44,572 nucleotides of DNA. It comes from Saccharofermentans sp. (GTDB taxonomy: Bacteria > Bacillota_A > Clostridia > Saccharofermentanales > Saccharofermentanaceae). The notes beneath the pieces are model-generated. The model was not told where the DNA came from and did not search any database. It worked only from the letters and a program-made list of their open reading frames with translations. Position 1 is the stretch's first letter. Each line of letters opens with the position of its first letter. The stretch is taken from the NCBI GenBank assembly GCA_024695565.1, contig JAILHX010000076.1:1-44572 (forward strand), written 5' to 3'. Below are positions 1-44,572 of the stretch, in pieces. Both the position numbers and the translations under genes were made by a program.

Positions 1-1
1 C

Positions 2-640
2 GTAATCGGAATAGGCCGTTTTGGCTACCATCTTATCGATCAGCTGAACAAAGCCGGCGATGAGATCATGGCCGTGGATTCTTCCGAAGAAAGAATAACC
101 CCCGTCCTTGGAATGGTAACCAGCTCCCTCATCGGCGATGCAACAAATGAACAGTTCATAAGATCCCTCGGCGTGGAAACATTCGACGTCTGCTTCGTTG
201 CCATCGGAGATAATTTCCAGTCTTCACTGGAAACCACTGCCCTGCTCAAAGACTGCGGCGCCAAATACATCGTTGCAAGAGCTTCCAGATCGGTCCAGAA
301 GCGCTTCCTCCTCGCCACAGGCGCGGATTCTGTTGTCTTCCCCGAGAAGCAGGTAGCAGAATGGTCCGCCGTCCGTTACTGTTCCGCTGATGTTGTTGAT
401 TATCTTGATTATCCCGGCGATTATTCGATCTTCGAGGTCAATGTTCCGAAGGGATGGGTCGGTAAAAGCCTTGTCGATCTCGGAGTCAGGAGCAAGCTCC
501 ATCTGAACGTACTGTCTATAAGGCGCGAAGGCAAGTCTATACTTGAATTCCCTGCCGATTTTATTTTTGCCGAAGGTGACACGGTAACTGTCTTCGGAGC
601 AGACAAGGATCTTAAGAAGGCATTTGACATCAACTACTGA
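2..640 (+). CDS. trkA: TrkA/KtrA-family K+ uptake regulatory subunit (5' partial)
   Basis: This is the cytoplasmic regulatory subunit of a Trk/Ktr potassium transporter. It gates the membrane subunit in response to nucleotides. The reading frame is open to the left edge, and the first visible residues VIGIGRFG form the Rossmann GxGxxG nucleotide-binding loop, so only about five N-terminal residues are missing. About 212 residues are seen against roughly 220 for KtrA. An RCK-N domain fills the first ~135 residues and an RCK-C (TrkA-C) domain the rest, ending in the typical DTVTVFG segment. The membrane partner (TrkH/KtrB) would be expected just left of the window. A hairpin with a T-run follows 28 bases after the stop, so this is the last gene of its operon. 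An internal ATG at 68 is not the start because the Rossmann loop lies upstream of it. Confidence 0.93.
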   Translation, partial: VIGIGRFGYHLIDQLNKAGDEIMAVDSSEERITPVLGMVTSSLIGDATNEQFIRSLGVETFDVCFVAIGDNFQSSLETTALLKDCGAKYIVARASRSVQKRFLLATGADSVVFPEKQVAEWSAVRYCSADVVDYLDYPGDYSIFEVNVPKGWVGKSLVDLGVRSKLHLNVLSIRREGKSILEFPADFIFAEGDTVTVFGADKDLKKAFDINY

Positions 641-668
641 TATTTTAGTTACAATTGGGATACGAAGG

Positions 669-696
669 GGCTGTCTTGCTTGAGGCAGCCTTTTTC
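669..696 (+). terminator. Rho-independent terminator after trkA
   Basis: The stem GGCTGTC / GGCAGCC (one G-U pair) has an 8-base loop and is followed by TTTTT. It lies 28 bases past the trkA stop codon. Confidence 0.75.
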
Positions 697-725
697 ATTT
701 GTCGTTGTCTGTATGTTGTTGCGGA

Positions 726-973
726 AGTGTTGTACACGCATTTGTACGGCAGTGCGTTACAAATGTATGTACAAAGCATGGTTTTACGGGTGAATGTACA
801 GCAAAAGCACGGCAGGTGTTGTACAAATGTATGTACAAAGCATGGTTTTACGGGTGAATGTACAGCAAAAGCACGGCAGGTGTTGTACAAACGTGTGTAC
901 AAAACGGGGGATTCCGGGCATATGTACAGCAAAAGCACGGCAGTGCGTTACAAGTGTATGTACAAATCGGCAT
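726..973. repeat. 64-bp tandem repeat with TTGTACA-N6-TGTACAA palindromes
   Basis: Three full 64-base copies lie at 752-815, 816-879 and 880-943. A shorter partial copy precedes them (from about 726) and another follows (944 to about 973). Copies 1 and 2 are nearly identical; copy 3 has diverged in its middle. Each unit carries an inverted repeat of the form TTGTACA-N6-TGTACAA, perfect in copy 2 and slightly altered in the others, plus a conserved GCAAAAGCACGGCAG block. The unit length is not a multiple of three, and the reading frames across it are low-complexity shadows, so I do not call a gene. It sits between two convergent operons with a terminator on each side. Its role is unknown: repeated operator, non-coding RNA or neutral variable-number repeat are all possible. 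Confidence 0.9.
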
Positions 974-1052
974 GAGATGGCATTATTCGGGCGGAATCCG
1001 CTTCAGAAACGCCAACATTTCCCGTGAGCTGTTTGGAATAAACCACGGCAAC

Positions 1053-1082
1053 AAAAAACCGGCTCCCCAAGCGGGAAGCCGG
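1053..1082 (-). terminator. Terminator after ackA
   Basis: On the minus strand an inverted repeat CCGGCTTCCC / GGGGAGCCGG with a short loop is followed by TTTTTTG. It lies about 30 bases beyond the ackA stop. Confidence 0.8.
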
Positions 1083-1113
1083 CCGGCATATAGTCAATCA
1101 AATTCAGAACGGA

Positions 1114-2310
1114 TTATCTTACGAGTCTCTCAGTCTCCTGAGCGATAGCAAGTTCTTCGTTTGTAGGGATAACGCAGACTGTTACCTTTGAAGAAGGCTT
1201 GGAGATGATAGCTTCCTTGCCTCTGAGGCCGTCATTTGCTGCTTCGTCGAACTCAACGCCCATGAACTCGAGGCCTTCACACATAGCCTTTCTCATGGAG
1301 TCTGTGTTCTCTCCGATACCAGCTGTGAATACGATAACGTCAACACCGCCCATAGCAGCTGCATATGATCCGATGATCTTCTTGCCCTGGTATGCGAACA
1401 TGTCGAGTGCGAGCTGGGCTCTGTCGTTGCCTTCACTTGCAGCCTTAGCGAGATCTCTGAAGTCAGAAGAAACTCCGGAAACTCCCTGAACACCTGACTG
1501 CTTGTTGAGAAGTGTATCCATCTCGTCAGCAGTAAGGCTCTCGTTCTTCATGAGGAAAGGAACGATAGCGGGATCGATGTCACCTGTTCTTGTACCCATG
1601 CAGATGCCTGCAAGAGGTGTAAGACCCATTGATGTATCCTGGCACTTGCCGTCCTTAACGGCTGCGAATGAAGAACCGTTTCCGAGGTGGCATGTGATGA
1701 TCTTAAGATCCTCATACTTCTTGCCGAGGAAGTCAGCAACTCTGTGGCTTACATAACGGTGGGATGTTCCGTGGAAACCGTAACGGCGGATGTCGTACTT
1801 CTCGGAAAGCTCATAAGGAAGAGCATATGTGTAAGCCTTTGCGGGCATTGTCTGATGGAATGCCGTATCAAATACTGCAACCTGAGGTGTGCCTGCAGGA
1901 AGAACGTCCTCGCATGCCTCGATACCGATGAGGTTTGCGGGATTGTGGAGAGGGCCAAGAGGGAAGCAGTCTCTGATGACCTTCTTAACGTCGTCGTTAA
2001 CGATAACGGACTCGCTGTAGTACTTACCGCCGTGGAGTACTCTGTTACCTACAGCTGCGATCTCGGATACGTCAGAGATTACGCCGTGCTCAGGATCAAC
2101 AAGAGCATCGAGGATCATACGGACAGCAACCTTGTGGTCAGGCATGGGTTCTGTAGAAATGAAATCCTCCTTGCCTGCGGGCTTATATGTGAGCTTACCG
2201 TCGATTCCGATTCTCTCGGCATTACCCTTTGCGAGGACATCGCCTGTATCGATGTCGAAAAGCTGGAACTTAGCGGAAGAGCTTCCGCAGTTGATTACTA
2301 AAATCTTCAT
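1114..2310 (-). CDS. ackA: Acetate kinase
   Basis: AckA interconverts acetyl phosphate + ADP with acetate + ATP, the ATP-yielding step of acetate fermentation. At 398 residues it has the usual family length. The N-terminus shows the ASKHA phosphate-binding loop [10 protein letters not shown] (residues 7-16; many homologues have NAGSSSLK), then GNRVLHGG, the catalytic-region RYGFHGTSH, the HLGNGSS loop and the GIGENT motif near the C-terminus. The ATG start is preceded by AGGAG about 11 bases upstream. It lies 45 bases downstream of pta with no terminator between, so the two form a pta-ackA operon driven from the promoter before pta. A strong terminator follows the gene. Confidence 0.98.
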
Positions 2311-2355
2311 TAGACTTCTTCTCCTGTCTTTATAGTTGTCTTGATCTTATGGCTA

Positions 2356-3447
2356 TTAAGCCTGTGCAGCCTGAGCCTGAACAGCTGTGATGGCAACTGT
2401 TCCTACGATATCGTCAGCGTTGCATCCGCGGGAGAGGTCATTAACAGGAAGTGCAAGACCCTGGAGGACCGGACCGTAAGCGGGAGCCTTGGCAAGTCTC
2501 TGAACGAGCTTGTAGCCGATGTTGCCTGCTTCGAGTGAAGGGAATACCAATGTGTTAGCGTGGCCTGCAACCGGTGATCCGGGTGCCTTGAGCTGACCTA
2601 CTTCTTCAACGAGAGCAGCATCTAACTGGAGCTCACCGTCAACTACAAGATCAGGATACTTCTCCTTAGCGATCTTAACTGCCTCAGCAACCTTTGTAAC
2701 ATCATCATGCTTTGCTGAACCATATGAAGAATATGAGAGCATTGCAACCTTTGCCGGAGCGCCGATGAACTGCTCGAATGACTCAGCGGAGAGCTTTGCG
2801 ATCTCTGCGAGCTTTGCAGAATCAACGTCTGTGTTAACTGCGCAGTCAGCGAAAATGAAGAGGCCGTGCTCACCAAGATCGCAGTCAGGTACGTCCATAA
2901 GGAAGAAACCTGAAACGGAAGAAATGCCGGGCTTCATCTTGAGGAGCTGGAGAGCAGGACGGATAGTGTTGCCTGTTGAATGGCAGGCACCGGAAACAGC
3001 ACCGTCTGCATCACCGCACTTGCACATGAGGCATGCATAGTACATGTAATCTGATTCCATCTGAGCCTGAGCCTTCTCGGGTGTGATGCCCTTCTTCTCA
3101 GCGTCAGCGATAAGAGCAGCAGTCTCTTCCTCAGAAAGGCCCTTCTTCTCAGCCTTCTTCTTTGCTGCAGCTACCATGGTGTCTACACCGCGGAGCTCAA
3201 CGAACTTATCAATATATTTCTGCTTGTTGGGATCGTTAAAAGGATCAACGATCGTTGCGCCTGTAATGTCAAAACCTTCGGAATTCTTAGCGATCTCTTC
3301 GGGTGTACCGATGATGATGAGGTTTGCCATATCCGCCTTAATGATCTTCTCGGCAGCCTCAAAAGTTCTCTTGTCCATTGACTCGGGAAGCACGATAGTC
3401 TTCTTGTCAGCCTTGGCTCTGGCCATGATGTCATCAATGAATGCCAT
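2356..3447 (-). CDS. pta: Phosphate acetyltransferase with an internal lysine-rich insertion
   Basis: Pta converts acetyl-CoA + phosphate to acetyl phosphate, supplying AckA downstream. Family hallmarks are visible: the N-terminal KADKKTIVLPES, KCGDADGAVSGACHSTG, and a C-terminal half with the GELQLDAAL and VAGHANTLVFPSLEAGN motifs. It has 363 residues against about 330 typical. The extra length is mostly a charged, Lys/Glu/Ala-rich helical stretch of some 25-30 residues (about residues 90-125) between the ELR segment and the MESDYMYYA segment. The ATG is preceded by AAAGGAG at good spacing, and a near-consensus sigma-A promoter lies at 3484-3512. The gene is the first of the pta-ackA operon. 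Confidence 0.97.
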   Translation of the reverse strand: MAFIDDIMARAKADKKTIVLPESMDKRTFEAAEKIIKADMANLIIIGTPEEIAKNSEGFDITGATIVDPFNDPNKQKYIDKFVELRGVDTMVAAAKKKAEKKGLSEEETAALIADAEKKGITPEKAQAQMESDYMYYACLMCKCGDADGAVSGACHSTGNTIRPALQLLKMKPGISSVSGFFLMDVPDCDLGEHGLFIFADCAVNTDVDSAKLAEIAKLSAESFEQFIGAPAKVAMLSYSSYGSAKHDDVTKVAEAVKIAKEKYPDLVVDGELQLDAALVEEVGQLKAPGSPVAGHANTLVFPSLEAGNIGYKLVQRLAKAPAYGPVLQGLALPVNDLSRGCNADDIVGTVAITAVQAQAAQA

Positions 3448-3483
3448 ATATATTTATCTCCTTTGGAATTTTTAGTCGACAAA

Positions 3484-3512
3484 AGTATACTCGCAAACCT
3501 ATATTATTTCAA
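3484..3512 (-). promoter_or_regulatory. Sigma-A-type promoter for pta-ackA
   Basis: On the minus strand TTGAAA (3507-3512) and TATACT (3484-3489) are separated by 17 bases. The pta start codon follows about 37 bases downstream of the -10 box. Confidence 0.8.
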
Positions 3513-3528
3513 ATAAAAAGAAAGGGTA

Positions 3529-4881
3529 TTACGAGGTAACCAGACGGGTGCTCAGATTCTCCCTGGAATAGAAGACATATCTGTCATTTTCTTCCCTGAA
3601 GATCATGTAAAGAGCAGGGCTCGTGGACTTGGTTGCAACCCTCTTGCCTAAAGTGTCGCAGAGCCTGTCATAGAGGTCGGTATCGCCCATAAAATATGCG
3701 AGCAGCAGGCCGTCTGCATATGCATTGAGCGCTTCCCTGCCCGAATAATTACCGGTCATTATAACGTAAGATGTATAGATTCTGCCGTTGTTCATTACCA
3801 TGCTCTTGAACTCGGCAAATGACTCGCTGTCGAGCTCGCCCACTTCGGAAAGATTTCTCATCGTCCTGACGTTATGAACGATGTCGAACGCACCTGTGCT
3901 TTGACCGCTGTAGATATAGTCGCCGCTGTCCATATTACCGATTGCCGCATAAGCGTAGAAAGCATAGCCTTCGCCGGCAAAACCGCCCTTGACCGCCATA
4001 AGCGCTCTGTCGTAAGAACCCTCCGGCAGGATGGAATTGTTTTCGAGGTCTCTGATAAGTCTTAAATTGATATTCGAGAGCAGTACGCCTTCGACTTCCT
4101 CTTCAAGTTCATCTATCTTAGTGTCGGCGCCTTCGGTATCACCGGTAAGCGTTCCGTACATCTGCTCGAGAGAACCTTCCTGCGTGGCATCGATGTCGCT
4201 TATATCTTCAAGGCTCACATAGAGCGATTCGGCATATTTGGCGACGGAGATCTGCTCCGGTATGAGCCTTCCTTCGCTGTCAAAGAGGATTCCTGCCAGA
4301 TGGCATATCTCCTTATAGTCGTCGTTATTTCCGTAGGTAACATAGTATTCCATCATAGCATCGAGCCACTCGACTGAAGCTGCAACGGTTATGATCTCTT
4401 CGTTGTTCTTCTCTTCCTCGGCATAAACAAAAGTCTTGTACGCTCCGTCGGCCAGTCTGAATCTGTTAATCACTTCGTTCTTGAGGGATACGGCATTTGC
4501 CCTGTCGCCTGAACGGACATAGCACTTAAGGAGCAGCGCCTGGTCCGTAAGCTCGTATATTCCGGAGTCTTCGGCTTCCTGTGTAACGAGTCTTCCTGCG
4601 ATCGTATAAGTAGTTGATGCGAGGATGCCGTCGCCGCCCTTTGCCACAAGGAGGTTTTTGGACCTCCCGAAAAGGTAATCGCTGACGATATTGTTATCAG
4701 CTGCTATATCGCTCCAGTCGTGACCGACATGGGTGGTCGCCGTAAGCCTTAATCTCGATCCGCCTCCGAACCTGCCGGTGTAGAACAGATAGAATACTAT
4801 GGCACCTAATGCCAGTGCGGCTATTACCGCACCTGTTATGACCTTGCTGATACCGATGTCCGCTATTGACCTTCGTTGCAT
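3529..4881 (-). CDS. Membrane-anchored protein of unknown function, possibly alpha/alpha-toroid fold
   Basis: I do not recognise this family. The protein has about 450 residues: a short basic N-terminus, one membrane segment (about residues 10-32, VITGAVIAALALGAIVFYLFYTG) and a long extracytoplasmic domain built mostly of predicted helices, with regularly spaced segments such as LLLKCYVRSGDRANAV and VEWLDAMMEYYVTYG. This spacing recalls helical-hairpin toroids of GH8-like proteins, but no catalytic motif is evident, so that is only a suggestion. The frame is open further up to a TTG at 4917. I chose ATG 4881 because it has GGCAGAG just upstream, and the TTG falls within a few bases of an extended -10 box (4920-4925), too near the likely transcription start. 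It ends just before the pta promoter with no terminator and may read through into pta-ackA. Confidence 0.7.
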   Translation of the reverse strand: MQRRSIADIGISKVITGAVIAALALGAIVFYLFYTGRFGGGSRLRLTATTHVGHDWSDIAADNNIVSDYLFGRSKNLLVAKGGDGILASTTYTIAGRLVTQEAEDSGIYELTDQALLLKCYVRSGDRANAVSLKNEVINRFRLADGAYKTFVYAEEEKNNEEIITVAASVEWLDAMMEYYVTYGNNDDYKEICHLAGILFDSEGRLIPEQISVAKYAESLYVSLEDISDIDATQEGSLEQMYGTLTGDTEGADTKIDELEEEVEGVLLSNINLRLIRDLENNSILPEGSYDRALMAVKGGFAGEGYAFYAYAAIGNMDSGDYIYSGQSTGAFDIVHNVRTMRNLSEVGELDSESFAEFKSMVMNNGRIYTSYVIMTGNYSGREALNAYADGLLLAYFMGDTDLYDRLCDTLGKRVATKSTSPALYMIFREENDRYVFYSRENLSTRLVTS

Positions 4882-4905
4882 AAACTCTGCCTTATGAAAT
4901 ATAAT
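4876..4905 (+). promoter_or_regulatory. Promoter for tmcAL, overlapping the divergent gene start
   Basis: TTGCAT (4876-4881) and TATAAT (4900-4905) are separated by 18 bases on the plus strand, 45 bases before the TTG start of tmcAL. The -35 box overlaps the ATG of the divergent gene. Confidence 0.6.
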
Positions 4906-4919
4906 CTTTACAATCAAAG

Positions 4920-4928
4920 ATTATACCA
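4920..4928 (-). promoter_or_regulatory. Extended -10 promoter for the membrane-anchored unknown gene
   Basis: The minus strand reads TGGTATAAT, a TGn extended -10 followed directly by a perfect TATAAT. No good -35 is present. The expected start of transcription near 4913 leaves ATG 4881 as the first usable codon. Confidence 0.55.
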
Positions 4929-4949
4929 AAAGCAGAGGATATACATAAA

Positions 4950-6236
4950 TTGCGGGTTATAGGAATAATTGCGGAATTTAATCCATTTCACAACGGTCAC
5001 GGGTACCTGATCAGGAAGGCCCGTGAGGCCGTAAATGACCCCCGGGCAATAGTCATGCCGGTCATGTCCGGTCATTTTACCCAGAGAGGTCTTCCCGCCA
5101 TTTGTCCCCCGCAGGTCCGTGCCAGGCAGGCTCTTCTCTGCGGCGCAGATGTAGTTATTGAACTCCCCTTCAGTTTCTCATGCGCGCCGTCCTCAAGATT
5201 TGCTGAAGGCGCAGTCTCCGAGCTCATCTCAACCGGTGTTGTAACAGATATCGCATTCGGTGTGGATACCGATGATACCGGACTCCTCAGATCACTTGCA
5301 GATCTGAACTTCGAAGAAGATGAATTATTCAACAGCAAGCTGAACGAATATATATCGACCGGGATAAGCTTCCCTCAGGCAAGGGCTTCCGCCATAAGGG
5401 ATCTGGCAGCTTCCAGGGGCATCACGGGTGATCTTGATTCCGTGCTCATAAGTCCCAATTCGATCCTCGCATTGGATTATCTGATCGCGCTTAAAAAATT
5501 CGACTGGAAGAACAGGATCAACGTTATCATGATCAGGCGCGAAGGCGAAGGATATCACGATCAGTCCATGGAGGGTGACTTCACCAGTGCAACAGCTATC
5601 CGCAGCGTTATATCGGGTCACGCTCCTCACTTCAGCCGGTCTGCCATAGCGCAAGATCTTAACGGCCACATGCCTGATCTGCCGCTCGGTGCAATGCTGT
5701 CATCAGCTTCTTCAGGCGTATTCAGATTCCCTGATTACATAAGCTACATAAGAGAAGCCATGCTTAAGGCGGCATCTTCAGACCTTGAAGATATCGCTTA
5801 TATGAGTGACGACTTATCGGGATATATTAGAAATTTTGCAGATGACATAAGACCCGGTACGATTCCGGACAGCGATCATGACCTGAATGTTTTCGAGAAC
5901 AATATATCGACAAAGAGATATACGTTGACCCGCATCTACCGCGCGCTGGCTTCCATGATGGCAGGCCAGGACAATTCCTGTCTGGCTATCAAAAGGCCGC
6001 CCTATATACGAGTCCTTGGATTTAACAGTGAGGGCAAGTACTGTCTTAAGATCATGGGCAAGTGCGCTAAGATCCCGGTCATAAACAGACCTTCAGATTG
6101 TCTGGAACTTCAGTCGGAGAACGAAGACCTTAAGAAGATCTTCGAACTCGATATGAGAGCAGCTTCGACCGGCTGGAAATTATACGGCAGAGATACCGCT
6201 TCAGAATGGGAATCGATTCCCGTTATCGTTAAGTAA
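4950..6236 (+). CDS. tmcAL: tRNA(Met) cytidine acetate ligase (TmcAL, former DUF795/YlbM)
   Basis: TmcAL makes N4-acetylcytidine at the wobble position of elongator tRNA-Met, using acetate and ATP through an acetyl-adenylate. The N-terminus GIIAEFNPFHNGH carries the nucleotidyltransferase HxGH-type motif (HNGH, residues ~14-17). Further family segments are MSGHFTQRG, the ELPFSFSCAPSSRFAEGAV region and ISPNSILALDYL. Its 428 residues match the family length of about 400-430. The start is TTG, chosen because it places the conserved GII(A/V)E motif at the very N-terminus and has AGAGG about 10 bases upstream. It is divergent from the pta-ackA side. The association of acetate-using TmcAL with acetate-producing genes is seen in other Firmicutes. 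Confidence 0.93.
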   Translation: MRVIGIIAEFNPFHNGHGYLIRKAREAVNDPRAIVMPVMSGHFTQRGLPAICPPQVRARQALLCGADVVIELPFSFSCAPSSRFAEGAVSELISTGVVTDIAFGVDTDDTGLLRSLADLNFEEDELFNSKLNEYISTGISFPQARASAIRDLAASRGITGDLDSVLISPNSILALDYLIALKKFDWKNRINVIMIRREGEGYHDQSMEGDFTSATAIRSVISGHAPHFSRSAIAQDLNGHMPDLPLGAMLSSASSGVFRFPDYISYIREAMLKAASSDLEDIAYMSDDLSGYIRNFADDIRPGTIPDSDHDLNVFENNISTKRYTLTRIYRALASMMAGQDNSCLAIKRPPYIRVLGFNSEGKYCLKIMGKCAKIPVINRPSDCLELQSENEDLKKIFELDMRAASTGWKLYGRDTASEWESIPVIVK

Positions 6237-6273
6237 TTCATCCCGGTACGGATTACAGTGAATCCTTCGGGCA

Positions 6274-6308
6274 GAATAAAACCGTCCGCCGGATAAACCG
6301 ACAGACGG
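6274..6308 (-). terminator. Terminator after rpsT
   Basis: On the minus strand an 11-bp stem with G-U pairs (6298-6308 with 6282-6292) and loop TTTAT is followed by TTTTATT. It also lies past the convergent tmcAL gene and may act weakly in both directions. Confidence 0.7.
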
Positions 6309-6333
6309 CTCTTGTTACTGATTCAAATACTAA

Positions 6334-6594
6334 TTAAGCCTTAGCAGCGTTTGCAGCCTTAGCGAGTCTGGACTTTGTTCTGGAAGCTGCATTCTTGCTC
6401 ATGTGGCCCTTAGCAGCAGCCTGATCCAATGCCTTCTGTGTTGACTGGATAGTAGCATCAAGATTCTCGCCGTTAGCGATATCAGCCTTTGCCTTCTTGA
6501 TAGTAGTGCGGATAGCACTCTTCTTGCTCTTATTGGCAGCAGCCTTCTTCTCGGAAACGTTTACACGCTTGATAGCTGATTTAATATTAGGCAT
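6334..6594 (-). CDS. rpsT: 30S ribosomal protein S20
   Basis: S20 is a primary 16S rRNA-binding protein of the small subunit. The 86-residue sequence is short, basic and alanine/lysine rich, begins MPNIKSAIKRVNVSEKKAA and contains the conserved HMSKNAASRTKSRLAK tail typical of S20. The ATG follows AAAGGAG at about 8 bases. It is a single-gene unit: its own promoter overlaps the end of the upstream methyltransferase gene and a terminator follows. Confidence 0.98.
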   Translation of the reverse strand: MPNIKSAIKRVNVSEKKAAANKSKKSAIRTTIKKAKADIANGENLDATIQSTQKALDQAAAKGHMSKNAASRTKSRLAKAANAAKA

Positions 6595-6639
6595 CTCTTT
6601 TTCTCCTTTATTAGAGTTATATCTTCAAATTACCGAAGA

Positions 6640-6668
6640 ATTGTATCACGATTGTTTTTTATTCGCAA
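6640..6668 (-). promoter_or_regulatory. Promoter for rpsT
   Basis: Minus-strand TTGCGA (6663-6668) and TACAAT (6640-6645) have 17-base spacing. The -35 box lies inside the last codons of the upstream RNA methyltransferase gene. Confidence 0.7.
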
Positions 6669-7378
6669 GCCTTTGTTGCCTCATAAAGCCCTATACTTGC
6701 GGCAATTGTTATATTCAGACTGTCAATATTGCCCGAATGCTCGATTCTGATGGGCTGGCCGATGTTTTTGAACGCCGGATCCAGGCCCGTTGCCTCATTG
6801 CCCATGATGAGCGAGAAAGGCTTATTTATCTTTGTTTCCTGCAATTTTGTACTGCCGTCCAGCATGAACGGATACAGGTTGTTATCAGGAAATCTCTTTG
6901 AATATTCTTCGAAGGTCTCGAAAACCTCGATCCTCACGCTTGCGCACGCACCCATAGACGCCCTGATTGTCTTGGGATCAAAAGGGTCAGCAGCCTTGGG
7001 GCCGACAATTGCAATATCTTCGACGCCGAAGCCCAAGCAGCTCCTTACGATTGTGCCCAGGTTACCGCAGTTGGAAGGATCGACCAGGACCATATGGTTG
7101 CCGTCTCTTATCGGCTCGGGGTTCTTCTCTATTACGCATATAACATAACAGTTATCCTTCTTAGACAGAATATTGAACGGTTTCTCCTCGACAGATACAG
7201 GAATATCGCTGCCGCAGATGGATCTGATCTTAGCTATTGTCTCTTCGGATCTGAAGGCCGGATGCAGTATGACCGCACTGACAGCATTCCTCTTCTTCAG
7301 GAGGTATTCCATCGCTATCGTAGCGCCCAGACCGTAAGTATTAGAATTATTGTTTTTATATCCTGAAACTTTAATCAA
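6659..7378 (-). CDS. SPOUT (TrmH/SpoU-family) RNA 2'-O-methyltransferase
   Basis: This predicted rRNA or tRNA ribose methyltransferase uses S-adenosylmethionine bound in a C-terminal trefoil knot. All three SPOUT motifs are present: NCGNLGTIVRSCLGFGV (motif 1, residues ~103-119, with the catalytic-type Arg), LIMGNEATGLDP (motif 2) and IRIEHSGNIDSLNITIAASIGLYEATK (motif 3, read here in two parts). The 239-residue length and short N-terminal substrate-binding region fit the RlmB/TsnR-like group; the exact RNA target cannot be told. The start is TTG with GGGAG about 8 bases upstream; no ATG is available before the conserved N-terminal part. Confidence 0.9.
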   Translation of the reverse strand: MIKVSGYKNNNSNTYGLGATIAMEYLLKKRNAVSAVILHPAFRSEETIAKIRSICGSDIPVSVEEKPFNILSKKDNCYVICVIEKNPEPIRDGNHMVLVDPSNCGNLGTIVRSCLGFGVEDIAIVGPKAADPFDPKTIRASMGACASVRIEVFETFEEYSKRFPDNNLYPFMLDGSTKLQETKINKPFSLIMGNEATGLDPAFKNIGQPIRIEHSGNIDSLNITIAASIGLYEATKACE

Positions 7379-7463
7379 ATTTTTTCTCCCAAAAATAATT
7401 TATATGTTATTATAACTAATGATGGGGAAAATGAGTGAGACATTCGCTTATAAATTTCCATCA

Positions 7464-7477
7464 ATATAGCGCTATAT
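7464..7477. promoter_or_regulatory. Perfect 14-bp palindrome before the DUF4870-like gene
   Basis: ATATAGCGCTATAT is a perfect inverted repeat just upstream of the ribosome binding site of the next gene. It may be an operator or part of the -10 region; the sequence alone does not decide this. Confidence 0.45.
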
Positions 7478-7497
7478 AAAGTAAAGGAGCAATTATC

Positions 7498-7812
7498 ATG
7501 GCAGACAATCAAAACTACTCTGAGCAGCTTCCTAAGAATGCTAAGCTGTTCTCAATCCTTTCTTACATCGGCATTCTCTGGCTGTTAGGTCTCTTGATCG
7601 CACCTGAGAAGACATCACCCTTCGTAAGAAATCACGTTAACAACGGTATCGTTCTTTCTATCTGCTTAGTTATCTGCGGAATCATTCCTTTCCTCGGTTG
7701 GGCATGCGAAATTGTAGTATTCGTATTTGCAATCATGGGAATCATTGCAGCTGCAAAGAACAATTACTACACAATCCCTCTCATCGGAGAGAAGATCAAG
7801 ATCCTCAAGTAA
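7498..7812 (+). CDS. DUF4870-like small membrane protein
   Basis: A 104-residue protein with a hydrophilic N-terminus (ADNQNYSEQLPKNAK) followed by three hydrophobic stretches: about residues 17-35, 50-65 and 66-85. The pattern SILSYIGILWLLGLLI... SPFVRNHVNNGIVLSI matches the DUF4870/Tic20-like family, in which a polar xFVRxHxxQ-type loop joins two membrane helices. The molecular role of the family is not established. The start is ATG with AAAGGAG 7-8 bases upstream. It stands alone: a palindrome precedes it and a strong terminator follows. Confidence 0.75.
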   Translation: MADNQNYSEQLPKNAKLFSILSYIGILWLLGLLIAPEKTSPFVRNHVNNGIVLSICLVICGIIPFLGWACEIVVFVFAIMGIIAAAKNNYYTIPLIGEKIKILK

Positions 7813-7838
7813 TAACAGGATTTTTAGAAGAGCTTTTG

Positions 7839-7868
7839 GAGGTGCCTCACGCGGGGCACCTCTTTTTT
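7839..7868 (+). terminator. Terminator after the DUF4870-like gene
   Basis: The perfect 8-bp stem GAGGTGCC / GGCACCTC with an 8-base loop is followed by TTTTTT. Confidence 0.88.
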
Positions 7869-7956
7869 ATGCCCTCTCCCCTTGAGCAACAATAAGGTTT
7901 CTATTCTCTAATTTATTTTAAGCGACAATAATTTAATGTTTATCGTTAAAAAGTTG

Positions 7957-7985
7957 TTGACAAAGATAAAATCGGGTAGTAGTAT
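7957..7985 (+). promoter_or_regulatory. Promoter for the DUF2975-like/XRE pair
   Basis: A perfect TTGACA -35 (7957-7962) is followed after 17 bases by TAGTAT (7980-7985). The ATG of the first gene is about 60 bases downstream. Confidence 0.65.
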
Positions 7986-8047
7986 GATGCCATCAGGAAC
8001 TAAGGGACCCTAAAAATCAATTACCTGAGGATAAGGAGATTTAGTTT

Positions 8048-8635
8048 ATGGAAGAAAGCGTTAAGATCGCTAAGATCAAAAAGAGCTGTAAGGTTGGTAA
8101 AACGGTATCCAATATCCTTTTTATCATCAGCCTTATTGCAAGCATCGCTTCTTTGGCAGGAGGAATATTCATATTCTCAATGGGCAAGGAATTTGATGTC
8201 TCAATTGAGCAGGCCATTGATGCCGGATACGTTACAACAGATAACAGCATGGGAACATCGTCGATTATCCGCATCGAGGCTTTTGATGTAAATAACCTTC
8301 ATTCAGACATCCCTGCATGGCAGGCTGCAATCGATGACCATCCTTATGCGGTCTCATATGGAGCCATGTGCTTAACGATGGCAGCAGCAGTAGCTTTGGC
8401 TGCTGTACTGATGAAGCTTATAAGCGGGATTTTCGCACAGATAATCAGAGAGGAAACACCTTTTACCGATAAGGTAATCAAGCGGGTCCTTATCGTAATG
8501 ATAGCTGTCAGCGCCGTCATGTTCTTTACTTCCGGTATGGCATACGGAGTTTTAGGCGGCATCGTCGCATGGGTCGTCTATTCGATATTGGATTACGGCA
8601 AGACCCTCCAGATCCAGTCTGACGAGACATTATAA
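8048..8635 (+). CDS. DUF2975-like four-helix membrane protein
   Basis: A 195-residue protein with four membrane segments: about residues 20-45 (ILFIISLIASIASLAGGIFIF), 105-125 (CLTMAAAVALAAVLM), 140-160 and 162-180. An extracytoplasmic loop of about 55 residues lies between helices 1 and 2. The N-terminal basic tail, the IREETPFTD segment after helix 2 and the C-terminal VVYSILDYGKTLQ match the DUF2975 pattern. Genes of this family are commonly next to a YozG-like Cro/CI regulator, exactly as here. Function is unknown; a membrane partner or target of the regulator is plausible. ATG with AAGGAG upstream; 11-base gap to the regulator start chosen below. Confidence 0.75.
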   Translation: MEESVKIAKIKKSCKVGKTVSNILFIISLIASIASLAGGIFIFSMGKEFDVSIEQAIDAGYVTTDNSMGTSSIIRIEAFDVNNLHSDIPAWQAAIDDHPYAVSYGAMCLTMAAAVALAAVLMKLISGIFAQIIREETPFTDKVIKRVLIVMIAVSAVMFFTSGMAYGVLGGIVAWVVYSILDYGKTLQIQSDETL

Positions 8636-8646
8636 TGGAGGAAAAT

Positions 8647-8853
8647 ATGGGACAGATAATACTTAGATTAGACAGAGTCATGGCAGACCGTAAGATCTCA
8701 CTCAACGAATTGTCCGAGAAGGTCGGTGTCTCTAACGTCAATCTCTCAAAGATGAAGAACGGCAAGATATCCGCGATCAGATTCTCAACACTCGAAGCAA
8801 TATGCGATGCGCTGGACTGCCAGCCCGGTGACATTTTGGAATATCAGAAATAA
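8647..8853 (+). CDS. YozG-like XRE/Cro-type transcriptional regulator
   Basis: A 68-residue single-domain helix-turn-helix protein of the Cro/CI family. The sequence MGQIILRLDRVMADRKIS then LSEKVGVSNVNLSKMKNGK shows the HTH, and RFSTLEAICDALDCQPGDILEY is the hallmark C-terminus of YozG-like regulators that accompany DUF2975 proteins. An in-frame ATG at 8635 overlaps the upstream stop (TAATG), but I chose ATG 8647: it has GGAGG directly upstream at short spacing and gives the N-terminus usual in the family. It probably autoregulates the two-gene operon. A GC-rich hairpin follows. Confidence 0.88.
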   Translation: MGQIILRLDRVMADRKISLNELSEKVGVSNVNLSKMKNGKISAIRFSTLEAICDALDCQPGDILEYQK

Positions 8854-8878
8854 GTTTCTAGGATAACAGGGATAGATG

Positions 8879-8898
8879 GGGCGCCTTAACGGGCGCCC
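8879..8898 (+). terminator. GC-rich hairpin after the XRE gene
   Basis: The perfect 7-bp stem GGGCGCC / GGCGCCC with a 6-base loop is followed only by TTACTAATTT. It is a weak intrinsic terminator or an RNA 3'-end stabiliser. Confidence 0.55.
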
Positions 8899-8906
8899 TT
8901 ACTAAT

Positions 8907-8935
8907 TTGCAGTAAAGCAATAAAACATATATAAT
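8907..8935 (+). promoter_or_regulatory. Promoter for tRNA-Pro
   Basis: TTGCAG (8907-8912), a 17-base spacer and a perfect TATAAT (8930-8935) place the transcription start close to the tRNA 5' end at 8951. Confidence 0.8.
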
Positions 8936-8950
8936 TACCGCCGTAGGTAT

Positions 8951-9026
8951 CGAGGTGTAGCGCAGTTGGTAGCGTACGTGCTTTGGGAGCATGGGGTCGC
9001 AGGTTCGAATCCTGTCACCTCGACCA
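8951..9026 (+). tRNA. tRNA-Pro(TGG)
   Basis: A complete cloverleaf can be drawn. The acceptor stem CGAGGTG pairs with CACCTCG, the anticodon loop TTTGGGA carries anticodon TGG (reads CCA and other proline codons), the T-arm contains GGTTCGAATCC, and the 3' CCA is encoded. The D-arm TAGCGCAGTTGGTAGC is typical of proline tRNAs. It is a single gene with its own promoter, convergent with the acyltransferase operon to its right. No clear terminator is seen between them. Confidence 0.97.
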
Positions 9027-9063
9027 CCTTTTTTATTTTCCCGCAAAACAATTCTGCTACAGA

Positions 9064-10344
9064 TCAGCTGTTTTTCTCAGAGGAAGTCTTACCCTTCGAC
9101 AGCTTGTAAAGTTCTTCTGCAGCGATCCTTGTCTTTGCAACTATGTCTCCTTCTTTTGGGAAACAATAGTACAGGCAGTCATTGGTGCCGATGGAAACGA
9201 TGTCACCTATCTCATACCAGAAGTAATCTGAATTGACACTGTAAGAAGCGCTTGGCGCCTGTTCGTAATGTAGCTTGCCGTCGCAGCCGTCAAGAACGAA
9301 TCCGTTATTGTCGTGGCGGAGCGTTCCGCTTCCTACCATATAGAGTGCCTTTGAATCTTTTAATATCGCTATGTCACAAGGGACATCAAGAGAGTACGTT
9401 CCGTTCTCTATCTCTTCTTTTAACTGCTCGCGTTCCCAGGCAAACCATGCAGGAACATGTGTAAACTTCGGTTCTACATTGATGCCCTTAAGTCTTCCCA
9501 AAATATCCAGCTCGTATATAGCACCGCACTCATGGCATGTCAGGGTTATGCCCTTGCCTTCGGTCTTGCCTTCCGTCATGCAGTGAGGACACTTATAGAG
9601 GATCCTGTTAAGTCCGTCTGCCCTGAAGGGTTCATCTATCTCTATTGAATTGTCCTGCTGCCATTTGAAATAATCCAGTGTAAACTCTTTATCCACGATC
9701 TCATCGATCTGTCTTACCTTCGTCTCTGCAAGTTCTTCCGGCGTGAACAGGCACTTCATCGTGCAGGTTACCTTAACGTCTCTCTTCTGCAGATTGTTAT
9801 AGAGAGGGTCTCTTGTAAATGAACCATAGGTTGTGATCATGACAACGGGGTGCTTAAGCTTCTTAAGTAAGATTCCGAGTCTTCTCGGGATCTTCGTTCC
9901 GGTTCCGTCCAGGGAATAACCTGCCTCAGGATACATGAGGACGCTGGCCTTATTCTCTGTGAGCGCATAATCCATGTCCGAGATGAGCGACATGTCTGAT
10001 ACGAATTTGCGGGTGGGAATGCAGCCAAGAGACCTCATCAGTCCCTCTTTGCCGACCAGGGCATCTGACGTGCAGACGATGCTGAACGGTCGGTCCTTCA
10101 AGACTTCGAAAGCAATTGAAAGATCAGTAAAACTGCAGTGGTTCATGAGTATCATCCACGGACCGTCACCTGCCCTTTCCATATCGATCTTCTCGCACTC
10201 GAAGTTGACCTTCTTAAGTTCACCGCCAATGACAATGCGGGCAATTCCTTCCAGAAATCTCGAAGGCTTGCGCGGCTTTTTGTGCTCCCATGAAGGAAGC
10301 TTTGCAACTTCGTCATAACTTAATGTCTTAGTCTTGATCTTCAT
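9064..10344 (-). CDS. PlsC-like acyltransferase with C-terminal zinc ribbon
   Basis: Predicted glycerophospholipid-type acyltransferase acting at the cytoplasmic membrane face. The PlsC signature HX4D is present as NHCSFTD (His in motif I), with a downstream YPEAGYSLDG (motif III) and IPTRKF between them. After about residue 260 a CxxC...CxxC pair (CPHC...CHEC, with a glycine-rich spacer) forms a likely zinc ribbon, followed by about 130 residues with no recognised family; this C-terminal extension is unusual for PlsC proteins. Length is 426 residues. The frame is open up to 10434, but I chose ATG 10344: GAGG sits at ideal spacing and the codon begins 2 bases after the hemZ stop. It is the last gene of the coaW-led operon. 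Confidence 0.85.
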   Translation of the reverse strand: MKIKTKTLSYDEVAKLPSWEHKKPRKPSRFLEGIARIVIGGELKKVNFECEKIDMERAGDGPWMILMNHCSFTDLSIAFEVLKDRPFSIVCTSDALVGKEGLMRSLGCIPTRKFVSDMSLISDMDYALTENKASVLMYPEAGYSLDGTGTKIPRRLGILLKKLKHPVVMITTYGSFTRDPLYNNLQKRDVKVTCTMKCLFTPEELAETKVRQIDEIVDKEFTLDYFKWQQDNSIEIDEPFRADGLNRILYKCPHCMTEGKTEGKGITLTCHECGAIYELDILGRLKGINVEPKFTHVPAWFAWEREQLKEEIENGTYSLDVPCDIAILKDSKALYMVGSGTLRHDNNGFVLDGCDGKLHYEQAPSASYSVNSDYFWYEIGDIVSIGTNDCLYYCFPKEGDIVAKTRIAAEELYKLSKGKTSSEKNS

Positions 10345-10346
10345 GT

Positions 10347-11765
10347 TTACCTCATCTCGAAAAACTTTATCTTCTTCATAGCCATCTCTTCTACTCTTTC
10401 GATATATGTAAGAGCATCCTTTATCGTAGGACATCTCTCTACCCTGTGTTTATAATTTTCGCCTTCCTGCGCAAAGCATCTCTTGCTCATTCCGCCAGCA
10501 CCGAATGACAGCACGTCTCTGCAGTCGCTCATCATGGCGACATTATAGACCGAGCCCGTGCCGTCTTTTGCAAAACCCGTATTCTCAAGTCCGTGACCGG
10601 TATCTTTCTGGCGGTACATATAGTAAGGACGGTATCCTGCTCCTTCTAGCAGCCTGTAGCTCTCGGCAACGGCATCATCTAATCTTCCTCTGCTCATCTC
10701 AAGATCCATAACAGTCTCGCGGCTCATGGCTGCGCGCCTTTTCTTATAAAGCGTGTGCACCGTTATGTTGGCAGGCGCAAGTTCTATCAGCTTCTTCGTT
10801 GACTCAACGTGCTCATCCGCATTCTCATATGGAAGCCCTGCAATAAGGTCCATGTTGATCAGATCAAAACCCATACTGCGCGCCTGACCGTAGATCCTTA
10901 CCGCATCTTCGGCCGTGTGCTTTCTCCCGAGCTTTAACAGAGTCTCTGTTCTCATCGTCTGAGGATTGATGCAGATCCTGGTGATTCCGTGTTCCTTCAT
11001 GGCTTCAAGCTTGCCTAAAGTAATGGTATCAGGTCTTCCGGCTTCGATCGTGACTTCACAATCAGGCGTTATCTTAAGATTTGAATAGATGCAGTCCAAA
11101 AGTGACGCAAACTCTTTTTCTTCTAAAACAGTCGGCGTTCCGCCTCCGACATAAAGCGCGGACAAAGGTCTTGTTATATTCGGTGCCACCATGCCTATCT
11201 CGCGCTCTAATGCTGCTTCGTAATTAACGAGACGGTCCATGTGGCATGAGATATCAGAAGATACGAACGAACAATACTGGCATCTTGAAGGACAGAAAGG
11301 TATTCCTACATAAACGCACAGATTCTCTTCCGGCACTTGGCTTAAGAGCCTTAGTTCTTCCCTCGAAGTCTCATATGCAAGAAGTGCTTTATCAGGTCTT
11401 ACAAAATACTTTTCTTCCAACGCTTCAGGGCTGTCTTCTTCGCATGCTACGAGCGTAGGTCTTATTCCGGTAAGACAACCCCAAGGCATTCTTTTCGAAG
11501 TGATATCAGACAAAGCCATATAGAGCGAGCGCTTGATCTCGCGTCCGGGTTCCAACAATTTCCCCTTAAATTCGTATTCCTTGTCTCCTGCAAAGGTAAC
11601 AGACCTGCCATCTTCCATCAGCTCGTTAACAAGCGTTACATCCGGACCTTCGGGCGCTATTACTTTGCCCTCGTCCTTTTTCTCTTCAGGGACTCCTGCG
11701 AACATCCTTACTACATCTGATACGCCGTAGTATTTATCGTGACCTTTCAGGATAACTTCAAGCAT
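10347..11765 (-). CDS. hemZ: HemZ-type coproporphyrinogen dehydrogenase (radical SAM)
   Basis: A HemN-like radical SAM enzyme annotated as oxygen-independent coproporphyrinogen III dehydrogenase of haem synthesis; activity of the HemZ branch is less well established than that of HemN. The 4Fe-4S motif is C158-PSR-C162-QY-C165 in the CxxxCxxC form, followed by YVGGGTPT and TIEAGRPDT. An N-terminal domain of about 140 residues before the radical SAM core is what separates HemZ from HemN. The C-terminal part has YMYRQKDTGHGLENTGFAK, typical of HemZ. The protein has 472 residues. I chose ATG 11765 (AGGGAG six bases upstream) over an in-frame ATG at 11783. It overlaps the end of the DUF3810 gene by 8 bases, so translation is probably coupled. 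Confidence 0.9.
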   Translation of the reverse strand: MLEVILKGHDKYYGVSDVVRMFAGVPEEKKDEGKVIAPEGPDVTLVNELMEDGRSVTFAGDKEYEFKGKLLEPGREIKRSLYMALSDITSKRMPWGCLTGIRPTLVACEEDSPEALEEKYFVRPDKALLAYETSREELRLLSQVPEENLCVYVGIPFCPSRCQYCSFVSSDISCHMDRLVNYEAALEREIGMVAPNITRPLSALYVGGGTPTVLEEKEFASLLDCIYSNLKITPDCEVTIEAGRPDTITLGKLEAMKEHGITRICINPQTMRTETLLKLGRKHTAEDAVRIYGQARSMGFDLINMDLIAGLPYENADEHVESTKKLIELAPANITVHTLYKKRRAAMSRETVMDLEMSRGRLDDAVAESYRLLEGAGYRPYYMYRQKDTGHGLENTGFAKDGTGSVYNVAMMSDCRDVLSFGAGGMSKRCFAQEGENYKHRVERCPTIKDALTYIERVEEMAMKKIKFFEMR

Positions 11766-12951
11766 CTCCGGCTCCCTCAACATAAGTCAGATAGAACCTG
11801 ACATAGATACTGTCCGGCACATTGTAAGACTCAACGCCTTCCTCTTCTCCATTGGACTTAAGGAAAGTATCGTTTACCGTGCTGCTTGTCTCAGTGATAT
11901 TAAGTCCGAACATCTCGTAGATTGCATCGACCTCGCTGTCGATCTTATCCCAGTACATGTAATCTGCTCTCATGTCTCTATAAACAGGTTCCATCTCAGA
12001 AGTAACTACGTACTGCGGCAAGACCTGCTCCGTTGCCTCTGCATACTGCTGCGCGATCGGATAGATATTCCAGAAGATCTCAAAGTAGCCTGCATAGCGG
12101 AAGTCAGCACGCTTGGATGAGATGCAGGCCAATGCTGCCAGGAGATTGCAGTCCGTCTCACTCGCATAACCTTTGGCATGGCACAGCTCATGACAAAGCG
12201 TATACGGGAACTCAGTAATGTTCATATAATCGGTGTTCAGGTTTACTTCGCCCAGATACATGTCGTATGCTCCGACGATATATGTGTAGCTCCAATAGTG
12301 ACTGAATGATACGGGCTTTGCACGGACATAATTCTGACTTAACGGAATCTCATACTCGTCCGCGAAAGCATTCAGGAGCGAATTCGCATAACTTGCCGAA
12401 CTCTCAAAACTCTCGGTCATGTGAGCAACACCATTGTAGTCTTCTCCGAGATGACTCCTGGCCTCGACCATGCCCATATATGCCCACTTAAGAGCAGCGC
12501 AGTATTCTTCGAATGTCAGTTCTTCCTGCTCAATAAGATTCAATTCATCTTCCACATCAGTCCTTCTGTATGCGATTCCGTGCATCGCCTGGAATATGAC
12601 CGCGGCAAGCAGAACAACGATCATGAGGTTTCTATAAGACTGATAGATGTATTTGACCGCACCTTTGGATAAGCACTTCTTAATAAGAAAAACCAGCCAG
12701 ACAACAAATCCTGCGGCAAGAAGCGGCACACCGATGATTATAATGTTCTCCGTCAAAGAGAAATGGAACATCATATTAAAGCTCTGGGCAGGAGCTGATA
12801 TGTGCGGGAAAATGTATGTCCCGTAAAAGTCTGCAGCTCTTCCCGGAATAAAGTTGTTCAAGACCGACACGGCAACAGACAGTACCGTTAAAACTACGAT
12901 CAGCACGATCTTAAGGATTATTCTTCTCTTTCCCTTATGCGTTATCTTCAT
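11758..12951 (-). CDS. DUF3810 membrane zinc metallopeptidase-like protein
   Basis: A 397-residue protein with three membrane segments near the N-terminus (about residues 12-32, 68-92 and 107-124) and a large extracytoplasmic domain. That domain has the zinc-peptidase motif H254-ELC-H258 with a probable third ligand Glu265 in the GYASETDCN segment, characteristic of DUF3810. Substrate and role are not known. It lies between a membrane acyltransferase and hemZ with overlapping ends on both sides: its ATG overlaps the stop of the DUF1624 gene by 4 bases and its stop overlaps hemZ. This points to coordinated expression, not necessarily to a shared pathway. Confidence 0.85.
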   Translation of the reverse strand: MKITHKGKRRIILKIVLIVVLTVLSVAVSVLNNFIPGRAADFYGTYIFPHISAPAQSFNMMFHFSLTENIIIIGVPLLAAGFVVWLVFLIKKCLSKGAVKYIYQSYRNLMIVVLLAAVIFQAMHGIAYRRTDVEDELNLIEQEELTFEEYCAALKWAYMGMVEARSHLGEDYNGVAHMTESFESSASYANSLLNAFADEYEIPLSQNYVRAKPVSFSHYWSYTYIVGAYDMYLGEVNLNTDYMNITEFPYTLCHELCHAKGYASETDCNLLAALACISSKRADFRYAGYFEIFWNIYPIAQQYAEATEQVLPQYVVTSEMEPVYRDMRADYMYWDKIDSEVDAIYEMFGLNITETSSTVNDTFLKSNGEEEGVESYNVPDSIYVRFYLTYVEGAGDA

Positions 12952-13736
12952 TTGACTGAATTAATAAGCAGGAAGATCACATACAGGATTCCATATACTA
13001 CCGGCTGATGAGCCAGATAAATAATGAGAGAATGACGTCCGATGAATTCAACCGGTCTTGCAATGGCAGACATAACCTTGCCACGTCCGCCAAACAGCGT
13101 CTTCTTCTCCTTGTAGAGAGTTCTTCCGATAACGCATCCGATAAGGAATACTCCGAGCCACGGAAACAGCGGCATATAATCTGCCATCCAGGGCATTCCC
13201 TTGATCTCAAATCCTATGGGAAGGAATATAAGTGCATCCGTTGAATAATCCATATAATGGATATCACATCCGCAGATAACGATATAAAGACCTACAAGTC
13301 CCATGATAAGATTCATGACATCAGATCTGACCTTGAATTTCTTCTCAATAAACGAGATCAATGCATAGATGAACACGCCGCAGGTCAATACTGCCAAAAC
13401 ATTGAATATTATCAGACAGTACAGATTGAGATAATAAGTCGCAATGAAAGTGCCGGCAAACAGAACAAGTGTGGCACCAAGAAGCTTTAAGCCCCTCTTT
13501 ATATTACTTCGCGAAAATGTGCAGCATATTCCTGATACAGATACAAACAGAACAACGATAACCGGATGAACAAAAGACCAGAACCAGCCTTTCTCAAGAT
13601 ATGAGAAACAATCAGCCCCAAATTCATATCTGACGTCCCATGACATATGCATGAAGAGCATCATTATAAGCGCAATACCTCTTAGGAAATCGAGTTCCCA
13701 TGCACGGTCTTTTGCCAGTCTCTTGCCCTTGCCCAT
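12948..13736 (-). CDS. DUF1624/HGSNAT-like membrane acetyltransferase
   Basis: A 262-residue polytopic protein with about seven hydrophobic segments. The N-terminal RAWELDFLRGIALIMMLFMH is the hallmark of the heparan-alpha-glucosaminide N-acetyltransferase catalytic domain family (DUF1624), whose members move acetyl groups from cytoplasmic acetyl-CoA across the membrane. The C-terminal GRHSLIIYLAHQPVVYG segment also matches. The acceptor in this organism is unknown; a cell-envelope glycan is plausible. The ATG overlaps the coaW stop by one base (TAATG), indicating translational coupling to a coenzyme A biosynthetic gene. Confidence 0.88.
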   Translation of the reverse strand: MGKGKRLAKDRAWELDFLRGIALIMMLFMHMSWDVRYEFGADCFSYLEKGWFWSFVHPVIVVLFVSVSGICCTFSRSNIKRGLKLLGATLVLFAGTFIATYYLNLYCLIIFNVLAVLTCGVFIYALISFIEKKFKVRSDVMNLIMGLVGLYIVICGCDIHYMDYSTDALIFLPIGFEIKGMPWMADYMPLFPWLGVFLIGCVIGRTLYKEKKTLFGGRGKVMSAIARPVEFIGRHSLIIYLAHQPVVYGILYVIFLLINSVK

Positions 13737-14563
13737 TATTTATTTTCCTGTCCTTCTGCAAGACAGCTTCCTAATGCAGTAGCATATACTGCATTCTCAG
13801 GTATGATCATGTTAACGCCATAGAGATCTTCGAACGGCAGCAAATACTGTTCACATTCCTTAAGATCCGTTAACTGTCCCGTGAAAATAATATCTTTTAA
13901 ATTGCACTGTCTCGATGCCATAATGGCCACAGTACCGATAGCCTGATATACCAGGTTAAACACGCCGGCCATCTTATCTTCTCTGGAGAGATCATCTGCA
14001 GCCTTACCGAAGTTAGAAGCCGTAACATTCATCGGAAGTCCTGTGACACCATTCTTTGTGATATCTCCAATCGTAAGATCACACTTCAGGATATCACCTG
14101 ACGTTGCCATGTCGGAAAGTTTAACTGCATCAGATGTGCCTGCTATCGCAAGACCTAATCCTACGAGCGTACCGCCGCCGACGCCTGAACCGATAATATG
14201 TCTTACGCTGTCCTTGGTTGCTTCAAGATATGCAGTACCCGTGCCCATGCTGACAACTACTGCGTGATCCAAACCGGACAGATATAATCCGCCAAGGCCT
14301 GTAGCCTTGAATTCTTCAACAATTACCGTCTTTATTCCGAGAATGGGTGCCTGTGGGAAACCTGAACCGACACCTGTGATATTGATCTGCTCGATGTCAT
14401 TTACCGAAATCGAATTATCGTTAATAAGCTTACCTACAGCACCAAAAGCCGAAGTTACCGGATCAGCTGCCTTAACAACTGCTCTTGAGATTATCTTACC
14501 GTCCTGCATGCCGACGATCTTCGTCGTACTGCCACCAATATCCAAACCGACTTTTATTCTCAT
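13736..14563 (-). CDS. coaW: Type II pantothenate kinase
   Basis: This ASKHA-fold kinase phosphorylates pantothenate in the first committed step of coenzyme A synthesis. The N-terminal GLDIGGSTTKIVG is the phosphate-1 loop; VVVSMGTGTAYLE and HIIGSGVGGGTLVGLG form the adenosine-side and substrate loops; NAVYATALGSCL closes the protein. At 275 residues it matches the bacterial type II enzymes. The ATG is preceded by AAGGAAG. It is the first gene of a five-gene operon running to 9064. No convincing promoter was seen in the 80 bases before it, apart from a weak TAGAAT box. Confidence 0.88.
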   Translation of the reverse strand: MRIKVGLDIGGSTTKIVGMQDGKIISRAVVKAADPVTSAFGAVGKLINDNSISVNDIEQINITGVGSGFPQAPILGIKTVIVEEFKATGLGGLYLSGLDHAVVVSMGTGTAYLEATKDSVRHIIGSGVGGGTLVGLGLAIAGTSDAVKLSDMATSGDILKCDLTIGDITKNGVTGLPMNVTASNFGKAADDLSREDKMAGVFNLVYQAIGTVAIMASRQCNLKDIIFTGQLTDLKECEQYLLPFEDLYGVNMIIPENAVYATALGSCLAEGQENK

Positions 14564-14646
14564 AGCAAAAACTTCCTTATATTTAATTAGGTTATTCTAT
14601 CAAATCAAGGGGTATATATCCATTAAACAGAAGATACGAAGGCAAT

Positions 14647-14674
14647 AAAAAAGGCTGTCCCTTTTGGGACAGCC
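14647..14674 (-). terminator. Terminator of the minor prepilin operon
   Basis: The minus strand has a perfect 9-bp stem GGCTGTCCC / GGGACAGCC with an AAAA loop, followed by TTTTTT. It separates the pilin locus from coaW. Confidence 0.92.
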
Positions 14675-14692
14675 CTGAAGTAACTTTACTGA

Positions 14693-15358
14693 TCAACCCC
14701 ATTTATACTTAATAACTGACTTATAGTTACCGTCTAACTGTGAAGATATTGATGCGACTTCATCAGCTGACCAATGGTATGTGTTTCTAAATGTATCCTC
14801 TGTCATTGCTACGCCATCGACAACGATCTCACGTGAATCCTCAACACCATTCTGCTTAGCGCGCTCTGTGAAACGAGGTACCCAGAAACTGCCTTCGTAA
14901 GAATATACATAATCTGTACTGCTGTAATTATCCTTAACGAAGATCTTATAATATACGCACTTTGTAGTAGTATCGAACTTATAGAACATCCTGATGTCCC
15001 ACTTGCTGTCACCGGAATTTGTGCTGATGAAGTTAGGTTCAAAGATAGCTGTTGAGGAACCGTTCTTATCAGTTACTGTGAGCTTCGGAATTCCACCTAT
15101 GGGAGATACAGTCCACGTAAACGTATCGCCTGCTGCACCGGTAGTTCCCTGAGTTTCCTTCAGGAATGAATTCTCAAAACCATTAGCATAAAGCAACGCA
15201 TAGTCTGTTGAGTCATCAATATTATATGTTGTACTGAATGAATCAGATATTGATACACATATTCCTGCAATAACACCGCCGATGATAACAATGATCGCAA
15301 GCGATAAGATCATCTCGACTAAGGTAAAACCTTTTTTGTTTTTATTTTGTCTCTTCAT
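14693..15358 (-). CDS. Minor type IV prepilin-like protein (third of the minor set)
   Basis: The N-terminus MKRQNKNKKG^FTLVEMILSLAIIVIIGGVIAG is a class III signal: a short basic leader, the G^F cleavage site, Glu at +5 and a hydrophobic helix that packs into the pilus core. About 221 residues precede the stop, with a head domain rich in beta-type segments (DTFTWTVSPIGGIPKLTVTD, SKWDIRMFYKF). It resembles minor pilins of the PilW/PilV class by position and length only. The frame runs up to a GTG at 15382; I chose ATG 15358 because it gives the shortest normal prepilin leader. Distal gene of the minor prepilin operon, followed by a strong terminator. It needs a prepilin peptidase encoded elsewhere. 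Confidence 0.87.
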   Translation of the reverse strand: MKRQNKNKKGFTLVEMILSLAIIVIIGGVIAGICVSISDSFSTTYNIDDSTDYALLYANGFENSFLKETQGTTGAAGDTFTWTVSPIGGIPKLTVTDKNGSSTAIFEPNFISTNSGDSKWDIRMFYKFDTTTKCVYYKIFVKDNYSSTDYVYSYEGSFWVPRFTERAKQNGVEDSREIVVDGVAMTEDTFRNTYHWSADEVASISSQLDGNYKSVIKYKWG

Positions 15359-15402
15359 AAACTGCTTTCCCCCGAATATCACATTAGAAAACTGTTTTTA
15401 CC

Positions 15403-16020
15403 TTAGGATCCTATCGGTGTATTGACTACCAGCGGAGCACTTTCAAGATTCTGGCTGCCGCCAGCTTCATCAATTACCCAATAATATTTTCCGGTATCAG
15501 AATTATACATAACGACAACTTTACCTAAAGTTGAGTTGTTGCCTTCCTTCTGCCAATACTCAGGATAGTAAACGAATGTCTTTCTGTTATCTGCTAAATC
15601 ATCTGAGGAAGGAGCAAATGTGTCCTGACCATAAGGCAATGATGTAGGAACTGTTGAATCCAGATCAGTTTCTGCTTCGATATGAACAAATACATCTTCA
15701 AACGAAGCAGTAATGCTTCCCTCTTCGAATGTTAAAACCGTAGCATTACTTCTGTTTCCGCTGCAGTAACCCTTACCCTGCTCTTCTCTGCCACCAGTTC
15801 CGGTGTTCGGTGTGTCACTCCAGGTAGCAAGTGTCGACATGCATGCCGTATAGTTATTGGAACCTGACTTACTGTATACAGATGTCTGATATGAATAACC
15901 CATAGTAGCAATAAAACCGTTAATGAGCATCGTAGATACTACTACGAGAATGAACGTTGCCAACAGAGTCTCAACAAGTGTGAATCCCTTGCGGTTAATC
16001 TGCTTAATTAATCTCTTCAT
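15403..16020 (-). CDS. Minor type IV prepilin-like protein (PilV/GspI-like)
   Basis: A 205-residue prepilin. The leader MKRLIKQINRKG ends at the cleavage site G^FTLVETLLATFILVVVSTMLING, with Glu at +5. The FTLVETLLA start resembles PilV/GspI-type minor pilins. The head has two cysteines (one each side of the TGGREEQGKG loop) that could form a disulfide. The ATG is preceded by GAGGTGAT. It is the middle gene of the minor prepilin operon, 38 bases after the first and 44 bases before the third gene. Confidence 0.88.
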   Translation of the reverse strand: MKRLIKQINRKGFTLVETLLATFILVVVSTMLINGFIATMGYSYQTSVYSKSGSNNYTACMSTLATWSDTPNTGTGGREEQGKGYCSGNRSNATVLTFEEGSITASFEDVFVHIEAETDLDSTVPTSLPYGQDTFAPSSDDLADNRKTFVYYPEYWQKEGNNSTLGKVVVMYNSDTGKYYWVIDEAGGSQNLESAPLVVNTPIGS

Positions 16021-16058
16021 AAAATATCACCTCAGATATGTATTAACTCTATTAGTAA

Positions 16059-16286
16059 TCATCCGAAACTGTATTTGCGCAAGCTGGCTTCACCCTCATC
16101 AACCTGTGCTCTCAATTCACTGGAAGATAATCTTACTGCATCACCTGATCTATTGGTGGTATTGATAATATCGCTAATACCAGCAAATAGAGCACTAGCA
16201 AGAATCAAGATAATTGCAACAACTAAGACCATTTCTGTAAGAGTGAAACCACCCTTAATAACTTTCTTCTTACTTATCCTGTGCAT
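16059..16286 (-). CDS. Short type IV prepilin-like protein
   Basis: A 75-residue prepilin: leader MHRISKKKVIKGG, cleavage before FTLTEMVLVVAIILILASALFAG, Glu at +5. The mature product would have about 62 residues, so beyond the N-terminal helix only a 35-residue polar tail remains (charged, with SSSELRAQVDEGEASLRK). This is too small for a normal beta-sheet head. GGAGGG precedes the ATG at good spacing. It is the first gene of the minor prepilin operon, driven by the promoter at 16333-16360. Confidence 0.87.
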   Translation of the reverse strand: MHRISKKKVIKGGFTLTEMVLVVAIILILASALFAGISDIINTTNRSGDAVRLSSSELRAQVDEGEASLRKYSFG

Positions 16287-16332
16287 AACGCCCTCCGGAA
16301 TAACTAGTAAAACCCAATACTTCTATATGCTT

Positions 16333-16360
16333 ATTATACTTTCTTATTTGTAAATTTCAA
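16333..16360 (-). promoter_or_regulatory. Promoter of the minor prepilin operon
   Basis: Minus-strand TTGAAA (16355-16360) and a perfect TATAAT (16333-16338) with a 16-base spacer. The -35 lies in TGTTGAAATTT, which is shared with the PilX-like gene promoter. Confidence 0.82.
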
Positions 16361-16396
16361 CACTAAAATTCATAATTTGTTAAAATTTGGTCATTA

Positions 16397-16408
16397 TTTG
16401 TTAACAAA
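16397..16408. promoter_or_regulatory. TTTGTTAACAAA palindrome, candidate activator site of the minor prepilin promoter
   Basis: This 12-bp perfect palindrome is centred about 76 bases upstream of the expected transcription start. The core TTGTTAACAAA is repeated at the same distance upstream of the PilX-like gene (29603-29613), separated in both cases by exactly 34 bases from TGTTGAAATTT. Confidence 0.5.
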
Positions 16409-16412
16409 AGAA

Positions 16413-16439
16413 GTAGCGGGGAACTAAGTTCCCCGCTAC
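16413..16439 (-). terminator. Strong hairpin after the short major-type pilin gene
   Basis: GTAGCGGGGAAC / GTTCCCCGCTAC is a perfect 12-bp stem with a 3-base loop. On the minus strand it is followed by TTCTTTTG, a moderate U-tract. It lies about 52 bases past the pilin stop and separates it from the minor prepilin promoter. Confidence 0.78.
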
Positions 16440-16491
16440 CGTCAAATTCTAATGAATCGTTATTAAACTTGAATCAAGTCAGTATTCTTAA

Positions 16492-16695
16492 TTATGAAAG
16501 AACATTCTCGATTACATCGTTAACATACTCTACAGAGCTGTTGTGAGCCTTAACTGAGCTTGCTGTAGCCTGTGCTCTCTGGATGTATGTAGCAACACCG
16601 AGAAGGAGAACTGCTGCAAGGATAACGATGATAGCAATAACGAGTACCATTTCTACGAGGGTGAAACCCTTCTTTGACTTCTGAATCTTCTTCAT
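16492..16695 (-). CDS. pilA: Very short type IV pilin, probable major subunit
   Basis: A 67-residue prepilin with leader MKKIQKSKKG and cleavage before FTLVEMVLVIAIIVILAAVLLLG, Glu at +5. The mature chain of 57 residues is almost only the N-terminal helix (aromatics F1, Y27, Y47) with no room for a globular head. This recalls the truncated PilA of Geobacter-type bacteria, though with fewer aromatics. The stop is genuine: the downstream sequence does not continue as a pilin head in another frame and leads to a strong hairpin. A near-perfect own promoter (TTGCAT-N17-TATAAT) and AGGAGG site suggest high expression, which is why I propose it as the major subunit. Confidence 0.85.
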   Translation of the reverse strand: MKKIQKSKKGFTLVEMVLVIAIIVILAAVLLLGVATYIQRAQATASSVKAHNSSVEYVNDVIENVLS

Positions 16696-16733
16696 TTTAG
16701 ATTCCTCCTGTAAGTTTTTGAGTTTGTAGCCTG

Positions 16734-16762
16734 ATTATACAAGCTGTTGTGACGAAATGCAA
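16734..16762 (-). promoter_or_regulatory. Strong promoter of the short pilin gene
   Basis: Minus-strand TTGCAT (16757-16762), 17-base spacer, TATAAT (16734-16739). An AGGAGG ribosome binding site follows before the ATG at 16695. Confidence 0.85.
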
Positions 16763-16808
16763 TACTTTTTTCAAAATTTTTCAAATTTTCGCCACAATTG
16801 TGTTTTTG

Positions 16809-17807
16809 TTACTCTTCCGGCTCAGGTGTAGGTGTTGCTTCCAACTCATCAGCTGCGCCCTCGAAGTTCAAGAGAACTGCATAGTCTCCGCCAGCTTCAG
16901 CAAGCTGCTGATCGAACAGAGCAACTGCCCAGTATGCTGCGAAAGGCTTTGTCTCGTCGTCGAGATCGTTGTTTGTAACGCCATACCACAAGCTGTCTTC
17001 GTAATCGCAGATATAAGGGAATCCGATGAAGCCGCCCTTTGTATCAACGTTTGTATCACCCTGCCAGTATGTGTATGCTGCGTGGCTGTCATCAACAGAG
17101 ATTCTGTTTCTGAGGCTTGTAGCATAGAAATTGATTGAAGCATCAAGTGTCAGATGACCGCCTATCTCAACTACATGAATGCTGTTAACCTTGATGCAGC
17201 TGGGATTTTCCTTATTGATCGTCTTAAGAGCTGCGATGAACTCATCATAACCGACTCTCTGATCATAAGGGGGCTGACCCATCTGATCCCACAATTCAGT
17301 TACTGTTTCCTCAACAGGAATTTCAGCTCCGTTCGTAAAGTCCGGTGTACGGTTGTACTGTGTAACAGTGTAACCGTCTGTTGATGAATAAGATACATTG
17401 ATCTGTAAGCAGAGCAAACCGTCCGGTGAAAGTGAACCATCAGGATATGTAACTGTAGGCATTCCGACGTCTGTAGATTCGATGCTGATCAAGTAAGGGC
17501 AGCCTGCATCTTCAAATGTCTTGAGGATGTACTGCTCAATGCACTCAGTCTCAAGCTTGTCGATGAACGACAATTCAAGTTCAGAGCATGATTCCTTGAG
17601 GAGATCGATCTCATTAGCCATGCTGGCATTGTTTTCTCTGAGCATATCGAGATATGCCTTTCTCTCATTTAATTCGTTTAATTCAGCCTTGTACTGGTCA
17701 TACTTATTATTAAGTGTTCTAATTCCGAAGAAATAGCCAAGAACAATGATGATCAAAAGTGTGATCGCATACATGAAGGCCTTTTCTCTTGCTGTAAGAT
17801 TACTCAT
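16809..17807 (-). CDS. pilO: PilO-like type IV pilus alignment protein
   Basis: Assigned from position after pilM and pilN and from architecture. A short cytoplasmic N-terminus is followed by one membrane helix (about residues 9-30, AFMYAITLLIIIVLGYFFGI), a coiled-coil stretch (residues ~33-75, KYDQYKAELNELNERKAYLDMLRE...) and a periplasm-equivalent domain. Its 332 residues exceed the ~210 of Gram-negative PilO; the extra length lies in the C-terminal half, ending in a Pro/Glu tail (TPTPEPEE). With PilN it would connect the cytoplasmic PilM ring to the extracellular pilus. GGAGG precedes the ATG. It is the last gene of the pilB-led transcript before the pilin promoter. Confidence 0.75.
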   Translation of the reverse strand: MSNLTAREKAFMYAITLLIIIVLGYFFGIRTLNNKYDQYKAELNELNERKAYLDMLRENNASMANEIDLLKESCSELELSFIDKLETECIEQYILKTFEDAGCPYLISIESTDVGMPTVTYPDGSLSPDGLLCLQINVSYSSTDGYTVTQYNRTPDFTNGAEIPVEETVTELWDQMGQPPYDQRVGYDEFIAALKTINKENPSCIKVNSIHVVEIGGHLTLDASINFYATSLRNRISVDDSHAAYTYWQGDTNVDTKGGFIGFPYICDYEDSLWYGVTNNDLDDETKPFAAYWAVALFDQQLAEAGGDYAVLLNFEGAADELEATPTPEPEE

Positions 17808-17827
17808 TTATGTTACCTCCCTTTCGA

Positions 17828-18763
17828 TCAACCTGCAGCCTGCTGCTCAATGACGGGCGCATAGTAAAGCTTAATATCAGCATTATTACGTGCTACATCA
17901 GTATAAGAACCGCTTTCCTTGATAAGGCTGAAACTTACATCATCTACCTGAATACCGTCAACGAAGATACGTGAGAGTGAATATGTTACACCGCCGTATG
18001 TGTAGCTGTCGATATCATCGAGTGAGTAAGAATCTCCGGCCTTAATATCGTATGTCTCAACACCGCCCAATGATGTAGCTGTCTCAGCGCCATCGAGGAA
18101 ACGGGATACAGAAACATGAACGTTAGTAACCAGTGTTCCGGAAATTGCGAATGCATAGTAGTTATTAATAACATTAATGTATTCATCAGTGATCATGTCG
18201 TCCAAAAGTCCGGCTTCTGCAGGATCGACTCTCTGTACTGTAATGTAAGGTCTGGCTGTAAAGACATCCTTATCATTCAACATATTAACCATATCAACAG
18301 GACTGTAGTATGTGAATGATGCACCTGCGATCTGAAGTTCTGCACTATTGATCGTGTACTCAGAGATATATGAATCACTTGGGATGCACTTAGCGATTAC
18401 ATCCGGCAGATCTGTCGGTGCTGCATCGATAAGATCTACATCCTTACGCATCTGTGAGAGTGCGAAGTAGTAATTTGTCATCTCATTAAGTTCTTCAGTA
18501 AGCCTTGCTGCATCCTGCTCGAGCGAAGCATAATCGGGTCCTGCGAGGAGATCCTTCATTGCCTTGATCTGAGCCTTGATGATCGTGTTTCTGATCAAGA
18601 AAGCAACGATCAAACCAAGAACGATAAATACAACGAGGAAACCGGCAGCGATACCGTAACCCATCATTCTAGCAGCTTTAGCCGCATTGGCTGTAAACTC
18701 GGCAAAGAAGTTTACATCTTTCTTTGCCAATAACCTTTTGTTAACTCCGTTAGCCTTAGCCAT
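17828..18763 (-). CDS. pilN: PilN-like type IV pilus assembly protein
   Basis: A single-pass membrane protein: a basic cytoplasmic N-terminus (residues 1-35, NKRLLAKKDVNFFAEF, the region that in PilN binds PilM), a membrane helix at about 36-58 (GIAAGFLVVFIVLGLIVAFLI), a coiled-coil segment (about 75-110) and a C-terminal domain with SDSYISEYTINSAELQIAG, similar to the PilN ferredoxin-like region. At 311 residues it is longer than the ~180 of Gram-negative PilN because of an added C-terminal segment. AAGGAGG precedes the ATG and the gap to pilM is 15 bases. Confidence 0.8.
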   Translation of the reverse strand: MAKANGVNKRLLAKKDVNFFAEFTANAAKAARMMGYGIAAGFLVVFIVLGLIVAFLIRNTIIKAQIKAMKDLLAGPDYASLEQDAARLTEELNEMTNYYFALSQMRKDVDLIDAAPTDLPDVIAKCIPSDSYISEYTINSAELQIAGASFTYYSPVDMVNMLNDKDVFTARPYITVQRVDPAEAGLLDDMITDEYINVINNYYAFAISGTLVTNVHVSVSRFLDGAETATSLGGVETYDIKAGDSYSLDDIDSYTYGGVTYSLSRIFVDGIQVDDVSFSLIKESGSYTDVARNNADIKLYYAPVIEQQAAG

Positions 18764-18778
18764 AAAGCGTTCCCCTCC

Positions 18779-19891
18779 TTAATCGTGACGAATCAGAGCG
18801 CCACAACAATTTACGAACTTACCGATCTCAAAGTCCTTAGGGCCGTTAACTGTGCTGAGGGCCTTAAGGATCTCGACCTGTGTTCCAAGCTGACGTGCAA
18901 GCTCTTTGTCTATCTTCTTGTAACCGGCACCTGAACCATAAAGGAAGCATGTGCTTATTGCGTCGATGTGATACTTAGCGATTGAGAACTGAGCAGTACG
19001 GGAAACTGCATCAACAAGGCTCTTGAAGTAAGCATTAACAGCGCTCTGGAGAGCAGGTGTCTCTGCAACTGTCTCGTTCCAAACATCGATATCTTCGATC
19101 GGAACACCGGACTCTGCTTCTGAAGTTGTGATGTTAAGTCTTCTTGCGAGTGATGACTGCTGGCTGCCGTTCTGAAGTTTCTTAACAGAATCTGCAACCT
19201 GTCTGATATTAGAGTGACCGAACTGAAGTCTTCTGGAAAGAACCGGGAAACCCTTATCAAGAACTGTAACTGTTGTTGTCTTGCTGGAAAGCTCGATCAG
19301 GAGGATCGTAGACTGCTTGATGTTTACGTTTCCGTTAATGATTCCCTGCTCGAAAAGCTTTCTTACCGCATTAGGGTTAACATCAAGAGCAACAGGTGCG
19401 AGATCCATGTTCTTGAGGAATTCGCGGTAATCTTTGATGACATCTGTCGGAATAGCAGTAGCTCTAACCTGGATCTTATCTGCGTTTGTCTCAGCATCCT
19501 TTGTGGTGCCATATACGAAATAGTCGATTGACATGTCTCTGTTGGAGCCCTGTCCGAGGATCTCGTACTTAACCATATCCTTGAGCTGATCTTCCTTAAC
19601 TACAGGAAGTTCCAAGTCTCTGCTGTGAACGAAAGCACCCTCAGTCGTAATGATGCAGCTCTTCATTCTGATGTCGAGTCTGGCGATTGCGTGCTTGAGT
19701 GCCATTACAATACCGAAGGAGTCTGCGACAGCACCATCGTTGATCGCATCACCTTCGAGAGGGACAATGCCCATCTTGTCGATTGTGATATTTCCTGTCT
19801 TGGAGTTGTAATTCCCGACAGCAATTTTAAGGTCTGAGCTGGAACAATCGATTACCAGTTCGTTTGATCCTCTACCTAATGAAAAATCCAT
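18779..19891 (-). CDS. pilM: PilM type IV pilus assembly ATPase-like protein
   Basis: An actin-like ASKHA-fold cytoplasmic protein that binds the PilN N-terminus and links the motor to the membrane subcomplex. Signals are the N-terminal VIDCSSSDLKIAVG nucleotide-loop region, the LELPVVKEDQLKDMVKYEILGQ segment, the SSKTTTVTVLDKGFPVLSRRLQFG segment typical of PilM/ComA, and the final LYGSGAGYKKIDKELARQLG loop. At 370 residues it matches the usual 350-370. ATG with AAAGGAG upstream. It sits 30 bases after pilC. Confidence 0.9.
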   Translation of the reverse strand: MDFSLGRGSNELVIDCSSSDLKIAVGNYNSKTGNITIDKMGIVPLEGDAINDGAVADSFGIVMALKHAIARLDIRMKSCIITTEGAFVHSRDLELPVVKEDQLKDMVKYEILGQGSNRDMSIDYFVYGTTKDAETNADKIQVRATAIPTDVIKDYREFLKNMDLAPVALDVNPNAVRKLFEQGIINGNVNIKQSTILLIELSSKTTTVTVLDKGFPVLSRRLQFGHSNIRQVADSVKKLQNGSQQSSLARRLNITTSEAESGVPIEDIDVWNETVAETPALQSAVNAYFKSLVDAVSRTAQFSIAKYHIDAISTCFLYGSGAGYKKIDKELARQLGTQVEILKALSTVNGPKDFEIGKFVNCCGALIRHD

Positions 19892-19921
19892 TTATTTTCT
19901 CCTTTCAAACTTTTACGGGGA

Positions 19922-21130
19922 TTACATAATCCACTGAGCCATTGTGAAGATAGGCATTGCGATACCACCGACAACGAGACCGACGATGATAGCCATGATG
20001 ATGATCATCGTAGGCTCCAAAGCGGAAACCATCTTTGCTGTAGCTGCATCAGCCTCATCCTCAAAGTAATCAGCTGCCTTCTCCAAAATCGAATCCAAGG
20101 TACCTGACTCCTCACCGATGGAAACCATCGCGTAGATCATAGGAGGGAACTCTGTGATATCCCTGATAGATCTTGAAAGAGAAGTACCTTTTCTGATCTC
20201 AAGACGTGCCTGTGAAAGTTTTTTCTGAAGAATGACATTATCAAGAGATTTCTCTGTGATCTCAACTGCCTGAAGTACAGAGATACCTGACTTAAGGAGT
20301 GTTGATACCGTTCTGGTAAATCTTGCTGAAGCGTTCATTCTCGTTGCCTTACCAACGATCGGGATCTTGAGCATGAGCTTTGACCATGTCTCAGCACCCT
20401 TCTCAGAACTCTTCCAAAGCTTGAATCCATAAACAACAAGTCCAGTTACAGCAATATAGATGTACCAGAAAGATGTCAGTGATTTTGAAATAGCAAGCAA
20501 AGCCTTTGTGAGTGCCGGCAATTCACCGCCGAGATCAGCGATCGTCTCACCGATCTGAGGTACGAGGAATGTCAAGAGACCAAGGCTGACTACTGCTGTA
20601 AGTCCTGCAAGGATCTTAGGATATACCATTGCGGATGAGATCTTGTTCTTGAGCTTAGCGTCTTTAGCGAAGTGCTCAGCAAGTCTCTCCATAACTTCGT
20701 CAAGTCGACCTGATTCCTCACCGGCTGCGATCATACTGATCATGATGTTCGGTATTACGCCCCTCTGCTCTCTAAATGCCTCGGAAAGAGAACGACCGCT
20801 CTGAACAGATTCGTATATTTCACCGATACATTTCTTTGCCTTTTTAGATTCAAGCTGCTGATAGAGCATATCGAGCGATCTTACAACAGTGATACCTGCA
20901 GACAAAAGTGAAGCAAGCTGTCTGGAAATAATAACCAGGTCCTGAGTCTTAAGCTTAGGGCTGCCGATTTCCATATTGGCAATACCCTTACCCTTGTCCA
21001 GACTTAAAGAAGCAATGTACTTACCGTCAGACTTGAGTTTTCTGGATGCTTCACCAATAGATGAGGCTTCGATAATTCCTTCAGACATTTTACCGTTTGA
21101 ATCGATAACTTGATATCTGAAATTAGCCAT
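19922..21130 (-). CDS. pilC: PilC/GspF-family inner membrane platform protein
   Basis: The integral membrane platform on which PilB and PilT act to extend and retract the pilus. It has 402 residues, as usual. The duplicated GspF domain is visible: the first copy has SAGITVVRSLDMLYQQLES and MISMIAAGEESGRLDEVMERLAEHF, the second SGISVLQAVEITEKSLDN and MIYAMVSIGEESGTLDSILEKAADYFEDE. Three membrane segments lie at about 170-195, 215-235 and 370-395. The N-terminus FRYQVIDSNGKMSEGIIEASS is the PilC cytoplasmic start. GGAGGG precedes the ATG. Confidence 0.95.
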   Translation of the reverse strand: MANFRYQVIDSNGKMSEGIIEASSIGEASRKLKSDGKYIASLSLDKGKGIANMEIGSPKLKTQDLVIISRQLASLLSAGITVVRSLDMLYQQLESKKAKKCIGEIYESVQSGRSLSEAFREQRGVIPNIMISMIAAGEESGRLDEVMERLAEHFAKDAKLKNKISSAMVYPKILAGLTAVVSLGLLTFLVPQIGETIADLGGELPALTKALLAISKSLTSFWYIYIAVTGLVVYGFKLWKSSEKGAETWSKLMLKIPIVGKATRMNASARFTRTVSTLLKSGISVLQAVEITEKSLDNVILQKKLSQARLEIRKGTSLSRSIRDITEFPPMIYAMVSIGEESGTLDSILEKAADYFEDEADAATAKMVSALEPTMIIIMAIIVGLVVGGIAMPIFTMAQWIM

Positions 21131-21176
21131 CTAATATTTCCCTCCTTCTTAGATTACTATTCAAAGCACCTGTATA

Positions 21177-22289
21177 TCAGGCATACTCCAAATCACCGAA
21201 CAGCGGGCTGTTCGTCTGACCAGCGTTGTTGATAAAACGCTTGAGGTCTTCAGGGTTTCTGCATCTCTGGAGAGCTACATCTCTGGAGATCATGCTGCGC
21301 TTAACGAGCTCTGCAAGATAGAAATCAAGAGGGCACATTCCCTGCTGAAGGCTTGTAGCGATAGCACTGTCTATCTGATACGTCTTACCTTCACGGATAT
21401 TGTTCTTAATAGCATCGTTCGAGATCATGATCTCGAAAGCCGCACATCTGCCGCCGCCGATTCTCTGAACGAGAGTCTGACAGATAACGGCATTAAGACA
21501 AGATGCAAGCTGAACTCTGATCTGATCCTGCTGATGCGGCGGATAAACGTCGATGATACGGTTAACTGTATCTGCTGCTGAAGAGGTGTGGAGTGTAGAA
21601 AGAACGAGGTGTCCTGTCTCGGCTGCTGTGATAGCGGTACTGATAGTATCGAGGTCACGCATCTCGCCGACGAGGATGATATCCGGGTCCTCACGGAGAG
21701 CAGCTCTCAATGCGTTAGCAAATGAAAGTGTATCTTCGTGAATCTCTCTCTGGTTGATCATTGCTTCTCCATGCATATGGAGATACTCGATAGGTTCCTC
21801 AAGAGTAAGGATATGGCACTTCTTGCTCATGTTTACATGTCCGAGCATTGCAGCCAGTGTTGTTGACTTACCTGAACCCGTAGGTCCTGTAACGAGGATA
21901 AGTCCACGAGGCTTCATAACCAGATCCTTAAATACATTAGGGAGGCCCAGCTGTTCGCATGTAGGGATTTCATTTGTAATTGTTCTTGCTGCGAGAGCAT
22001 ATGTGCCACGCTGCTTAAATACATTACATCTGAAACGGCTGAAATTCTCTACGATGTATGAGAAGTCGATCTCACCTCTCTCGTTCAAATACTGCTGTCT
22101 TGACTTGTCGATCATTGACTTGCAAAGATATTCAGTATCTGCAGCCGTAAGCGGTTGACTGCCCATAGGCATCAACATACCGTCAACACGAATCATGGGC
22201 GGCAAACCTACTGTAATATGGGTATCTGATGCACCCATCTTTACCGATTCTGCCAAGATAGATTCGATTGATAAACTAAATCCTTCCAC
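21177..22289 (-). CDS. pilT: PilT-type pilus retraction ATPase
   Basis: A hexameric secretion ATPase that powers pilus retraction. Walker A is GPTGSGKS (residues 135-142); the acidic Asp box is in LEEPIEYLH, Walker B in PDIILVGEMRDL, and the His box in ETGHLVLSTLHT. The N-terminal ASDTHITVGLPPMIRVDGML is typical of PilT. Its 370 residues fit. The start is GTG with AAGGAGG six to eight bases upstream, 17 bases after pilB. Presence of a retraction ATPase argues for twitching-type dynamic pili over a simple secretion pseudopilus. Confidence 0.96.
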   Translation of the reverse strand: MEGFSLSIESILAESVKMGASDTHITVGLPPMIRVDGMLMPMGSQPLTAADTEYLCKSMIDKSRQQYLNERGEIDFSYIVENFSRFRCNVFKQRGTYALAARTITNEIPTCEQLGLPNVFKDLVMKPRGLILVTGPTGSGKSTTLAAMLGHVNMSKKCHILTLEEPIEYLHMHGEAMINQREIHEDTLSFANALRAALREDPDIILVGEMRDLDTISTAITAAETGHLVLSTLHTSSAADTVNRIIDVYPPHQQDQIRVQLASCLNAVICQTLVQRIGGGRCAAFEIMISNDAIKNNIREGKTYQIDSAIATSLQQGMCPLDFYLAELVKRSMISRDVALQRCRNPEDLKRFINNAGQTNSPLFGDLEYA

Positions 22290-22306
22290 GTTAAAAAACC
22301 TCCTTA

Positions 22307-23971
22307 TCAGTCTATCGTGTAAGCAACTCTGTTAAGTTCTTCGACCGTCGTAATTCCTTCAAGTACGAGGTCGCGGGCGGAATCCTGCAGCATCTGAGTA
22401 CCTTCAGATACAGCAAGCTGACGCATCTCTTCTTCACTTGCTCTTCTCTCGAGCAGTGTCTTCATAGCTCTTGTGATAATTACAATCTCGTGGATTGCAA
22501 TACGTCCCTTATATCCCTTTTCGTTGCAATCAGTGCAGCCTTTACCACGATAGATCTTCTGTCCGGGTTCAAGTCTCAGATAATTTCTGTCATACTCATC
22601 CGGATCAAAAGACTCTCTGCAGTTAGTGCAGATACGGCGTACAAGACGCTGGGAGACAACGCCGACCAATGCCGACGATACCATGTAAGGTTCAAGACCC
22701 ATATCGATAAGACGGTTGATCGAAGAGACCGCATCGTTCGTATGGATAGTACTGAATACGAGGTGTCCGGTGATAGCAGCTCTCATAGCGATCTCTGCAG
22801 TCTCACCGTCACGGATCTCACCGACGAGGCAGATATCAGGGTCCTGACGCAAAACTGATCTAAGACCGCTTGCGAAGGTCATGCCCGCTTTGACGTTAAC
22901 CTGAACCTGATTGAGACCCGGAATCTTAATTTCTACAGGGTCCTCGATCGTAATGATATTAACTTCGTCTGTGTTCTTTTCTGAAAGGAGTGTGTAGAGG
23001 GTAGTTGTCTTACCTGAACCCGTAGGTCCTGAGATAAGGATGATACCCTGAGGGATCTTGATCATCTTGTCGATCATCTCATTGTTACGATCGCTGATAC
23101 CAAGATAAGATCTGTTGAGGTTGGAGTCGTTCTTGGCAAGGATACGGATAACCGTCTTCTCACCTGTAACGCAGGGAAGGATAGATACACGCATGTCGAC
23201 AGGTTCGCCGTTGATTACAGTAGTGATACGGCCGTCCTGAGGGATACGCTTCTCGGCAATGTTCATACCGCCGAGGATCTTGATTCTTGTTGTGATGGCG
23301 TCCTTTGCAGAAATAGGATTGCTCATTACTTCCTGCATGACACCGTCGATTCTGATACGGACTCTTACACGGTCCTCAAGAGGTTCGATATGGATATCGG
23401 ATGAACCTGAACGGATAGCGTAATCGATCATTGAGTTAACCAGCTTAACAACCGGAGCACTGTTTACCGCATCATCAAGTTCGGAAGTAGCATCGAGCTG
23501 ATCATTCTCAAAGTCAGCACCAAGTTCTTCTGCTGCCTTATTGGCACTCTCTTTACCATAGTGGACCTTGATAGCATCAATAATGGATGAGTGAGTAGCA
23601 AGCATCAGTGAGATCTGATAACCGGTCTGGAACTGCAGCTCATCTTCAATAGTAATATTCATCGGGTCATCGATAGCAACTACCAGGTAGTCATTATCGA
23701 AACCTATCGGGAAAACAACATTGTCTTCGCAGAATTTCTGTGTAAGAAGTGCGGTAGCCTTAGAGTCTACTTCGATACCCGCAAGGTCAATGATCGGATA
23801 GTTATACTGGCTGGAAACCGCTCTCAAGATGTCGAATTCCGACATCAAACCGCTCTCAACGATAACCTCTCCAAGACGTTTGCCTGTTTCTTTCTGTATG
23901 CTGAGTACTTCTGCAAGTTCGGTAGCATTAAGGAAGCCGCTCTCGACCAGAATATCACCTAATCTCTTCAT
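22307..23971 (-). CDS. pilB: PilB-type pilus extension ATPase
   Basis: The hexameric motor that drives pilin assembly. An N-terminal MshEN domain (about residues 1-140, with the two MshEN-type repeats RLGDILVESGFL and RLGEVIVESGLM) is followed by the catalytic core. Walker A is GPTGSGKT (315-322), then EDPVEIKIPGLNQVQVN, Walker B PDICLVGEIRDGETAEIA and His box GHLVFSTIHTNDA. A CTNC...CTDC tetracysteine zinc site is present near residues 465-500. MshEN domains of this type bind cyclic di-GMP in other bacteria, so nucleotide control of extension is possible. Its 554 residues are typical. First gene of the pilus transcript. Confidence 0.96.
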   Translation of the reverse strand: MKRLGDILVESGFLNATELAEVLSIQKETGKRLGEVIVESGLMSEFDILRAVSSQYNYPIIDLAGIEVDSKATALLTQKFCEDNVVFPIGFDNDYLVVAIDDPMNITIEDELQFQTGYQISLMLATHSSIIDAIKVHYGKESANKAAEELGADFENDQLDATSELDDAVNSAPVVKLVNSMIDYAIRSGSSDIHIEPLEDRVRVRIRIDGVMQEVMSNPISAKDAITTRIKILGGMNIAEKRIPQDGRITTVINGEPVDMRVSILPCVTGEKTVIRILAKNDSNLNRSYLGISDRNNEMIDKMIKIPQGIILISGPTGSGKTTTLYTLLSEKNTDEVNIITIEDPVEIKIPGLNQVQVNVKAGMTFASGLRSVLRQDPDICLVGEIRDGETAEIAMRAAITGHLVFSTIHTNDAVSSINRLIDMGLEPYMVSSALVGVVSQRLVRRICTNCRESFDPDEYDRNYLRLEPGQKIYRGKGCTDCNEKGYKGRIAIHEIVIITRAMKTLLERRASEEEMRQLAVSEGTQMLQDSARDLVLEGITTVEELNRVAYTID

Positions 23972-24061
23972 CGAACCCTCCCGAGTTTTTAGTTACAAAA
24001 TAATACGCTCAGCAATGCACGCACAACAGACGGGCATACTTGCCCAAGCATAGATGTTAGA

Positions 24062-24090
24062 ACTATACAACAGAAACAGGCGTTTTACAA
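24062..24090 (-). promoter_or_regulatory. Promoter of the pilB-pilO transcript
   Basis: Minus-strand TTGTAA (24085-24090), 17-base spacer, TATAGT (24062-24067). It gives a leader of about 84 bases before the pilB ATG, in which GGGCAAGTATGCCC can fold as a small hairpin. Confidence 0.6.
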
Positions 24091-24172
24091 GTTTAAAAGA
24101 CAACTTGCACAAAAAATAAATTTGACATTCTGGTGTCGGGAGCGTTACACGAGAAGTCATTCGTCAGCTTAG

Positions 24173-24201
24173 TTTATCTCTTAAAGCAAAAAAGGTATAA
24201 T
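24173..24201 (+). promoter_or_regulatory. Probable promoter for yebC operon
   Basis: A perfect TATAAT (24196-24201) has a poor TTTATC -35 at 17 bases. A TTGACA further upstream (24122-24127) has only a GTTACA at 16 bases and is the weaker alternative. Confidence 0.5.
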
Positions 24202-24239
24202 TATATAGTTATTAAGAAGAAATAATTGGAGGAACACCT

Positions 24240-24965
24240 ATGTCAGGTCATTCAAAGTGGAGCAACATCAGAAGAAAGAAAGAAGCTTCAGACGCAGCCA
24301 AGGGAGCTGTATTTACCAAATTCGCCAAAGAGATCGCCGTTGCAGTTAAGGCCGGCGGCCCCGACCCGAACAGTAATTCCAGGCTTAAAGTAGTCGTTGC
24401 GAAGGCAAAGGCTGCAAATATGCCTAACGACAATATCAACCGCGCCATCAAGAAGGCTGCTGAAGCCGGCGAGGGAGACGATTATGAAGAGATCACATAC
24501 GAGGGATATGGTCCTGCAGGAGTTGCCATCATGGTCAAGACTCTTACTAACAACCGTAACCGTACAGCAGCAGATCTCAGACACATCTTCGATAAGAACG
24601 GCGGTAACCTCGGTGTAGACGGTTCCGTATCCTTCCTTTTCAACGAGAAGGGCACTATCCTTATCTCCAAGGAAGATTACGAAGACGAAGATCAGGTTAT
24701 GGGTGATGCATTGGACTGCGGAGCTGCTGATTTCGAATCAGACGATGAATTCTACATCATCTCAACTTCTACAACTGACTACTACGATGTCAGAGATGCT
24801 CTTGAAGCCAAGAACTATGTCATCTCCGACTCTACTCTTGGTCCTGTAGCTACAACTACTGCTGAAGTAACTGACCCTGATGCGATCGCCCAGCTGGAGA
24901 AAATGCTCGACATGATGGACGAGAACGAAGATATCCAGGAAGTCTTCCATAACTGGAACGGCTAA
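24240..24965 (+). CDS. yebC: YebC/PmpR-family protein
   Basis: YebC-family proteins were first described as transcription regulators; newer work on the YebC2 branch links them to ribosome-associated translation of proline stretches. The start MSGHSKWSNIRRKKEASDAAKG, then FTKFAKEI, GGPDPNSNSRLKVVVAKAKAANMPNDNINRAI (seen in two parts) and TNNRNRTAADLRHIF are family signatures. Its 241 residues are standard. ATG with TTGGAGGA upstream. It leads an apparent four-gene operon ending at the terminator near 27268. Confidence 0.95.
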   Translation: MSGHSKWSNIRRKKEASDAAKGAVFTKFAKEIAVAVKAGGPDPNSNSRLKVVVAKAKAANMPNDNINRAIKKAAEAGEGDDYEEITYEGYGPAGVAIMVKTLTNNRNRTAADLRHIFDKNGGNLGVDGSVSFLFNEKGTILISKEDYEDEDQVMGDALDCGAADFESDDEFYIISTSTTDYYDVRDALEAKNYVISDSTLGPVATTTAEVTDPDAIAQLEKMLDMMDENEDIQEVFHNWNG

Positions 24966-24976
24966 GAGGCAATAAT

Positions 24977-26056
24977 TTGGACAACCTTGAAGAATCAAAA
25001 AACGAACAGACATCGGTAGAGAGCGCTTCGGTTGCTCGAAAAACTTTGTTGTCTGAATTCCGTGGTACTCTCAAACGATTCGACAGGTCGTCATCTTCAG
25101 CTCAGAATTCCAATTCCGACTATTCGTCTCAGGGATTTGAACGCAATGTTGACATAATACTTGCGAGCGAACAGCTGACACGCGAAGTCTTATCCAATAT
25201 CGCTGTCATTGCCTTTGTCGGTCCTTCCGGCACGGGCAAGAGCACACGTGCCATCAAAGTTGCCCGCGATAACAATATCTATTACATCATCGACGACGGA
25301 CTTCTGATCAACGGAAGCCGTATCGTCGCCGGTACTTCTGCAAAGAAGGCTCCGACCAAGATGGAATCTGTCAGGCAGGCTATCTTTGTCGATCCGACAA
25401 GATCTTCAGTCATGCGCCGCGCTTTGATCGAATCGATGCCAAGAGCTCTTATGATCCTTGGAACATCTGATTCGATGCTCAGCAAGATCTGCGAAAACCT
25501 CTGGCTCAACCAGCCTTCTATGCTTATCAGGATCGAGGACGTCTCTACCGAAGAAGAAAGACGCATGGCGCGCAATACCCGTGTGACAGAAGGTATGCAT
25601 ACGATCCCTGTCCCGAGCATGGAGATCAAGCATGAGTTCTCGGGCTATTTCTCTGATCCGTTCAGTAAGTTAAGACAGAGATTTGACCGTGAGCGCGGAA
25701 TCGCTCCCCTGGCTCCTGATTCAGACAGAACCGTCGTAAGACCTACCTTCTCTTCCCTTGGTTCTTATTCGATATCAGACGATGCTATTCTCGATCTTAT
25801 CAAGATCGTACTTAAGGATGTCCCGGGGTTTGCCGAAGTGACATCATTCAAAACAGAAAAACAGACATTCGGAGTAATGATCAGTATCGATCTCGCTCTT
25901 TATTACGGCTATGACGCCCAGAAAGTTCTTGAGACCGCACAGCAGCGTGTCGGGAATGCCGTTGAGGAATTCACTTCGATCACCATGAACGGCGTAAACG
26001 TCAGAGCCAGCAGACTTATGCATTTGGATAAGTCTGAACTCAAGGAGGAAGCTTAA
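24977..26056 (+). CDS. P-loop protein with C-terminal Asp23/Gls24-like domain
   Basis: A two-part protein of 359 residues. A low-complexity Ser-rich N-terminus (1-60) is followed by a P-loop NTPase domain with Walker A GPSGTGKST at residues 82-90 and a hydrophobic MPRALMILGTSD strand. From about residue 265, the sequence ISDDAILDLIKIVLKDVPGF... VMISIDLALYYGYDAQKVLETAQQRVGNAVEEFTSI resembles the Asp23/Gls24 (DUF322) envelope-stress domain. The combination in one chain is unusual. The start is TTG (first codons TTG GAC AAC), with AAGAGG upstream; no nearby ATG exists. It overlaps the next gene by one base (TAATG). Confidence 0.75.
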   Translation: MDNLEESKNEQTSVESASVARKTLLSEFRGTLKRFDRSSSSAQNSNSDYSSQGFERNVDIILASEQLTREVLSNIAVIAFVGPSGTGKSTRAIKVARDNNIYYIIDDGLLINGSRIVAGTSAKKAPTKMESVRQAIFVDPTRSSVMRRALIESMPRALMILGTSDSMLSKICENLWLNQPSMLIRIEDVSTEEERRMARNTRVTEGMHTIPVPSMEIKHEFSGYFSDPFSKLRQRFDRERGIAPLAPDSDRTVVRPTFSSLGSYSISDDAILDLIKIVLKDVPGFAEVTSFKTEKQTFGVMISIDLALYYGYDAQKVLETAQQRVGNAVEEFTSITMNGVNVRASRLMHLDKSELKEEA

Positions 26057-26817
26057 TGGAAAAAATATACATGATTCCTGTTAACGACGCTTACAACGAA
26101 TCCTGCGGATGCCCCATCTGCAGACTTCGCGATAAGGCGGAGACCAATTATCTCGAGTATTATCTCGGACCTTCGCTGATGGAACCTGATACGCGTAAGG
26201 TCACTAACAAGACAGGCTTTTGTCCTGAACATATGGGTAAGCTCAATAAGGCTGTTACTAACAGATTGGGATTGGGTCTTGTCATGCACACCCACCTGAA
26301 AGATTTCAACGAAGATCTTAACCCCAAACTCAAGTCGGCTATTCCTGCCAAGGCAGGTCTTCTTAAGGGAAGAAATCCGGATTATAAACAGAAACTGAAC
26401 AGCGTAGCAGATCTTATTGATAAGCGCGTAAACACATGCCCTATCTGTGACAATCTCAATGATGCCATGGGGCACTATATCGAAGTTATCTGCTGGATGT
26501 TTTCACATGATAATGAGTTCAAAGAAAAGTTCATCAAATCTGAATTCCACTGTCTGCCTCACACTTCACTGCTCTTAAGGCAGGCAGCCAAACTGTCACA
26601 GAACGATGCTTCTGATTTTGTTGAAGCTCTGTATGCCAATAATTCACAGACTTTTGATTCGCTTATCAGTGATGTCGAATACTTCACTTTGAAGTTTGAC
26701 TACAGAAATACTGATAAGCCTTGGGGAACGAGCAAGAATTCTATCCAGCGTTCGATGCGCTTCTTATCTTCAGATGGGAGGGATTTTGATGAATCGCAAG
26801 GAAAGAAACAGTCTTGA
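26056..26817 (+). CDS. DUF6062-family cysteine-rich protein
   Basis: A 253-residue soluble protein with two similar cysteine/histidine clusters: CGCPICRL and GFCPEHMGKL in the first half, TCPICDNL and FHCLPHT in the second. This fits DUF6062 and suggests two metal-binding sites. The family has no known biochemical function. ATG directly overlaps the upstream stop (TAATG) with AAGGAGG upstream, so it is probably made together with the P-loop/Asp23 protein. The last 29 bases overlap the following gene. Confidence 0.8.
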   Translation: MEKIYMIPVNDAYNESCGCPICRLRDKAETNYLEYYLGPSLMEPDTRKVTNKTGFCPEHMGKLNKAVTNRLGLGLVMHTHLKDFNEDLNPKLKSAIPAKAGLLKGRNPDYKQKLNSVADLIDKRVNTCPICDNLNDAMGHYIEVICWMFSHDNEFKEKFIKSEFHCLPHTSLLLRQAAKLSQNDASDFVEALYANNSQTFDSLISDVEYFTLKFDYRNTDKPWGTSKNSIQRSMRFLSSDGRDFDESQGKKQS

Positions 26818-27235
26818 GTATACAAAAGCTCAGTTAGAGGAATTCTCGGATAATACGATCCTTGAGGTGCTGCCTCAAAAGACTGATGAAGGATCTTCTT
26901 CTAAATGCGTGCTGATCAAGCATGATTACTATTCTTCTGATTCAGAACACGGAAGAAATCTGTTAGCAAGTTTTCTGGCAAGTATTACAGATTCCTCTTA
27001 TCACTCAGTTATTGTTTATCTTGTCGATAAGGGCGTTCTGTTGCTTGACAGATCCAATGCGCTATATGAACAGATGCAGCTTCTTATCAAGAAAGCTGAG
27101 ATGGTCATCGTTGATGAAGACAGTGCGTTCATCTATAACGTTAATGATTACACGAATACCAAAATATCTGTTCAGTCGTTCAAATCCATCTCTGATGATA
27201 TTCTGTACTCATCTGATTTATTGATATTGGAATAA
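26789..27235 (+). CDS. DsrE-fold protein resembling the YedF C-terminal domain, catalytic cysteines lost
   Basis: A 148-residue protein. From about residue 42 to the end, the pattern IKHDYYSSDSEHGRNLLASFL...SVIVYLVDKGVLLL...LLIKKAEMVIV follows the C-terminal DsrE domain of YedF-type sulfurtransferases (GxxLMxSFLxxL, VxFxNxGVxL, LxxKGVEIxxCGTC). The family's CGTC site is replaced by a DEDS-type sequence, and the N-terminal TusA part is absent. The match is by eye only. Start ATG 26789 is chosen over upstream in-frame codons because GGGAGGG sits seven bases before it. It is the last gene of the yebC operon. Confidence 0.6.
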   Translation: MNRKERNSLEYTKAQLEEFSDNTILEVLPQKTDEGSSSKCVLIKHDYYSSDSEHGRNLLASFLASITDSSYHSVIVYLVDKGVLLLDRSNALYEQMQLLIKKAEMVIVDEDSAFIYNVNDYTNTKISVQSFKSISDDILYSSDLLILE

Positions 27236-27267
27236 CGGGGTCGGACCCCACTGTAATAACAAGATTA

Positions 27268-27295
27268 AAAGGGGTTGTCGTTTGACAACCCCTTT
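27268..27295. terminator. Bidirectional terminator between the yebC operon and the PilX-like gene
   Basis: A perfect 12-bp stem AAAGGGGTTGTC / GACAACCCCTTT with a GTTT loop provides a T-run on both strands, between convergent genes. A smaller GGGGT/ACCCC hairpin (27237-27249) lies directly after the + strand stop. Confidence 0.88.
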
Positions 27296-27325
27296 GATTT
27301 GATCTGTTGATTTGCCTGCAGCTTA

Positions 27326-29458
27326 TCAATAATAGTAAATAATGTTCTGAACCTTGTACTGAGTTACAGCGGGTCTCTTCTTAGGTAATGACGAACTGCT
27401 TGACGGCTTAGGGCAGTAAGGCATATAGAAATTACCTGTTGTGTTGTATGTAGGCAGCGCGGAGACCTCGAGTCTTCCATAGAACCAGTTACCGCCTGCA
27501 AGGTCATTTCTGAATGTGAAGTAAGCACTGCCATAAAGTCCGATATAAGCTTCAAGAATACAGTCATCACCACACTGGAAGTATGTTCCGCTGCCTTCAC
27601 CGAGGATGTACATAGCCGGCTTCTTGACATTATCATAATAACTAGAATAATGCGTCGTGGAATTTGTCTCATCAGCCTGCGGTGTACCCTGGACATAAGC
27701 TCCGATAGCTGCTGCTGAAGAGCAGTTACGGCTGATAGAAATGAATCCCTGAGAACAGAGCGAACTATCATGGCAACGATACTGTGCTTCAGGTCCTACG
27801 ATCTTAGCGCCGGGTTCCAGAACAAATACCGCGCTGCTCGGATCCGAATTATCAACATTGTACATAGCAAATACCAAGCAGTTCATTGTTGTTGTCGAAT
27901 TTTCTGCAAAATAGAAGCGGTAACTGCCTCCACTAGCACCGTTAATGCAGATAACCCAAGGTTTCTTGTTATTACAGTTGCTCATTGTTGTGCCGCCAGT
28001 GATGTAATAGACACCGGGGTCAAGAGCAATGATTCTGTCTTGAGTGCCGTCCTTAGCATCCCATCTTAAAAGACCATTACCTGTTGTTGTAGATGTACCA
28101 GGGTTAATATCAATCTTCTTGGATTCAGGGATATTACCGTTACTATCCTTTGCCCAATCAGGATATGTGGTAGTCAGAGGATTCTTCGCTACTTCTGTTC
28201 CGCTCGGAATTACCGAATTAGCTGCATACCATACTCCAGTCTTGCTGTATGTAGCATATTCAAGCTTATAATTGTCACCGGTAGCAGTTAACCACTGTCC
28301 ATCAGGATTCATCTGGCAGATTACACTGGACAGGCTTGAAGGGAAAGCTGTCAAGCTGGACTGATATGTCTTATAGTTATCTAAAGTCGTAACCTTATCG
28401 TCAGGAAGAGTACCCGCATTTGTAACTGAGTATGAATTTCCGTTATAGTAACCTGTTGTATTGATAACTGTACCACCGTTACTTACAAAGTAGCAGTTTC
28501 TGCCGGTTCCTGTAACGAGGTCCTTGATCTTATGGTTCTGGTCGCCTGAATCGTTCTGTACAGTTCTGCCGGCAAAGACAAAGGTTGTACTCGAAATGGT
28601 GCTCCAGATATTGTCATTACCGGTGTGCTTGAAGCCGGCATCATTCGTAGTGCCGAGGAAATAGAAGTCACCTGACATTACACGTACGGATGCATCACTG
28701 TTCATGTATGCGCCTTCAAGGAAGACCATATTTCCGTAATATTCGTTACCACCGCCGAAATATGCATTAGAACCTGCAGCGAATACCATGTCAGAGTAAT
28801 ATTTTGCATCTGACGTATTATCTGAAGCACCGCCTCTGAAAAGGATAGTGTTATCAGTAGGATGTACGGCAGGATTGTTTACCATGCCGATACCACCGGT
28901 GAAACGGAGCGTAGCAGCTCCGGAATTACCGAGAACCTCAACCTGGTTTGTGAAACGGTCGCTGTTAGTAGGATCGCCCTGAGGTTCAACCTTGAATACG
29001 ATTCTGACATTCTCTGTTTCTTCACCGATCGTTGTTGAGAAATCAGCCCAAACGATCTTCTTATCCGTTGTATCTGGATAATAGATGTTAAGGAATGTGC
29101 AGTTCTTGTTATCAGGGTCATTCGCCTCGGAAGCCATTCCGGGGACACCGTCAACTACCATTCTGATCCTGTCGCCGGTATTTGAAGGTTTAGCAGCGAG
29201 AAGAGATTCGATCTGGGCATCTGTGATCTCCTGTGTCTGGAGAGCTTCCAGGAAGACTTCGGATGCAGACGTAACAGTCAGACGGGCCTGACTCAACATT
29301 GTTTCCTCATACAGACGGCCTCTCGTAGCCTGTGTAAGCATCATAGCTGCTGTGATGAAGATCATAGCAAGAGCCAAGATGAGAACTACGAGTACGAGAA
29401 TAGCACCCTGCTTACTTTCCTTCTTCTTAACTACTCTTTTAATCATAAGAAGCACCAT
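27326..29458 (-). CDS. Large PilX-like type IV pilus-associated protein
   Basis: A 710-residue protein (706 if it starts at ATG 29446). The N-terminus (KQGAILVLVVLILALAMIFITAAMMLTQATRGRLYEE, read in parts) has the PilX-type layout: basic start, a Gly directly before a long hydrophobic helix, then an amphipathic helix, but no FTLxE signature. A long Gly/Asn/Thr/Ser-rich body (about 190-680) with recurrent short beta patterns (FAAGSNAYFGGG, MVFLEGAYMNSD) suggests a beta-solenoid or adhesin-like head. It ends in a Lys/Tyr tail. It lies outside the pilus block but its promoter matches that of the minor prepilins, so a tip or adhesin role is inferred. Start choice between 29458 and 29446 is uncertain. 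Confidence 0.75.
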   Translation of the reverse strand: MVLLMIKRVVKKKESKQGAILVLVVLILALAMIFITAAMMLTQATRGRLYEETMLSQARLTVTSASEVFLEALQTQEITDAQIESLLAAKPSNTGDRIRMVVDGVPGMASEANDPDNKNCTFLNIYYPDTTDKKIVWADFSTTIGEETENVRIVFKVEPQGDPTNSDRFTNQVEVLGNSGAATLRFTGGIGMVNNPAVHPTDNTILFRGGASDNTSDAKYYSDMVFAAGSNAYFGGGNEYYGNMVFLEGAYMNSDASVRVMSGDFYFLGTTNDAGFKHTGNDNIWSTISSTTFVFAGRTVQNDSGDQNHKIKDLVTGTGRNCYFVSNGGTVINTTGYYNGNSYSVTNAGTLPDDKVTTLDNYKTYQSSLTAFPSSLSSVICQMNPDGQWLTATGDNYKLEYATYSKTGVWYAANSVIPSGTEVAKNPLTTTYPDWAKDSNGNIPESKKIDINPGTSTTTGNGLLRWDAKDGTQDRIIALDPGVYYITGGTTMSNCNNKKPWVICINGASGGSYRFYFAENSTTTMNCLVFAMYNVDNSDPSSAVFVLEPGAKIVGPEAQYRCHDSSLCSQGFISISRNCSSAAAIGAYVQGTPQADETNSTTHYSSYYDNVKKPAMYILGEGSGTYFQCGDDCILEAYIGLYGSAYFTFRNDLAGGNWFYGRLEVSALPTYNTTGNFYMPYCPKPSSSSSLPKKRPAVTQYKVQNIIYYY

Positions 29459-29537
29459 CCTTCAATATGTTTAAAACTACTTAAATTACTGCGTTTGACG
29501 GGAATACCCCGCACAATTCACCTTATTAGTTAAGCCT

Positions 29538-29566
29538 ATTTTAAGGCATCAGTGTTCAAATTTCAA
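29538..29566 (-). promoter_or_regulatory. Promoter of the PilX-like gene
   Basis: Minus-strand TTGAAA (29561-29566), 17-base spacer, TAAAAT (29538-29543). The -35 is part of TGTTGAAATTT, as in the minor prepilin promoter. The leader of about 75-85 bases includes a CGGG-GTATT-CCCG hairpin. Confidence 0.75.
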
Positions 29567-29602
29567 CAGAAAATTCTAATTTTGCTAACTTTTTTTACAT
29601 AG

Positions 29603-29613
29603 TTTGTTAACAA
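29603..29613. promoter_or_regulatory. TTGTTAACAA palindrome upstream of the PilX-like promoter
   Basis: This palindrome is centred 76-77 bases before the expected transcription start and lies 34 bases from TGTTGAAATTT, the same arrangement as at 16397-16408. Confidence 0.5.
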
Positions 29614-29637
29614 TTCGTTTACAAATTATGCTTCTTT

Positions 29638-30615
29638 CTATTCTTCCTCCGTTTTAGGGGCAGGTGCACCTTTCTCTCCGAACTTATCAAACTCCTCTTT
29701 TTTAGAGGCTACGAGCCAGTAATCGTTCTGTGTGGCAAAGCGCATTACGGCTGCTGCGTAATAGTTTCCTGCCTTATTCTTTTTTACTCTTGTTCTTGAG
29801 AACAGCTCGCCGTGTTCCCTGCATTCGAGCAATGCGTACTGTGATTTGCGGATCCTGAAGACCGGGATCTTAACAGATAATTTCTTATTACAAAGAGGAC
29901 ATTCGGCCATAAATCTTTTCGAAGATGCAAAAGCACTGATGCTGTCGAGACACTCAGGACCGACAAAACTGAAATCAGAAGGGACATCCGGATCTATAGA
30001 TGAACTGGAGATGGCCGAGATAACCTCCGAAGGCTTGTTGTGTTTAAAGATCTCTTCAAATACGGCGCCTGTATAGTGGGCATCTGCCGTAGCGCTGTGG
30101 AATATCTCTTTCTTATCTATATTATAGAAATCAACAGCTGCCTCAACACTTCTCTGCGTTCCCTGAAGTCCGGCAAAGAGCGAGAATATGGGCTGGAGAT
30201 CCAGAAAGAAGAGATTAAGCTTAGGGTCGAGCCCGAAGAACTCGAGGTTCATCTTGAGCATCGAGGGATCGGAGCTTCCCCACCCTACCAGGATCGCATC
30301 GCCGCAGAAAGTTCTGAACTTCTTATATGCATCCTGGAACGGAATGCCGTTCAGAAGATCTGAATTCTTCTTGTGAGTTACTTTCTTAACATGATAATGA
30401 AGCTTCGTGTACTTGACAGGTGCTATATCCGTGGAGAATGAATCCCTGTAGATGAGTTCGCCGTTGTCATATACATACTTAAGAGCGCCGATCTCGATGA
30501 TCTCGCCTGTAAGAGTGCTGACATCAAAGGGATATTCCTTGCCCGGCATCGGCTGGTTCCATTCCATATCAAATACAACAAATTCGGTGCCGTCTGTAAT
30601 CTTCCTGCTAAGCAT
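29638..30615 (-). CDS. DEDD-type 3'-5' exonuclease with C-terminal zinc-like domain
   Basis: A 325-residue predicted nuclease of the DnaQ-like fold. ExoI motif is FDMEWN (D-x-E), the middle acidic residue is in VGWGSSDPSML and ExoIII is HSATADAHYTG (HxxxxD). After about residue 230 a CPLCNKKL...CREHG element with conserved cysteines suggests a metal-binding tail with no clear homologue. Substrate is unknown; DNA or small RNA are both possible. The ATG overlaps the end of the YfhO-like gene by 8 bases, so it belongs to that transcript, although the functions do not obviously connect. Confidence 0.85.
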   Translation of the reverse strand: MLSRKITDGTEFVVFDMEWNQPMPGKEYPFDVSTLTGEIIEIGALKYVYDNGELIYRDSFSTDIAPVKYTKLHYHVKKVTHKKNSDLLNGIPFQDAYKKFRTFCGDAILVGWGSSDPSMLKMNLEFFGLDPKLNLFFLDLQPIFSLFAGLQGTQRSVEAAVDFYNIDKKEIFHSATADAHYTGAVFEEIFKHNKPSEVISAISSSSIDPDVPSDFSFVGPECLDSISAFASSKRFMAECPLCNKKLSVKIPVFRIRKSQYALLECREHGELFSRTRVKKNKAGNYYAAAVMRFATQNDYWLVASKKEEFDKFGEKGAPAPKTEEE

Positions 30616-32896
30616 CTGTATCGTTCCCTTCGCCGGTTACTTTCTTCTTATCATTATACCTTTGAACAAAAGGAATAGCGACAAGGCACAGGGCAACAAA
30701 GACGCTGATCAGAATTCCGGGAACGATTCCGGAGTCCTTTTGTTCAACAGATACTCTTATATAATCAATATTATCCGTATCGATTATCATGGCTGTCTTA
30801 CCGCAGTAATTGATCTTCTCGAAAACATCTGCGCTTACGTTTATCTTCGTATCTCCGTTAAAAGCATAGGGCAGGATCAGGGTATTGAATCCGTCCATCC
30901 GGGATACGTCGACCTCGTAAACAGAAGCATCCGCATTGCCTGCATATGAATTGATCTCATCAAGAGAAGATTCGTTGAGCCTGAATATGGATATACAGCA
31001 CTTGCTTTCGGATTCAGATTCGATGGTGAGCTTAAGAGTAAAACCTGAAGTGCCTGTATATATCTCCGTAATAAACGGACCCGTGAACGTCCTGTCGGAA
31101 TCTCCGAATTCGGATGTTACCCTGACATTCGCGCCTGACGGAGCAGAACAATATGCAAAATATCTGCAGCCCTCATCGATGATAAAGGGACTCATGGTGA
31201 TGTAGTTCTTACCTGCAGCGATACTATACTCGTTGCCTCCGATATTCTCCAAGCCGAAGATATCGTCTAATCCGAAGAATACTTCTTCGAACAGATGATC
31301 GCCTGATACGAGTTCAGACAGATAATTGATCTTCTCCGCTGATTTATCCGAAGGCGGCTGGACGCTCAAATCGACCGGAACCATCAGGTATTGGCTGTCA
31401 TCTGCGATTGCCGGAAGCTCAAAGCCGCTATCAAATATCAGATCCGTACCGTATGACTCCTCCCTGTTGCTCTTAAAGTATTCATTAACGGCACTGCCCG
31501 GCATGGTGTTGTTGAACATAACGAACATGGTGTTGACACCAACCAGTGCAAAAGCAGCAAAGAGAACAACGTATTTTCCGGCCTTTGTGAGCTTATCCGC
31601 TGCGATGGCATAGACCAGGGACGCTTCACAGATGATGCCGAAAAAGGTTGCGATCACAATCGTGCTTGCAAGCGAAGTGCCTGTTGCGGATACACCGGAT
31701 ATCAGGAGGAAGAACATCGGGATGAGCGCGATCGCGATGAATTCTCCCTTTTTAAGATTCTTAATGTTTCTGATGCCAATTGCGGCGATAAAGAACAATA
31801 CCGCCTCAAGGCAGATAAGTCTCGACGCGTTTAATGCCGGCGCAACGCCGAATACGCTTACTGTCTCGTTAACAAATGAAGATGCACAGGTTGCATGAAT
31901 GACCGTGAGGATCAATGCAGAAGCCACCTTGAGCCTTACGGGGATCTGTTCATTGAGCATGAAGGCTACGATTCCCGCAACCGTGAAAAGTCCTATATAG
32001 AAGATCGGAAGTCCGACAACCGAGATGTTGCCTGAACGGAGCAGGAACATTCCTCTTATGAGGTCGAAAACCTTATATGTCACTCGAGCGGTATCAAAGC
32101 TCGTCTTAACGTCAACCGCGATATTTAAGGGGCTTAATCCCGGAATAAGGAAAGCCATATCAAGGACCAGTCCGACGAACAGTCCTGCCAGCAGCCTTAT
32201 CCATGAAGAAAAGGCCATCTTAAATGTCTTATAGAGGCTGATGCACATCAGAAGGCTGATAAATACCATCGCAGGCAGTCCGGTGATAACTCCGAATCCG
32301 CCTGTGGCTGCCAGACCGAATGAGCAGAAACAAATGACGGAATAAGATTTCCATGTCCTCTTCTGCAGATAAGAATCAAATGCGGACATCAGGACCGGGA
32401 TCATTAATGCCATGTTCATGACCGATGCGAACTGAGCCGTGAATATTATCTGCGAAGAGAATGTATACATCACAGCAAGGAGCGCTGAAGAGAGCCTTCC
32501 AAGCTTAATGTGCTGCGAGAGGAAGAAATACATTGCAGAACAGCAAAGACCGAATCTTATATAAAAACCTATAAGGAGAACGGTCTTTGAAGCGATCTCG
32601 GGAAGAAGCAATGCCAGATAGAAGAACGGATCAAGATGGATGAACGTCAGAAGTCTCCAGGTGTCAGTAAAACCGATGCCCGAACGGATCAGTCTGATAT
32701 CTTCAACTGCAAGTTCAATGCCATGGATTATGTTCCCGTTCATCTCTTCCGAGCGCATTGATATAGCCTGGGGAAGGATCTTGCCGGGTTCAGTCAGAAG
32801 CCCGATATTTAATGCGGCGACAGCGATAATGACTGACGCGAGAAAACAGAAAACCACGCCATCAGCGGTGCGGAACTTTCCTGTTGTCTTAATCAT
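30608..32896 (-). CDS. YfhO-like polytopic membrane protein (divergent)
   Basis: A 762-residue protein with some 12-13 membrane helices in the first ~480 residues, then a C-terminal extracytoplasmic beta-rich domain and a last membrane helix (GILISVFVALCLVAIPFV). The layout equals that of YfhO proteins, which act in glycosylation of teichoic acids or other surface polymers, but sequence identity to the family is weak and I see no catalytic motif. The frame extends to 32992; ATG 32896 is chosen because it has GGAGG seven bases upstream and overlaps the preceding gene by 8 bases. It is the second of two tandem YfhO-like genes. Confidence 0.75.
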   Translation of the reverse strand: MIKTTGKFRTADGVVFCFLASVIIAVAALNIGLLTEPGKILPQAISMRSEEMNGNIIHGIELAVEDIRLIRSGIGFTDTWRLLTFIHLDPFFYLALLLPEIASKTVLLIGFYIRFGLCCSAMYFFLSQHIKLGRLSSALLAVMYTFSSQIIFTAQFASVMNMALMIPVLMSAFDSYLQKRTWKSYSVICFCSFGLAATGGFGVITGLPAMVFISLLMCISLYKTFKMAFSSWIRLLAGLFVGLVLDMAFLIPGLSPLNIAVDVKTSFDTARVTYKVFDLIRGMFLLRSGNISVVGLPIFYIGLFTVAGIVAFMLNEQIPVRLKVASALILTVIHATCASSFVNETVSVFGVAPALNASRLICLEAVLFFIAAIGIRNIKNLKKGEFIAIALIPMFFLLISGVSATGTSLASTIVIATFFGIICEASLVYAIAADKLTKAGKYVVLFAAFALVGVNTMFVMFNNTMPGSAVNEYFKSNREESYGTDLIFDSGFELPAIADDSQYLMVPVDLSVQPPSDKSAEKINYLSELVSGDHLFEEVFFGLDDIFGLENIGGNEYSIAAGKNYITMSPFIIDEGCRYFAYCSAPSGANVRVTSEFGDSDRTFTGPFITEIYTGTSGFTLKLTIESESESKCCISIFRLNESSLDEINSYAGNADASVYEVDVSRMDGFNTLILPYAFNGDTKINVSADVFEKINYCGKTAMIIDTDNIDYIRVSVEQKDSGIVPGILISVFVALCLVAIPFVQRYNDKKKVTGEGNDTDA

Positions 32897-35852
32897 TATC
32901 AGCCTCCGGCTTGGCAGTAACGTCAGGCTCTTCAGACTGGCCTTCTGCTTGAGAGGGTTCTTCTGAAGAATCAGTTTTCGAAGACTCCGCATCAGCAGAA
33001 GCAGGTGTCTCTATGACAGCGGTTTCCGGAACTTTTACATCAGCAATTACCGGGACTGCTTCATCAGCAGGCGCAGGCGATTCTGTAAGGATCTCTGAGA
33101 CCGGAACCTCCTCGATGATCTCACCTTCAGAAGCCTCAGGAACTGAATCAGGCGTTACTGCGGGAGCTGCGGCAGCCAATGCTTTCTTCTTCCTGTTCTT
33201 GTCCAAAACGACTGAGACGGCAGAAACAGCAATTATCGTAACGAACGCAACAGAGCTTACTGCCAGGCCGGCTTTAAATCCGGCAGGAGTATATTTGAGG
33301 GTAATGTCATGGCTGCCCTTCTCGAGCATGATGCCCATCAGAGCATCCTGGACGGGAACGATCGCGGTCTCTTTGCCGTCGACTTCAGCTGTCCAGCCTT
33401 CAGCGTAAGGGATCGTCAGGAACAGGAGTCCGTCTTCGATGACATCGATATGGCCTGAGATAGACGTTGAATCGTAAGATGTAACTTCGAGCTGCTCGTC
33501 GCCTAAGACTGACAGCATGTTCTGATAGCCTTCCTGGTCTAACTGATAGCCGTAAACGAAGAGCGAAGATCCGGGCTGCTCGTGATACTTGACGGTAACT
33601 TCGATTGGAGCGCCGTTATACACACCCAACGTGATTATCTGATAGCTTCTGATCTCGAATTCCTGTCTGGATGTGCCGTTCGTAATGACGACGGTTCCGC
33701 CCTTCTTGGCATTGATGTAAACATAAACATCAGAACCGAGGTCAGCTTCCGTGACAGAGAGCGTCATTACATATTCCTTTGCATTATTGGCAGCGTTATA
33801 TACGAGACAGCTGTTATTGTTGTCAGATGTCGACATGCCTGTCGATGAGAGAACGCTTAAGCTGACGGGCTTATAGACGTCGCCTGCACCCATTCTGGTA
33901 AGCCACGTATTCGTCTTGGTGAATGTATTGGGATCGTCGTAATTGGGCTCGTATCCGAGGACTTCGGGATCGACCATATAACCGACGCTCAACGCATCGT
34001 AATTTGCCCAGGAAGTGATCACATCGTTGTAGTATTCCTTTGAGAATACTGCCGGAACAGACTGTGTCTTATCGGTCTCGATGAGGTTTCTGACACCAAG
34101 AAGAGTAGCGGTTACACGGGTAAGTCCGGAGTTGCGCAGACCGTTGATATTGTTGTTATGGAAACCGAAGTTTCTCATATATCTTACGAAGTTCTCTCTG
34201 GCAGTAGATGAGAAGATGGACAGACCCTTAACATCGTAGAGTGACTGAAGATCGCATACATTGTTCGGGAAGAGCTCTGAACGTTCGAAGTTCATGTGGC
34301 CTTCCGTACCCTCGACTGTTGCAGCATATGTGGCAACTTCGTCCTTGTTCTTGCCGTAAGGAGCATAGCTCGTGAAGCCCTCATGAATGGCTACAAGACC
34401 GATCGTTGAGAGGGATGCGGCAAACATCTCGACCATCATGGTAACCGTGAGGAGCGTCTCGCAGAAGAATTCGCTCTTCTTGGAATTTGTGTTGCTCACC
34501 GTATGAAGCGCTGCGCCCTGGATAATGAGAAACAGGAGCGTTACGCCGATCTGGATATAGCCTTCGTTGCCTGTTCCGAATTTCTCAAAAAGGACGAGGA
34601 ACGCAGCAGAGCTTAAGACCGCTCCGCTGACGTATTTTGCGCCCAATGCCCTGATACGCCTGATCGTAAGGAATCCGACAAATACGAGCAGGAAGCTCAT
34701 AAGGAAGGATTCTCTGTACGGGATCTGGTTCGGGAAGTGGAATCCGTGCCAGATGAAGTTGAGTGAACGGTTGGTAAAGCTCAGGTACATGATAAACAGC
34801 AGAAGGCCGAATACGATCTTGTGCTTTAATTTGATGCCTGTCTTCGAAGGAAGCATGAAGAACAGCGGCAGCAGGAGGACTACAACGAGACCGGAATAGA
34901 CATTGGCCATACCGTCTCTGATGTTCGGGTTTGCAACGACCATAAGTCTTCCGAAGAAGTCGAAAAGGCTCGTCTGCAGGTTATAGTCCGGCTTGAACTC
35001 ATTGCCCGTTGCCGAGCAGTGCTGAAGGATCAGATACGTAGGAACGGTAACTGCCGCTGAAGCAGCTGCCGCAAGAAGGCTCGATATAGCAAAACGTATC
35101 GCGGAACCGAAGAACGTCTTAACGCAGAGCCTCTGAGGGTCGCCCTTGGGCTTCTCTCTGGAGAAAACACAGATGTAATAACAGGGTGCGAATAATACCA
35201 GGAACAGGCAGATAAAATAGCCCGCATAGTAGTTGCTGATTATCGCGACCGCCAGACTTACGGTATAAAGTCCCCACCTTCTCTCGATGAAGAGTTTTCG
35301 AAGACCGAGCATTATAAGCGGCAGCAATACGACGCCGTCGCACCACATGATGTTCCAGAAAAATGAGATATACCAGCCGCACAAAGCGTAAGAAGCGGCG
35401 AAGATCACGGTAATGTTGTCAACGCGCCTGTTGTCGTTGGCTGACAGGAATTTGAGCATGAATATCGAAGAAAGGCCCGCACGGATGCATGTGATAAGTG
35501 CGATAAATACGGGCATTGTCTTCGCAGTAAAGAAAATCGCGAAAATATTAAGAGGGCTCGCGGCGTAATTTGCATATGCCGCAAAGTATTCCTGGCCCAA
35601 ACCGTCATTCCAGCTGTAGAAAAGCGATTCGCCTGCCCAGAACTTGTCTCTGAACGCTACGAGGAAAGGACAGTATTGGTGATAGAGGTCGACCGTAAGG
35701 ATGGTCCTCTCGCCAAAAGGATAGCATCCCGTAACTGCAAAGGCCGCGAGGACCGTTAATGTCGGGAACAAAAATGCCAGAAGATATTGTGGCCAACATT
35801 CCGCTAAAGTGCCTCGTTTTTCCTTCAGTATCGCGCTATCTTTACCCCACAT
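32889..35852 (-). CDS. YfhO-family membrane protein with acidic C-terminal extension
   Basis: A 987-residue polytopic protein. The N-terminal helix is followed by the hallmark TILTVDLYHQYCPFLVAFRDKFWAGESLFYSWNDGLGQEYF (read in parts) of YfhO proteins, in which the DLxxQY and conserved N/G residues recall the first loop of GT-C glycosyltransferases. About 13 helices, then a large extracytoplasmic domain (about 520-870) with a final helix (SSVAFVTIIAVSAVSVVL). After it come about 90 cytoplasmic residues rich in Glu, Pro, Ala and Ser. YfhO is linked to lipoteichoic acid glycosylation in Bacillus with an undecaprenyl-sugar synthase; no such partner is in this window. ATG with GAGGT upstream. Confidence 0.88.
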   Translation of the reverse strand: MWGKDSAILKEKRGTLAECWPQYLLAFLFPTLTVLAAFAVTGCYPFGERTILTVDLYHQYCPFLVAFRDKFWAGESLFYSWNDGLGQEYFAAYANYAASPLNIFAIFFTAKTMPVFIALITCIRAGLSSIFMLKFLSANDNRRVDNITVIFAASYALCGWYISFFWNIMWCDGVVLLPLIMLGLRKLFIERRWGLYTVSLAVAIISNYYAGYFICLFLVLFAPCYYICVFSREKPKGDPQRLCVKTFFGSAIRFAISSLLAAAASAAVTVPTYLILQHCSATGNEFKPDYNLQTSLFDFFGRLMVVANPNIRDGMANVYSGLVVVLLLPLFFMLPSKTGIKLKHKIVFGLLLFIMYLSFTNRSLNFIWHGFHFPNQIPYRESFLMSFLLVFVGFLTIRRIRALGAKYVSGAVLSSAAFLVLFEKFGTGNEGYIQIGVTLLFLIIQGAALHTVSNTNSKKSEFFCETLLTVTMMVEMFAASLSTIGLVAIHEGFTSYAPYGKNKDEVATYAATVEGTEGHMNFERSELFPNNVCDLQSLYDVKGLSIFSSTARENFVRYMRNFGFHNNNINGLRNSGLTRVTATLLGVRNLIETDKTQSVPAVFSKEYYNDVITSWANYDALSVGYMVDPEVLGYEPNYDDPNTFTKTNTWLTRMGAGDVYKPVSLSVLSSTGMSTSDNNNSCLVYNAANNAKEYVMTLSVTEADLGSDVYVYINAKKGGTVVITNGTSRQEFEIRSYQIITLGVYNGAPIEVTVKYHEQPGSSLFVYGYQLDQEGYQNMLSVLGDEQLEVTSYDSTSISGHIDVIEDGLLFLTIPYAEGWTAEVDGKETAIVPVQDALMGIMLEKGSHDITLKYTPAGFKAGLAVSSVAFVTIIAVSAVSVVLDKNRKKKALAAAAPAVTPDSVPEASEGEIIEEVPVSEILTESPAPADEAVPVIADVKVPETAVIETPASADAESSKTDSSEEPSQAEGQSEEPDVTAKPEADND

Positions 35853-35983
35853 AGGACCTCTATTATTTTTATTAGATTACAAACGTGTTAATAATAGCAT
35901 ACTTTGCCCTAATTGTTTTGTCTTTTATGGTAGAGTGTCATTAACCATTATCTATATATATAAATTATGTGGGGTTTGACTAC

Positions 35984-37735
35984 ATGAAGGGTAAGAACAA
36001 AAAGAATAACGACAATAAATCCGCCCGCAAGCCTGTGGTAAGCGAGCAGTTTACAGATAACGAAGTGCTGGAATCGTCTGAGGGCACCCCTACGGATGAT
36101 TTCATGGAAGAACCTGTACCTGAGCCTCAGAAGGGCGTCACATTAAACGACTTGGCTGACATCGATCCCGAACTGCTGACGGGTAAGCCCACAGAGACTG
36201 CTGCAGTCCCTGATCTCCCCTCTCTTCCCGAGAGCAGGAACAGCAAGGCAGCAGAGCCTGAAGTAAAGCCCAAGGATATTCCTACAGAGATCAATCTCGA
36301 TAAGAACGAAGCCGCTATTGAACAGGGAAAGCGCAGAAGAAATGCGGGAATCGCATTCGTACTCTTCGGCATTATCCTCGTTGCAGCTATCGCTATCATC
36401 TCATTCGCACTTGATACCGGCATGGACGAATCGTTCATAAGCCCCTTATCCATCAACGGCAGAGATATCTCAAGCGGCGAGTTCAGCTTCATGTACCACT
36501 ATGAACTCTTAAGCGAAGGCGTTGATCTCTTCGCTGCAGATACAGAGAAGATGCTCTCATCTCCTTACCTTGACGATGAGAACTTTGCTACATACAGAGA
36601 TTACTTCAGATATGTTACCGCCCAGGATTTCCAGAAGATGGAGATCTTATACGATGACGCCACCAGTCAGGGTTATGAGATCGAGAAGGCTCACTATGAC
36701 CGTGCCAATTCTTATATCAACTGGCTCAAGGGTAAGGCTGACGAGCTTGGCGTTCCGCTCGACACATACATCAAGGGTGTTTTCGGAAACCAGGTAGACG
36801 AGCAGGTCATCATTAACACCCTCGCCAAGAAATACTTCACGGAAGATTACGCTGACGGCGAGAAGCTCATCCAGCTCTCAGCTACAGACGAACAGGCTGA
36901 GAACGCGTACAGCCAGTCCAGAAACATTTACGACCTCGTAAGTTATAAGCTCTTAAGGATCACATACGAGCAGAGAGAACAGGCATTCATCGATACGGCT
37001 AACCTTAGAGCACAGGAGATCATCGATGCAATGAATCACGATCCTTCAACATTCGAAGCCTGTGCTGCTCCTTACTTCTCGGGCGTATCCGCAAACACAT
37101 TGTCACAGCCCGACTCCACTCTCATTGCCAACTGCCGTTACGAAGATATCACTCACACGGATTTCAGGGCATGGCTCTTCGACGAGGCAAGAGTTGACGG
37201 TGATGCCACCATCATTCCCGATGAAGACGGCTTCCCCATCATTCTCGTATTCGTATCCAGAGTCCGCATGTCCGAGCAGCTCCGCAACTGCTACATCATC
37301 ACGGCCAGCGGACAGACACCTGACGGCATGACACCCGACATCGCAGCTACACAGGCATTAGCTCAGGAGATCTACGACTATATCGAGGATGCTGACAGCT
37401 GCAACGAAGTCGAGAACCTCTATAACGACTATATCCTCGCAGGCCAGCTGTCCGTAATTCACGACAGTGCCGTCTACAGAGCTAAATATCAGGAAGAACT
37501 GGCCTCGTGGATCTGCGCGCCCGAGAGGCAGCTGGGCGATAAGACCCTGATAGAGATCGACGGCATATTCTATGTGGTTTACTACGTATCAGAATCGCCT
37601 AATCCGGAATGGTATGACAGAGTAAACAGCTTCATTAGAATGAACAACTATCAGGTGTTCATCACTACAAAAGCTGAAGAATATACTTATGAATTTAACG
37701 AGGACGGATTAAGCCAGATCAAGGATGTTCCGTAA
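35984..37735 (+). CDS. Membrane-anchored SurA/PpiC-like foldase protein
   Basis: A 583-residue protein: a charged, probably disordered cytoplasmic N-terminus (about 110 residues, Pro/Glu-rich), one membrane helix (about 116-136, GIAFVLFGIILVAAIAIISFAL), then an extracytoplasmic region with the SurA_N-type start (SINGRDISSGEFSFMYHYEL) and a later part (SEQLRNCYIIT...AQEIYDYIEDADSCNEVENLYNDY) shaped like a parvulin domain. Typical PPIase catalytic residues are not clear, so a chaperone function without isomerase activity is possible. The frame begins at a GTG (35969); I chose ATG 35984, which follows GTGGGG. It is divergent from the YfhO genes. Confidence 0.7.
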   Translation: MKGKNKKNNDNKSARKPVVSEQFTDNEVLESSEGTPTDDFMEEPVPEPQKGVTLNDLADIDPELLTGKPTETAAVPDLPSLPESRNSKAAEPEVKPKDIPTEINLDKNEAAIEQGKRRRNAGIAFVLFGIILVAAIAIISFALDTGMDESFISPLSINGRDISSGEFSFMYHYELLSEGVDLFAADTEKMLSSPYLDDENFATYRDYFRYVTAQDFQKMEILYDDATSQGYEIEKAHYDRANSYINWLKGKADELGVPLDTYIKGVFGNQVDEQVIINTLAKKYFTEDYADGEKLIQLSATDEQAENAYSQSRNIYDLVSYKLLRITYEQREQAFIDTANLRAQEIIDAMNHDPSTFEACAAPYFSGVSANTLSQPDSTLIANCRYEDITHTDFRAWLFDEARVDGDATIIPDEDGFPIILVFVSRVRMSEQLRNCYIITASGQTPDGMTPDIAATQALAQEIYDYIEDADSCNEVENLYNDYILAGQLSVIHDSAVYRAKYQEELASWICAPERQLGDKTLIEIDGIFYVVYYVSESPNPEWYDRVNSFIRMNNYQVFITTKAEEYTYEFNEDGLSQIKDVP

Positions 37736-37750
37736 GTTAATAAGGTCAGC

Positions 37751-37885
37751 TTAGAAACCGAGAGAAGCGTAGTTCGCCTGCTGGACAAGCACTACTATTA
37801 CCGCGCAAACAAAAGTTAAGATCATAGCTCCGATCAATATCCATGCAAGGATCTTAGTTCCGATTTTGCTGTTTCTGTTTGCCAT
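37751..37885 (-). CDS. 44-residue membrane protein downstream of htrA
   Basis: A small ORF with a good ribosome binding site (GAAGGAAG) before ATG. The product MANRNSKIGTKILAWILIG AMILTFVCAVIVVLVQQ (read in two parts) is a basic N-terminus followed by one hydrophobic helix and a short polar tail (ANYASLGF). It lies 31 bases past the htrA stop on the same strand, so it is probably co-transcribed with it. The shape resembles DUF4044-like small proteins, but I cannot assign a family. A membrane-embedded modulator of the protease is speculative. The third-base pattern and start context support a real gene; no overlapping longer gene exists here. Confidence 0.6.
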   Translation of the reverse strand: MANRNSKIGTKILAWILIGAMILTFVCAVIVVLVQQANYASLGF

Positions 37886-37916
37886 ATTAAATCTTCCTTC
37901 TGGTATAAATTAGCGG

Positions 37917-39221
37917 TTAATAATCTGCGGAATCGCCTATCTCGAGGTTCAGTGTCACCATCTCGCCGTCGCGTTCCACGATGACTTCTATGAATTCACC
38001 AACCTCATGTGCGTCGCGCACCTTAATAATATCACTGGACTGTGTTATTTCAACGCCGTCCATTGAAACGATCCTGTCACCGATAACGAATCCTGCCTGA
38101 TCGGCAGGTCCGCCCTTAACGATCTCGGCAACGTAAACACCGCCGGCCGCTCCGTAATAGGAATCGTCAGACACATACTTAACGGACACGCCGAGATAAG
38201 CACGGCCGATGACCTTACCGTAGTTGATCAGGTCTTCGATTATCTTCGTAACCGAATTGATCGGGATGGCAAATCCTACATTTTCTGCAGTCGAAGATAC
38301 GATCTTCGCATTAGTGATCCCGACTACTTCACCGTACGAATTGATGAGCGGTCCGCCGCTGTTGCCCGGATTGATCGCAGCATCGATCTGGATGATGTCG
38401 ACATAATAGCCGTTGCGGTTGACCTCTCTGCTCGGCGAGGAAATAACACCTGCCGTGACAGAGTCATCAAAATTACCCATCGCGTTACCGATCGTTACTG
38501 CAAGTTCTCCTGCCTGCAGCAGGTCAGAATCTCCGAGCGTTACGCACGGAAGTTTCCTCTCAGTATCAACCTTAAGGACTGCGATATCAGTCTGGACGTC
38601 AGATCCTACGACCTCTGCCCTGACAGGCTCGGTCTCATCGGGCAGGATCACGTTGACATAGTATGTGGTGGCAGTCACATCAGCCAGAACAACAACGTGC
38701 TGGTTGGTAACGATATATCCGTCTTCCGTGATTATGAACCCGGTGCCTGAACCGATCTTGGTCTCTTTGCCGTTATCTACGGATACGACGCTGATAGGGA
38801 TCGTCGCGGGGCTTACCTTCTTGAAGATGTCTACTACAGACAATGTGGTCTTATCCGGTGAAGCTATGGATGCGGCTTCTTCCAATGAGAACCAGGGATC
38901 CGGGAGATTAGCGGAATTAACCGGCGTGGCAGGAGCCGTCTCGTCAGCTGCCGTCTGTACACCTCTCATATAAGACATTATTCCGGCACTGCCGGTATTT
39001 AATTTGAATATATATACAGACTGGATCCCTGAGAACAGAACGCTTGCAAGCGTCAGGACAGACAAAACGATCAAGGCCGTTCTGTAGTTTCTGAACTTAT
39101 CTTTGTCAGAAGGGCGTGTTACGGGCTCTTGTACGGGCTCTTGTACAGGCTGCTCTATAGTCTGCTCTAAATCCTGCTCAGCACTCTGATCTATATTCTG
39201 ATTTAAATTCTCATTCTCCAT
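37917..39221 (-). CDS. htrA: HtrA/DegP-like membrane-anchored serine protease with PDZ domain
   Basis: A 434-residue surface quality-control protease. A Gln/Glu/Pro-rich cytoplasmic N-terminus (1-45) precedes one membrane helix (about 47-70). The S1C catalytic triad is visible: His175 in VTNQHVV, Asp212 in TDIAVLKVD and Ser288 in INPGNSGGPL. A single PDZ domain follows (about 335-425, RAYLGVSVKYV, DGVEITQSSDI). AGGGG precedes the ATG. Three CCCTGAT copies lie just upstream (39232-39266). It is convergent with the SurA/PpiC-like gene, which also acts outside the membrane, and a small membrane ORF follows on the same strand. Confidence 0.95.
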   Translation of the reverse strand: MENENLNQNIDQSAEQDLEQTIEQPVQEPVQEPVTRPSDKDKFRNYRTALIVLSVLTLASVLFSGIQSVYIFKLNTGSAGIMSYMRGVQTAADETAPATPVNSANLPDPWFSLEEAASIASPDKTTLSVVDIFKKVSPATIPISVVSVDNGKETKIGSGTGFIITEDGYIVTNQHVVVLADVTATTYYVNVILPDETEPVRAEVVGSDVQTDIAVLKVDTERKLPCVTLGDSDLLQAGELAVTIGNAMGNFDDSVTAGVISSPSREVNRNGYYVDIIQIDAAINPGNSGGPLINSYGEVVGITNAKIVSSTAENVGFAIPINSVTKIIEDLINYGKVIGRAYLGVSVKYVSDDSYYGAAGGVYVAEIVKGGPADQAGFVIGDRIVSMDGVEITQSSDIIKVRDAHEVGEFIEVIVERDGEMVTLNLEIGDSADY

Positions 39222-39231
39222 TAATCAGTTC

Positions 39232-39266
39232 CCCTGATATATGCTTTCCCTGATTCTATCCCTGAT
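39232..39266 (-). promoter_or_regulatory. Three direct copies of ATCAGGG upstream of htrA
   Basis: The minus strand carries ATCAGGG three times, at 39260-39266, 39248-39254 and 39232-39238, spaced 12 and 16 bases apart, within 45 bases of the htrA ATG. The last copy overlaps the ribosome binding site. A repeated protein-binding site or accidental repetition are both possible. Confidence 0.35.
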
Positions 39267-39305
39267 ACTTCACATATTTTGGGCAATTTCTAGTAAAAAG
39301 ACAAG

Positions 39306-39941
39306 TCACGAAATTGATACCTTCTCTCCCTGCATCAGGAGCGGTTCGGGATCGGACGGCACGACGCTGCCGCCTGAACTGTCTAAACAGAACCTCTCAA
39401 ACTCCTGCGCGCGTTCTTCGGGAACGAGAATGCTGAATGTTACATCCTGACCGTATTCAATATTTTCAAGCGTCCAGCCGTTCTGTGAGGCTTTTCGCGA
39501 TAAGAGCTCGAAAAAAGGATATGAGCAGGCCTGTTTCCATCTCATGGCAGGAACGAGAACAACAGGCTCACCGCTGATCAGAGCCTGCCTGCCGGAATCA
39601 GAGTACGCCCTTCTAAGGCCGCCCGTTCCCAGAAGCGTGCCTCCGAAATATCTGGTGACGCACACCATGGAATCAGTAAAGCCGTTAGACGTCAGGAGCT
39701 CTAAGAGGGGCTGGCCTGCCGTACCCTGCGGCTCGCCGTCATCAGATGATTTCTGTCTGGAATTTTCCCCGCCAATGACCCATGCATAACAAAGGTGCCT
39801 GGCATCAGGATACTTTTTGCGTTCCTGCGAAAGGAGCTCAGCTGCTTCTTCGGGAGATGATATATGGAAACTCCTGCCTATAAAGACAGACTTCTTAACT
39901 TCGATCTTGGAATCGCCGGTCTTGCTCAGTGTAACGCTCAA
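39306..39941 (-). CDS. yigZ: YigZ/IMPACT-family (UPF0029) protein
   Basis: A 211-residue member of the YigZ family. The N-terminal segment KKSVFIGRSFHISSPEEAAELL, then HLCYAWVIGGENSRQKSSDDGEPQGTAGQPLLELL (read in parts) and VTRYFGGTLLGTGGLRRAYSD are family signatures. The mammalian homologue IMPACT is a GCN1-binding regulator of translation; the bacterial role is not settled. The start is a TTG overlapping the Nudix stop codon, with GGGAGA upstream at 11 bases; this start is not certain. The Nudix-fold gene and this one are co-directional and overlap, so they form a unit. Confidence 0.9.
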   Translation of the reverse strand: MSVTLSKTGDSKIEVKKSVFIGRSFHISSPEEAAELLSQERKKYPDARHLCYAWVIGGENSRQKSSDDGEPQGTAGQPLLELLTSNGFTDSMVCVTRYFGGTLLGTGGLRRAYSDSGRQALISGEPVVLVPAMRWKQACSYPFFELLSRKASQNGWTLENIEYGQDVTFSILVPEERAQEFERFCLDSSGGSVVPSDPEPLLMQGEKVSIS

Positions 39942-40363
39942 GACTTCAAGCTCTCCCTGTACTTCTGATAAGCCATCATTAGAAGGGATTTGTCCTGGCT
40001 GTATGTGATCTCATTCAATGCCTTGGCGATCTCAACAAACCTGCATTCGATAGTGCCGCTCTCAGGATCTGCCTTGCACTCTTCGCTCGAAGCCTGCATG
40101 ACAAACCATGAGATATTGTTGTGAACGGGCTTCATTCTCGAGATGGAATAGAATTCGTAATTGGTCTTGCCGCACGGAGCTATGACCTTTGCCTCTACGC
40201 CGGTCTCGATCTTTACCCTGTCCCTGGCAAATGAAGAAAGGCTCAGGTCACTGTTGGTCTTGACAGTGCCCTTGGGAAAACTCCATTCATGCTTGTCATT
40301 ACAGACAATCAGAACCTTGTCTCCGACAAATACAATACCGCCTGAACAATTGCGAACGATCAT
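39938..40363 (-). CDS. Nudix-fold protein with a degenerate Nudix box
   Basis: A 141-residue protein with the N-terminal SGGIVFVGDKVLIVCNDKHEWSFPKG, as in Nudix hydrolases. The Nudix box Gx5Ex7REUxEExGU is present only in part: GTVKTNS...ARDRVKIETGV keeps G, one E and the GV end, while the RE pair and the first E of EE (metal ligands) are changed, and two residues are inserted. Hydrolase activity is therefore doubtful; binding or regulation is likelier. The frame starts at 40411; I chose ATG 40363 because GTGGGGAAC is directly upstream and the ATG at 40409 has no site. It overlaps the YigZ start. Confidence 0.75.
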   Translation of the reverse strand: MIVRNCSGGIVFVGDKVLIVCNDKHEWSFPKGTVKTNSDLSLSSFARDRVKIETGVEAKVIAPCGKTNYEFYSISRMKPVHNNISWFVMQASSEECKADPESGTIECRFVEIAKALNEITYSQDKSLLMMAYQKYRESLKS

Positions 40364-40480
40364 GTGTTCCCCACTAAAAATGCCAGAATCTTTATAAGAC
40401 AATTTTAACATATTAAGCTCTGATTTGCTCGTCTGAAGACCTCCTCTTACGCCGTGTCACATTATATTTAATACTTCTAT

Positions 40481-40509
40481 TTGTTCTTTTTAGGGCAGGT
40501 CTGTATAAT
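40481..40509 (+). promoter_or_regulatory. Promoter directly at the start codon of the DUF4015 gene
   Basis: TTGTTC (40481-40486), 17-base spacer, perfect TATAAT (40504-40509). Transcription should begin near 40516, which is the first ATG of the reading frame. No ribosome binding site lies between. Confidence 0.75.
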
Positions 40510-40515
40510 TGTCCT

Positions 40516-41862
40516 ATGCTAAACAGTAACTATGAGAACAATCCGAACGGTGACAATCAGGAGGTCATGAAGCTCAGGCGCCTGCTGACAGTTCTTCTGT
40601 CAGTTTCAGTTGTACTTGCCGTCGTGCTTGTCACTTTAGGCTTTGTTAAGATCATCAACACGATGAATGCGCCCGAAGGTGCGGCGAACACTCCTATCTT
40701 TGCATCATTTGTTACTAACCCCACTACGACTACGACAGAACCCATCGTTTACCATACCGAGCAGCTCGTATCATCAGAGCTCGCCGACAGTTACTGGCGT
40801 CCCCTTCCCGAGCTTCCCGAAGATCAGGTCATCGTGCCTGAGCACGTCGAGGTCAAAGCTCTATATATCGGTTCCGGTTCCGCGCTCGATAAAGCGATCG
40901 ACCTCTGCAACAACAGCGAACTCAACGCTATCGTAATCGACCTTAAGAACGAATACGGCCTTCCCTATATGTCCCATGTTGAGACAGCCAACGAGATCGG
41001 CTACGTCTGGGATGCTTACGATCTTGAAGCCGTTATCGAAAAGTGTCACGAGAACAACGTCCGTGTTATCGGCAGGATCGTATCATTCAACGATCAGGTT
41101 GCGGCTGAACACTTCCCCGAGAGAGCTATCCAGGATGCGGACGGCAATGTCGTTCAGTTCAGCAACGAAGGCAACAAGCCCTTCTTAAGTCCTTACTGCA
41201 CGGAGAACTGGGACTACCTTATAGAGATAGGTATCGAAGCTTCTGAATACGGCATCGACGAGATCCAGTTCGACTACGTAAGATTCCCTGCCGGAGCTAC
41301 CAAGAACAAGGTTAAGCCTTACTTCGGCGAAGAGGGCGAATACCCTTCAAAATCAGAGGCCGTCAACAGATTCCTGCAGGAAGCAAGGATCAGGATCCAG
41401 GATACATACGGCGTGCCGGTATCAGCCGATATCTTCGGTATCGTATTAACATCCGAAGGCGATGCTGCCATCATCGGCCAGGACTTTGCTACTCTCGGCA
41501 TGACAGGGATCGACTCCTGCTGCCCGATGGTATATCCTTCGCACTACGCATTGGGAACGATGCTCGGCGGACATGTTTTCGATTACCCGGACAAAGAACC
41601 ATATCTTATGGTCTACAGCGTCCTCCACGCCTGCCAGCCAATATACCGGCAGGAGGGATTTACGCATGTAAGACCATATCTTCAGGCCTTCACCGCTTCT
41701 TACATCGGCAGGGGCAACTACATAGAGTATGGCTACAGAGAGATCAATTCACAGATCAAGGCCATTCAGGACTTGGGAATCACGGAGTTCATCTTATGGG
41801 ATCCTTCGTGTAAGTATCCCCAGGGGTCCTACGATGGAGACATGTCTGTCGAAACAGATTGA
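40516..41862 (+). CDS. DUF4015 putative glycoside hydrolase, membrane-anchored
   Basis: A 448-residue protein with one N-terminal membrane helix (about residues 24-46 if started here) and an extracytoplasmic TIM-barrel domain related to GHL10/DUF4015. Barrel motifs are VKALYIGS, NAIVIDLKNEYG, VRVIGRIVSFND, IDEIQFDYVRFP (probable acidic catalytic residue), VSADIFGIV, CPMVYPSHY and ITEFILWDPSC. Its substrate is not known; a surface glycan is likely. The start is uncertain: ATG 40516 sits at the transcription start, while ATG 40567 has AGGAGG only two bases upstream. I report the longer form. Confidence 0.88.
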   Translation: MLNSNYENNPNGDNQEVMKLRRLLTVLLSVSVVLAVVLVTLGFVKIINTMNAPEGAANTPIFASFVTNPTTTTTEPIVYHTEQLVSSELADSYWRPLPELPEDQVIVPEHVEVKALYIGSGSALDKAIDLCNNSELNAIVIDLKNEYGLPYMSHVETANEIGYVWDAYDLEAVIEKCHENNVRVIGRIVSFNDQVAAEHFPERAIQDADGNVVQFSNEGNKPFLSPYCTENWDYLIEIGIEASEYGIDEIQFDYVRFPAGATKNKVKPYFGEEGEYPSKSEAVNRFLQEARIRIQDTYGVPVSADIFGIVLTSEGDAAIIGQDFATLGMTGIDSCCPMVYPSHYALGTMLGGHVFDYPDKEPYLMVYSVLHACQPIYRQEGFTHVRPYLQAFTASYIGRGNYIEYGYREINSQIKAIQDLGITEFILWDPSCKYPQGSYDGDMSVETD

Positions 41863-41887
41863 AACTAAAGCCGTCTAAGAATACAAT
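41859..41887 (+). promoter_or_regulatory. Promoter for serS
   Basis: TTGAAA (41859-41864), which overlaps the stop codon of the DUF4015 gene, 17-base spacer, TACAAT (41882-41887). The serS ATG is 37 bases after the -10 box, with AGAGGTGA upstream. Confidence 0.78.
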
Positions 41888-41923
41888 TAGGTAATTTATT
41901 TAATTAATATAAGAGGTGACATA

Positions 41924-43210
41924 ATGCTTGATATTAAATTCTTGCGTACAAATCCTGACATCGTAAAGCAGAACATCAGAAACAAGTTCCAGGACGAGAA
42001 GCTTCCCCTGGTTGACAAGGTTATCGAACTCGACAAAGAGTTCCGTGAGAGCAAGACCCGCGCGGAAGCTCTGAGAGCAAACCGCAACAAGGTCAGCAAG
42101 CAGATCGGTGCTCTCATGGGTCAGGGCAAAAAGGAAGAAGCTGAAGAGATCAAGAAGCAGGTCACCGATATGGCAGCTGAGCTTGAGGCTCTCACAGTTA
42201 AGGAGACTGAGCTCGAAGAAGAGATCAGAAAGATCATGCTCGTCATCCCTAACATCATCGACCCTTCCGTTCCGATCGGCAAAGACGATTCCGAGAACGT
42301 CGAGATTGAGAAGTTCGGCGAGCCTTTCGTTCCTGAATTTGAAGTTCCTTATCACGTAGATATCATGGAAAAGCTTGACGGCATCGAGCTCGATCAGGCA
42401 AGAGAGACATCCGGCAACGGTTTCTACTATCTTAAGGGCGACATAGCAAGACTTCATTCCGCATGCCTGTCCTATGCACGCGACTTCATGATTGACAGGG
42501 GATTCACATACTACATTCCTCCCTACATGATCAGATCTTCCGTTGTTACGGGCGTTATGAGCTTTGCGGAGATGGAGAACATGATGTACAAGATCGAGGG
42601 CGAAGACCTCTACCTCATCGGCACTTCCGAGCACTCCATGATCGGTAAGTTCATCGATACTATCACAGACGAGGACAAGATGCCCCAGACTCTTACCTCC
42701 TACTCCCCCTGCTTCCGTAAGGAAGTCGGTGCCCACGGTATCGAAGAGCGCGGCGTATACAGGATCCACCAGTTCGAGAAGCAGGAGATGATCGTCGTCT
42801 GCAAGCCCGAAGAATCCATGACATGGTATAACAAGCTCTGGCAGAACACGGTAGATTACTTCCGTTCACTCGATATCCCCGTAAGAACACTCGAGTGCTG
42901 CTCCGGCGACCTCGCTGACCTTAAGGTTAAGTCCTGTGACGTTGAGGCATGGTCTCCCAGACAGAAGAAGTATTTCGAAGTCGGCTCCTGCTCCAACTTA
43001 GGCGACGCTCAGGCAAGACGTCTCAAGATCAGGATCAGAGGACCTGAGGGCACATACCTTGCCCACACTCTTAACAATACATGCGTTGCTCCTCCGAGAA
43101 TGCTCATTGCCTTCTTAGAGAACAACCTCAATGAAGACGGCTCCATCAGGATCCCTGAGGCATTAAGGCCTTACATGGGCGGCAAGTCCGTAATCGAAGT
43201 TAAGAAGTAA
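41924..43210 (+). CDS. serS: Seryl-tRNA synthetase
   Basis: A class II synthetase attaching serine to tRNA-Ser (and selenocysteine tRNA where present). The N-terminal MLDIKFLRTNPDIVKQNIRNKF begins the long antiparallel coiled-coil arm (about residues 30-105) that recognises the extra arm of tRNA-Ser. Motif 2 is SPCFRKEVGAHGIEERGVYRIHQFEKQEM and motif 3 includes the Arg of APPRMLIAFLENN. The segment HTLNNTCVAPPR replaces the commoner NGSGLAVGR type, a variant I have seen in some clostridial enzymes. Length 428 is normal. No T-box leader is present in the 61-base gap. A terminator follows. Confidence 0.97.
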   Translation: MLDIKFLRTNPDIVKQNIRNKFQDEKLPLVDKVIELDKEFRESKTRAEALRANRNKVSKQIGALMGQGKKEEAEEIKKQVTDMAAELEALTVKETELEEEIRKIMLVIPNIIDPSVPIGKDDSENVEIEKFGEPFVPEFEVPYHVDIMEKLDGIELDQARETSGNGFYYLKGDIARLHSACLSYARDFMIDRGFTYYIPPYMIRSSVVTGVMSFAEMENMMYKIEGEDLYLIGTSEHSMIGKFIDTITDEDKMPQTLTSYSPCFRKEVGAHGIEERGVYRIHQFEKQEMIVVCKPEESMTWYNKLWQNTVDYFRSLDIPVRTLECCSGDLADLKVKSCDVEAWSPRQKKYFEVGSCSNLGDAQARRLKIRIRGPEGTYLAHTLNNTCVAPPRMLIAFLENNLNEDGSIRIPEALRPYMGGKSVIEVKK

Positions 43211-43236
43211 TCCTTATTAATCTCTATCAAAAATAC

Positions 43237-43268
43237 AGTGCCTCAAAAAGATTTTTTGAGGCACTTTT
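43237..43268 (+). terminator. Terminator after serS
   Basis: AGTGCCTCAAAAA / TTTTTGAGGCACT is a perfect 13-bp stem with a 3-base loop, followed by TTT. It can also serve the convergent minus-strand gene. Confidence 0.87.
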
Positions 43269-43313
43269 ATTTGCTTATCTAATTTCGGTCAAATAGCCAT
43301 AATTTAGATCCGG

Positions 43314-44252
43314 TCAATAATACTTTCCGCTGGTCTTCATATATTCCTCTGTACCGATCATTATTGTCCAGATGCTCCGGTCTTTATCACTTTCACTATT
43401 GTATGTCCTGCAATTCGAATAACCGTAAGTAAACCTGTACATACAGCCGTTATCACCTTCATAGAATGATTTATGGTTGTAAATCGGGTCATCCTCTTCG
43501 AATGCAGGCTCGCCAAAAGAGGCCAGAATAACACCTTCAGTGGTCTTGAACGATATTTTATGGAAATCAAATTCCACTTCGTTGTATTCCTGGAATTCTA
43601 TTGCAACAACTATGGAATCATCTGATGCCAGATCTTTCGAATCATCATACGAATCTCTGTCAAGGTGACATTCGAAATGAGGACCTCTCATATAATGCTC
43701 TCTGCCATCTGAAGGCCACATCTGGACTCCGCCTCCGGCAACATCATAATCAACATCAAAACCCATTGCCTTTAATTCACCTATCGTACATGGAAGAGTA
43801 ATCTCATGTCCGAAGATCTTCGGAGTCCCCGTAATTACGGTTGACTGGGGATTAAAAGTAGTTTCCGTTGGTTCAGTAGTTGTTGAAGTGATCCGGGAAC
43901 TATGTCCAAAAATAAAAAACAGGATAAAGCTCAAAACCATAAACACTTGTCCTAAAACCAGGATAATTATCCCGGCAAGTCCAAACTGCCAGCCGCGCCT
44001 TTTTCCGTTTCTTGACGAGATCATGCCTGCAATCGAGAAGATAAGCGTCGCCGCAAATAATAAATATTTTCCGGCTGAAAGCGCGTCTTCCAGATCTCCC
44101 GGCATTCTTACACCCAGCCAGAGAAAAACAAATAAAACTACAGTTACAAGAGAAAGAATAAAACCTGTAAGACTGAGCCTGCTTAACTTACGCACCTTTT
44201 GCGTTGACTCAGTTCCGCTCTGCGGATTACCGCGATCAGGATCATTTACCAT
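43314..44252 (-). CDS. Membrane protein with extracytoplasmic domain, unknown function
   Basis: A 312-residue protein that I do not recognise. A hydrophilic N-terminus is followed by three membrane segments (about residues 29-48, 65-80 and 90-116), then a Thr/Pro/Glu-rich linker (TTTEPTETTFNPQST) and a soluble domain of about 165 residues. That domain starts IFGHEITLPCTIGELKAMGFDVDY, a pattern I have seen in clostridial surface proteins, and ends in IGTEEYMKTSGKYY. It has two or three cysteines that could pair. The ATG is preceded by GAGGGGG. It is a single-gene unit with a TATAAT about 65 bases upstream but no good -35. Confidence 0.75.
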   Translation of the reverse strand: MVNDPDRGNPQSGTESTQKVRKLSRLSLTGFILSLVTVVLFVFLWLGVRMPGDLEDALSAGKYLLFAATLIFSIAGMISSRNGKRRGWQFGLAGIIILVLGQVFMVLSFILFFIFGHSSRITSTTTEPTETTFNPQSTVITGTPKIFGHEITLPCTIGELKAMGFDVDYDVAGGGVQMWPSDGREHYMRGPHFECHLDRDSYDDSKDLASDDSIVVAIEFQEYNEVEFDFHKISFKTTEGVILASFGEPAFEEDDPIYNHKSFYEGDNGCMYRFTYGYSNCRTYNSESDKDRSIWTIMIGTEEYMKTSGKYY

Positions 44253-44360
44253 AAGCGCCCCCTCATATGCTTAATCAGTAAACACCTATAACCACTTCGA
44301 ATGTATATATTATATCATTACGGGATTTGAAGATTGTTTTGCAATTATTTCCCTGTATGC

Positions 44361-44393
44361 AAAAAAAGAGGTCGCCTCATATGAGACAACCTC
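44361..44393 (-). terminator. Terminator after rpmB
   Basis: The minus-strand stem GAGGTTGTCTC / GAGGCGACCTC (11 bp, with G-U pairs) and ATAT loop is followed by TTTTTTT. Confidence 0.85.
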
Positions 44394-44418
44394 TCGGATA
44401 CTAAATCAGCTTAGAACC

Positions 44419-44572
44419 TTACGCTCTTTCGACTTTGCCGGAACGAAGGCAACGTGTGCAAACGTTCATTGACTTGGGGGTGCCGTCAACAACAACCTTA
44501 ACTCTGTGTACGTTAGCCTGCTGCGTAGTAAGCGCGCGTCTTGAAATCTGTGAACGCGTGATTCTAATCTTT
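44419..44572 (-). CDS. rpmB: 50S ribosomal protein L28 (5' partial, zinc-type)
   Basis: The frame reads from the right edge to a TAA at 44419 and gives KIRITRSQISRRALTTQQAN then VHRVKVVVDGTPKSMNVCTRCLRSGKVERA, which is the C-terminal ~50 residues of L28 (usual length about 62). The CTRC pair is the second half of the CxxC...CxxC zinc site of the 'C+' form of L28; the first pair would lie beyond the window. About 12 N-terminal residues are missing. It was too short for automatic ORF detection but the family match is clear. A terminator follows. Confidence 0.93.
   Translation of the reverse strand, partial: KIRITRSQISRRALTTQQANVHRVKVVVDGTPKSMNVCTRCLRSGKVERA

Follow-up and report, generated by a model that had tools for sequence, protein, structure and literature searches.

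Two promoters in the window (the whole 44,572-nucleotide stretch of Saccharofermentans sp. DNA analysed here), one in front of a minor-pilin operon and the other in front of a PilX-like gene about 13 kb away, share a conserved, nearly exclusive upstream architecture. This sharing makes a common regulator likely, and on balance we lean towards a small pilus-tip regulon, in which a regulator of the OmpR/PhoB family, bound to an array of short repeated units at both promoters, would aid sigma-A RNA polymerase so that the tip genes are made together. Little seems to be known of when gut clostridia build type IV pili; among the papers found in the library searched on Saccharofermentans together with type IV pili, none addresses this question by its title, and the matches listed in broader searches include no promoter study of clostridial minor pilins.

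All window coordinates given below refer to the minus strand. The minor-pilin operon begins with a gene whose 75-residue translation carries the TIGR02532 prepilin motif (16059..16286), followed by second (15403..16020) and third (14693..15382) minor prepilin genes, each with PF07963. The PilX-like gene (27326..29446; 706 residues from the ATG at 29446) encodes a large pilin consisting of a pilin helix with an inserted beta-solenoid, for which the best fold match is ComZ; the PilX-like proteins of relatives are just 27–51% identical to it. No paper connecting tapirins with type IV pili and cellulose turned up in the library searched. In the ComZ/PilA2 system of Thermus thermophilus, as passages of the source describe it, a large pilin with an inserted beta-solenoid partners a minor pilin, and a location at the pilus tip is proposed (PMC6561018). 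The PilX-like protein resembles the tip pilin ComZ and may likewise sit at the tip and, as would be expected of a ComZ-like pilin, bind DNA.

The original prediction described a two-part stretch upstream of both the minor prepilins and the PilX-like gene, and TTGTTAACAAA-N34-TGTTGAAATTT does occur letter-exact twice, at 16407-16352 and 29613-29558. A looser form, TTGTTAACA-N30..45-TGTTGAAAT, has two matches in the window and none in 100 dinucleotide shuffles; the shared architecture is not due to chance. In the minor-pilin promoter (16333..16410), the left element TTGTTAACAAA (16397..16407) contains a TTAAC unit at -44, counted from the first T of the -35 box, and the best conserved part of the array, TTAACAAATTATGAAT (16368..16383), contains the units TTAAC (-23) and TGAAT (-12). 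The -35 box TTGAAA (16355..16360) is separated by 16 bp from the -10 box TATAAT (16333..16338), with 11 of 12 matches to consensus. The PilX-like promoter (29538..29621), which follows directly on the end of an exonuclease-like gene (Pfam RNase_T) at its stop codon, has the same left element at 29603..29613, again with a TTAAC unit at -44, and its boxes, TTGAAA (29561..29566) and TAAAAT (29538..29543), are 17 bp apart and match in 10 of 12 positions. Both pairs are thus of good sigma-A type, and the second element of the prediction includes the -35 box in each case.

The two genes were also predicted to belong to different transcripts. A terminator-like hairpin of 13 pairs (16412..16440) sets the minor-pilin promoter off from the short-pilin gene, which fits separate transcripts, and a GC-rich hairpin occupies the same place in many of the relatives displayed. 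Downstream of the PilX-like promoter, the leader (29450..29537) contains a small hairpin of five pairs immediately after the start site; among 24 sequences, two of these pairs change on both sides at least once. Rfam searches of the whole window found nothing above threshold except a tRNA elsewhere, and the PilX-like promoter with its leader gave a single chance-level match, so that a riboswitch or other known RNA was set aside.

The conserved feature extends beyond the two 11-mers, comprising T(T/G)AAC-like units at intervals of about 11 bp that run up to the TTGAAA box in both promoters, the last unit being the -35 hexamer itself. PilX-like promoters have units at -55, -44, -33, -22, and -11, with the TTGAA of the -35 box as the sixth, at 0; the array is clearest in two more distant genomes (G078 and G154). 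It includes near-invariant letters other than A and T, namely the G and C of TTAGC and the G of CGAAT/GGAAT. In the minor-pilin promoter of the window there are five units, at -44, -33, -23, -12, and 0, in steps of 10–12 bp. No conserved unit was seen near the start site in either kind of promoter.

Stepping the unit T[TG][AG]A[ACT] back from the -35 box in 32 PilX-like promoters gave a match of 0.84 at 11 bp versus no more than 0.54 at any other step between 7 and 15, although, as the unit was chosen after inspection of partly the same sequences, this result is a description more than a test. Seven of nine PilX-like promoters from genomes unused in model building (L218 and L224, which resemble training sequences, were left out) gave 0.86 at 11 bp versus at most 0.54. 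The minor-pilin arrays have no single period (0.61 at 11 bp, 0.62 at 8 bp). Whole-sequence self-similarity was discarded as proof of an 11-bp period, lag 11 reaching the nominal 5% level in two of nine promoters and in none when lags from 6 to 16 are allowed.

To place these promoters among relatives, we used PilC as the guide protein. The PilC of the window is 83–92% identical to the best 120 proteins listed, few of which carry a name (Clostridiales or Saccharofermentans), and a scan of named genomes identified 43 loci, 41 of which have a PilC 71–93% identical (two of these are partial). Most relatives are metagenome bins, and many record titles refer to rumen or gut samples. Gene order around PilC is identical in relatives as far as the contigs extend. 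Upstream DNA was analysed for 34 PilX-like and 33 minor-pilin genes, counting those of the window; the PilX-like promoters of L012 and L035 are included in these totals, and the minor-pilin upstream region of L031, which was wrongly extracted, is scored as a miss in the motif counts below (the model R1 described below did find a site before the L031 minor pilins).

Both promoters are kept in close relatives, as the proposed comparison with sister species required, and their recognizability fades with distance. Nearly all PilX-like promoters (32/34) fit both 11-mers with at most two mismatches in total, and the 34-bp gap is present in all 34. Among minor-pilin promoters, 15/33 fit with at most two mismatches and 23/33 with at most four of 22 letters, and only two of these 23 recognizable promoters have a 34-bp gap. 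The identical spacing is therefore exact in the window and among PilX-like promoters but not among minor-pilin promoters, most of which have other gap lengths, so that a two-element motif with a fixed 34-bp gap is ruled out and the spacing fails as an argument for a common activator. Alignment places one extra base in the minor-pilin promoter of the window and of L010; the equal gap is partly an accident of the window strain. The left element of the minor-pilin promoter, GTTAACAAA, is less conserved and is absent in L025, L029, L030, and L032. The inner block, TTAACAAAWT, by contrast occurs in every one of the 26 aligned minor-pilin promoters.

Conservation is strongest upstream of the PilX-like gene, where positions -50 to -1 have a mean pairwise identity of 0.936 (27 close loci), compared to 0.679 for the spacer between the -35 and -10 boxes and to 0.33 predicted by composition. 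The corresponding values for the minor-pilin promoter are 0.696 (27 loci), 0.595, and 0.35. The short-pilin promoter reaches 0.679 (30 loci) with 0.518 in the spacer, and so is about as conserved as the minor-pilin one; across the three promoter sets, the identity expected from composition is 0.33–0.37. From the short-pilin and pilB sets we dropped L041 and L042, which belong to unrelated phyla, and L022, a partial second locus; the short pilin of L017, a wrong match with no anchor, was also left out.

Genome-wide specificity was assessed with R1, a sequence-only model built from an alignment (A2) of 26 minor-pilin and 22 PilX-like sequences after duplicate removal. The alignment omits L034, L035, L036, L040, and L043; the minor-pilin promoter of L040, which had a wrong anchor, was likewise left out of the period analysis and the box counts. 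In the window, R1 scores 53.1 bits at the PilX-like promoter (29557-29617, E 1.2e-15) and 50.3 bits at the minor-pilin promoter (16351-16410, E 8.6e-15), and the next matches, at 8.7 and 6.7 bits, are the PilX-like site on the opposite strand. Each of eight genomes contains exactly two R1 matches at E<=1e-9, eight before minor-pilin and eight before PilX-like genes; the next-best matches are one of the same sites on the other strand (E 0.001) and then one at E 0.017.

Another 32 genomes were scanned at E<=1e-5; two matches were found in 22, three in four, one in two, and none in four, and all eight of the matches examined precede minor-pilin or PilX-like genes. The extra matches in G014 lie before further PilX-like genes, those in G009 and G024 lie at contig ends (in G009 one site occurs on two overlapping contigs), and that in G011 may come from a second pilus locus present in this bin (L022). 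Second PilC genes in some bins (L022, G031:C39) could represent true second systems or mixed strains. In these 40 genomes R1 scored the best 150 of about 400–1300 first-look candidates per genome, so weak sites may be missed, and as most of the genomes supplied training sequences, the informative part is the absence of other matches. Within the candidates scored, the full form does not occur before many unrelated genes, the outcome that the prediction had called for.

An independent scan covered 148 genomes of the order, with the best 36 candidates per genome and stricter filters that may lose weak sites; 37 genomes have an R1 match at E<=0.001. In the 13 of these that were unused in R1, 16 of 18 matches lie before the minor-pilin operon (seven) or the PilX-like gene (nine). 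The remaining two are in G161, where no pilus gene was seen nearby, and in G151. The G151 match (L234, G151:C4:85889-85849, minus strand) lies before a reading frame of 793 residues whose hydrophobic start resembles a signal peptide; it is the one non-pilus match with promoter-like surroundings in the unseen genomes and may mark a further surface target. R1 matches track PilC closeness, occurring in 31/31 genomes with a PilC score of at least 750 bits, 3/15 at 690–750, 1/25 at 560–690 (G161, not a pilus promoter), and 0/10 below 560, which indicates that the recognizable element belongs to one clade; G122 and G151 have R1 matches without a PilC match at the threshold used.

Shorter cores of the array are less restricted. 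Across 26 genomes, the bare GTKAACAAWNTGTKAAC core was matched 18 times, at 16 places, compared to none for the backwards control. Four of the places are PilX-like promoters; the rest include sites ahead of an orphan short pilin, in the gap between an obg-like and a membrane-protein gene, and before secreted-looking proteins. Weak R1 matches in G004:C36, G028:C3, and G030:C6 precede other prepilin-like genes. The pair GTKAAC-N5-GTKAAC has 29 matches in 16 genomes versus 14 for the reversed control, and when GTTAAC-N2..30-GTTAAC was searched in six genomes, N5 was the commonest spacing (about 12 of 50 places). We rejected pair spacing as evidence because several of these places are copies of a dispersed sequence, GTTAACCAAACGTTAAC, with no pilus link seen, and because the reversed control is higher in G004. 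The occurrence of shorter cores before other genes suggests that the factor may not be dedicated; if it reads such a core, more targets than the two full arrays are possible.

Several of these sites are described here in their own right. GTTAACCAAACGTTAAC is one identical sequence dispersed in several genomes with varied neighbours (L154, L164, L196, L198, L201, L205, L209, L210). Orphan short-pilin genes off the main locus (L106 in G028:C3, L107 in G004:C36, L108 in G002:C12, and L109 in G007:C11) have their own tandem TGAAC-like repeats, in steps of about 11 bp up to a -10-like box, with a GTTAAC/GTAAAC pair further upstream. A site of the GTTAACAAT-N2-GTGAAC type is conserved between the obg-like and conserved membrane-protein genes (L132, L141, L142, L143, L195, L200, L203, L208), with a helix-turn-helix gene downstream in L141 and L200. 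GTTAAC-N5-GTTAAC also occurs where an operator might be placed, just downstream of a -10-like box or near the starts of genes whose products look secreted (L133, L134, L136, L144, L145, L147, L138, L206, L213). In L089 (G032:C5) and L094 (G016:C101), a helix-turn-helix gene is separated by TTAACA-rich sites from a divergent gene whose product is rich in Ala, Glu, and Arg.

The pilB and short-pilin promoters had been said to lack the element. This holds for pilB and, in terms of letters, for the short pilin, but the short-pilin promoter does have T(T/G)AA-like units, and their register is similar. Located at 16734..16794, it contains TGGC at -32, TTGAA at -22 and again at -12, a -35 box TTGCAT, and a -10 box TATAAT; it scores only 3.7 bits with R1 and contains TTGAAAAATTTTGAAAAAAGTG in many relatives. 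Its units might just as well represent a simple UP element made of A-tracts. The pilB promoter (23972-24062, minus strand, with upstream DNA to about 24140) is conserved but different, containing GACA-N6-TGTC, CTTGT, and then TGTATAGT; a hairpin of five pairs is kept in the pilB leader, with only one-sided changes among 29 sequences and no Rfam match.

Direct repeats at 11-bp steps with GTTAA or TTAA cores are read by SaeR, CtrA, and WalR, all members of the OmpR family, and the Bacillus PhoP consensus is TTAACA-N5-TTAACA. Boxes described in passages of the respective sources are GTTAAN6GTTAA for SaeR of Staphylococcus aureus (PMC5083920), TTAA-N7-TTAA for CtrA at Caulobacter pilA, where one site lies over the -35 position and others upstream (PMC11264516), and TGTWAH-N5-TGTWAH for WalR, quoted for Bacillus subtilis and applied to Clostridioides difficile (PMC9210968). 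The WalR consensus occurs in 26/32 PilX-like promoters, including that of the window (0.3 in shuffles), and in 4/31 minor-pilin promoters, not including that of the window. With at most one mismatch, the SaeR-type box is found in 28/32 (forward) or 31/32 (reverse) PilX-like and 8/31 (forward) or 20/31 (reverse) minor-pilin promoters, compared to 1.3 and 0.8 in shuffles, and in 0/36 short-pilin and 0 or 2 of 38 pilB promoters; in its exact form it occurs in 0/32 PilX-like and 10/31 minor-pilin promoters (reverse strand). The exact CtrA motif is present in 16/31 minor-pilin promoters (2.2 expected), not in that of the window, and in 0/32 PilX-like promoters. None of the exact known boxes occurs in the short-pilin (36) or pilB (38) promoters, and the exact PhoP box is absent from all 32 PilX-like and 31 minor-pilin promoters.

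Since no one known box fits both promoters, we name a family as likely without naming a regulator, and based on these resemblances the regulator probably belongs to the OmpR family. A site of the LytTR type, the family of AlgR and AgrA-like regulators, consists of two 9-bp repeats 12–13 bp apart. The 22-bp step GTTAAC/GTTAGC/GTTGAA in the PilX-like promoter suggested such 21/22-bp repeats, but no exact one was found in any of the four promoter sets. A regulator encoded in the locus was also sought; Pfam scans of the larger proteins of the window found no DNA-binding regulator, only YebC, formerly called a transcriptional regulator. Three genomes contain 17, 17, and 22 genes with an OmpR-family DNA-binding domain (56 loci). 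Self-regulation did not lead to the regulator, as none of the 27 readable loci among 30 taken, at least two of which (L181, L182) have a doubtful reading frame, has an exact T(T/G)AAC-N6-T(T/G)AAC pair upstream; the best pairs match in 9/10 letters, in three loci.

According to the model that we lean towards, an OmpR/PhoB-family response regulator would occupy neighbouring T(T/G)AAC-like direct repeats in the form of head-to-tail dimers and would help sigma-A RNA polymerase at the -35 box, the direction of control being suggested by the geometry of the array. The minor pilins and the ComZ-like tip pilin would then be produced together, whereas pilB, the motor gene, and the short pilin would be expressed apart from them. 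The same geometry bears on a rather unlikely variant, in which the array would be bound by a repressor, or by a dual switch, and the tip genes would stay silent in all but one condition. In its favour, the -35 box lies within the array as its last unit, the -35/-10 boxes are already near consensus (11/12 and 10/12), so that the promoters may need no help, and upstream CtrA sites at pilA do repress, according to passages of that study (PMC11264516). However, an array that extends upstream from the -35 box and includes it, with no conserved unit seen near the start site, corresponds to the usual geometry of activators.

It is also conceivable that no specific regulator is involved. UP elements are A/T tracts without specific G or C letters, and the AT-rich block might act as one by contacting the alpha C-terminal domain of RNA polymerase, together with DNA curvature. 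The block is A/T-rich, helically phased, and directly upstream of near-consensus boxes, and the short-pilin promoter, with the sequence noted above, looks like such an element; we nevertheless regard this explanation as unlikely, given that the near-invariant G and C letters of the PilX-like promoter have no known UP-element role and that the full array is confined to two operons. Less probable still is that a single ancestral promoter was duplicated within the locus and that both copies have persisted with no common regulator. The presence of both promoters in the same locus and the similar strong block near the -35 box agree with duplication, but functionless copies would not hold an upstream identity of 0.936 while the adjoining spacer falls to 0.679, and both kinds of promoter persist in unseen genomes.

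A stricter form of the tip-regulon model can be offered only tentatively: in this clade of gut clostridia the regulon may be dedicated, with a regulator that reads the six-unit, 11-bp array and has essentially two full-strength targets, the minor-pilin operon and the gene of the ComZ/tapirin-like tip pilin. If this is correct, tip composition would be switched apart from filament and motor, and adhesion targets could be changed without changing the pili. The two-operon array marks genes that may work as a unit. It links a 706-residue protein that lacks annotation, a likely subunit of the tip, with the minor pilins, and could serve as bait for finding the regulator.

Among known systems, WalR acts on cell-envelope genes, compared to the pilus genes here. 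The CtrA sites at Caulobacter pilA (PMC11264516) are similar in that a pilin-type promoter has several TTAA half-sites spaced by 11 bp, one of them over the -35 box; they differ in belonging to an alphaproteobacterium and in serving the main-pilin gene rather than tip operons. The SaeR box (PMC5083920) is likewise an 11-bp direct repeat of GTTAA in a Firmicute, from which the arrays described here are mostly one mismatch away. In Pseudomonas aeruginosa, the fimU-pilVWXY1E minor-pilin operon depends on FimS-AlgR, which is proposed to respond to the encoded proteins (PMC5979040). There, a two-component system governs minor-pilin and tip genes as a unit, and the logic could be alike; AlgR, however, controls one operon rather than two, and its operators are unlike those described here, where no LytTR-type pair was found. 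The ComZ system of Thermus thermophilus (PMC6561018) likewise combines a solenoid pilin with a minor-pilin partner, but comZ adjoins pilA2, whereas the PilX-like gene lies 13 kb from the minor pilins and is tied to them by promoter sequence.
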